Source: a virus
Virus record (IMG/VR): IMGVR_UViG_3300036791_001914
Location: 1 to 30,774 of that record
Strand: one strand, 5' to 3'
DNA: 30,774 nucleotides
How positions within the stretch are numbered: position 1 is the first letter of the stretch; every line of letters starts with the position of its first letter. The notes beneath the pieces are model-generated. The model was given only the letters and a program-made list of their open reading frames with translations, made no database searches and was not told where the DNA came from. The translations under genes were made by a program, and so were the position numbers. Shown piece by piece: positions 1 through 30,774 of this stretch.

Positions 1-981
1 TTATAGCGATACCCCTCCTGCAAGTGGGTTTAATGCAACAGCGTTTTGCAAATAGTCCGGCGACAGATGGGCATAAACCATCGTTTGCTGGATATTCGCA
101 TGACCCAGAATCTGCTGTAAGGCAATTATGTTCCCGCCGTTCATCATAAAATGGCTCGCGAAGGTGTGTCGCAAAATGTGTGTTGCCTGATTTGTGGGAA
201 TATCTGGCTTGACCCTACGCAGAATCTTGCAAAACTTTTCATAATCAACTTTAAAAAGTTTCCCGCTGGCTTTCTTCTTAACCATCTTTTCCAGTTCGTC
301 AGAGATAGGTACTGTTCGTTTTTTCCCGTTTTTGGTCTTCAGGAACGTAACTCGGCAGTTAACTACCTGTGAGGGTTTAAGCGTTGCGATTTCCGTCCAC
401 CTTCCACCAGTGCTAATCCCCAGCAATGCGACTAACAGATCGTCGCCGCAAACAGCATTCAGCAGGTTGGCAATCTCTGCTTTCTCTAGGAATGTCATTT
501 CCGGGTTGGCCTCCGCTAGAGGTGGCAGCCCGTGAACAGGATGAACTCCCGAATAATCCTCTAATTGAATCAGCTTGGTGAACATGCCGGAAAGGCGATA
601 CATATCACGGTTGATTGTCGATGCGCTGATACCGTCTTTCAGGCGTACGGAACGGTAATCCATCAATAATCTTTTGTTAATCCTGCTGGCTGGAATGTCA
701 CCAAGCCCATTAATTGTTTTGAGCAGGTGATTAAATTCCTTCGTTCCGTGTTCATGGTTCTGGCCGTGATATTTCCACCATACATCCAATAATTCTTTAA
801 GCGTTCGCCTATCAGCCTGCTGGCCTGCCCACTCATTAGTATTGGCATTCGCAAGCGTGTAGCGTTCAAAAGCTATCGCTTCGGCTTTCCTTTCAAATTT
901 CCGGCGAATGCGACGTCCTTCGCGCCCGCGCGGTCTAATGTCCACTTCATAGCGACCATCATCGAGCTTCTTGATTGTCAT
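1..981 (-). CDS. int: P2-type tyrosine integrase
   Basis: Site-specific recombinase that joins phage attP to the bacterial attB and, with Cox, excises the prophage. The 326-residue product is close to the P2 Int length (about 337). The catalytic set is visible: R194 in the STGGRW motif, a lysine near 215-220, H268 and R271 in HILRH, H294 in LGHAN, and the nucleophile Y303 in MVYAHLS. The N-terminal part matches the arm-binding/core-binding region of P2 integrases. The start at 981 is supported by GGAGGG seven bases upstream. It lies downstream of the C repressor on the same strand, so it is probably read from the C transcript. The stop codon is the first base of the window, so attL lies outside. 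Confidence 0.95.
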   Translation of the reverse strand: MTIKKLDDGRYEVDIRPRGREGRRIRRKFERKAEAIAFERYTLANANTNEWAGQQADRRTLKELLDVWWKYHGQNHEHGTKEFNHLLKTINGLGDIPASRINKRLLMDYRSVRLKDGISASTINRDMYRLSGMFTKLIQLEDYSGVHPVHGLPPLAEANPEMTFLEKAEIANLLNAVCGDDLLVALLGISTGGRWTEIATLKPSQVVNCRVTFLKTKNGKKRTVPISDELEKMVKKKASGKLFKVDYEKFCKILRRVKPDIPTNQATHILRHTFASHFMMNGGNIIALQQILGHANIQQTMVYAHLSPDYLQNAVALNPLAGGVSL

Positions 982-1060
982 CAGGAAACCCTCCGGTTTA
1001 ATCTAGGTTTAACTTTGTGTACTTCTTTGTGAGTATGTTTGGCGTATTTTTCAATCAATA

Positions 1061-1081
1061 ACATGCATTTTATATGCATGT
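1061..1081. repeat. Palindrome between repressor C and int
   Basis: A perfect 8-bp inverted repeat, ACATGCAT / ATGCATGT, with a five-base spacer lies in the 115-base gap between the C stop and the int start. It has no T-run, so a factor-independent terminator is unlikely. It could be a protein-binding site (Cox or C), or an RNA hairpin limiting int expression from the C transcript. The role is inferred only from position. Confidence 0.5.
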
Positions 1082-1096
1082 AATGTTGGTGAACGC

Positions 1097-1390
1097 TTAG
1101 CCAGTTTTGCGGCCTGAGTGTGACGATGTTGTTTCTTCTTGCCCAGAGTGTGCGACGACCGGGCTAATTTGTCCGGCTTCTGGTGCGGTTTTGTCTGTCA
1201 TTATCCACAGCGTGTATTTTTCAAATCGTGGCGTTGAGGTAATCATCAGCATATTCGTTAGGCTTGGTTCGGAATGCCCTCCTTCATAATTTTTCAAAGA
1301 ACTAAGCGGTATGCCTGTGATTTCGCAGAAATTTATTTGCGTAATCTTTTCCGCCGCCCTTATAGCTTTCACTTTCTCACCCATTTTCAT
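1097..1390 (-). CDS. C: P2 C-like immunity repressor
   Basis: Lysogenic repressor that shuts the early rightward promoter. The 97-residue product has the size of P2 C (99). An N-terminal helix-turn-helix is visible (roughly residues 14-37, with the stretch EITGIPLSSLKNYEGG). The C-terminal half carries PRFEKYTLWIMT and ends HSGQEETTSSHSGRKTG, very like P2 C as I recall it. It is convergent with nothing and divergent from cox. The start is uncertain: ATG at 1390 is chosen, ATG at 1384 and TTG at 1405 are also in frame, and none has a strong ribosome-binding site. P2 C repressors lack a RecA-cleavable domain and this one is too short to contain one, so the prophage is probably not directly SOS-inducible. 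Confidence 0.88.
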   Translation of the reverse strand: MKMGEKVKAIRAAEKITQINFCEITGIPLSSLKNYEGGHSEPSLTNMLMITSTPRFEKYTLWIMTDKTAPEAGQISPVVAHSGQEETTSSHSGRKTG

Positions 1391-1420
1391 TTGACAAGGT
1401 TCCAAAACTAAAACTAGAAT
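1391..1420 (+). promoter_or_regulatory. Early rightward promoter (Pe)
   Basis: A sigma-70 pair reads TTGACA (1391-1396), 18-base spacer, TAGAAT (1415-1420), pointing into cox. It starts one base from the C start codon, the expected place for the P2 early promoter repressed by C. The spacer contains the tandem-like stretch AAAACTAAAACTA, a candidate C half-site pair. The operator role is inference. Confidence 0.6.
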
Positions 1421-1429
1421 CGCCTCAAT

Positions 1430-1447
1430 GGTTTTACTTTTAAAACC
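1430..1447. promoter_or_regulatory. Palindrome just downstream of Pe
   Basis: A perfect 7-bp inverted repeat, GGTTTTA / TAAAACC, with a four-base centre lies about ten bases after the predicted Pe start site, inside the C-cox switch region. It is a candidate operator for C or Cox. I could not find a convincing leftward Pc promoter near it. Confidence 0.4.
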
Positions 1448-1458
1448 AAATCGGATGC

Positions 1459-1486
1459 GCTCAGCCCCTCAGGAAGCATCCTGAGC
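1459..1486 (+). promoter_or_regulatory. Early leader with two mutually exclusive hairpins
   Basis: CTCAGGA (1468-1474) pairs perfectly with TCCTGAG (1479-1485) across a four-base loop. GCTCAG (1459-1464) can instead pair with CTGAGC (1481-1486). The two stems share their right arm, so they compete. Four T residues follow at 1489-1492. It lies in the untranslated leader of the early transcript; an attenuator is possible but unproven. Confidence 0.35.
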
Positions 1487-1547
1487 CGTTTTAAAGAGGC
1501 TGGAACCTATAAGGTTAGCATGTAACCAAATGAGAATGGAGAGTGTT

Positions 1548-1820
1548 ATGGAAGCGAACGATTACGTTATCCAATACCCGCTTGACGCTGTACATCCTGA
1601 TAAGTTCTCGGAATTGCTGGGAAAAACTCGTACCGCAGTCACCACAATGATTGAAAAAAACAAGCTGCCGGTTGTTGAGTTTCGCGATCCAGCTAAACCA
1701 AAGGCCCGCGCAGGTGAAAAATTAATCTTTGTGCCTGAGTTTAATCGCGGTGTCCGTGAGGCGTTTTATAATCGCCCAGTTGAGCAGCGCGACGCTTGGT
1801 TGCTTTGGATGGGGCTTTAA
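1548..1820 (+). CDS. cox: Cox-like excisionase and regulator
   Basis: DNA-binding protein that directs excision by Int and, in P2, represses the lysogenic promoter. The 90-residue product matches P2 Cox in length (91) and in pattern: a winged-helix segment FSELLGKTRTAVTTMIEKNKLPV, then RAGEKLIFVPEFNRGVREAFYNRP and a C-terminal RDAWLLWMGL that P2 Cox shares. The start at 1548 is chosen because GGAGAG ends five bases upstream; in-frame ATGs at 1530 and 1536 have no such site. It is the first gene of the early operon. Confidence 0.85.
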   Translation: MEANDYVIQYPLDAVHPDKFSELLGKTRTAVTTMIEKNKLPVVEFRDPAKPKARAGEKLIFVPEFNRGVREAFYNRPVEQRDAWLLWMGL

Positions 1821-1822
1821 CT

Positions 1823-1996
1823 ATGCGTGAACCTCGTTGCATCGCCCAATTACTTCTCAATCATCAGGCAACCCGCCCGATGGATTTCTATATCACCCAT
1901 GGCAAAGGCCGCCAGGGTGTCATCATTCGCCAGGCTCGCCGCCCCGGCAAAACTACCTTTGTCCGTTGGTTGAAATCGAAGGGGTTGCTCAAATGA
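1823..1996 (+). CDS. Small early protein at the P2 orf78 position
   Basis: A 57-residue basic protein starting MREPRCIAQL and ending VRWLKSKGLLK, rich in Arg and Lys. Its place between cox and B matches P2 orf78, and the motif RPMDFYITHGKGRQGVIIRQ recalls a small family common in P2-like phages (DUF2724, from memory). It starts two bases after the cox stop and its stop overlaps the start of B (ATGA), so all three are translationally linked. Function is unknown; size and charge allow nucleic-acid binding but do not prove it. Confidence 0.75.
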   Translation: MREPRCIAQLLLNHQATRPMDFYITHGKGRQGVIIRQARRPGKTTFVRWLKSKGLLK

Positions 1997-2493
1997 CAGT
2001 AATGACGCTTGCCACTGTGAATAACCAGCCTGCGGGCTTGCGTGGCCTGATTGCCCAGCACGTAGCCCCGGCCCGCTGGAAAGAAAGCTGTGATTTTTAT
2101 AACGGTATGCTCGAGCGCGAGCGCCTGACTATTTGTTTTCACGCGCAGCTAAAGCAGCGCCATGCTGTTATGCGCCTGGAAGAAATGAACGACTGCGACC
2201 GCGAGCGCATAGTGTGCGCCATTGATGAGCTGTGTAATGCGTTCTCCAGATGCCGGAAAATTGGCCTTAGCAATTCTGGGTTTATCGGCAAGCTAACCGT
2301 CAGCCTGCGCCGCACTTTATTCCTTCATGCCAGGTTAACCGAGGATGAATTTAACGAGCCATTCTGGCGCATTGATAATGAGCAATGCATCTGGCGCGAT
2401 GCTCTTTTGCGCGCCCTGCGTGAATTATTCAATCTCTTTGAATATACGCCGAAGATATTAACGTCGGTCAAGCCTGAGCAGTATCTGCATTAA
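1993..2493 (+). CDS. B: Replication protein B (DnaB-loading accessory)
   Basis: The product is 166 residues, the same length as P2 B. P2 B interacts with the host DnaB helicase and is needed for lagging-strand synthesis during rolling-circle replication. Recognition rests on the central and C-terminal part: RLEEMNDCDRERIVCAIDEL, then GFIGKLTVSLRRTLFLHARL and TEDEFNEPFW, which match P2 B as I recall it. The start at 1993 overlaps the preceding stop (ATGA). An open frame runs further upstream to 1837 but overlaps the whole previous gene and is rejected. Confidence 0.88.
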   Translation: MTVMTLATVNNQPAGLRGLIAQHVAPARWKESCDFYNGMLERERLTICFHAQLKQRHAVMRLEEMNDCDRERIVCAIDELCNAFSRCRKIGLSNSGFIGKLTVSLRRTLFLHARLTEDEFNEPFWRIDNEQCIWRDALLRALRELFNLFEYTPKILTSVKPEQYLH

Positions 2494-2561
2494 TTAAATA
2501 GGAAATATTTTTTTCGTGCGCTTAGCTGCGTAGGGATTTTTTTTATCTGAGGCTTATAAAT

Positions 2562-2789
2562 ATGGAATTAAGCGAAGGGCAGCAAGTAAAGAAACTTAAC
2601 TCATTACTGGAGGCTGCTCGTAATGAAGGGGCAAAAATTACGGCTGTTAAAATTTCATCCCATCTTGATGGGCTAATTTGCCACGTTGTCCGCAATGAAC
2701 TATCAGCCGTTGAGATTGTAGAGCTGCTGCAAGTGGAATCCCGGAAGCTGCACAATGCGGGTCTGGGTATTGGGGGTGCTTCATGCTAG
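2562..2789 (+). CDS. Small early protein, P2 orf80-82 region
   Basis: A 75-residue protein, mostly helical in appearance (QQVKKLNSLLEAARNEGAKI, then VEIVELLQVESRKL). It sits where P2 has its small orf80-orf83 set, and its pattern resembles a short family of P2-like phages (possibly DUF2732; not certain). GAGG lies ten bases before the start. The 68 bases between B and this gene contain T-runs but no clear stem. Its end overlaps the next gene by seven bases. No function is known. Confidence 0.65.
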   Translation: MELSEGQQVKKLNSLLEAARNEGAKITAVKISSHLDGLICHVVRNELSAVEIVELLQVESRKLHNAGLGIGGASC

Positions 2790-3085
2790 CCGATTCGCCT
2801 CGCGTCATTATCAAAAAATGTTTCTCAATCACCAGAGATTCCGATGGAGATTATGTGCTGGCTGATGTGCGTCAGGATAAAAAATTGGGTGAGATTTGTT
2901 ATTTGACTCGGGCCATATATCAGAACCCGTTAACGCTTATTTCCGATGTGACGACGCTATTAATTAAACGTGCCGTTTTTTTTAAAACCGTTACTAATCA
3001 GGATGAATTGCTTAAAGAAATGGCTTCGGTCGCGCTGACCTGTCGGGATGCTATCAATAGTCTTGAAAACTCTAAGGGGCAATAA
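2783..3085 (+). CDS. Unrecognised early protein
   Basis: A 100-residue protein I do not recognise. It has no signal peptide, no clear membrane segment and one strongly hydrophobic stretch (LTLISDVTTLLIKRAVFF). The start at 2783 follows GGGGGTG at a good distance and overlaps the end of the preceding gene; its stop overlaps the next start (TAATG). Position within the coupled replication operon suggests an auxiliary early role, but nothing in the sequence identifies it. Confidence 0.65.
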   Translation: MLADSPRVIIKKCFSITRDSDGDYVLADVRQDKKLGEICYLTRAIYQNPLTLISDVTTLLIKRAVFFKTVTNQDELLKEMASVALTCRDAINSLENSKGQ

Positions 3086-3360
3086 TGTCTGTCAATATCG
3101 CTATTGGTGATAAATGGGTCATAACCAGCGACCCATTCCAGTTTATTTTAAATGAAAAGAAAATTGCTCAGTCTGGCAAGAATGCGGGCAATGAATGGCT
3201 GAATGCTGTCGGCTATTACCCGAAAATTAACCAGCTTGTGAGTGGTCTGATCCACCGCGAACTCCAGCAATCGGCGGCAACGTCCTTTGCTGAAATGGCG
3301 GCGGAAATCGACCGTATCGGCAAGGCTTGCGAGCAGGCTTTTTTAACCCATGCAGGCTAA
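3085..3360 (+). CDS. DUF5405-like early protein (P2 orf83 position)
   Basis: A 91-residue protein with the pattern IGDKWVITSDPFQFILNEKK, then EWLNAVGYYPKINQLVSGLI and a helical C-terminus. I associate this pattern with the DUF5405 family found next to gene A in many Salmonella and Klebsiella P2-like prophages (recalled, not searched). It shares one base with the preceding stop and its last 11 bases overlap the start of A, so translation of A is probably coupled to it. Function unknown. Confidence 0.75.
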   Translation: MSVNIAIGDKWVITSDPFQFILNEKKIAQSGKNAGNEWLNAVGYYPKINQLVSGLIHRELQQSAATSFAEMAAEIDRIGKACEQAFLTHAG

Positions 3361-5650
3361 CGTTAAGGGGCGCAGAGCCCCGGCTCCATATCTGAAAAAT
3401 ACCAGCGCAGTAATGGCTGGTATTTACTTATCCGCAGCACCTCGCGATACACCCGTTTACGATCCGAATGACAGACCTCTTACGCGTGACGAATACCGTC
3501 AGGCGCAAGAAGTTTTCTCGCTGATTAATTCCCTGCCTCATAACCTCGCAACGCACTTTACTAACCGCTGGCTGACGAAGAAAAAAGAACTCGGCCAGGT
3601 TGGCGGCCTGCGTTTCCTGACCAGGACGTTTAAAGACCGAACATGGCCGCGCCTTGAAAAGGTGAACGCTCGCCACGGCATGAACATTAACGCCTCTGTG
3701 CGTTTTCTGTCTGAAAGTGAGGAATATTCCCGCCTGCCGATGCTGAAGAGTAAGGAGCTGGAAAAGCTGGCCGGTCGTATCGCTGCGGCGCTTTTTTCTG
3801 CTTACGATGAGCTGGCTGACGCCTTTGCCGCTGAGCATGAAAGCGAGGGGGATAAAAACGAGGTGTTATTCACGGCCAGCGCACAATCATATCTTTACGG
3901 CAAGGTGGCCGGGGCGGCTCGCGCTTTAAACGTCACGCCGTTGCACTGGAAAAAATACCGCAAGGGTAAACTAACGATAGCCAATGCCTACTCGGCTGTT
4001 AGTCGCCTGTTTAAAGATGAATGGTGGTTGAATCAGCTTAAGGCGCAGCGTACCCGCTGGAATGAAGCGCTGTTGATTGCTGCTGGCCTGGTGAATAAAA
4101 CCTATTCCCCTTACGCCAGTAAACAGGCTGTGCGGGAAGTGCAGGCGCGCCGCCTGGCTAATCTGGAATACCTGAAACAATGCGAGCTGGAGAACGTCAA
4201 TACAGGCGATCGAATCGACCTGATTGATAAAGTGCTCAAAAGTATTTCTAACCCTGAAATCCGCCGTATGGAGCTGATGAATACTATTGCCGGGATTGAG
4301 CGTTACGCGGGCAGCGTGGGCCATATCGGCATGTTTATCACCCTCACCACGCCATCAAAATATCACCCGACGCGCATCGTGGGAAAAGATAAGACCGTTC
4401 AACTCAATCATAAGTGGAATGACGAGGCGTACAGCCCAAAAGACGGCCAACGTTATCTCTGCAACATATTCAGCAAAATGCGCACCGCGTTTAAAGATAA
4501 CGACCTGCAAGTTTACGGCCTGCGCGTCGTTGAGCCTCACCATGATGGAACGCCGCACTGGCACATGATGCTGTTTTGCGAACGCAGCCAGCGAAAAGAG
4601 ATTGTCGAGATAATGCGCCGCTACGCCATGAAAGAAGATGGCAACGAGCGAGGCGCGGCTAAAAATCGCTTTGACTGCAAGCATTTAATCAAAGGTAAGG
4701 CGGCGGGTTATGTCGCGAAATATATCGCAAAAAATATCGACGGTTACGCGCTGGCCGGTGAAGTCGACCACGACACCGGCAGACCATTAACGGAAACCGC
4801 CGCAGCCGTTAACGCCTGGGCGTCTACGTGGCGAATTCCTCAGTTTAAAACGATTGGTGTACCGACAATGGGCGCTTACCGGGAGCTGCGTAAGTTGCCG
4901 CGTGGTGTCAGCGTTGCCAGTGAATTTGACGAGCGGGTCGAAGCTGCCCGCGCTGCGGCTGATTGCGGTGATTTTGATTTGTATATCGCTGCGCAGGGCG
5001 GGGCGAATGTTCCCCGCGATTCGCAGACTGTCAGGGTTGCCCGCAAAGTTCTGGAAGAGCGAAACGACTACGACGAGGAAGTTAAAAAAGTTGTTGGCGT
5101 TTTCGCCCCGCACCTTGGCGCGGATCGTGTCCACGTCACCCGCACCGAAGAGTGGCGCATTGTCGCTAAGGCCGTTGACGTTGACCTTAATCTTTTGACT
5201 TTAAAGGGCGGTTCATCCGCCCCTCGGAGTCCTGTCAATAACTGTGGGTCAGGTGGTTTTAACACCGGCGCAGATATGACCCCTGCACCGTCTGAGCAAG
5301 CCGCAGCGGTGCTAAATCTTCTCGATAGCGGGGATGTGAGCTGGAGCGACACCGACGTTAAAGCGGTGCTCCGGGGAGCTTTACGCGAACAGTCACCGAG
5401 GGCGAAGTCGTCGCAGCAAAGCCATAACCCGACTAAAGCCAGCAATCACGCACCGTCAGCACGTTTAACCCGCCAGCAGCGCGACCGCATTCCGCGCATT
5501 CGCGCTGAGCTGTCGCAGCAGGACATAACCCCGCAGCGTTGGGAGATTGAGGCGCTGACGCGTGGGGCAACGGTGATTTATGGCGATAAGAAATTCAAAT
5601 ACGCGGCTGCTGATGGGTGGCCGGGGTTTTCAACGATGGAGAATGATTAA
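3350..5650 (+). CDS. A: Replication initiator A, HUH endonuclease
   Basis: Starts rolling-circle replication by nicking one strand at ori and staying covalently attached through tyrosine. The product is 766 residues (P2 A: 761). The HUH motif is HWH at 403-405 within PHHDGTPHWHMMLF, and the two catalytic tyrosines are Y454 and Y458 in GYVAKYIAKN, spaced as in P2 A. The N-terminal 300 residues and the WRIPQFKTIGVPTMGAYREL block also match P2 A. The C-terminus ends DGWPGFSTMEND. P2 carries its own ori inside this gene. The start overlaps the previous gene by 11 bases, and the next gene begins directly after the stop. Confidence 0.95.
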   Translation: MQANVKGRRAPAPYLKNTSAVMAGIYLSAAPRDTPVYDPNDRPLTRDEYRQAQEVFSLINSLPHNLATHFTNRWLTKKKELGQVGGLRFLTRTFKDRTWPRLEKVNARHGMNINASVRFLSESEEYSRLPMLKSKELEKLAGRIAAALFSAYDELADAFAAEHESEGDKNEVLFTASAQSYLYGKVAGAARALNVTPLHWKKYRKGKLTIANAYSAVSRLFKDEWWLNQLKAQRTRWNEALLIAAGLVNKTYSPYASKQAVREVQARRLANLEYLKQCELENVNTGDRIDLIDKVLKSISNPEIRRMELMNTIAGIERYAGSVGHIGMFITLTTPSKYHPTRIVGKDKTVQLNHKWNDEAYSPKDGQRYLCNIFSKMRTAFKDNDLQVYGLRVVEPHHDGTPHWHMMLFCERSQRKEIVEIMRRYAMKEDGNERGAAKNRFDCKHLIKGKAAGYVAKYIAKNIDGYALAGEVDHDTGRPLTETAAAVNAWASTWRIPQFKTIGVPTMGAYRELRKLPRGVSVASEFDERVEAARAAADCGDFDLYIAAQGGANVPRDSQTVRVARKVLEERNDYDEEVKKVVGVFAPHLGADRVHVTRTEEWRIVAKAVDVDLNLLTLKGGSSAPRSPVNNCGSGGFNTGADMTPAPSEQAAAVLNLLDSGDVSWSDTDVKAVLRGALREQSPRAKSSQQSHNPTKASNHAPSARLTRQQRDRIPRIRAELSQQDITPQRWEIEALTRGATVIYGDKKFKYAAADGWPGFSTMEND
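5212..5245 (+). other. Putative replication origin/nick region inside A
   Basis: P2 is nicked by A protein within the A gene, near a stretch I recall as CTCGGAGTCCTGTCAA. The same bases occur here at 5223-5238, encoding the conserved PRSPVN. The match is from memory and the exact nick position cannot be seen. Confidence 0.45.
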
Positions 5651-5956
5651 ATGACCATGTACACCGACGAAATTAAACGAGTTATCGAGGATAGCGAAGG
5701 CATAGCCACCGCGACCAACCTCCTATCTGACGTGATGCCTACCGCATCAGCTCGTTTTTATCGCTTATCAACCGCATTGGAAAAACTACGTCAAGAGGTG
5801 CGTGAACACTTCCCTGAGGCTAAGTATTACACGGCGGGTGGTGATGGTTTAGCGTTGGTTCTCGGGGATACACATAGTGGAAGGGATGCCTCCGCAAATC
5901 ATGAGTTAGTGGCGCTCTTTTCTGAAACACTACACGTTGAAGGTGGAGACTGGTAA
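5651..5956 (+). CDS. Unrecognised protein coupled to A
   Basis: A 101-residue soluble protein with no recognised domain. Helical N-terminus (TDEIKRVIEDSEGIATATNL, then RFYRLSTALEKLRQEVREHF) and an acidic C-terminus. The ATG directly follows the A stop (TAAATG) and GGAG lies nine bases upstream, so it is read with A. It is not part of the P2 set I know at this place (P2 has orf91/tin there). A gene-A fragment reappears about 310 bases after its end, so it may be imported cargo. Confidence 0.6.
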   Translation: MTMYTDEIKRVIEDSEGIATATNLLSDVMPTASARFYRLSTALEKLRQEVREHFPEAKYYTAGGDGLALVLGDTHSGRDASANHELVALFSETLHVEGGDW

Positions 5957-6202
5957 ATGCACGAACTATATCGACTGCCGCGAGAGATTCCGCAGCATCA
6001 AACCAAAAACATAAAGCTAATGGCTATTGTGCACCGGCTACAGCAAATCATGGTCAATGAGAATCTGACACCCACAGAGCTTGTCGGATGTGCCGAAATA
6101 GTCCGGGATAATTACGGTAAGCTCCGTGATATCAGCAATCCGAAAAATGGACCGTTCACACCGGCGAAAGGTCCGATAATTCCGCCACCACGTCGACCAT
6201 AG
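5957..6202 (+). CDS. Unrecognised small protein downstream of A
   Basis: An 81-residue protein starting directly after the previous stop (TAAATG) with GGAG upstream, so it is the last gene of the A operon. The first 60 residues look helical (LMAIVHRLQQIMVNENLTP), and the tail is proline-rich (PFTPAKGPIIPPPRRP), suggesting a flexible, perhaps partner-binding end. No family is recognised. A possible terminator follows. Confidence 0.55.
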   Translation: MHELYRLPREIPQHQTKNIKLMAIVHRLQQIMVNENLTPTELVGCAEIVRDNYGKLRDISNPKNGPFTPAKGPIIPPPRRP

Positions 6203-6204
6203 CA

Positions 6205-6251
6205 AACCCCGCCAGGCGTTAGTGTTGTTTCTATGTGCTACGGGGTTGTTT
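6205..6251 (+). terminator. Possible terminator of the early operon
   Basis: AACCCCG (6205-6211) can pair with CGGGGTT (6241-6247), followed by GTTTAAAT. The loop is long (29 bases) and the T-run short, so this is a weak candidate. It is the only stem between the early operon and the cargo block. Confidence 0.35.
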
Positions 6252-6267
6252 AAATAATCCAGGGGTG

Positions 6268-6410
6268 ATTCGCTTTGAGCTGTCGCAGCAGGGCATAACC
6301 CCGCAGCGCTGGGAGCTTGAGGTGCTTTCATGTGGGGCAGTGGTTAGCTATGCAGGAAAAAATTCTCTTATCCGGTCGCTGATGAATGGCCGGGTTTTGT
6401 GAGTGGGTAG
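6268..6410 (+). pseudogene. Fragment of the 3' end of a second gene A
   Basis: Translates to a copy of the A C-terminus: ELSQQGITPQRWELEVL matches ELSQQDITPQRWEIEAL of the resident A. After a run of six A at 6357-6362 the frame is lost; adding one base restores KFSYPVADEWPGFVSG and a stop at 6408-6410. The resident A reads KFKYAAADGWPGFSTMEND there. The fragment is closer to P2 A as I remember it (KKFTYPVADEWPGF), so it looks like the scar of recombination with another P2-like phage and not a recent local duplication. It has no start codon. Confidence 0.8.
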
Positions 6411-6581
6411 TAGCCTTGTAACTTACAAAATTGAGTGTATGCTGTGTTTTTATACAGTGTTTTTTTGTGGCTTTGACATATATAATTATATAAAAATATA
6501 TGCTTTGCTGATTGCGTATGCCCCTTATCAAATTTATACTCCGCGCGCAACGAAGAGTTTGCTTGTAGCTCTTAACGAGCA

Positions 6582-6608
6582 TTGACAGGCTTTAGAACGG
6601 CCTATAAG
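6582..6608 (+). promoter_or_regulatory. Candidate promoter of the Panacea gene pair
   Basis: TTGACA (6582-6587), 15-base spacer, TATAAG (6603-6608), about 80 bases before the gene. The spacer is short. A second TTGACA at 6473-6478 is followed after 18 bases by TATATG (6497-6502) and is an alternative. The AT-rich stretch 6411-6680 contains no convincing gene. Confidence 0.4.
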
Positions 6609-6686
6609 TTGATTAGAAGCAGTTTAATAATTTGAAGGTTCTCAGTCGTTTTTATAGCGTCGGATGAACAAAAAAGGAGGTTGAGT

Positions 6687-7157
6687 ATGTACAGCCCATT
6701 GAATATCGCGAATAAGTTTATAGAGCTTGCTTGCGCGGCTGGTACGCCAATCACCCAGATGCAAGCGCAAAAGCTGACTTACATAGCTCACGGCATAAAT
6801 TTGGGTTACAAGGGTACGCCGTTGTTAACCACGCCTGTTTGCGCTTGGCGTTATGGTCCTGTTGTTCCTGTTTTATATAATTATTTAAAAGGGTTTGGTC
6901 GTATGCCTATAACCCAGCCAATACAGGTTCCACCAGCCATTTCTCAGCAATTTGATCCAATGACAACTCAGCTTTTACAGAACGTTTATAACGTTTATGG
7001 GAAGTATTCTGCTGAGGATTTATCATCCTTTACCCATCGTGAAGGGACTCCTTGGAAGCAAGCGACAGATAATTATCTGGATATCATTCCAGACTCTGTA
7101 ATCCAGGATTACTATCAAAAGTTGCTGCAAGGCGATACCAATTGCATTGGACTATAA
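6687..7157 (+). CDS. Panacea-domain (DUF4065/SocA-like) putative antitoxin
   Basis: The 156-residue product shows the features of the Panacea domain: QKLTYIAHG (28-36), AWRYGPVVPVLY (53-64) and the C-terminal LSSFTHREGTPWKQA (112-126). Panacea proteins are known as antitoxins that pair with many unrelated toxins, and SocA is a proteolysis adaptor of this fold. The start at 6687 is set by AGGAGG ending six bases upstream; a TTG at 6681 overlaps no such spacing. The next gene begins 40 bases later and encodes a membrane protein, the natural partner. It sits between A and cos, a known cargo position in P2-like phages (tin, old and other phage-exclusion genes in P2). Base composition is more AT-rich than the structural genes, a sign of transfer. 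Confidence 0.88.
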   Translation: MYSPLNIANKFIELACAAGTPITQMQAQKLTYIAHGINLGYKGTPLLTTPVCAWRYGPVVPVLYNYLKGFGRMPITQPIQVPPAISQQFDPMTTQLLQNVYNVYGKYSAEDLSSFTHREGTPWKQATDNYLDIIPDSVIQDYYQKLLQGDTNCIGL

Positions 7158-7171
7158 GTCCGAACTAATAT

Positions 7172-7197
7172 AACCCCGTCTATGTACGGGGTTTTTT
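7172..7197 (+). terminator. Terminator/attenuator hairpin abutting the next start codon
   Basis: AACCCCGT (7172-7179) pairs with ACGGGGTT (7186-7193) across a six-base loop, followed by a run of T to 7197. The ATG of the membrane protein starts at 7198. The hairpin also contains the only G-rich sequence (GGGG, 7188-7191) that could serve as its ribosome-binding site, so both transcription and translation of the second gene may be limited. Confidence 0.8.
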
Positions 7198-7770
7198 ATG
7201 CCTGAAGAAAATAAAAAAGTAACTATAGAGCTTGATAGGGATTTGCTTCAGCGACTTCAGGCTGCTGAGGAGAACCTTAAAACTGCATCCGCAGCCTTAG
7301 GAAGTGAAGGGCAACAAGCGAGTGAGCAACATCAACCAGAAACGGTTCAAGAGATAACCGAGGAAGTTGAAAAAGAAGAAGAAGATGCTGCGACAATGCA
7401 GCGCTTGGATTTGTCCAGTCTTAATCTTCAAATTGCTGAACTTGGAAAGTGCGTTGAAACCCTTAGCACTAACCTTGAAGGTATGCAGGCTGAAACCAAA
7501 AGAAAAAATGCAGAAACCGATGGGCTGCTCACGGATAATAAACTTCGCGAAACGATGGCGGAGAGAACCTACCATTTTATGAGCGTATGGTGTTCATTTG
7601 TCGGCTTTCTCATATTTTGTTATGTAGTTAAAATGAAATTCGAACCCCCTGAAACGGTTATCATTGCATTGATGGGTACAACGACTGTCAGTATTGTCGG
7701 GTTAGTTGGTTTTGTAGTGAGCGGTTTGTTTAAAAGTAACAATAAACCCTCTGGCGATGGCAAAGATTAG
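7198..7770 (+). CDS. Coiled-coil, two-helix membrane protein, putative toxin
   Basis: A 190-residue protein I cannot place in a named family. Residues 8-120 are charged and helical with coiled-coil character, with an acidic patch near 55-64 (EEVEKEEEDA). Two hydrophobic segments follow, about 126-145 (FMSVWCSFVGFLIFCYVV) and 152-178, with a short loop (KMKFEPP) and a polar tail. It thus looks like an inner-membrane protein with a large cytosolic domain. The Panacea gene upstream suggests a toxin neutralised by it; membrane-acting partners are known for Panacea antitoxins. An alternative is a superinfection-exclusion protein. The start directly follows a terminator T-run without a free ribosome-binding site, so a later start (Met67) or tight repression is possible. 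Confidence 0.7.
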   Translation: MPEENKKVTIELDRDLLQRLQAAEENLKTASAALGSEGQQASEQHQPETVQEITEEVEKEEEDAATMQRLDLSSLNLQIAELGKCVETLSTNLEGMQAETKRKNAETDGLLTDNKLRETMAERTYHFMSVWCSFVGFLIFCYVVKMKFEPPETVIIALMGTTTVSIVGLVGFVVSGLFKSNNKPSGDGKD

Positions 7771-7974
7771 ATCTAAGCTTTTGGAATGCGTCGAAAATTA
7801 ATTAGCAGTTTGCTCTCTCAGTGATTTTTCTTTTATTGCCATTTTAGTGGTGCATGCGTTAGGCGCATGTTCTTGCATCCAGTTCTGAATAACTCCATCA
7901 CTTACTAGCGCCAGTGCTGGCGCGGCTCCGGGCGGTTCATGCACCTGCATTAAAAGCGACCCATGAAGCGGGCA
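7771..7974. other. Noncoding DNA left of cos with two palindromes
   Basis: No supported gene. It holds CATGCG / CGCATG (7853-7869) and the perfect 7-bp stem GCGCCAG / CTGGCGC (7908-7923). Their closeness to cos suggests terminase or packaging sites, by inference only. Confidence 0.5.
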
Positions 7975-7993
7975 GGCGTGGCGGGGATAGCAT
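7975..7993. other. cos site (cohesive end)
   Basis: GGCGTGGCGGGGATAGCAT differs at one of 19 positions from the phage 186 cohesive end as I recall it, and at three from P2. It lies in noncoding DNA between the cargo block and gene Q, exactly where P2 has cos. The terminase (P and M) cuts here to make 19-base single-stranded ends. The sequence after it (7994-8133) has no gene. Confidence 0.85.
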
Positions 7994-8133
7994 TGCGCGC
8001 TGAGGCGCTTTTTATTTTATTTATTTAGCGTCTGAGCGCGTCGTGAGGGTGCTTTCGGCGGTGCGGCTTCGCTTGGGTGTGATTATCGATGTGCGGGGCG
8101 TGTGGCGCGTCTGAGGGCGTGAGGCGAGGGTGT

Positions 8134-8157
8134 AAAAAAGCCGCTACGTGAGCGGCT
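8134..8157 (-). terminator. Terminator of the P-Q operon
   Basis: Read on the minus strand, AGCCGCT, five-base loop, AGCGGCT and then a run of six T (complement of 8134-8139). It starts about ten bases after the Q stop codon. Confidence 0.85.
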
Positions 8158-8168
8158 GTATGTGCGGG

Positions 8169-9197
8169 TTATTCAGTCGGAATAAGTTCGTAAGGTTTAA
8201 ATCTGATAACTTCCATTCCGATCCAGTCGTTAAGCTCCTTCATTCGCTCCTGCAATGGCGTCAACTCGTTACGCACAAAGACCTGTGCGGCTTTCACCAC
8301 GTCACCAAATCCGCCGGTGTTGTTCGGCATTACGCCCATCATCTGCGGCGGTACGCGGTGTGCACTCATTAAGTCCTCGGCGCTCGCTTTCTTGATGTTG
8401 AAGAAATCGTCTTTGGTTGCTACCTCGCTGAGCGGCACAATCTTGATACCGTCGGCCTTGCCGTTCGGGGCATAGAAAAACAGATTCTTAAAATTCCCCA
8501 GGCCCTTTGAGCTGCGCATGGCCTTGCGTAGCTCGTCGACGTCGGTGCCGCTTTGCGCGGCGTCAGTGACGTACATGATGTAACCGGCGTGTGCGCCATT
8601 CTGGTAATACTTTCGGCGGAACAGCGTCGCGGATTCATTCAGCCAGGCTGAATTGAGCGCCGCCAGGTATTCCGGCAGACCGTAAATCTCCTGATTGATA
8701 TCAGGCTCCAGCAGATGAAACACCGAGCCCGGCGCAAATTCATGCGGGCTGGTAAACGACTGCACAAACCAGTAAACCCCCTCGGCTACACCTTTTCGCG
8801 TGTACTTGGCCGGTGACGTCTCCAGCTTTAAGAGCCGGTTGGTCATGCTCAGGCGCTTCTCAATAAACGCGTTGCCAAACACCAGAAAATCCAGCGCGAA
8901 GCGGCTGAAATCCTGCTGTGAAAGCAACGGGTGCGGGATAAACGTTGAGGCGAGAATATTGCGCTTAACGTAAATCGGTGAGCTGTGATGAACGGCGGCG
9001 CGCAGCGTTTTCGCAAGGCCCGTAAAACTGACCGGCGGCTCGTACCAGTCACCGTTAGTGACGCATTCCGCGTAATCCAGAATGTCGCGCCGATCCAGTA
9101 CGGCTGACGGCTCGCCAAAGGTGAACGCCTCCATTTTTTGTGATGGGGCCGGGGGCGCTTCCTGCGCCGGGGTGTTTTGCTTTTTGCGCTTGCTCAT
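8169..9197 (-). CDS. Q: Portal protein Q
   Basis: Forms the dodecameric ring at one capsid vertex through which DNA enters and to which the tail is joined. The 342-residue product matches P2 Q in length (344). Typical stretches are AVLDRRDILDYAECVTNGDWYEPPVS near the N-terminus, LLEPDINQEIYGLPEYLAAL in the middle and RVPPQMMGVMPNNTGGFGDV near the C-terminus. The start overlaps the stop of the upstream gene (ATGA). It is the last gene of the leftward packaging operon and is followed by a terminator. Confidence 0.95.
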   Translation of the reverse strand: MSKRKKQNTPAQEAPPAPSQKMEAFTFGEPSAVLDRRDILDYAECVTNGDWYEPPVSFTGLAKTLRAAVHHSSPIYVKRNILASTFIPHPLLSQQDFSRFALDFLVFGNAFIEKRLSMTNRLLKLETSPAKYTRKGVAEGVYWFVQSFTSPHEFAPGSVFHLLEPDINQEIYGLPEYLAALNSAWLNESATLFRRKYYQNGAHAGYIMYVTDAAQSGTDVDELRKAMRSSKGLGNFKNLFFYAPNGKADGIKIVPLSEVATKDDFFNIKKASAEDLMSAHRVPPQMMGVMPNNTGGFGDVVKAAQVFVRNELTPLQERMKELNDWIGMEVIRFKPYELIPTE

Positions 9198-9871
9198 TTC
9201 GCCGCCTTATTTTTTTCCTGCGGCCAGACAGCCGAAAACAGCATGTCAAAATCCTCTGCCGGATACTGCGATTTAAGCGCGGGCAGATCCAGAATTATGC
9301 TCTCCTGGGCGTGTGCGTCCTGGGCGGACAGTCGCTGCTGGTTCTCCGGTTTTTCTGTCGCCCAAAGCCTGTAGGCCTCGTCACTTTGTGAGGGTGTTGT
9401 ATAGGCGGTAAAGCGATATTTTACTTGTGCTGCCAATCCCTTAGCCACCTTGAATAAATTTGCTGGTTTTTCCGCCCAGGCGTATTCACTGACATAAACG
9501 TTTCCATGCTTCGCCGCAAAATGGTCGTACTCGCCCATAAAGCCAATTTCAGCACCGTTCGCCAGCTGGATAGAAGAGCCATCCTGGGGGATTTCTACGC
9601 CCGCAAGTGCGGAAAAGTAAACAATTCGTTGCCGGTTCTGCGCTACTGCGTAGTCTGCGGCGGGTGCCAGAAAATATTGATTGCGGCCCGTCTCGATGGC
9701 GTCAATCAATGCCTCAAGCGAGAAATACCAGTCGGCCCCGCACTGCCGGGTTTTGGTGATGTGGCGGGTGCGGCTCTGTGAAATAAACCAGCGGCGCTGG
9801 TACTCAAAGCCGGTGTGGGAAAGGAGGTTTTTTAACGTGGCGGCTTGCAGGCCGGTAAATTCATAGCGCAT
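9194..9871 (-). CDS. Terminase-ATPase paralogue, degenerate, no nuclease domain
   Basis: A 225-residue protein similar to the ATPase half of the neighbouring terminase P. GFEYQRRWFISQ lines up with SFEYQLGWHKAG of P, TRQCGADWYFSLEALIDAI with SRQIGATFYFSRESLLRAL, and the YTTPSQ stretch with the FSTPST of P. The Walker B site is changed: NVYVSEYAW (S128, E129) replaces DLLVDEIFW (D253, E254 in P). The nuclease half is missing. Both ends are coupled: its ATG shares a base with the P stop (TAATG) and its stop overlaps the Q start. P2 has P directly next to Q. It may be a packaging regulator or a structural partner of the terminase or portal; this is inference. Automatic annotation may simply label it terminase. 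Confidence 0.8.
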   Translation of the reverse strand: MRYEFTGLQAATLKNLLSHTGFEYQRRWFISQSRTRHITKTRQCGADWYFSLEALIDAIETGRNQYFLAPAADYAVAQNRQRIVYFSALAGVEIPQDGSSIQLANGAEIGFMGEYDHFAAKHGNVYVSEYAWAEKPANLFKVAKGLAAQVKYRFTAYTTPSQSDEAYRLWATEKPENQQRLSAQDAHAQESIILDLPALKSQYPAEDFDMLFSAVWPQEKNKAAK

Positions 9872-11643
9872 TAGTTGAACTCCAGAATAGATACGGGGGC
9901 GGTGCCACTACCTGCGGTCAGCGGCTCATTTAAAAGGGCGTGCATGGTTGCCCATGCCACGTCTGCGTGGCTGGCTTCCTCGCTGCGGCTGGCGTCGTAG
10001 GTGGCGCTGCGCCCGCTGCTGGTCATGGTCTTGCGGATTGACATAAACGAGGCGGTGATGTCGGTGTAGCTGACGTCATACTCCAGACAACCGCGGGCGA
10101 TGGTGTCTTTTGCTTTCAGCACCATGGCGGTTTTCACCTCCGGGCTGTAGCGGATTTCACGCGCTGCGGGGTAGAAACCACGGACAAGCTGGTAAACCCC
10201 CTGGCCGATGCCGGTCGCATCGATGCCGATATACTCGACGTGGTATTTTTCGGTCAGCTTTCTGATGGACTCGGCCTGCGTGGCAAAATCCATCCCCTTC
10301 CACTGGTGGCGCTCCAGAATGCGGAACTTGCCCCCGGCGACGACCGGCGGGGCCAGCACCACGCACCCGGCGCTGTCCCCAGTGTGCGACGGGTCATAGC
10401 CTATCCACACCGGGCGATAGCCAAACGGGCGCGTCGCGAACGGTTGCCAGTCGTCCGCCCAGGCTTCCATGCTGTCGACCATGCAGCGTTGCAGCTCCTC
10501 AAACGGAAATACGGACGCCTTATCGTCGACAAACTCGCACATGAAGAGATTGCGGAAATCCTCGGCGCTGTTTTCGCGCTTAAGCGTGTCCAGATTGAAA
10601 AGGTCGCAGCCCCCGGCGAGCGCGTCCTCAATCGTCACAATCTGCCGCCACTGACCATCCGCGCAGGCCATGCCGTTTTTTAGCGCAGCATGGCTGACGT
10701 CCAGGTCGACACACTCGCTTTTATCTGCCCGGCCTTTGTTGAACAGCTCACCTGACCAGAACGGGTAAGCCCCGTGCGCCAGCGTCGACGGGGTGGAAAA
10801 GTAGGTCGAGCGCAGGTGTTGCTGTGAGGCCATGCCGGAGGCGACCTTTCGCAGCTTCTGAAAGTTGGGTATCCAGAAAATTTCGTCGACCAGCAGGTCG
10901 CCGTTATGGCTCTGCGCAGTGTTGGAATTTGTGCCGAGAAAAATCAGCTTTGCGCCGTTGTTGCCGAGTACGATCGGGTCGCCGGTCAGGTCAACATCGA
11001 CCAGTCGCGCAAACTGAATGATGTACTCGCGGAATACGTAGGCCTGCGTCTTGCTGGCCGAGAGGAAAATCTGGTTGTGGCCGGTTTTCAGGGCGCGCAG
11101 CAGCGACTCGCGGGAGAAATAAAACGTCGCGCCAATCTGTCGGGATTTAAGAATATTGCGGATACGGTGCGCCAGCCCGGCCTTGTGCCAGCCGAGCTGA
11201 TACTCAAAGGATTCCGCAAAAAAAATCTCCTCGAGCTTTTCGATAGCCTCCTCGCTGAAATAGTTCTTTTTCGGCTTCTTACGCTCCCCTTTGTTGCGGT
11301 TCGCCACGTTCGGATTTAAGTCAACCTCGTTACCCGTCTGGCCGTAGCGATTCACCCTGGCTAAACGCTCCATTTGTCGTGACAAAAAGTCAGCGACTTT
11401 GAAGTCGTGCGCGGTCAAATCAGGCTTTGCATAGAGCTGAATTAATCGCGCCTCCAGCGTGTTTTCAACCCGGCTTATCGGGGCTGTTTCCTCCCACTGG
11501 TCGCGCTGTTTCCAGCTCTGCACCGTGGGGCGTTTGGTCTTGAGCATTTCCGCGATTTGCGGCACGGAAAAGCCCTGCCAGTAGAGCAGGGCGGCCTGCC
11601 GTCGTGGGTCGTTAAGAATGGAGGTGTCAGTGGTGATGGTCAT
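9871..11643 (-). CDS. P: Terminase large subunit P
   Basis: Motor and nuclease that cuts at cos and pumps DNA into the procapsid. With the start at 11643 the product is 590 residues, the P2 P length, beginning MTITTDTSILNDPRRQAALL as in P2. An N-terminal helix-turn-helix is seen at about 26-48 (VPQIAEMLKTKRPTVQSWKQ). The ATPase region has the phage-type Walker A KSRQIGAT (166-173) and Walker B DLLVDE (249-254). The nuclease half includes the acidic motifs WIGYDPSHTGDSAG and YIGIDATGIGQGV, plus HADVAWATMHAL near the end. A longer open frame to 11793 is ignored. Confidence 0.95.
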   Translation of the reverse strand: MTITTDTSILNDPRRQAALLYWQGFSVPQIAEMLKTKRPTVQSWKQRDQWEETAPISRVENTLEARLIQLYAKPDLTAHDFKVADFLSRQMERLARVNRYGQTGNEVDLNPNVANRNKGERKKPKKNYFSEEAIEKLEEIFFAESFEYQLGWHKAGLAHRIRNILKSRQIGATFYFSRESLLRALKTGHNQIFLSASKTQAYVFREYIIQFARLVDVDLTGDPIVLGNNGAKLIFLGTNSNTAQSHNGDLLVDEIFWIPNFQKLRKVASGMASQQHLRSTYFSTPSTLAHGAYPFWSGELFNKGRADKSECVDLDVSHAALKNGMACADGQWRQIVTIEDALAGGCDLFNLDTLKRENSAEDFRNLFMCEFVDDKASVFPFEELQRCMVDSMEAWADDWQPFATRPFGYRPVWIGYDPSHTGDSAGCVVLAPPVVAGGKFRILERHQWKGMDFATQAESIRKLTEKYHVEYIGIDATGIGQGVYQLVRGFYPAAREIRYSPEVKTAMVLKAKDTIARGCLEYDVSYTDITASFMSIRKTMTSSGRSATYDASRSEEASHADVAWATMHALLNEPLTAGSGTAPVSILEFN

Positions 11644-11709
11644 GAATGCCTCGCCGTTAATAGGGTAAGGCAAGGCTAAAGAAATGATGGACTGCGCGCC
11701 GTAAGGTGC

Positions 11710-11728
11710 TGTTGTGTCAGGGGTTGCA
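11710..11728 (+). promoter_or_regulatory. Candidate Ogr box of the P/O late promoters
   Basis: TGTTGT at 11710-11715 lies in the divergent gap between P and O, about 100 bases before the O start. The same hexamer precedes V (17550) and FI (21543), the other two late operons. Ogr activates P2 late promoters from an imperfect dyad near -55 with such a half-site (from memory). The second half (ACTT at 11728) is poor. Confidence 0.45.
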
Positions 11729-11808
11729 CTTCTGTAACGGGTGGCTGGTGTGGGCGGGAGTGGCGAAACTAGCCCCGACCCAATCATCCACAATCAGGAC
11801 TCCTGCCA

Positions 11809-12654
11809 ATGGCAAAGAAAGAATCGAAGTTTTTCCGCATCGGTGTTGAAGGTGACACCTGCGATGGCCGCATTATCAGCGGCACTGATATTCAGGAAAT
11901 GGCCTCATCTTTTGACCCGCGAGTTTACGGATGTCGTATCAATCTTGAACACCTGCGCGGCATTATTCCAGACAGTATTTTCCAGCGTTACGGCGACGTG
12001 ACAGAACTTAAGGCTGAAAAAATTGCGGACGATTCCGCGCTTAATGGCAAATGGGCGCTGTTCGCGAAAATTGCCCCGCTGGATAACCTGGTCGAAATGG
12101 TCGGCAAGGGCCAGAAAGTTTATACATCAATGGAAATTCAGCCGAACTTTGCCAACACCGGTAAGTGCTATCTGGTTGGCCTGGCTGTGACTGATGACCC
12201 GGCAAGCCTTGGCACTGAATACCTTGAGTTTTGCCGCACTGCAAAATCCAACCCGCTTAACCGCTTTAAAATCAGCCCAGAAAATCTGATTTCTGTCGCC
12301 ACGCTCGCCGAGCTGGAATTTGAAGAGCAGGCCGACACCATGTTTACCGCCCTGGCCGACAAGGTGAAAGGTATTTTCAGCCGCAAGCAGGCCAGCGACG
12401 ACGCCCGTTTTACTGACGTACATGAAGCGGTGACGGTGGTGACTGAGCAGGTGCAGGCCAACCACGAAGCCACCGAGCAGCGCCTTGCGGCGGTGGAATT
12501 ATCCCTCCAGACCCTGACGGCCAGCGTTGGCGAAAGTCAGACCGAGCTGACCTCGCTCAAGACCACGCTGGATAAAACAGAAAGCCAGACCTATTCGCGC
12601 CGCCAGAAGAGCACCGGCGGGGATGGTGACGAGACGAGTCTGACCGACTGCTGA
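11809..12654 (+). CDS. O: Capsid scaffold and maturation protease O
   Basis: Internal scaffold of the procapsid, and a serine protease that trims the capsid proteins and itself. The product is 281 residues (P2 O: 284). The triad known for P2 O is present at the same positions: D19 (GDTCD), H48 (NLEHLRG) and S107 (VYTSMEI). The block FANTGKCYLVGLAVTDDPAS is typical. The C-terminal third is charged and helical, including a coiled-coil stretch (about 200-265), as expected for the scaffolding domain. It is the first gene of the rightward capsid and lysis operon. Confidence 0.95.
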   Translation: MAKKESKFFRIGVEGDTCDGRIISGTDIQEMASSFDPRVYGCRINLEHLRGIIPDSIFQRYGDVTELKAEKIADDSALNGKWALFAKIAPLDNLVEMVGKGQKVYTSMEIQPNFANTGKCYLVGLAVTDDPASLGTEYLEFCRTAKSNPLNRFKISPENLISVATLAELEFEEQADTMFTALADKVKGIFSRKQASDDARFTDVHEAVTVVTEQVQANHEATEQRLAAVELSLQTLTASVGESQTELTSLKTTLDKTESQTYSRRQKSTGGDGDETSLTDC

Positions 12655-12700
12655 TAGCTCCGCTGGCCCATAACAACGACTAAACAGGAAATCATGAATA

Positions 12701-13852
12701 ATGCGTAAAGAAACCCGCTTTGAATTTAATAAGTACCTGAGCCGTATTGCCGAGCTGAACGGCGTCGACGTTGCCGATCTGAATAAAAAATTCAGCGTCG
12801 AGCCGTCGGTGACGCAGAAGCTCTTTGATAAAATCCAGCAGTCCTCTTCCTTCCTGAAACAAATCAATATGATTGTGGTGCAGGAGCTGACGGAGGAAAA
12901 AGTCGGTATTGATGTGACCGGCTCCATTGCCAGCACGGCGGATACCGACAACGGCGTCGAGCGTAAAACCGCCGATTTTGCAAAGCTTGATTCATTCCGC
13001 TACTTCTGCAAGCCGGTCAACTTTGACTATCACCTGAAGTATAACAAGCTGGATTTGTGGGCGCGTTTCCAGGACTTCCAGATCCGAATCCGTAACGCCA
13101 TCGTCAAGCGCCAGTCGCTGGATTACATCACCATTGGTTTTAACGGCGTGAGCCGTGCCTCCACTTCAAACCGCACCGAAAACCCGATGTTGCAGGACGT
13201 CGCGGTCGGCTGGTTGCAGAAGTACCGCAACGACGCGCCGAACCGCGTAATGAGTAAGGTTGTCGACGACGAGGGCGCGGTGGTTTCCGACACCATCAAA
13301 ATTGGCCCGAAAGCCAAAGGCGGGAACTACGCAAACCTCGACGCGCTGGTGATGGATGCGCACGAATCCCTGATTGATGAGATTCACCGCGAAAACCCGG
13401 AAATGGTGGTCATTTGTGGTCGTCGTATCCTGACTGACAAATATTTCCCGATGATTAACAAGTTCCAGGCGAACAGCGAACAGCTCGCCGGTGAGCTGAT
13501 TATCAGCCAGAAAACCATCGGTCAGTTGCAGGCGGTGCGCGCGCCGTTCTTCCCTGCAAACAGCATTTTCATTACCACGCTGGATAATATTTCTATCTAT
13601 CTCTACGAGGACGGCCATCGCCGCCACATCGTCGAGAATCCGAAGCTCGACCAGGTGGAAAACTACGAGCAGGTGAAGGTCGATTTTGTTATCGAAGACT
13701 ACGCCGCCGGCTGTCTGATTGAGAATATCGAGATTCTGGAGCAGGACGAAGCCGAAACCCCGGAAACGGCAAGCGCAGACGTCTTTGCGGCGGCGGTGGT
13801 CAATGCCCTGAAAGCGCTGACTTCCCCGGAAGATAACGGCGGGGCGGAGTAA
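12701..13852 (+). CDS. N: Major capsid protein N
   Basis: Forms the capsid shell after cleavage of its N-terminal segment by O (31 residues in P2). The 383-residue product aligns along its length with P2 N (357), for example LDLWARFQDFQIRIRNAIVK, NPMLQDVAVGWLQKYRN, and VIEDYAAGCLIENIEI near the end. It is about 26 residues longer, all beyond IEILEQDE: an acidic then Ala-rich tail (VFAAAVVNALKALTSPEDNG). GGAAATC and AGGA sequences precede the start. Confidence 0.95.
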   Translation: MRKETRFEFNKYLSRIAELNGVDVADLNKKFSVEPSVTQKLFDKIQQSSSFLKQINMIVVQELTEEKVGIDVTGSIASTADTDNGVERKTADFAKLDSFRYFCKPVNFDYHLKYNKLDLWARFQDFQIRIRNAIVKRQSLDYITIGFNGVSRASTSNRTENPMLQDVAVGWLQKYRNDAPNRVMSKVVDDEGAVVSDTIKIGPKAKGGNYANLDALVMDAHESLIDEIHRENPEMVVICGRRILTDKYFPMINKFQANSEQLAGELIISQKTIGQLQAVRAPFFPANSIFITTLDNISIYLYEDGHRRHIVENPKLDQVENYEQVKVDFVIEDYAAGCLIENIEILEQDEAETPETASADVFAAAVVNALKALTSPEDNGGAE

Positions 13853-13855
13853 CCT

Positions 13856-14611
13856 ATGGCGAGCCCCGCGCAGCGTCACATGATGCGGGTCTCGGCCACG
13901 ATGGCCGCGCAGCGGGACGATAACCCGCTGCGTCATGCCTCTGCTTACGAGCAGATGCTGGTCAAGCTGGCCGCCGACCAACGCACGTTAAAAACCATTC
14001 ATTCCATCGAGCGCAAGGCCGACAAAAAGCGCGAGCTGCTGCCGTTTTACGCGCCGTGGGTCGCCGGTGTGCTGGCCGAAGGCAAGGGCGCGCAGGATGA
14101 CATCGTGATGACCGTCATGCTGTGGAAGCTGGACGCCGGTGATATTGCCGGAGCGCTGGAGATTGCCCGCTATGCGTTGCAGTACGGCCTCACCATGCCA
14201 TCCCGGCATAAGCGCACCACGCCTTATGTACTGGCCGAAGATGTTGCCCTTGCTGCCATGCGTGCCCACGCTGCCGGGGAGCCTGTCGACGTTGGCCCGC
14301 TACTGACCACGCAGGCGGTGACCGCTGGAGCGGATATGCCCGACAAGGTGCGCGCTAAGCTGCACAAAATCATCGGTCTGGTACAGCGTGACCACGGGCA
14401 GCAGGTTGAGGCACTGACGCAGCTCCGCAGGGCCATGCAGCTTGACCCGCAGGCGGGCGTTAAAAAGGATATTGAGCGACTGGGAAGCGCCCTGAAGCCT
14501 AAGCCCGCACCTGCGGCAAAACCCCGAACAACCCCGCGCCCGCGTAAGGCCGAAGTGAAACCGGCCAGAAAACGTGGACGTCCAAAAAAGGCGGATAAGC
14601 CCGCCGGTTAA
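13856..14611 (+). CDS. M: Terminase small subunit M
   Basis: Recognises cos DNA and recruits the large subunit P. The 251-residue product matches P2 M (247): MASPAQRHMMRVSATMAAQR at the start, then LLPFYAPWVAGVLAEGKGAQ, and the helical repeat-like block ALTQLRRAMQLDPQAGVKKD. The last 40 residues are strongly basic and proline-rich (PRPRKAEVKPARKRGRPKKA), fitting DNA binding and including an AT-hook-like RGRPKK. It starts four bases after the N stop. Confidence 0.93.
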   Translation: MASPAQRHMMRVSATMAAQRDDNPLRHASAYEQMLVKLAADQRTLKTIHSIERKADKKRELLPFYAPWVAGVLAEGKGAQDDIVMTVMLWKLDAGDIAGALEIARYALQYGLTMPSRHKRTTPYVLAEDVALAAMRAHAAGEPVDVGPLLTTQAVTAGADMPDKVRAKLHKIIGLVQRDHGQQVEALTQLRRAMQLDPQAGVKKDIERLGSALKPKPAPAAKPRTTPRPRKAEVKPARKRGRPKKADKPAG

Positions 14612-14705
14612 CAGAACGCGCCCCGCGCCGGGCGGCACACCGGTTGAGACTGGATTTCATCCTCATCAATACCGGCGTCCACCGCCCACCTATTTAGAGG
14701 TTGTC

Positions 14706-15212
14706 ATGACGACTGTGATTATCAGTAAGCCTGGAGCGCCGCAGGCCGGGCAGGGTGTGGTTATTCCCCCGCTGCCGGTGGCCGAGGCGGTTATCCGCAA
14801 CACGGCTTTTTTCCCGGATGTTGAGCCGGTACGTGTTCGTGAGCTGCTGCGACTGGAGCACACGGTAACGCCGGTGCGCCTGCGTCGGGCGATTATCGAC
14901 GGTATGGCGGAAACCAACGCCGAGCTAAAAGAATATCGCGAAATTCAATCCGCCCTCGGCTATGAACGCCTGGCCGATGTTCCGGCGGATGAAATCGACG
15001 GCGAAAGTGTGCGCTGTTTTTACTACCTGCAAGCCGTCACGGCAATGGCGACTGCGAAACTTTACGAGGGGTATCGCGGCGTGGATGCCAGCGCGAAGGG
15101 GGACAAAAAGGCTGACAGCGTGGAAAGCACTATTGATGAAATGTGGCGCGATATGCGCTGGGCGGTGTCCCGGTTGCAGGATAAATCGCGCTGCATCATC
15201 GGGCAAATCTGA
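14706..15212 (+). CDS. L: Head completion protein L
   Basis: Binds the filled capsid to complete the head before tail joining. With the start at 14706 the product is 168 residues (P2 L: 169). AGAGG lies about eight bases upstream. Typical stretches are FFPDVEPVRVRELLRLEHTV and DEMWRDMRWAVSRLQDKSRC. An in-frame extension to 14574 lies inside M and is rejected. The stop overlaps the X start (TGATG). Confidence 0.93.
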   Translation: MTTVIISKPGAPQAGQGVVIPPLPVAEAVIRNTAFFPDVEPVRVRELLRLEHTVTPVRLRRAIIDGMAETNAELKEYREIQSALGYERLADVPADEIDGESVRCFYYLQAVTAMATAKLYEGYRGVDASAKGDKKADSVESTIDEMWRDMRWAVSRLQDKSRCIIGQI

Positions 15213-15415
15213 TGAAGGTTATCGCCCTCCAGGGCGACACGCTGGACGCGCTTTGCGCCCGCTACTACGGGCGTACCGAGGGCGTGGTCGAGGTGGTGCT
15301 GCGGGCTAATCCCGGCCTCGCTGAGCTGGGCGAAGAAATGCCGCACGGCACCGCCGTTGAGCTGCCCGATATCAGGACTTCCCCGGTTACGGAGACGGTG
15401 AATTTATGGGACTGA
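15212..15415 (+). CDS. X: Tail protein X, LysM-like
   Basis: A 67-residue protein, the same length as P2 X, required for tail assembly. It has the short LysM-like pattern ALQGDTLDALCARYYGRTEG followed by VLRANPGLAELGEEMPHGT, shared by P2 X relatives. It overlaps L by one base and Y by ten, so the three are translated together. Confidence 0.93.
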   Translation: MKVIALQGDTLDALCARYYGRTEGVVEVVLRANPGLAELGEEMPHGTAVELPDIRTSPVTETVNLWD

Positions 15416-15627
15416 CGATGGAAAAAATTACGACGTTTGTCACTTACTGGCTGTCCGTCGCGCTGGCGTATTTTGGCGCGCAGATGCCGGAGAAAATGGC
15501 GCTTTATGTGGGCGTTGGTTGTGCAATTTTTACCGCGCTGGTGAATTTCTGGTATCGCCGCCAGACGTTCAATTATCTGCGCTCAATGGGACTGAATGAG
15601 GGGGTGATACGTGGCCTCAATCGTTAA
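15406..15627 (+). CDS. Holin (HP1/S21-like, two membrane helices)
   Basis: Inner-membrane protein that times lysis. It is 73 residues, shorter than P2 Y (93), and of a different type: two hydrophobic segments (about 8-25 and 31-50) and a short basic tail, the class II form seen in HP1-type holins. The first residues MGLTMEK offer two starts, ATG at 15406 (GGAG 11 bases upstream) and at 15418 (GGGA 6 bases upstream), similar to the dual starts that give holin and antiholin in phage 21. The lysozyme next door has a signal-anchor, which fits a pinholin that only depolarises the membrane. Confidence 0.88.
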   Translation: MGLTMEKITTFVTYWLSVALAYFGAQMPEKMALYVGVGCAIFTALVNFWYRRQTFNYLRSMGLNEGVIRGLNR

Positions 15628-16120
15628 ACGTTGCAGCGTGGCCGCCGTGCTGGCGCTGGCGGTACTGGTGCCTGATTTCAGGCTGCTGCAAACCTCCCCG
15701 CAGGGGCTGGCGCTGATTGCTGACCTTGAGGGATGTCGCCTGCGTCCATATCAGTGCAGCGCCGGGGTCTGGACGTCGGGCATCGGTCATACGGCAGGCG
15801 TGACGCCGAAAGGCGATATCACCGAGCGCCGGGCGGCGGAGAATCTCGTTGGCGACGTGCTGAACGTTGAGCGCAGGCTTGCGGTCTGCGCGCCGGTTGC
15901 CATGCCGCAGCCGGTCTATGATGCCGTGGTCAGCTTTGCTTTTAACGTCGGCACCGGTGCCGCCTGTCGCTCGACGCTGGTCTCGTTTATCAATCGCCAG
16001 CAGTGGGCGCAGGCCTGCGCCCAGCTCCCGCGCTGGGTGTATGTCAACGGCGTCAAAAATACCGGGCTCGAAAACCGCCGGGCGCGGGAGCTGACTTATT
16101 GCCTCAAGGGGGCCAGATGA
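15611..16120 (+). CDS. SAR endolysin (T4-type lysozyme) with cysteine switch
   Basis: Muramidase that cuts the cell wall at lysis, filling the place of P2 K. 169 residues. GTG start with GAGGGGGTG five bases upstream. Residues 10-20 (VAAVLALAVLV) form a weakly hydrophobic signal-anchor-release helix. The catalytic pattern is E40, eight residues, C49, five residues, T55: cysteine stands where T4 lysozyme has aspartate. C42 and C49 are at E+2 and E+9, exactly as C44 and C51 around E42 in P1 Lyz, and C8 lies before the anchor as a third thiol. In P1 Lyz a disulfide blocks the active site until membrane release; the same control is inferred here. It overlaps holin and lysB. Confidence 0.92.
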   Translation: MASIVKRCSVAAVLALAVLVPDFRLLQTSPQGLALIADLEGCRLRPYQCSAGVWTSGIGHTAGVTPKGDITERRAAENLVGDVLNVERRLAVCAPVAMPQPVYDAVVSFAFNVGTGAACRSTLVSFINRQQWAQACAQLPRWVYVNGVKNTGLENRRARELTYCLKGAR

Positions 16121-16542
16121 AAACGCTGATTATTTTGCTGCTGATGGCCGTCGCGGGTCTGATTTGGATGAAACGTGAGAACGGCCAGCTTGCCCGCTCT
16201 TTTGAGAAAGCGAACCGCGTCGCCGGTGAGCAGAAAACCCAGATTACCATGCTGAAAAACCAGCTTAACGTCGCCGCTGGTATCCGCCAGCGCAACGAGC
16301 TGGCGCAGGTGGATTTAATCAACAAACTGGCTACTGCCAGCGCGCTTGCTGCGAGGCGCGGCAAAACCATGACGAGGTTACTCAATGAAAATAAAGCGCT
16401 GCGTGACTGGTACGAGTCTGAGCTGCCTGATGATGTTATCCGGCTGCACACCCGCCCCGCCTTCGCCACTACCGCCGATTATTTACAGTGGCTGTCCGAA
16501 AGTGGCGCTGTGCCAGCTCCCGGCGAGCACTCCCCGAATTAA
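16117..16542 (+). CDS. lysB: LysB, Rz-like inner-membrane spanin
   Basis: 141 residues, as P2 LysB. An N-terminal membrane helix (LIILLLMAVAGLIWM, about 4-18) is followed by a long periplasmic coiled coil (20-110), the design of an i-spanin. With the lipoprotein partner it fuses inner and outer membranes in the last step of lysis. The start overlaps the lysozyme stop (ATGA). The partner gene begins inside it in another frame. Confidence 0.92.
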   Translation: MKTLIILLLMAVAGLIWMKRENGQLARSFEKANRVAGEQKTQITMLKNQLNVAAGIRQRNELAQVDLINKLATASALAARRGKTMTRLLNENKALRDWYESELPDDVIRLHTRPAFATTADYLQWLSESGAVPAPGEHSPN

Positions 16543-16654
16543 TGGTGACCTGAGCGACGACGTTCGCCAGCTCGAAAGCGCCTGGGTGAGCTGTGCCGCC
16601 CAGGTGGAAACGATAAAACACTGTCAGGATAAACTCGATGCTGAAACCGATTAG
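16385..16654 (+). CDS. lysC: LysC, Rz1-like outer-membrane spanin
   Basis: 89-residue lipoprotein nested in the +1 frame of lysB and running past its end, like P2 lysC and lambda Rz1. The lipobox is LSGC with Cys21 as lipidation site after a hydrophobic signal (LSCLMMLSG). A proline-rich stretch follows (TPAPPSPLPPII), typical of o-spanins. It overlaps the R start. Confidence 0.9.
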   Translation: MKIKRCVTGTSLSCLMMLSGCTPAPPSPLPPIIYSGCPKVALCQLPASTPRINGDLSDDVRQLESAWVSCAAQVETIKHCQDKLDAETD

Positions 16655-17105
16655 CCTGCGCAAAGCGCTTTGTGAAGCCGTGCCGGTGCTGGATAAAAAC
16701 CCGGAGATGATGCGCATTTTTATCGACGCCGGAAAAATCCGCTCGACGCTGGCGACCTCGCTGTCGTTTGAAAATCAGTACACGCTGAATATCAGGGTGA
16801 CGGACTATCACGGCGATCTGGATTACCTCATTGTGCCGATCCAGTCGTGGGTGCGGAAAAATCAGCCCGATATTATGACCACGACGGCGGGCCAGAAGGG
16901 CGGCTTTGTCTACGAGGCCGATATCAACACCGACGAAAGCGTCGACGTGAGTATCAGCCTGATGCTGACCGAGCGGGTTATCGTCAAAGAGGAGGGTGAC
17001 GCGCTGCACGTCCGGCATGTACCTGAGCCGCCGGAGCCTGAGCCGGTGCCGCGTCCGGTGGAGCTGTACGTTAATGGTGAGCTGGTGAGTGCGTGGGATG
17101 AGTGA
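16638..17105 (+). CDS. R: Tail completion protein R
   Basis: 155 residues, identical in length to P2 R. Needed to finish the tail end that joins the head. Conserved blocks include ATSLSFENQYTLNIRVTDYH, VRKNQPDIMTTTAGQKGGF and the C-terminal PVELYVNGELVSAWDE. It starts inside the end of lysC and overlaps the S start by eight bases. Confidence 0.93.
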   Translation: MLKPISLRKALCEAVPVLDKNPEMMRIFIDAGKIRSTLATSLSFENQYTLNIRVTDYHGDLDYLIVPIQSWVRKNQPDIMTTTAGQKGGFVYEADINTDESVDVSISLMLTERVIVKEEGDALHVRHVPEPPEPEPVPRPVELYVNGELVSAWDE

Positions 17106-17544
17106 TTTTAAGCCCTTTGAGGATAAGCTCGCCGGGCTTATTGCCAGTCTGTCACCTGCGGCGCGGCGTCGCATGGCGGCGGAAATAGCGAAGCGGCTCA
17201 GGGCCTCGCAGCAAAGGCGGATTAAGCGCCAGCAGGCACCGGACGGCACACCGTATGCCGCCCGCAAACGCCAGCCGGTGAAAGCAAAAAAGGGCCGCTT
17301 AAAACGTGAAATGTTTGCGAAGCTGCGCACCAGTCGCTACATGAAAGCCAAAGGCACCAACGACGCGGCGGTCGTGGAATTTGCCGGGCGGGTGCAGCGC
17401 ATGGCGCGGGTGCATCAGGAGGGCTTAAGGGATAAGCCGAACCGCTACGCCGACCCGGTGCAGTATGATGAGCGCCCGCTGCTGGGATTCAGCCAGGAGG
17501 ATAAAAATATCATTGAGGAAATAGTGATTTCCCGTCTGTCGTAA
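17098..17544 (+). CDS. S: Tail completion protein S
   Basis: 148 residues (P2 S: 150). Basic protein with an N-terminal ASLSPAARRRMAAEIAKRLR helix and GFSQEDKNIIEEIVISRLS at the end, as in P2 S and related gpS proteins. The start at 17098 follows GTGGG and overlaps the R stop; an in-frame GTG at 17089 is less likely. It is the last gene of the capsid-lysis operon. Confidence 0.92.
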   Translation: MSDFKPFEDKLAGLIASLSPAARRRMAAEIAKRLRASQQRRIKRQQAPDGTPYAARKRQPVKAKKGRLKREMFAKLRTSRYMKAKGTNDAAVVEFAGRVQRMARVHQEGLRDKPNRYADPVQYDERPLLGFSQEDKNIIEEIVISRLS

Positions 17545-17549
17545 CCCGC

Positions 17550-17555
17550 TGTTGT
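17550..17555 (+). promoter_or_regulatory. Candidate Ogr half-site of the V operon
   Basis: TGTTGT, 63 bases before V, matches the hexamer seen before O and FI. The complementary half 12 bases on is AAAA, not ACAA. Position in the S-V gap fits the P2 late promoter PV. Confidence 0.45.
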
Positions 17556-17582
17556 GCTACCCCTCATAAAACGCTCATGCGT

Positions 17583-17610
17583 TGCCGCCCGTGGCCTCGG
17601 GCGGCATTCT
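17583..17610 (+). terminator. Strong hairpin between S and V
   Basis: TGCCGCCCG (17583-17591) pairs with CGGGCGGCA (17598-17606) over a six-base loop, followed by TTCTTT. It probably ends the S operon. It lies between the candidate Ogr half-site and the V start, close to the V promoter. Confidence 0.6.
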
Positions 17611-17617
17611 TTCCCCT

Positions 17618-18259
17618 ATGAATACTATCGCAAACATCCAGGAACTAGCGCGAGCGCTGCGCAACATTATCCGCACCGGCATCGTGACCGAAGTCGACAC
17701 CGGGCGGGCGTTATGTCGTGTTGAAACGGGCGGGATTACGACCGACTGGCTCAACTGGCTGACGGCCCGCGCCGGTCGCTCGCGCACATGGTGGGCTCCC
17801 TCTGTGGATGAGCAGGTTTTACTGCTGGCCGTGGGCGGTGAGCTTGATACCGCTTTTGTCCTGCCGGGCATTTACTCCGATGATTCCCCCGCGCCGTCAT
17901 CGTCAGCTGATGCGATGCACGTCTCTTTTCCCGACGGGGCCGTCATTGAGTACGAGCCACAAACCAGCGCGCTGAAGGTGAGCGGCGTTAAAACCGCTGA
18001 TGTCACCGCGTCGGAATCTGTCGTCGTGTCGGTGCCGGTGGTGACGGTCAAAGCCAGCCAGCAAATCACCCTGGATACCCCGGAAGTGGTCTGCACCAAC
18101 AAGCTGACAACCGGCTCGCTGGAGGTTAAGCAGGGCGGCAAAATGACCGGCAATATTGAGCATTCCGGCGGCGCGCTTACCTCCAACGGCGTTATTGTCC
18201 ATTCACATAAGCATAGCGGGGTGCAAAGCGGCGGAAGTCAGACCGGGGGGCCAGTATGA
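17618..18259 (+). CDS. V: Baseplate spike protein V
   Basis: Central membrane-piercing spike of the baseplate. 213 residues (P2 V: 211). It begins MNTIANIQELARALRNIIRT as in P2. An OB-fold N-terminal part (WLNWLTARAGRSRTWWAPS, LLAVGGELDTAFVLPG) is followed by a beta-rich shaft, and ends in a metal-binding tip motif, HSHKHSG, where paired His residues bind iron in P2-type spikes. The start at 17618 is preferred over 17582. The stop overlaps W (ATGA). Confidence 0.94.
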   Translation: MNTIANIQELARALRNIIRTGIVTEVDTGRALCRVETGGITTDWLNWLTARAGRSRTWWAPSVDEQVLLLAVGGELDTAFVLPGIYSDDSPAPSSSADAMHVSFPDGAVIEYEPQTSALKVSGVKTADVTASESVVVSVPVVTVKASQQITLDTPEVVCTNKLTTGSLEVKQGGKMTGNIEHSGGALTSNGVIVHSHKHSGVQSGGSQTGGPV

Positions 18260-18606
18260 CGGTGCGCTATCCCGGCATGAACCGGGTTACCGGCCTGAGT
18301 CTGTCGGACGCGGAGCACATCAGTCAGAGCGTGCGCGATATTCTCATTACCCCCATCGGTTCCCGCGTCATGCGGCGAGATTACGGCTCGCTGCTGTCGG
18401 CGCTGATTGATATGCCTGATAACCCGGCGCTGCGCCTGCAAATTATGGCCGCGTGTTATATGGCCATCCTCAAGTGGGAGCCGCGTATCAGACTGACGGC
18501 CATCAGCTTTGAAAGCACAAAAGCGGGCGAGCTGTATGTCGATATCACCGGCGCGCGTACCGACACCGGCGGCGCGTCATTTTCTCTAACCATTCCCCTG
18601 AGCTGA
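18256..18606 (+). CDS. W: Baseplate wedge protein W (gp25-like)
   Basis: 116 residues (P2 W: 115), homologous to the T4 gp25 lysozyme-like wedge component. The hallmark SVRDILITPIGSRVMRRDYG with the EPRIRL stretch near residue 77 is present. It couples to V upstream and is followed four bases later by J. Confidence 0.94.
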   Translation: MTVRYPGMNRVTGLSLSDAEHISQSVRDILITPIGSRVMRRDYGSLLSALIDMPDNPALRLQIMAACYMAILKWEPRIRLTAISFESTKAGELYVDITGARTDTGGASFSLTIPLS

Positions 18607-18610
18607 GAAT

Positions 18611-19519
18611 ATGGCAACCATTGACCTGAGCCAGCTACCCGCCCCGGACGTGGTCGAGGTGCTGGACTATGAAACCCTGCTGGCCGAGCGCAAAGCGACG
18701 CTGATTTCTCTTTACCCGGAGGATGAACAGGACGCGATTGCGCGCATCCTGTCGCTTGAGTCCGAGCCCATCGTCAAACTGCTGGAGGAAAACGCCTACC
18801 GCGAGTTAATCCTGCGTCAGCGGGTTAACGAGTCGGCGCTGGCCGTCATGCTGGCCTATTCCACCGGCAACAACCTCGACGTCCTCGGCGCGAATAACAA
18901 CGTAGCGCGGCTGGTTATTACGCCTGGCGACGATACCGCCATTCCGCCGGTGGCGGCGGTGGTGGAGTCTGACGGTGATTTTCGCCTGCGTATTCAGCAG
19001 TCGTTTGAAGGGCTGAGCGTGGCCGGGCCAGTCGGGGCTTATCAGTTTCATGGCCGCAGCGCTGACGGGCGTGTCGCGGATATTGCGGTCGAGAGCCCGT
19101 CGCCTGCCTGCGTGACCATTTCTGTTTTATCGCGTGAGGGCGACGGCACCGCCAGTGAGGAGCTTATCGGCATTGTTGATAAGGCGCTGAACGCGGAGGA
19201 CGTGCGGCCTGTTGCTGACCGGGTGACGGTGCAGACAGCCGAAATTGTGCCTTACCAGATTGACGCGGTGCTGCATCTTTATCCGGGCCCGGAGGCTGAG
19301 CCAATACGGCAGGCGGCTGAGCAGAAATTACAGGCATACATTGCCACGCAGCACCGGCTCGGGCGCGATATTCGTCTCTCTGCCATCTATGCCGCGCTGC
19401 ATGTTGAGGGGGTGCAGCGCGTGGAGCTGGCGAGCCCGGCGGCTGACATTGTTATCGCCACCAGTCAGGCGGCGAGCTGCACCGGTTATGACCTGAGCGT
19501 CGGGGCGTCGGATGAGTAG
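18611..19519 (+). CDS. J: Baseplate wedge protein J
   Basis: 302 residues, the P2 J length. Belongs to the baseplate J/gp47-like family that builds the wedge arms with W and I. Recognisable are LSQLPAPDVVEVLDYETLLA at the start, YRELILRQRVNESALAVMLA, and the C-terminal block on AIYAALHVEGVQRVELASP. Its end overlaps I by eight bases. Confidence 0.94.
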   Translation: MATIDLSQLPAPDVVEVLDYETLLAERKATLISLYPEDEQDAIARILSLESEPIVKLLEENAYRELILRQRVNESALAVMLAYSTGNNLDVLGANNNVARLVITPGDDTAIPPVAAVVESDGDFRLRIQQSFEGLSVAGPVGAYQFHGRSADGRVADIAVESPSPACVTISVLSREGDGTASEELIGIVDKALNAEDVRPVADRVTVQTAEIVPYQIDAVLHLYPGPEAEPIRQAAEQKLQAYIATQHRLGRDIRLSAIYAALHVEGVQRVELASPAADIVIATSQAASCTGYDLSVGASDE

Positions 19520-20123
19520 CGTCCGGCTTTTGCCGGTTGGTTCATCCCCGCTGGAGGTTGCTGCCGCGCAGGCGATGGCGGAAATAAGGCGTGTCCCGGT
19601 GCCGCTGCGGATGCTGTGGAACTGGCGCACCTGCCCGCTTGCGCTGTTGCCTTATCTGGCCTGGGCGCTTTCTGTTGACCGCTGGGATGAGGGCTGGCCG
19701 GAGGCAACCAAGCGCAGCGTTGTCGCGGCGGCGCACTTTGTACACCGGCATAAAGGCACCATCAGCGCGCTGCGGCGTGTTGTTGAGCCGCTGGGATATC
19801 TCATTGAGGTGCGCGAGTGGTGGGAACTTAACGAGGAGCCCGGCACGTTTCGCCTGGTCGTCGGTGTGCTGGATACCGGCATTACCGATGAGATGTATCA
19901 GGAGCTGGAACGCCTGATTGCTGACGCAAAACCGGCGAGCCGTCACCTGACGGGGCTTGCTATCAGCCTGAGCGCCGACGGCGAGTTTTATACCGGGGCG
20001 GGGTGCTACGAGGGTGACGCCCTGACCGTTTACCCCTGGACGCCGGAGGAAATCACCGTTGGCGGAGATTATTACCCCGCCTCGGCCATCCATTTAATTG
20101 ATAACCTGAGAGTGAACGCATGA
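19512..20123 (+). CDS. I: Tail/baseplate protein I
   Basis: 203 residues (P2 I: 176). Connects the baseplate wedge to the tail fibre. Conserved features are the LRMLWNWRTCPLALLPYLAW block and the RHKGTISALRRVVEPLGY segment. The C-terminus (GDALTVYPWTPEEITVGGDY) is longer than in P2. It couples to H (ATGA overlap). Confidence 0.92.
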   Translation: MSSVRLLPVGSSPLEVAAAQAMAEIRRVPVPLRMLWNWRTCPLALLPYLAWALSVDRWDEGWPEATKRSVVAAAHFVHRHKGTISALRRVVEPLGYLIEVREWWELNEEPGTFRLVVGVLDTGITDEMYQELERLIADAKPASRHLTGLAISLSADGEFYTGAGCYEGDALTVYPWTPEEITVGGDYYPASAIHLIDNLRVNA

Positions 20124-21070
20124 CCGCGAAATTCTTTGCCATTCTGACTAATCAGGGTGCTGCCCGCCTGGCTAATGCCGCGGCGCTTGGCATAAAACTG
20201 AACCTTTCCGAGCTGGCCGTAGGTGACGGGGGCGGAGTGCTTCCCATGCCTGATGCCGCCCAGACTGCATTGTTGGGTGAACAACGCCGCGCTCCGCTGA
20301 ATATGCTGAGTGTTGATCCAACCAATACCAGCCAGATTATCGCCGAGCAGATTATCCCGGAAAACGAGGGCGGTTTCTGGATACGTGAAATTGGGCTGTA
20401 TGACGATGACGGCGTGTTAATTGCCGTGGCGAACTGCCCGGAAACCTACAAACCGAAACTCCAGGAGGGGAGCGGGCGCACACAAACCATTCGCATGGTG
20501 TTGATTGTGTCGAGCACCGAGGCGGTAACGCTGAAAATCGACCCGGCGGTCGTGCTGGCAACGCGCCAGTATGTCGATGATAAGGTTATCGAGGTGAAAA
20601 CCTATGCCGATAATCTGATGAATGAGCATATCAAAGCAGCTCATCCGCATAAACAGTACCCTTTGATTGCAAACGCCCTTAAGGAAATAGCAGACGCCGG
20701 GCTTGTTTCAGAGGTTCTCGAAAACCTTCAATTGAAAGAAGCAGCAAAACGGGAGGTAGGGACGGGTGCAAATCAGATCCCTGATATGAATGCATTTCCG
20801 TACGGTTCTCAGTGGTTTCAATTGCCGAGTGGCCATATAGTGCAAATGTTTCAGATGACAGTAAACGGTGCGGATGTAGGCGGGACATCAGGAAACTATC
20901 CTATCGTTTTTCCGTCTGCCATATTAGCAGCCACCGCCATTTGGTCAGATGGAACAACCTCACCAGCACCAACATATAAGATGATGGGAACCGATCGAGC
21001 GAAAGTCACCTTGAAAGTTTCTTTGAATGCCGGTTCTTTCGGGACAATGATTATGGCAGTGGGGCGATAA
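20120..21070 (+). CDS. H: Short tail fibre protein H
   Basis: Receptor-binding fibre. The first 160 residues match the P2 H attachment domain (MTAKFFAILTNQGAARLANA, then ENEGGFWIREIGLYDDDGVL). At 316 residues it is less than half of P2 H (669). After a short linker (NEHIKAAHPHKQYPL) the C-terminal 100 residues form a fibre-tip-like domain (GSQWFQLPSGHIVQMFQ, ending FGTMIMAVGR). From about 20690 onward the DNA becomes more AT-rich, indicating that the tip was exchanged by recombination. The stop is one base before the G start. Confidence 0.9.
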   Translation: MTAKFFAILTNQGAARLANAAALGIKLNLSELAVGDGGGVLPMPDAAQTALLGEQRRAPLNMLSVDPTNTSQIIAEQIIPENEGGFWIREIGLYDDDGVLIAVANCPETYKPKLQEGSGRTQTIRMVLIVSSTEAVTLKIDPAVVLATRQYVDDKVIEVKTYADNLMNEHIKAAHPHKQYPLIANALKEIADAGLVSEVLENLQLKEAAKREVGTGANQIPDMNAFPYGSQWFQLPSGHIVQMFQMTVNGADVGGTSGNYPIVFPSAILAATAIWSDGTTSPAPTYKMMGTDRAKVTLKVSLNAGSFGTMIMAVGR

Positions 21071-21071
21071 T

Positions 21072-21506
21072 ATGAATCAATATATTTATTCTCTTTCAGA
21101 AAATGCTTTTTATGCTGTTGCGTTAAAAAATACATATGAACTGAGTGGCACATGGCCTACTGATGCTGTTGAGATTAGTGATTCTATATTTAATGAATTT
21201 ACAGGAGCGGCCCCGATCGGGAAAACAAGGGTTGCTGGCAGTGATGGTTACCCGACATGGGCCGATAAACCTGAACCAACGCATGAAGAACTTGTCGCTG
21301 CTGCCGACGCAGAGAAGCAGGAACGAATCGGCAAGGCAAATGATTACATGAGCAGTAAGCAATGGCCCGGCAAAGCTGCGTTGGGGCGACTAAAAGGCGA
21401 CGAACTTGAGCGATACGGGCTGTGGCTTGATTATCTGGATGCGCTGGAAGCTGTTGATACATCCAGCGCACCAGGCATCAACTGGCCCGCCGCGCCCGAA
21501 CAGTAA
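21072..21506 (+). CDS. G: Tail fibre assembly chaperone G
   Basis: 144 residues (P2 G: 175). Member of the Tfa-type fibre chaperones: variable N-terminus (MNQYIYSLSENAFYAVALKN), then the conserved ADKPEPTHEELVAAADAEKQ helix and the C-terminal YLDALEAVDTSSAPGINWP. It folds or caps the adjoining H tip and usually travels with it; the AT-rich composition continues from H. A terminator follows. Confidence 0.92.
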   Translation: MNQYIYSLSENAFYAVALKNTYELSGTWPTDAVEISDSIFNEFTGAAPIGKTRVAGSDGYPTWADKPEPTHEELVAAADAEKQERIGKANDYMSSKQWPGKAALGRLKGDELERYGLWLDYLDALEAVDTSSAPGINWPAAPEQ

Positions 21507-21512
21507 ACCCCG

Positions 21513-21540
21513 ACGCCCTCGCATTGAGGGCGTTTTCTTT
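21513..21540 (+). terminator. Terminator after G
   Basis: ACGCCCTC (21513-21520), five-base loop, GAGGGCGT (21526-21533), then TTTCTTT. It ends the V-G operon seven bases after the G stop. Confidence 0.88.
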
Positions 21541-21542
21541 CG

Positions 21543-21548
21543 TGTTGT
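21543..21548 (+). promoter_or_regulatory. Candidate Ogr half-site of the FI operon
   Basis: TGTTGT directly after the G terminator, 93 bases before FI. Same hexamer as before O and V. An AT-rich ATAAAC near 21602 could be the -10. The second dyad half is not evident. Confidence 0.45.
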
Positions 21549-21635
21549 ATCAGCTCCCTCCCATCCCCGATTGCTGTCCCGCCATCCCTGCAACCGCGAA
21601 AATAAACTCCCCTGAATACCTACGGAGTAACGCGA

Positions 21636-22823
21636 ATGGGTGATTATCACCACGGCGTGCAGGTCATTGAAATTAACGACGGTACGCGCACGATTTCCAC
21701 GGTCTCGACGGCCATCATCGGGATGGTCTGCACGGCCAGCGATGCCGACGCCGAGACCTTTCCCCTTAATGAGCCGGTATTAATTACCAGCGTACAAACC
21801 GCCATCGGCAAAGCCGGGAAAAAAGGCACTTTGGCAACCTCATTGCAGGCTATTGCTGACCAGTGCAAGCCGGTTGTTGTGGTGGTGCGCGTGGCCGAAA
21901 GTACCAATGACGACGAGGCGGCCGCGCAGGCCGAGACGATTTCCAACATCATTGGTGGCACGGATGAGAACGGTAAAAATACTGGCCTGAAAGCGCTGCT
22001 GACTGCCGAAACCGTGACGGGGGTTAAGCCTCGAATTCTCGGCGTGCCGGGGCTGGACTCGCAGGAGGTGGCGGTCGCCCTGGCCTCGGTGTGCGTCAGC
22101 CTGCGCGCCTTTGGCTATGTCAGCGCGTGGGAGTGCAAAACAATCTCTGATGCCATCAAGTACCGCGACAATTTCAGCCAGCGCGAGCTGATGCTTATCT
22201 GGCCTGATTTTGTGGCATGGGATACCACGGCCAGCGCCAGCGCGACGGCATACGCCACCGCTCGCGCCCTCGGCCTGCGGGCATACATCGACCAGACCGT
22301 CGGCTGGCATAAAACCCTGTCAAACGTCGGAGTGCAGGGCGTCACCGGCATCAGCAAGTCCGTATTCTGGGATTTGCAGGCATCCGGCACCGACGCCGAC
22401 CTGCTCAACGAGGCCGGGGTCACCACGCTGGTTCGCAAGGACGGTTTTCGTTTCTGGGGAAACCGTACCTGTTCTGACGATCCATTATTCATCTTTGAGA
22501 ACTACACCCGCACCGCGCAGATTCTGGCTGACACGATGGCCGAGGCGCACATGTGGGCGGTTGACAAGCCGATTACGCCGGTGCTTATCCGCGACATTAT
22601 CGACGGTATCAAGGCCAAAATCCGCGAGCTGGTTGCTAACGGCTATCTCGCCGGGGGCGACTGCTGGCTCGACGAGTCGGTCAACGGGGTTGAGCTGCTG
22701 AAAGCCGGGAAGCTGGCGATTGATTTTGACTTTACCCCCATCCCGCCGCTGGAAAGCCTGACTTTCCGTCAGCGCATTACCGATAAATATGTTGCCAATC
22801 TGGTTTCATCTGCGAACGGCTAA
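21636..22823 (+). CDS. FI: Tail sheath protein FI
   Basis: Contractile sheath subunit. 395 residues (P2 FI: 396). It starts MGDYHHGVQVIEINDGTRTI as in P2, with the central GVKPRILGVPGLDSQEVAVA and the C-terminal sheath core on PIPPLESLTFRQRITDKYVA, which carries the inter-subunit handshake arms. GGAG precedes the start. First gene of the tail operon. Confidence 0.96.
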   Translation: MGDYHHGVQVIEINDGTRTISTVSTAIIGMVCTASDADAETFPLNEPVLITSVQTAIGKAGKKGTLATSLQAIADQCKPVVVVVRVAESTNDDEAAAQAETISNIIGGTDENGKNTGLKALLTAETVTGVKPRILGVPGLDSQEVAVALASVCVSLRAFGYVSAWECKTISDAIKYRDNFSQRELMLIWPDFVAWDTTASASATAYATARALGLRAYIDQTVGWHKTLSNVGVQGVTGISKSVFWDLQASGTDADLLNEAGVTTLVRKDGFRFWGNRTCSDDPLFIFENYTRTAQILADTMAEAHMWAVDKPITPVLIRDIIDGIKAKIRELVANGYLAGGDCWLDESVNGVELLKAGKLAIDFDFTPIPPLESLTFRQRITDKYVANLVSSANG

Positions 22824-22836
22824 GGAGCACTGAAAA

Positions 22837-23358
22837 ATGGCAATGCCACGCAAGCTTAAGGGCTTAAATATGTTTAACGACGGGCTCAGTTATCTGGGTG
22901 TCGTCTCTGCCGTCACGCTGCCGAAACTCACCCGCAAACTGGAGAACTATCGCGGCGGCGGGATGAACGGTGCCGCCCCGGTGGATTTTGGCCTCGACGA
23001 TGACGCGCTGACGTTTGACTGGACAATCGGCGGCTTTCCTGACGAAACCCTGTGGGCGCAGTACGCCTTGCCGGGTGCATCTGCCGTGCCGCTGCGCTTT
23101 GTGGGCTCATACCAGCGTGACGACACCGAGGAGGAAATTCCGGTCGAGATTGTTGTTCGTGGGCGCCACAAAGAGTTTGACGGCGGTGACAGCAAGCAGG
23201 GTGAGGACACCGAGACAAAAATCAGCACCGTTTGCACGTACTACAAGCTGACTATGAACGGTAAGGAGCTGATTGAAATCGACACTATCAACATGATTGA
23301 GAAGGTGAACGGTGTCGACCGGCTGGAGCAGCGCCGCAAAAACCTCGGCGTCGTGTAA
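22837..23358 (+). CDS. FII: Tail tube protein FII
   Basis: Subunit of the inner tail tube. 173 residues (P2 FII: 172), beginning MAMPRKLKGLNMFNDGLSYL; the central block GLDDDALTFDWTIGGFPDE and the end DTINMIEKVNGVDRLEQRRK are typical. AAGGAG lies eight bases upstream of the start. Confidence 0.96.
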   Translation: MAMPRKLKGLNMFNDGLSYLGVVSAVTLPKLTRKLENYRGGGMNGAAPVDFGLDDDALTFDWTIGGFPDETLWAQYALPGASAVPLRFVGSYQRDDTEEEIPVEIVVRGRHKEFDGGDSKQGEDTETKISTVCTYYKLTMNGKELIEIDTINMIEKVNGVDRLEQRRKNLGVV

Positions 23359-23423
23359 TTAACTGACCGGTCAGGCATACCCTGGCCGGTATTTCCCGAA
23401 TAAATTCCCGGAGTAAAAAAACC

Positions 23424-23732
23424 ATGAGCAAAGCAAAAGCTAAAATTGCTGAAACGACCACTAACCCGAATCTCATCACCCTGGACACGCCGATTAAACG
23501 CGGCGATGAGGTGATTAAATCCATCACTCTGACGAAGCCGACGGCGGGCACCCTGCGCGGCGTCAGCCTGGCCGACGTGGCAAGCTCGGACGTGAACGCG
23601 CTGATTAAAGTGCTGCCGCGCATGACGTATCCGGCGCTGACCGAGGCGGAAATTACCCGTATGGAATTGCCGGATATGATGAGCATTGCCGCGAAGGTAA
23701 TCGGTTTTTTGGCACCGAATGCGGGGGCTTAA
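23424..23732 (+). CDS. E: Tail assembly protein E
   Basis: 102 residues (P2 E: 91). Chaperone-like protein that, with its frameshift extension, acts on the tape measure during tail assembly, comparable to lambda gpG. Key stretch LDTPIKRGDEVIKSITLTKP. GGAG precedes the start. The end contains the slippery run TTTTTTG. Confidence 0.92.
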   Translation: MSKAKAKIAETTTNPNLITLDTPIKRGDEVIKSITLTKPTAGTLRGVSLADVASSDVNALIKVLPRMTYPALTEAEITRMELPDMMSIAAKVIGFLAPNAGA

Positions 23733-23884
23733 CGTTCCCGCCAGGGTTAATGGTTGATGACCTGATGGCGGATATCGCAGTGATTTTTCACTGGCCGCCA
23801 TCAGAGCTTTATCCCATGAGCCTGACCCAGCTCATCATATGGCGCGAAAAGGCGCTCCAGCGTAGCGGGAACTCAAATGAGTAA
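23424..23884 (+). CDS. E': E+E' fusion by -1 ribosomal frameshift
   Basis: The slippery heptamer T TTT TTG lies at 23705-23711 in the correct phase of E. A -1 shift there reads on through GGC ACC GAA to a stop at 23882-23884, adding 57 residues (including FPPGLMVDDLMADIAVIFHW and LTQLIIWREKALQRSGNSNE) for a product of 153. P2 makes E+E' in the same way, and most long-tailed phages have such a frameshift just before the tape measure gene. The extension has no own start. Confidence 0.9.
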
Positions 23885-26324
23885 TAACGTAAGAATCGAC
23901 GTGCTGCTAAAGGCCGTGGACCAGGCGACCCGACCGTTTAAAGCCATCCAGACAGCGAGCAAATCGCTGTCGGGTGATATGCGCGACACGCAGAAAACCC
24001 TCAAGGAATTAAACGGCCAGGCCTCACGCATTGAGGGCTTTCGTAAAACGAGCGCCCAGCTCGCCGTCACCGGCCAGTCACTGAAAAAGGCGAAAGCCGA
24101 AGCCGAAGCGCTCGCCGCGCAGTTGACCAGCACCGAGCGTCCGACCCGCGCCCAGGCGAAAGCGCTCGCGACGGCAAAGGCGGCGGCGGAAGGGTTGCAG
24201 ACGAAATATAACAGCCTCACCGAGTCCGTTAAGCGCCAGCAGCGCGAACTCGGGCAGGCGGGTATCAATACCCGAAACCTCACCCGTGACGAGCAGAGCC
24301 TGAAGGGGCGCATCAGCGAGACGACGAACCAGCTCAACCGGCAAAAGCTGGCGCTGGAGCAGGTCAGCGCTAAGCAGGCGAAACTTAATAGCGTTAAAGC
24401 CCGATATGAAGCCGGGCAAAAACTCGCCTCGGGGGTACGTAATGCGGGTATGGCGGGCGTTGGTGTTGCAACCGCGGGGCTTTATGGAGCCTCGCGCTTT
24501 ATTGCGCCGGGTATTGGTTTTGATAAACAAATGTCCGGCACCCAGGCGATTCTGGGCCTTGGCAAGGATGACGACAAACTCGCTCTGATACGTAAGCAGG
24601 CGCGAGATATTGGGGCCGTCACAGCATTCTCGCCTGGTGATGTGGCGCGTACGCAAACGACGCTTGCGCGGTCGGGTTATAAGTCTGATGACGTGCTGGC
24701 CGCAACGGGGTCAACGGTTAATTTAAGTCTCGCCGCAGGCGTGGATATTTCCGAGGCGGCTGACATTATCACGAATATGCAGTCGGCATTTAATTTACCA
24801 ACAACCCAAATTCAGCGTGTTGCAGACGTGATGACTAAAGGCTTTACGTCATCTAATACCGGTCTTATTGAGCTGGGCGAGGCGATGAAGTATGCCGCCC
24901 CGATTGCTGAGGCGGCGGGGGCGAGTATTGAAGACACAACCGCGCTGCTGGGGATTCTGGCAGATAACGGTATCAAGGGGTCAATGGCTGGTACGGGGGC
25001 CAGCGCTATTTTCAGCCGCCTGCAAGCTCCGAGGGGGCAGGCTCCTGCCGCGCTGGATGAGCTCGGCGTGAAGACCCGCGACAGGAAAGGCAACATGTTG
25101 CCGGTCAACGGTATTCTTAACGCGATTAACACGTCGTTTAAGAGAAATAAGCTTGGGACTGCGCAGCAGGCCGAATATCTGAAAGTTATTTTTGGTGAAG
25201 AGGCGATGAAAGGCGCGGTTAAGCTGGTTGCCGCTGCCGGTAATGGTTCACTGAATAATAAACGTGATGAGATTAAAAACTCGCTAGGTACAACGGAGCT
25301 TATTGCCAAAATACAGACGGATAATCTTGATGGTGATTTAAAAAATCTTCAGTCAGCATGGGAAGATGTGCAAATCGAGGTATTCGAAAAAGAAGATTCC
25401 TCTCTCCGTAAACTCACCACATCGGCGACGGAATGGCTTGGTACTGTGGGGAAATGGACAAAGGCCAATCCTGAATTAACGAAAACCTTGTTTACCGTCG
25501 TAACGGGTGCCCTGGCGTTTATTGGGGTTATCGGGGGTATTGGGCTTATTGCGTGGCCGGTTGTGGCCGGGGTGAATGCCATCATTGCCGCTGCCGGAAT
25601 GCTGGGGACGGTCTTTAGCGTGGCCGGTAGCGCCATTATGACAGTTATCGGCGGCCTGACGTGGCCGATTGTGGCGGTCGGGGTGGCTATCGTGGCCGGG
25701 GCGCTTCTGATCCGGAAATACTGGCAACCCATCAGCGCCTTTTTCGGCGGTGTCGTTGAGGGGCTGCAAGAGGCGTTTGCGCCGGTGTCCGAACTGTTTT
25801 CCCCGTTGAAGCCTGTTTTTGAATGGCTGGGGCAGAAACTCCAGGATGCATGGCAATGGTTCAAAAATCTGATTGAGCCGGTGAAATCCAGCAAGGAAAG
25901 CCTCGATAGCTGCAAAAACGCCGGGGTCGCGTTCGGGCAGGCCATAGCCGGTGCGTTTCGCATGGCTATGGCTCCGTTTAAGGCGCTGCGTGACGGTATC
26001 GACTGGATACTCGACAAGCTCGGGCTGATTAATCAGCAGTCGGGCCAGCTCGACGAGCAGGCGGACAAAGTAAACGCCAGGGCAAACGGTGCGGGTGGGA
26101 TTTCCCCGTCGGGCGGTGTGCTGACCGGTGGATACGGGGCTTATCAGCCGGTGAAACCCGTTGCCGGCAAGACGTTCATCGACCAGAGCGCGCCGCAGTA
26201 CCACATCGCTATCGGTGGCGGTGTGCAGAACGGCGGCGAACTTGAGCGCCAGCTCCGCGACGGCCTTGATAAATACGAGCGCGAGAAGCGGGCAAAACAG
26301 CGCGCCAGCATGATGCACGATTAG
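23877..26324 (+). CDS. T: Tape measure protein T
   Basis: Sets tail length and is ejected ahead of DNA. 815 residues, the P2 T length. The N-terminal 190 residues are charged and coiled-coil-like (QATRPFKAIQTASKSLSGDM). A tape-measure core follows (TAFSPGDVARTQTTLARSGY, GLIELGEAMKYAAPIAEAAG). Hydrophobic segments lie at about 540-610 (LFTVVTGALAFIGVIGGIGL and IVAVGVAIVAGALLI), suited to membrane insertion at ejection. The start overlaps the E' stop. Confidence 0.95.
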   Translation: MSNNVRIDVLLKAVDQATRPFKAIQTASKSLSGDMRDTQKTLKELNGQASRIEGFRKTSAQLAVTGQSLKKAKAEAEALAAQLTSTERPTRAQAKALATAKAAAEGLQTKYNSLTESVKRQQRELGQAGINTRNLTRDEQSLKGRISETTNQLNRQKLALEQVSAKQAKLNSVKARYEAGQKLASGVRNAGMAGVGVATAGLYGASRFIAPGIGFDKQMSGTQAILGLGKDDDKLALIRKQARDIGAVTAFSPGDVARTQTTLARSGYKSDDVLAATGSTVNLSLAAGVDISEAADIITNMQSAFNLPTTQIQRVADVMTKGFTSSNTGLIELGEAMKYAAPIAEAAGASIEDTTALLGILADNGIKGSMAGTGASAIFSRLQAPRGQAPAALDELGVKTRDRKGNMLPVNGILNAINTSFKRNKLGTAQQAEYLKVIFGEEAMKGAVKLVAAAGNGSLNNKRDEIKNSLGTTELIAKIQTDNLDGDLKNLQSAWEDVQIEVFEKEDSSLRKLTTSATEWLGTVGKWTKANPELTKTLFTVVTGALAFIGVIGGIGLIAWPVVAGVNAIIAAAGMLGTVFSVAGSAIMTVIGGLTWPIVAVGVAIVAGALLIRKYWQPISAFFGGVVEGLQEAFAPVSELFSPLKPVFEWLGQKLQDAWQWFKNLIEPVKSSKESLDSCKNAGVAFGQAIAGAFRMAMAPFKALRDGIDWILDKLGLINQQSGQLDEQADKVNARANGAGGISPSGGVLTGGYGAYQPVKPVAGKTFIDQSAPQYHIAIGGGVQNGGELERQLRDGLDKYEREKRAKQRASMMHD

Positions 26325-26335
26325 GAGATACAACG

Positions 26336-26818
26336 ATGATGCTTGCCCTCGGCATGTTTGTTTTTCAGTTACAGACCCTGCCGTACCAGAACCTGCAACG
26401 AAATGTTGATTATCGCTGGCCGTCAAACAGTCGCGTCGGGCAGCGCCCGGCGGTGCAGTTTCTCGGCGTTAACGAGGAAAAAATCACCCTGAGTGGAAGC
26501 CTGATGCCGGAGATTACCGGCGGAAAGCTGTCATTGCTGGCCGTCAACATGATGGCCGACGAGGGGCGAGCGTGGCCGTTGCTCGATGGCAGCGGCACGA
26601 TTTACGGCATGTTTGTTATTAACTCGGTGAGCGAAACCTACAGCGAGTTTTTCGCAGACGGCACGGCGCGCAAAATTGATTTTAACGTGAGCCTTACGCG
26701 GGTGGATGAATCTCTTGCGTCCATGTTCGGTGATTTAAAAAGCCAGGCTGACAGCCTCATCGGCAGCGCAGGCGAGATGGCCGGGAAGGTGCAAAGCGGT
26801 ATCGGGGGATTGTTTTAA
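26336..26818 (+). CDS. U: Tail protein U
   Basis: 160 residues (P2 U: 159). Starts MMLALGMFVFQLQTLPYQNL, closely like P2 U; ATG at 26339 is an alternative. The block YRWPSNSRVGQRPAVQFLG and RKIDFNVSLTRVDESLASM are conserved. Baseplate hub component between tape measure and D. Its stop overlaps the D start (TAATG). Confidence 0.94.
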   Translation: MMLALGMFVFQLQTLPYQNLQRNVDYRWPSNSRVGQRPAVQFLGVNEEKITLSGSLMPEITGGKLSLLAVNMMADEGRAWPLLDGSGTIYGMFVINSVSETYSEFFADGTARKIDFNVSLTRVDESLASMFGDLKSQADSLIGSAGEMAGKVQSGIGGLF

Positions 26819-27975
26819 TGCTGACGGGAATGACGATCGACGCGGGTGCCAGCATGGCCCCGGCGTTTATGCTGACGCTGAACAGCCAGGATATTACGCG
26901 CAATATCAGCGACCGGCTGATTAGTCTCAGCATGACGGATAACCGGGGCTTTGAGGCTGACCAGCTTGATATTGAACTCGACGACACCGACGGGCTTGTG
27001 GAGTTGCCGACTCGCGGTGCGGTGCTCTCGCTTTTCCTCGGCTGGCAGGGGGCGGCGCTCATCGGGAAAGGGCAGTTTACGGTTGATGAAATCGAGCACC
27101 GGGGCGCGCCGGATACGCTGACCATCCGGGCGCGCAGCGCGGATTTTCGCGGTACGCTCAATTCCCGGCGTGAAACTTCATACCATGACACCACGCTCGG
27201 CGCGGTGCTGGAAACTATCGCCGGTCGCAACAAGCTGACGGCCAGCGTTGCGCCGCAGTTTGCCGGGATTCCTGTGCCGCATATTGACCAGTCGCAGGAG
27301 TCCGACGCGAAGTTTCTCACCCGACTTGCCGAGCGCAACGGGGCGGAGGTGTTGGTAAAAATGGGCAAACTGCTTTTTTTGAAGGCCGGGAACGGCGTCA
27401 CGGCCAGCGGCAAGCCCATTCCGCAGATGACTATCGAGCGCAGGGACGGCGACCGACATCAGTTTGCGATTGCCGATCGGGGCGCTTACACCGGCGTTAC
27501 GGTGAAGTGGTTGCACACTAAAGACCCCAAAGAGCAAAAGCAGAAGGTGAAGCTTAAGCGGAAACCTAAGCCGCAGCACTTGCGCGCACTCCAGCACCCG
27601 AAAGCGCAGCCGGTAAAAGCCCGACCAGTGACGAAGGAAAAAGAAGCCCGCGAGGGGGAGTATATGGTCGGGGAGGACGATAACGTCTTTGCGCTGACGA
27701 CCATTTACTCCAGCAAGGCGCAGGCCATTCGTGCCGCCCAGGCGAAGTGGGACAAGCTGCAACGCGGTGTGGCGGAGTTTTCAATCAGCCTGGCAATGGG
27801 ACGTGCGGATTTATATCCGGAAATGCCGGTCGCCGTCTCGGGCTTTAAGCGCGTGATAGACGGGCAGTCATGGACGATTACTAAGGTGTCCCACTCGCTC
27901 AGTAATAGCGGCTTCACGACGTCCTTAGAGCTTGAGGTGAGGCTTAATGACGTTGAGTATCAGGAGAGTGAATAA
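26818..27975 (+). CDS. D: Tail protein D (baseplate hub)
   Basis: 385 residues (P2 D: 387), gp27-like hub protein on which the V spike is mounted. Conserved are ITRNISDRLISLSMTDNRGF near the N-terminus, TLGAVLETIAGRNKLTASV, and the C-terminal SWTITKVSHSLSNSGFTTSL. A basic linker (about 235-275, KQKVKLKRKPKPQHLRALQH) is present. Often annotated 'late control protein D'. Confidence 0.95.
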   Translation: MLTGMTIDAGASMAPAFMLTLNSQDITRNISDRLISLSMTDNRGFEADQLDIELDDTDGLVELPTRGAVLSLFLGWQGAALIGKGQFTVDEIEHRGAPDTLTIRARSADFRGTLNSRRETSYHDTTLGAVLETIAGRNKLTASVAPQFAGIPVPHIDQSQESDAKFLTRLAERNGAEVLVKMGKLLFLKAGNGVTASGKPIPQMTIERRDGDRHQFAIADRGAYTGVTVKWLHTKDPKEQKQKVKLKRKPKPQHLRALQHPKAQPVKARPVTKEKEAREGEYMVGEDDNVFALTTIYSSKAQAIRAAQAKWDKLQRGVAEFSISLAMGRADLYPEMPVAVSGFKRVIDGQSWTITKVSHSLSNSGFTTSLELEVRLNDVEYQESE

Positions 27976-28061
27976 TGTGCGTAAAAGTTCATAACTCATT
28001 GTTAATAAATGATTTAATGCGTAAAATAACAACATCAGACGAAGCCATCCGAGGTGTTGAA

Positions 28062-28283
28062 ATGTTCCATTGCCCACTATGTCAGACTGCGGCCCATGCC
28101 CGCACCAGCCGTTATCATTCAACGGAAACAAAAGAGCGTTATCACCAGTGCCAGAACGTGAATTGTAGTGCGACCTTTGTCACGCTGGAGACGGTGAAGC
28201 ATTACATCGTTAAGCCGGGCGAAAGAACGCCCGTTATGCCGCACCCGATACCGGGCGGTCAGCAGCAAATTCACTGGATGTAA
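28062..28283 (+). CDS. ogr: Ogr zinc-finger late activator
   Basis: Activates the phage late promoters by contacting the alpha subunit of RNA polymerase. With the start at 28062 the product is 73 residues (P2 Ogr: 72): MFHCPLCQTAAHARTSRYHS at the N-terminus and CQNVNCSATFVTLETVKHYI after it. The zinc ligands are C4, C7, and the CQNVNC pair. GAGGTG ends five bases before the start. An open frame back to 27975 overlaps the D stop but is not conserved in P2 and is not used. Confidence 0.94.
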   Translation: MFHCPLCQTAAHARTSRYHSTETKERYHQCQNVNCSATFVTLETVKHYIVKPGERTPVMPHPIPGGQQQIHWM

Positions 28284-28288
28284 ACGAG

Positions 28289-28315
28289 AAGCCCCTCAAT
28301 CGAGGGGCTTTTTTT
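28289..28315 (+). terminator. Terminator after ogr
   Basis: AAGCCCCTC (28289-28297), four-base loop, GAGGGGCTT (28302-28310), then a T-run to 28315. It closes the late region. Confidence 0.92.
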
Positions 28316-28347
28316 ATGGTGCTATTTGCTTTGGCGGTTACCTCGTA

Positions 28348-28521
28348 TTAGCTCATGTCTTTTAAGGTGAGGGGGCGGCGTGGGCTGTATAGGGTGTGCT
28401 CAATAACAATAAACTTTTTGTCTATCCACTGAGTAACCTGTGCGGGCTGCACGCCATGCAGGCGGGCAAACGAGCGCTGATTGCCGTTGTAGTATTTCCT
28501 GATGTATTCGATTAACGACAT
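28348..28521 (-). CDS. Small helix-turn-helix protein, Aca-like
   Basis: A 57-residue protein, MSLIEYIRKYYNGNQRSFAR at the start, then GVQPAQVTQWIDKKFIVIEH and YSPRRPLTLKDMS. The middle is a Cro/YdaS-type helix-turn-helix (about residues 13-36) followed by a short wing. It begins six bases after the stop of the AcrIF11-like gene on the same strand, so the two form an operon. Small HTH genes directly behind anti-CRISPR genes are typically Aca repressors that bind the operon promoter; the inverted repeat over the promoter at 29016-29032 fits. This assignment rests on context and size; no specific Aca family was identified. Confidence 0.78.
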   Translation of the reverse strand: MSLIEYIRKYYNGNQRSFARLHGVQPAQVTQWIDKKFIVIEHTLYSPRRPLTLKDMS

Positions 28522-28527
28522 AACGGC

Positions 28528-28986
28528 TTACTCCGCGAAGATTGCAGGGTTAACGATAAGATATGAGGTGCCGTGCTCGTCTTCCATTTCCACCGCATCA
28601 AAACCAAGGTGTGCAGCTATGCGGCCGCGCAGGCGTTGCATTTCCCAGCCAACATCCCCGGTGCATGAGCGAGGGGAAAGAATACCGGCGAAAGCATCGC
28701 CACACTCATCATCAGCCAGGGCGTTTGCCAGAGCGTCGATCTCGTCTTCATCTGCCTCAACTTCACCGGCCAGATAATCAATAACCTCTGAAATGCGGGC
28801 ATTCAGGGCGGCATTATCAGCAATTAGATTCACGTTGTAAGCGAAGACGTAATCACCGTGAGAGGCGGCGATGTCCTTATCTGAACAGGCGAACAGGCCA
28901 TCAAAAACGTTATCACCACTCATGGCAAAAGCGCCGATTTTGATTACTGGTGCATTGTTAATGCGTGAGCCGTGGAATAGTTTCAT
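28528..28986 (-). CDS. AcrIF11-like putative ADP-ribosyltransferase anti-CRISPR
   Basis: 152 residues with the start at 28986, chosen because AAAGGAAG lies about seven bases upstream; the open frame extends 14 codons further but without a signal. Residues 3-7 (LFHGS) resemble the first NAD-binding strand of ADP-ribosyltransferases, and LFACSDKDIAASHGDYV (31-47) follows. The C-terminal block 114-145, with WEMQ, AAHLGF and MEDEHGTSYLI, resembles the end of AcrIF11 as I recall it (WEIQ, AKTLGF, MQDEQGTCYMI). AcrIF11 blocks type I-F Cascade by ADP-ribosylating Cas8f. Between lies an acidic segment (75-97) probably mimicking nothing specific. The HTH gene behind it supports an acr-aca unit. An alternative is an ADP-ribosylating toxin or effector with another target. 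Confidence 0.78.
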   Translation of the reverse strand: MKLFHGSRINNAPVIKIGAFAMSGDNVFDGLFACSDKDIAASHGDYVFAYNVNLIADNAALNARISEVIDYLAGEVEADEDEIDALANALADDECGDAFAGILSPRSCTGDVGWEMQRLRGRIAAHLGFDAVEMEDEHGTSYLIVNPAIFAE

Positions 28987-29015
28987 TGGATTGCTTCCTT
29001 TCAATTGATTTAATG

Positions 29016-29032
29016 TATAGTAAAACACTATA
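29016..29032 (-). promoter_or_regulatory. Operator-like inverted repeat over the acr promoter
   Basis: TATAGT (29016-29021), five-base spacer, ACTATA (29027-29032): a perfect 6-bp palindrome. Its left arm covers the -10 box of the acr-like operon. It is the likely target of the adjacent HTH protein. Confidence 0.6.
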
Positions 29033-29045
29033 TCAAAAATGACAA
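29017..29045 (-). promoter_or_regulatory. Promoter of the acr-like/HTH operon
   Basis: On the minus strand TTGTCA (29045-29040), 17-base spacer, TACTAT (29022-29017). The predicted start is about 25 bases before the ATG at 28986. A strong sigma-70 promoter suits early expression after infection. Confidence 0.65.
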
Positions 29046-29051
29046 TGTTTT

Positions 29052-29079
29052 AAAAAAATGGCCCGCGGATCGCGAGCCA
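29052..29079 (-). terminator. Terminator insulating the acr-like operon
   Basis: On the minus strand TGGCTCGCG, three-base loop, CGCGGGCCA (one mismatch) followed by seven T. It stops leftward transcripts from the right-hand gene a few bases before the acr promoter. Confidence 0.8.
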
Positions 29080-29099
29080 GTGTGTTGGTTTAATCGATG

Positions 29100-29144
29100 T
29101 GTGGTCAATGTGTGGACATTGATAGAAATAAATCCTTTTATTTC
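29100..29144. repeat. Attachment-arm module, copy 1
   Basis: Two Int arm-site-like octamers, TGTGGTCA (29100) and TGTGGACA (29111), 11 bases apart, followed by the perfect palindrome GAAATAAA TCCT TTTATTTC (29125-29144). TGTGGACA matches the P2 Int arm site as I recall it. A second copy lies 604 bases on. Confidence 0.65.
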
Positions 29145-29209
29145 AATTTGATAGCTACCAAAAAGAAGGCCCGTGCAAGGGTTTTTTATTTGACGTTTAG
29201 CAGGTTAGG

Positions 29210-29608
29210 TCAATACAAATGGGTATTGGAAAGCATAATTACTTTTGCTCTTTCGGGACTTTCTTTCCCCATCTCATCACATGTTGCTAGTGGTTTTTCA
29301 AGGACGTACCCCATTGCTTTGTGTTTATTCAGTACATGCAATTCTTTGGTTGTTTTCATATAGGTGTTCGGTACATCTTTGGTCCAAACATCTGAGCATA
29401 CCCCTGTAGTTATAACAGCCTCATAGATATCTGGCGTGATTCGGTTTTCATTTAAAATGACCGTGGCAATGTTGTTCTTTTCCGTGATTTCAATTGGTTG
29501 CCAGAGTTTTAGCTGCTTCTGCAAGGTTTTTACGTTGTTAGTTTGGGCGTGGGCGGTAATAGATAAAAAAATGGCAACGACCGCAGTTGTTGATTTGAGG
29601 CTGAGCAT
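29210..29608 (-). CDS. Small exported protein of unknown function
   Basis: 132 residues. A clear signal peptide (KSTTAVVAIFLSITAHA, likely cut after AHA at residue 21) sends it to the periplasm. The mature part has two cysteines (C71 and C110) able to form a disulfide, and no recognised domain. The ATG at 29608 is chosen over 29617, because AAGGA would touch the latter. It stands alone on the minus strand with its own candidate promoter and is bracketed by the two attachment-arm modules. It is not part of P2; a lysogenic-conversion or exclusion gene is possible, but nothing in the sequence shows which. The DNA is AT-rich compared with the tail genes. Confidence 0.75.
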   Translation of the reverse strand: MLSLKSTTAVVAIFLSITAHAQTNNVKTLQKQLKLWQPIEITEKNNIATVILNENRITPDIYEAVITTGVCSDVWTKDVPNTYMKTTKELHVLNKHKAMGYVLEKPLATCDEMGKESPERAKVIMLSNTHLY

Positions 29609-29644
29609 AGAGAACATCCTTATTAAACATTGGGTTAAAAGTTG

Positions 29645-29672
29645 GTTATAACCTCTACAGGATGAAAAACAA
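29645..29672 (-). promoter_or_regulatory. Candidate promoter of the exported-protein gene
   Basis: Minus strand TTGTTT (29672-29667), 16-base spacer, TATAAC (29650-29645), about 37 bases before the start codon. The -35 overlaps the arm of the next hairpin. Confidence 0.4.
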
Positions 29673-29697
29673 AGCCCCTGACGGGCAGGGGCTTTTG
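29671..29697. terminator. Bidirectional hairpin near the phage end
   Basis: AAAGCCCCTG (29671-29680), five-base loop, CAGGGGCTTT (29686-29695). T residues flank it on both strands, so it can stop transcription in both directions. Confidence 0.7.
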
Positions 29698-29703
29698 AGT
29701 CAA

Positions 29704-29748
29704 TGTGGACGCTATGTGGACAGCGTATGATATAAATCCATTTATATC
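29704..29748. repeat. Attachment-arm module, copy 2 (attR arm)
   Basis: TGTGGACG (29704) and TGTGGACA (29715), 11 bases apart as in copy 1, then the perfect palindrome GATATAAA TCCA TTTATATC (29729-29748). The two palindromes differ by paired changes that keep the stem. This copy is next to the host junction and is likely the functional attR arm. Confidence 0.65.
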
Positions 29749-29770
29749 AGTTGGTTAGGTGGCATTATCT

Positions 29771-29814
29771 GACACCATCCCTGTCTTCCCCGCCTCACCA
29801 GGCGGGTTTTTTTT
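29771..29814 (+). ncRNA. cpxQ: 3' part of the CpxQ sRNA / cpxP terminator (attR junction)
   Basis: ACACCATCCCTGTCTTCCCC (29772-29791) is identical to the E. coli/Salmonella CpxQ RNA as I recall it; CpxQ is cut from the 3' end of cpxP mRNA, binds Hfq and represses envelope-protein mRNAs. It is followed by a terminator, CCCGCCT, four-base loop, AGGCGGG and eight T (29789-29814). The bases before 29771 no longer match, so the phage-host junction falls at or inside this block and the attachment core is probably part of it. cpxP itself should lie beyond attL. Confidence 0.7.
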
Positions 29815-29838
29815 GCCTGAGAGTTAGGACGAATCCGC

Positions 29839-29844
29839 TATACT
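29839..29844 (+). promoter_or_regulatory. Candidate -10 box of fieF
   Basis: TATACT, 28 bases before the start codon. No good -35 is seen at normal distance. The site lies on the host side of the junction, so fieF should keep its own promoter. Confidence 0.4.
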
Positions 29845-29871
29845 AGCCAACATTCTCTTGTTGGAGCCCCT

Positions 29872-30774
29872 ATGAATCAACAATATGGGCGGTTGGTCAG
29901 CCGTGCGGCGATTGCTGCCACGCTGATGGCGTCGCTGTTACTTTTGATTAAAATTTTCGCCTGGTGGTACACCGGATCGGTCAGTATTCTGGCGGCTCTG
30001 GTTGATTCGCTGGTGGATATTGCCGCCTCGCTGACTAACCTGCTGGTTGTGCGCTATTCGCTCCAGCCTGCGGATGAAGAGCATACTTTTGGTCACGGTA
30101 AAGCGGAGTCGCTGGCAGCCCTGGCACAAAGCATGTTTATTTCAGGTTCTGCACTGTTCCTGTTTTTAACGGGTATTCAGCACCTGGCTGACCCTGAGCC
30201 AATGAAGCAGCCGATGGTCGGGGTTATCGTGACGGTCATCGCCCTGGTTAGCACGCTAATTCTGGTGACCTTTCAACGCTGGGTGGTCAGGAAAACGCAG
30301 AGCCAGGCCGTGCGGGCCGATATGCTTCATTATCAGTCTGATGTTATGATGAACGGTGCGATTCTCGTTGCGTTAGCGCTGTCCTGGTACGGCTGGCATC
30401 GCGCGGATTCCCTGTTTGCATTAGGGATCGGCGTCTATATTTTGTATAACGCGATTCGCATGGGCCACGAGGCCGTGCAATCTCTTTTGGACCGGGCGTT
30501 ACCCGAATCCGAGCATCAGGCCATCATTGATATTGTGACTTCGTGGCCGGGCGTCCGGGGCGCACATGATTTACGGACGCGACAGTCAGGGCCGACCCGA
30601 TTTATTCAGATTCATATCGAAATGGAAGACAATTTGCCGCTGGTTCAGGCACACGTGATTGCGGAACAGGTGGAGCAGGCGATCCTGCATCATTTTCCTG
30701 GATCGGATGTGATAATTCATCAGGATCCCTGCTCGGTCGTTCCATCGGGGCGGCAAGGGCATTTTGAGCTTTAG
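29872..30774 (+). CDS. fieF: FieF (YiiP) ferrous iron/zinc efflux transporter
   Basis: Inner-membrane cation diffusion facilitator that exports Fe2+ and Zn2+ in exchange for protons. 300 residues, same as E. coli FieF. The transport site is D45, D49 (LVDSLVDIA) and H153, D157 (HYQSD); the loop site D68, H71, H75 is also present. Six membrane helices fill residues 10-205, and the cytoplasmic ferredoxin-like domain follows, with conserved [16 protein letters not shown] and HQDPCSVVP. The start follows TTGGAGCCCCT. It is complete, and its stop is the last base of the window. The C-terminal tail (SGRQGHFEL) differs from E. coli. Confidence 0.97.

Follow-up and report, generated by a model that had tools for sequence, protein, structure and literature searches.

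By homology and position, the gene lying between the large-terminase gene P and the portal gene Q in the window (the whole 30,774-nucleotide stretch of viral DNA analyzed here) corresponds, in divergent form, to gene W of coliphage 186; it is neither a new paralogue nor one confined to this strain. W encodes a stand-alone terminase ATPase domain, behaves as a fast-changing, swappable cassette and, judging by its motifs, could not be a standard ATPase in most lineages. At the heart of the P2/186 packaging motor, a textbook system, one phage group has a second ATPase domain, and natural experiments exist in which the same motor lacks W, has one W, or has another W only 37% identical to the first.

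The W product is homologous to the ATPase domain of the neighboring terminase and has its fold. The open reading frame is intact, with an ATG start, and its translation aligns with the ATPase half of P (32% identity over 242 aligned positions, BLASTP E 8e-26), matching both Pfam Terminase_6N (E 7.7e-16) and PHROG 3746 "terminase large subunit". According to Pfam, W has neither the N-terminal HTH region nor the C-terminal RNase-H nuclease domain of P (Terminase_6C is found in P only). An AlphaFold2 model made from an input alignment of 23 family sequences is confident (pLDDT 88.6, pTM 0.87). In fold comparison its closest solved structure is the ATPase domain of T4 gp17 (2o0h, TMq 0.72), with the terminase ATPase domains of P74-26, D6E, and Sf6 and the terminase in the Avs3 complex (8dgc) also near. 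PDB sequence searches with the W profile or with P gave no match, and fold comparison alone succeeded; no NCBIfam model matched W, and PADLOC returned only a weak, irrelevant match. Compared with a functional large terminase, W is missing the C-terminal nuclease domain as well as the canonical P2-type Walker A/B residues (K-S-R-Q-x-G-A-T, D-E), with D47 at the place of the T and S128 at that of the D.

Table 1. Features of the packaging locus in the window.
Feature	Position	Strand	Basis or remark
W-family gene, stand-alone terminase ATPase domain, 225 aa (P0001)	9194..9871	(-)	homology, Pfam, fold model, 186 gene W counterpart
Changed Walker A (P-loop), KTRQCGAD, residues 40-47	9731..9754	(-)	D47 at the T of P
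Changed Walker B, NVYVSE, residues 124-129	9485..9502	(-)	S128 at the D of P, E129 kept
Motif III (coupling motif), TTPS, residues 158-161	9389..9400	(-)	kept
P, full-length large terminase (HTH, ATPase, RNase-H nuclease), 590 aa	9871..11643	(-)	canonical KSRQIGAT and LVDE
Q, portal protein, 342 aa	8169..9197	(-)	
P/W overlap, 1 base	9871..9871	(-)	TAATG
W/Q overlap, 4 bases	9194..9197	(-)	ATGA
Candidate cos, GGCGTGGCGGGGATAGCAT, downstream of Q	7975..7993	(+)	sole window match at <=3 mismatches

W shares the strand of P and Q, sits between the two genes, and is translationally coupled to both (Table 1). Overlaps of one or four bases with W recur in 114/117 scored loci, and in phages without W, P and Q couple directly. 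These results bear out two claims of an earlier sequence-only reading of this DNA, that 225 residues align with the ATPase half of P (upheld by BLASTP, Terminase_6N, and the modeled fold) and that the nuclease half is missing; its one-base overlaps at both ends of W hold at the P boundary, while four bases are shared at the Q boundary. We take the candidate cos to resemble the cos of P2 and 186. Adjoining it, the interval between gpA and Q contains a Panacea-domain (SocA-like antitoxin) gene (6681-7157, plus strand) followed on its 3′ side by a gene for a 190-aa protein (7198-7770, plus strand) with coiled-coil and membrane stretches predicted by eye and no Pfam family. The two are possibly a toxin–antitoxin pair in a known accessory hotspot of P2-like phages; in those of E. 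coli, anti-phage genes are described as concentrating in the gpA–Q interval (PMC9122126).

Homologues of W are shared by several phages and have a common architecture. The 186 gene (U32222.1) is annotated "W protein, similar to Orf12" and lies between the P homologue and the portal gene; in that record P, W, and Q form one B-activated operon running from p12 to the terminator tW. PSP3 gp2 is annotated as "similar to 186 W", and W is also carried by SW9, SI22, EtG, Midge, BIS20, and two Yersinia phages. It had been noted that P2 lacks the gene, and this is correct (P and Q are directly joined there), but 186, PSP3, and others carry W, and the gene is not an orphan paralogue. Among these P2-like phages and prophages the place between P and Q is near-universal, with one exception (L061, below). 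Family members consist of an ATPase domain of 225–255 aa with no HTH or nuclease domain, and the window W conforms. The sole exception is an IMG/VR gene that reads 375 aa (L057, 3986-5113), with a long extension and K for D in the P-loop; P and O of that phage also look altered. Full-length homologues beside a copy truncated in this strain alone, the circumstance named beforehand as telling against a retained ATPase-only gene, were not found: apart from that one 375-aa reading the relatives are equally short, which rules out W as a P copy truncated in this strain. In a tree whose P set included distant Peduoviridae (Burkholderia, Pseudomonas, Vibrio, and Acidovorax phages), W forms one clade apart from every P (support 100/99), and the window W groups with 186 W; the split from P was therefore single and old. 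The position of the W clade, away from all P including those of distant Peduoviridae, also rules out a recent duplication of the neighboring P.

The ATP site of W differs from that of P at two places, and the two changes come together. The sequence-only reading saw the Walker B Asp replaced by Ser, as it is (NVYVSEY in W, LLVDEI in P), and missed that Walker A is altered too (KTRQCGAD, against KSRQIGAT in P). We assembled 121 W proteins, of which 85 are distinct; at 70% identity they fall into 17 clusters. At the two Walker positions the distinct forms read D/S in 52 cases, D/G in 19, and D/P in 3, with single cases of D/A, K/G, N/G, and a D/G that also lacks the Glu; the 7 Eganvirus forms are T/D, as is every P examined. 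Thus 78/85 distinct W have both changes, no 186-type W has either, and mixed forms number zero. A further 33 loci of 186 type are all canonical, although in one only the Walker B pattern matched. Two of the collection scans and one genome scan used GAD-containing patterns and so were biased toward swapped forms; no mixed state appeared either in the tblastn of phages and the 186-type scan, for which no GAD pattern was used, or in a profile search of 392 genomes, which was built from swapped forms and yet recovered a 186-type W. One genome (G111) has two P2-like prophages (L103 and L104), one with a canonical 186-type W and the other with a W of the swapped type.

Other residues of the site are retained. 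The lysine is kept in 85/85 W and the arginine in 84/85, and almost every W retains the Walker B Glu; residues of the nucleotide pocket are the most conserved positions of W, including within the group to which the window belongs, and the motif ITKTRQCGADWYFSLEALIDA is invariant bar one position across W of 55–95% identity. That T→D and D→S/G/P/A are always paired, in the best-conserved pocket of the protein, fits a coordinated rebuilding of the putative ATP site and not its piecemeal loss or decay. "Catalytically degenerate", the earlier description of W, suits the group of the window, which is uniformly altered, but not the 186 group, which retains T and D: homologues with Walker A and Walker B intact do exist, so inactivity is no trait of the family, and an intact Walker B in homologues was among the outcomes that the sequence-only reading had itself listed as refuting. 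Of that reading, a second ATPase domain that has been retained, is coupled to P and Q, and is altered at its ATP site is supported, whereas decay does not fit the alteration. The canonical trans-arginine finger lies 11 residues before the catalytic Glu (PMC7196598). Inspecting the alignments of all loci by eye, we saw no Arg at this position in P or W; P2-type P thus lacks an Arg where the P74-26 and HSV terminases have a trans-acting arginine finger.

W is exchanged, or diverges, independently of its neighbors. Two loci, L104 with W and L081 without, have P proteins 98.8% identical (7/588 residues differ) and similar Q, and their alignment shows W inserted from the stop codon of P into the variable N-terminal tail of Q. 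In P2 the N-terminal tail of the portal protein is cleaved off. Elsewhere W differs while its neighbors hardly do: L052 and L105 are 96% identical in P, 99% in Q, and 37% in W. Nucleotide identity falls across W and rises again at the portal gene. Across 23 phages, distances between W correlate poorly with those between P or Q (Spearman 0.18 and 0.22, respectively), compared with 0.87 for P and Q. Presence of W changes at least seven times on the P tree, and a W profile run against 392 Enterobacteriaceae genomes found ~10 W to ~110 P, most P2-like prophages being without W. In L061 (same contig as L190) a W-like gene (3929-4651; RQIGADWYF, YAPEW) lies outside the usual place, downstream of gpA and on its strand in the gpA–Q interval, with P and Q overlapping directly on the other strand. 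An essential co-adaptation to W encoded in P is disfavored, given that P of phages with and without W can differ by as few as 7/588 residues. A portal N-terminal signature of W-carrying phages, suggested by L104 and L081 (MSKRK and MSEPE, respectively), fails across loci: L054 and L058 have W without an MSKRK-type signature, and L086 and L097 have the signature without W.

The location of W, its coupling to P and Q, and its homology to P speak for a role at the packaging motor. We tentatively favor, at a little less than even odds, W as an accessory, probably non-hydrolyzing ATPase-domain partner of the P/Q motor. On this proposal W, an old offshoot of the P2-type large terminase with a single origin and only the ATPase domain left, would be expressed along with P and Q from a shared late operon. 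It may bind the ATPase ring of P, the docking site of P on the portal Q, or both, and may thereby bias motor assembly or start-up, or the choice of substrate. The window form would probably act without ATP hydrolysis, by analogy with non-catalytic subunits of ring ATPases that have a remodeled pocket. If true, this would make the motor a mixed-subunit terminase. Letters on the 186 map denote amber complementation groups, and such naming would make W essential in 186 laboratory hosts, in favor of a motor role; the point is unsure because the 186 GenBank record also places the gene W tag on the portal CDS. Two observations stand against the proposal. A subunit on which the motor depends would be expected to diverge in step with the proteins it works with, and W distances hardly follow those of P or Q; and phages whose P is near-identical and whose Q is similar exist both with and without W, as L104 and L081 show.

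Alternatively, W could be a decaying, functionless duplicate, kept only through the translational coupling of P and Q, which we regard as very improbable. Constraint on W is indeed relaxed: dN/dS is 0.13–0.50 for W and, in the same phage pairs, mostly 0.006–0.064 for P (0.175 in L055/L060, where W is about equal), with Q mostly between the two, and in nearly all pairs purifying selection is 2–20× weaker on W than on P. The scarcity of W among P2-like prophages also fits this view. However, the W values themselves place the gene under selection, ruling out a pseudogene; W is kept by selection but changes faster than its neighbors. Its reading frame is intact in almost every copy, ITKTRQCGADWYFSLEALIDA is preserved as described, and phages that lack W couple P to Q directly. 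Only two broken copies were found, each adjoining a broken P (L102 and L107, in G335 and G392); in these W decays with the packaging genes. It is also unlikely that W is an alternative or spare motor ATPase that is still active, its metal-binding Asp having moved from Walker B to the P-loop, and that forms mixed or alternative rings with P. In 78/78 forms outside the 186 group, a P-loop change from T to D (in rare cases to K or N) accompanies D→S/G/P/A in Walker B, which would then represent an acidic residue relocated within the pocket. The retained lysine, arginine, and Walker B Glu and the canonical motifs of 186-type W also speak for this reading. But a few forms have K or N in place of the P-loop D, and we know of no catalytic arrangement that has a P-loop Asp and no Walker B Asp.

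The patchy occurrence of W, its rapid change, and its replacement beside an unchanged P and Q point to an arms race or, at the least, to a function that is dispensable and exchangeable, and two further readings build on this. Avs1–4 recognize large terminase and portal (PMC12931631), and W may be a counter-defense decoy: by resembling the ATPase domain of the large terminase it would occupy or block terminase/portal sensors of the host (Avs-type or other NLR-like STAND) and so shield P and Q; we give this a low probability. Made from the same operon as both sensed proteins, W shows the patchy distribution and rapid change that this reading expects of an accessory gene, and the L061 copy sits in the anti-phage hotspot between gpA and Q (PMC9122126). 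Among P4-encoded defenses, a TIR-NLR blocks P2, which lacks W, and 186, which has W, escaped every system tested (PMC9122126), although this is only a correlation, and the two phages have many other differences. Against a decoy, dN/dS of W stays below 1, the conserved part is the buried pocket and not an outer face, and late timing may be too late. A pure decoy role also fails if W is essential in 186 laboratory hosts. If true, the decoy would constitute a new evasion of terminase-sensing immunity. One specific version, which we also think improbable, holds that the paired relocation of Asp turned an ancestral motor domain, still present in 186, into a non-hydrolyzing bait against terminase/portal-sensing immunity or parasites, produced in step with P and Q and passed between phages as a cassette reaching from the P stop codon to the portal N-terminal tail. 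Finally, W might interfere with competitors as a dominant-negative subunit that joins or poisons the terminase of a co-infecting phage, or the one borrowed by a P4-like satellite, or that restricts packaging to its own cos; here too we see only a small chance. P4 uses the P2 terminase (PMC9122126), a terminase ATPase fold without nuclease or canonical ATP site is what a dominant-negative subunit is expected to look like, and fast turnover and swapping suggest conflict. Nevertheless, 186 can be a helper of P4, its W notwithstanding, and the ATP site is apparently intact in the 186 group. Being co-expressed with its own P, W would need to leave that P unharmed, although different W types are found alongside the same P.

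The gene itself is not new, being a member of the known 186 gene W family, whereas we found no earlier description of the paired Walker exchange, the empty P–Q sites, or the cassette-like replacement of W. The papers we consulted gave no function for the second ATPase domain of the P2/186 packaging locus. Compared with the P2 gpP-type large terminase (P of the window), W has a homologous ATPase domain of the same fold, without HTH region or nuclease domain and with non-canonical Walker residues. RefSeq uses the name "terminase large subunit domain-containing protein" for genes beside P in E. coli prophages, covering both 186-type and GAD-type W in complete E. coli genomes; this is a likeness in name, with no function assigned there. 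With 186 gene W and PSP3 gp2 (Eganvirus), the window gene shares the P–Q position, the operon, the stand-alone ATPase domain, and the clade. It is nevertheless only 32% identical to 186 W, although P and Q are 84% and 78% identical between the two phages, and 186 keeps Walker A T and Walker B D where the window gene has D and S. A further counterpart is the second "terminase, ATPase subunit" of the Yersinia phages vB_YenM_201.16 and vB_YenM_56.17 (Duonihilunusvirus), which occupies the same position and likewise has a GAD Walker A and no Walker B Asp; it is 39% identical to the window W, ~29 residues longer, and has Gly at the Walker B position where the window has Ser.

Follow-up and report, generated by a model that had tools for sequence, protein, structure and literature searches.

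The window analysed here (the whole stretch of 30,774 nucleotides, virus record IMGVR_UViG_3300036791_001914) carried an operon of a kind already known, in which a gene for an AcrIF11-family enzyme is followed by one for an Aca5-family repressor. With a probability of roughly 87%, this operon is a moron of a P2-like prophage that would be expressed on entry, modify Cas8f and then be shut down by its own HTH protein. On phage entry, the promoter at 29045-29017 would be free and the operon would be expressed by the host RNA polymerase. The 152-aa enzyme would ADP-ribosylate a conserved asparagine of Cas8f (Csy1), upon which the type I-F surveillance complex would fail. The same transcript would also yield the 57-aa HTH protein, which would then bind TATAGT-N5-ACTATA over the -10 as a dimer and reduce expression of the operon in the lysogen to a low level. 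The activity of the enzyme and its target, binding by a dimer, repression and the timing of these steps are inferred from the comparisons given below.

Operon layout and the AcrIF11-family enzyme

Both genes were located on the minus strand. The acrIF11-family ADP-ribosyltransferase gene at 28528-28986 started with ATG and encoded 152 aa (LFHGS...WEMQRLRGRIAAHLGFDAVEMEDEHGTSYLI); in the open reading frame listing it comprised 166 aa when started at an upstream GTG. The aca5-family HTH repressor gene at 28348-28521 encoded 57 aa and was separated from it by six bases (28522-28527). A sigma-70-like promoter on the same strand at 29017-29045, with TTGTCA at 29045-29040, a 17-base spacer and TACTAT at 29022-29017, matched the consensus in 9 of 12 positions. 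The -10 was situated in a perfect TATAGT/ACTATA palindrome, and the predicted operator TATAGT-N5-ACTATA (29016-29032, minus strand; TATAGTAAAACACTATA) covered the -10 and the spacer. All of these elements had been listed in the initial annotation and were found as described there, and its acr-aca type of layout was borne out. The promoter scan by itself is weak evidence for an operon promoter, with three promoter-like sites found versus 1.2 +/- 1.1 in shuffles. TATAGTAAAACACTATA occurred a single time in the window, and a set of 300 mononucleotide-shuffled versions of the window included one with the motif. Homologous operons held a palindrome at a similar position, and promoter and palindrome are considered to be above chance because both recur at homologous genes. 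This comparative evidence supports an operator in the core promoter. According to PMC9410906, Aca families have inverted repeats inside core promoters and repress through them; the repeat at 29016-29032 was likewise placed inside the core promoter, over the -10. Upstream of the operon promoter, a terminator-like hairpin with a T run was identified as a consensus match at 29059-29079 (minus strand), one of two such hairpins versus 1.0 +/- 1.0 in shuffles.

The 152-aa protein scored 119.6 bits over residues 1-144 against NCBIfam NF052490 (equivalog AcrIF11_anti), for which the cut-off is 50 bits. The nearest solved structures in a phmmer search of the PDB were 6kyf (AcrIF11, E 2e-14) and 8dwq (AcrIF11Pae2, E 4e-4). 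An AlphaFold2 model built with 27 sequences reached a pLDDT of 90.5 and was matched by Foldseek to 6kyf with E 1.6e-10, probability 1.00 and TM values of 0.68/0.75. The fold alignment comprised 32% identity, and VEMEDEHGT was common to both proteins. Residues H5, D136 and E137 were invariant in 27 of 27 homologues. D136/E137 aligned with D115/E116 of AcrIF11Pae1 (6kyf, assuming that its chain numbering is shifted by 5) and with D146/E147 of AcrIF11Pae2, which are required for activity as stated in PMC12421852. The window enzyme thus resembles AcrIF11Pae1 and AcrIF11Pae2 in the predicted ADP-ribosyltransferase fold and the loop with the catalytic D/E pair. It differs from these structures by a longer helical middle, visible as alignment gaps, and by a P2-like prophage as carrier. 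Profile, sequence, fold and catalytic pair all agreed with the AcrIF11-like nature put forward earlier for 28528-28986, and no other fold or family emerged. By model score, predicted fold match to 6kyf and conserved catalytic pair, the protein is a member of the AcrIF11 family; ADP-ribosyltransferase activity and Asn250 of Cas8f as the target are probable.

Several other acrIF11 loci were noticed. Divergent AcrIF11-family enzymes were encoded upstream of Aca5-family genes in L053, L055 and L005 (each 1022-1501) and in L061 (1068-1511). Their N-terminus read ITHAS or VLHTS, DEQG replaced DEHG, and those of L053 and L061 scored 117 and 130 bits with NF052490. On the E. coli plasmid pEM03-18-08_3 (L020), an acrIF11 homologue adjoined IS26 and a TEM-1 gene and had no Aca5-like gene directly behind it. 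The Yersinia similis homologue (L016/L028, from 1363) showed a frameshift near its 3' end. L026 and L154, both of 17,814 bases and the former titled as a Planctomycetaceae MAG, held a homologue 53% identical to that of the window, followed by an ORF of a different kind (SKLSQAKRDADERYRKRR...).

The Aca5-family repressor and its predicted operators

The 57-aa protein matched phrog_10103 with 111 bits. It was modelled by AlphaFold2 as a compact HTH with a pLDDT of 93.8 and helices at residues 3-11, 15-22 and 26-34, the last being approximately the recognition helix (PAQVTQWID). Foldseek returned no close solved relative of this model (best E 0.84), and none of the library models named the protein as Aca5. 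It was 47% identical to the HTH protein encoded after acrIF11 in Pectobacterium fontis and matched the family profile of that protein in hhalign with E 5e-28. The published Aca5 is a 60-aa HTH protein of Pectobacterium (PMC9410906), and aca5 was found downstream of several acrIF11 orthologues according to PMC7648647. The window protein is likewise a small HTH encoded directly downstream of acrIF11, as in Enterobacterales. Of the 83 loci with an acrIF11 match, overlapping loci of one contig being counted apart, 53 had an Aca5-family gene no more than 150 bases downstream of the match; the loci without such a gene included Moraxella, Rouxiella and a record titled Planctomycetaceae. The 30 distinct Aca5-family proteins encoded at most 150 bases behind an acrIF11 homologue were 52-66 aa long. 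From its sequence, the window protein most probably belongs with the Aca5 family, where it was filed by comparison with the Pectobacterium fontis HTH and not with the reference WP_039494319.1. As in the acrIF11-aca5 operons of Enterobacterales (PMC7648647), acr was followed a few bases later by aca5, and the promoter held an inverted repeat, as seen in homologous loci. The window combined helix PAQVTQW with TATAGT-N5-ACTATA, whereas the Enterobacterales operons combined, for example, PQQVTKW with TAATCA-N5-TGATTA, and it differed from them in its site between ogr and attR.

A single HTH sequence gave no match in viral contigs; with the alignment as query, 83 loci were obtained, of which 80 were kept. 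One HMM built from 34 family members gave 131 matches in the loci, representing 72 distinct proteins. Two of these, with fewer than 100 upstream bases, were left out and 70 proteins were kept. The operator search was blind to the protein; it required TA at -6/-5 and a centre of 5 bases, and took the best such palindrome in up to 950 bases of upstream sequence. Bases -6/-5 carry no information, since they were fixed by this search. An earlier palindrome search limited to at most 130 bases upstream of the operon was discarded; it had picked another hairpin for the window and missed several sites. Sites with at least 6/7 matching arm positions were detected for 51 of the 70 proteins and with 7/7 for 39; when each upstream region was shuffled 20 times, such sites arose at rates of 7.5% and 0.2%.

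Across the 70 distinct Aca5-family proteins, the sequence of the predicted operator half-site (positions -7 to -1) varies with that of the recognition helix. Helix PQQVTKW..W was associated with ATAATCA in 10 of 13 proteins (not L012, L086 and L095) and RQQVTKW..W with GTAATCA in 5/5, for L084 in one arm. PQQV[TN]KW..MGC went with ATAAACC in 7/8 (not L071; L063 in one arm). The window class, PAQVTQW..F, was found with ATATAG[T/C] in all 11 proteins, the window included, and in ten cases the arms matched at 6/7 positions or more; in the window and L078 one arm started with G. Six proteins with PQQ[VI][TS]QW..F were associated with ATAAAG[T/C], which was present in both arms for L005, L032, L051 and L053, off at one outer base for L069 and present in one arm only for L002. 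RPQKV[QN]DW was linked to ATAACCG (4/4), DAQAVNKW to ATAGTCA (5/6, not L148) and DRQK..[VL]W to GTAGTCT in the left arm (7/7, six at 5/7). Across the 28 clusters formed at 75% identity, Q31 coincided with G-2 in 8/8 versus 1/20, R26 with G-7 in 6/6 versus 1/22 and A27 with T-4 in 4/4 versus 0/24 clusters. The corresponding Fisher tests (p 3e-6 to 5e-5) take no account of relatedness and use one member per cluster. No convincing site was detected for nine of the 70 proteins (L012, L086, L095, L087, L094, L062, L071, L148 and L035). L075 and L083 had sites of at least 6/7 at odds with the helix table, and L002 and L143 had hybrid sites. Six of the seven DRQK proteins, L145 and L078 reached 5/7 only, a level without a computed null rate.

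Two operator copies per promoter were observed in L005 near 945-990 and in L143 upstream of 1501, the latter as TATAGT-AAAAC-GCTTTA plus its reverse complement. Small ORFs were located between the predicted operator and the Aca5-family gene in L051 (1244-1492), L052 (460-627), L065 (1217-1489), L068 (1136-1486), L056 (1292-1501), L064 (1286-1501) and L090 (1186-1485). They had no NCBIfam match; the L052 ORF showed a weak Pfam similarity to DUF2188 below the cut-off. These ORFs are candidates for anti-CRISPR genes or for genes with another role in counter-defence.

When the helix columns were left out of the tree, helix residues changed four to seven times on it, and its supported branches gave only one to three independent pairs, which limits the independence of the helix/half-site co-variation. 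Among the tests listed, nearly all independent pairs were on average as predicted, and a few of the random pairings were not. In a leave-out test with training proteins of less than 65% identity and a helix distance of at most 1, the half-site was predicted without any error in 29 of 39 cases; taking an operator at random achieved this in 2 of 39. The held-out set comprised eleven loci with 10 distinct proteins, L188 and L193 sharing the same protein over the compared part, and none had been used to build the helix table. Six proteins had a helix in the table and four a helix outside it. Both arms were as predicted for three proteins (L188/L193, L192 and L194), that of L194 being from a Vibrio plasmid. 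For L195 and L031, one arm was as predicted and the other off by one base, the L031 prediction being read off the table and not computed by script. L189, a close relative of L195, was a near miss at 5/7. Hence, five of six held-out proteins with a tabulated helix had the predicted half-site in one or both arms. For helices outside the table, no site was detected in L190, L191 and L033, and L034 had a site predicted by no rule.

Prophage slot, host relatives and alternative readings

The left neighbour of the operon was the ogr/Delta late-gene activator at 27975-28283 (plus strand, Pfam PF04606, E 2e-21), which was convergent with it. A 135-aa gene in the same ogr-attR slot, at 29210-29617 on the minus strand, matched phrog_3807 with 194 bits; by eye, its product showed a hydrophobic N-terminus resembling a signal peptide. 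The prophage/host boundary (attR) was placed at approximately 29771, from where chromosomal DNA upstream of fieF begins. Host homology began at base 12 of 29760-30774 in five genomes (G116, G310, G144, G328 and G242) and at base 1 of 29771-30774 in several genomes. The host fieF ORF followed at 29872-30774 (plus strand); fieF is also the annotation of the gene that comes next to ogr in E. coli RM8385. The location given in the initial annotation, between ogr and attR, was supported by the Pfam ogr match and the start of host homology before fieF. In the RM8385 P2 prophage, ogr was directly followed by fieF at a distance of 236 bases, and in E. coli CAVP776 one opposite-strand gene and then the integrase came after ogr. 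The slot can thus be empty in other P2 prophages, since ogr adjoins fieF in RM8385. In tblastn, ogr, gpD and the 135-aa protein of the window gave no match in 182 loci, most with 1.5-4 kb flanks, while the acr control matched in 83 of the 182. None of the other acrIF11 loci showed these P2 genes within its flanks.

The window record is a virus contig without a chromosome, and type I-F CRISPR in the host is therefore presumed on the basis of a genus whose fieF differs by 11-15% at the DNA level. Three genomes of this genus had the nearest fieF, at 89, 86 and 85% identity, and Csy1 (type I-F Cas8f) was present in five of six genomes. A second genus, with fieF at 82-83% identity in four genomes, held Csy1 in one of 12 genomes. 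The AcrIF11 target asparagine (N250 in P. aeruginosa Cas8f, KPQN) was conserved in L175, the single Csy1 that was aligned. Each of the six genomes examined had CRISPR arrays adjacent to Csy1, with a repeat of 28 bases that we take to be type I-F-like. From arrays within stretches of about 18-20 kb, 66 distinct spacers were collected for these six genomes; none matched the window, the best reaching 13 exact bases or 15/16. The check named in the initial annotation, for type I-F or I-E CRISPR with phage-directed spacers in host relatives, thus gave type I-F Csy1 in five of six genomes of the nearest genus and no such spacer among the 66.

The lack of a phage-matching spacer among the 66 would also fit an AcrIF11-fold ADP-ribosyltransferase directed at another Cas or host protein, the pair being a general counter-defence or toxin-like unit. 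According to PMC12421852, the AcrIF11 family is wide and its variable helical middle is suggested to recognise the target, and for the window enzyme Foldseek gave the MbcT toxin as a weak match (E 0.26). We regard a target other than Cas8f as unlikely, given the wide margin by which the equivalog model was passed, the similarity to 6kyf in both sequence and fold, the type I-F systems in the nearest host genus (5/6) and the target asparagine kept in the one Cas8f aligned.

Doubt may also be directed at the repressor side. The palindrome might be a mere A+T-rich promoter feature, with the HTH protein binding elsewhere or regulating other phage genes; in favour of this, its arms comprise just 6 bp with a mismatched seventh position (ATATAGT/GTATAGT), and promoter-like sites are frequent in this A+T-rich stretch. 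The recurrence of the half-site before unrelated genes and stand-alone copies with the same helix (11/11), the pairing of other helices with half-sites of a different sequence but an unchanged N5 spacing and the outcome for the held-out proteins with a tabulated helix (5/6, wholly or in one arm) make this reading very improbable. Slightly less probable still is an HTH family separate from Aca5. The initial annotation had suggested a new Aca group because the protein seemed shorter than known Acas; this length argument fails, as the 30 acr-linked members comprise 52-66 aa and the published Aca5 60 aa. The modest identity to the Pectobacterium HTH, the differing helix and operator and the silence of the library models speak for separation. 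They are outweighed by membership in one phrog, the single HMM from 34 members that recovered 131 matches (72 distinct), the hhalign match, the shared size range and the shared place after acrIF11, and a new Aca group was rejected on homology to the Pectobacterium fontis HTH, size and place. The preferred reading thus remains an acrIF11-aca5 moron directed at Cas8f and controlled by its own HTH protein.

Stand-alone repressor genes and wider meaning

The nearest relatives of the window repressor, at 74-82% identity, were proteins of 53 aa with no acr between operator and start codon. Such stand-alone copies were present in prophage contigs (L040, L043, L046, L047, L049 and L050) and on IncI2 plasmids (L021, L184 and L185); five more contigs with close relatives ended at the gene start. 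Sequences resembling the operator and gene of L021 were held by 538 of 72,556 plasmid records. Typing gave IncI2 in 3/3 such records examined, and these three plasmids encoded one identical 53-aa protein behind TATAGTAAATTACTATA. The stand-alone genes share with the window the helix core PAQVTQW and the half-site TATAGT but, unlike the repressor gene of the window, follow their operator without an intervening acr. That solo Acas may repress acr genes of foreign elements in trans was raised in PMC9410906, where solo copies are described as larger than acr-linked ones and as not always having the motif. In contrast to those, the stand-alone copies found here were as small as acr-linked ones and the motif was present. 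Trans silencing of the window operon therefore becomes a concrete prediction. We tentatively suggest, at somewhat less than even odds, that the Aca5 code is readable (R26/G-7, A27/T-4, Q31/G-2) and forms insulated specificity classes, that resident copies of the same class on IncI2 plasmids and prophages silence incoming acr operons, and that phages escape by switching class.

In the literature searched, no residue-to-base table for Aca5 and no specificity shared with stand-alone copies was found; part of this may be in print, in the motif figure of PMC9410906 or in subscription papers outside the search, including the original Aca5 description. The P2 ogr-attR slot is one more place where anti-CRISPRs sit. 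The residue-to-base table provided here covers a family of repressors, about 52-66 aa in size, whose presence marks anti-CRISPR loci; operators, hence new acr operons, could therefore be predicted from the repressor alone. The anti-anti-CRISPR role proposed for stand-alone Aca genes, raised in PMC9410906, would become directly testable with named repressor/operator pairs.
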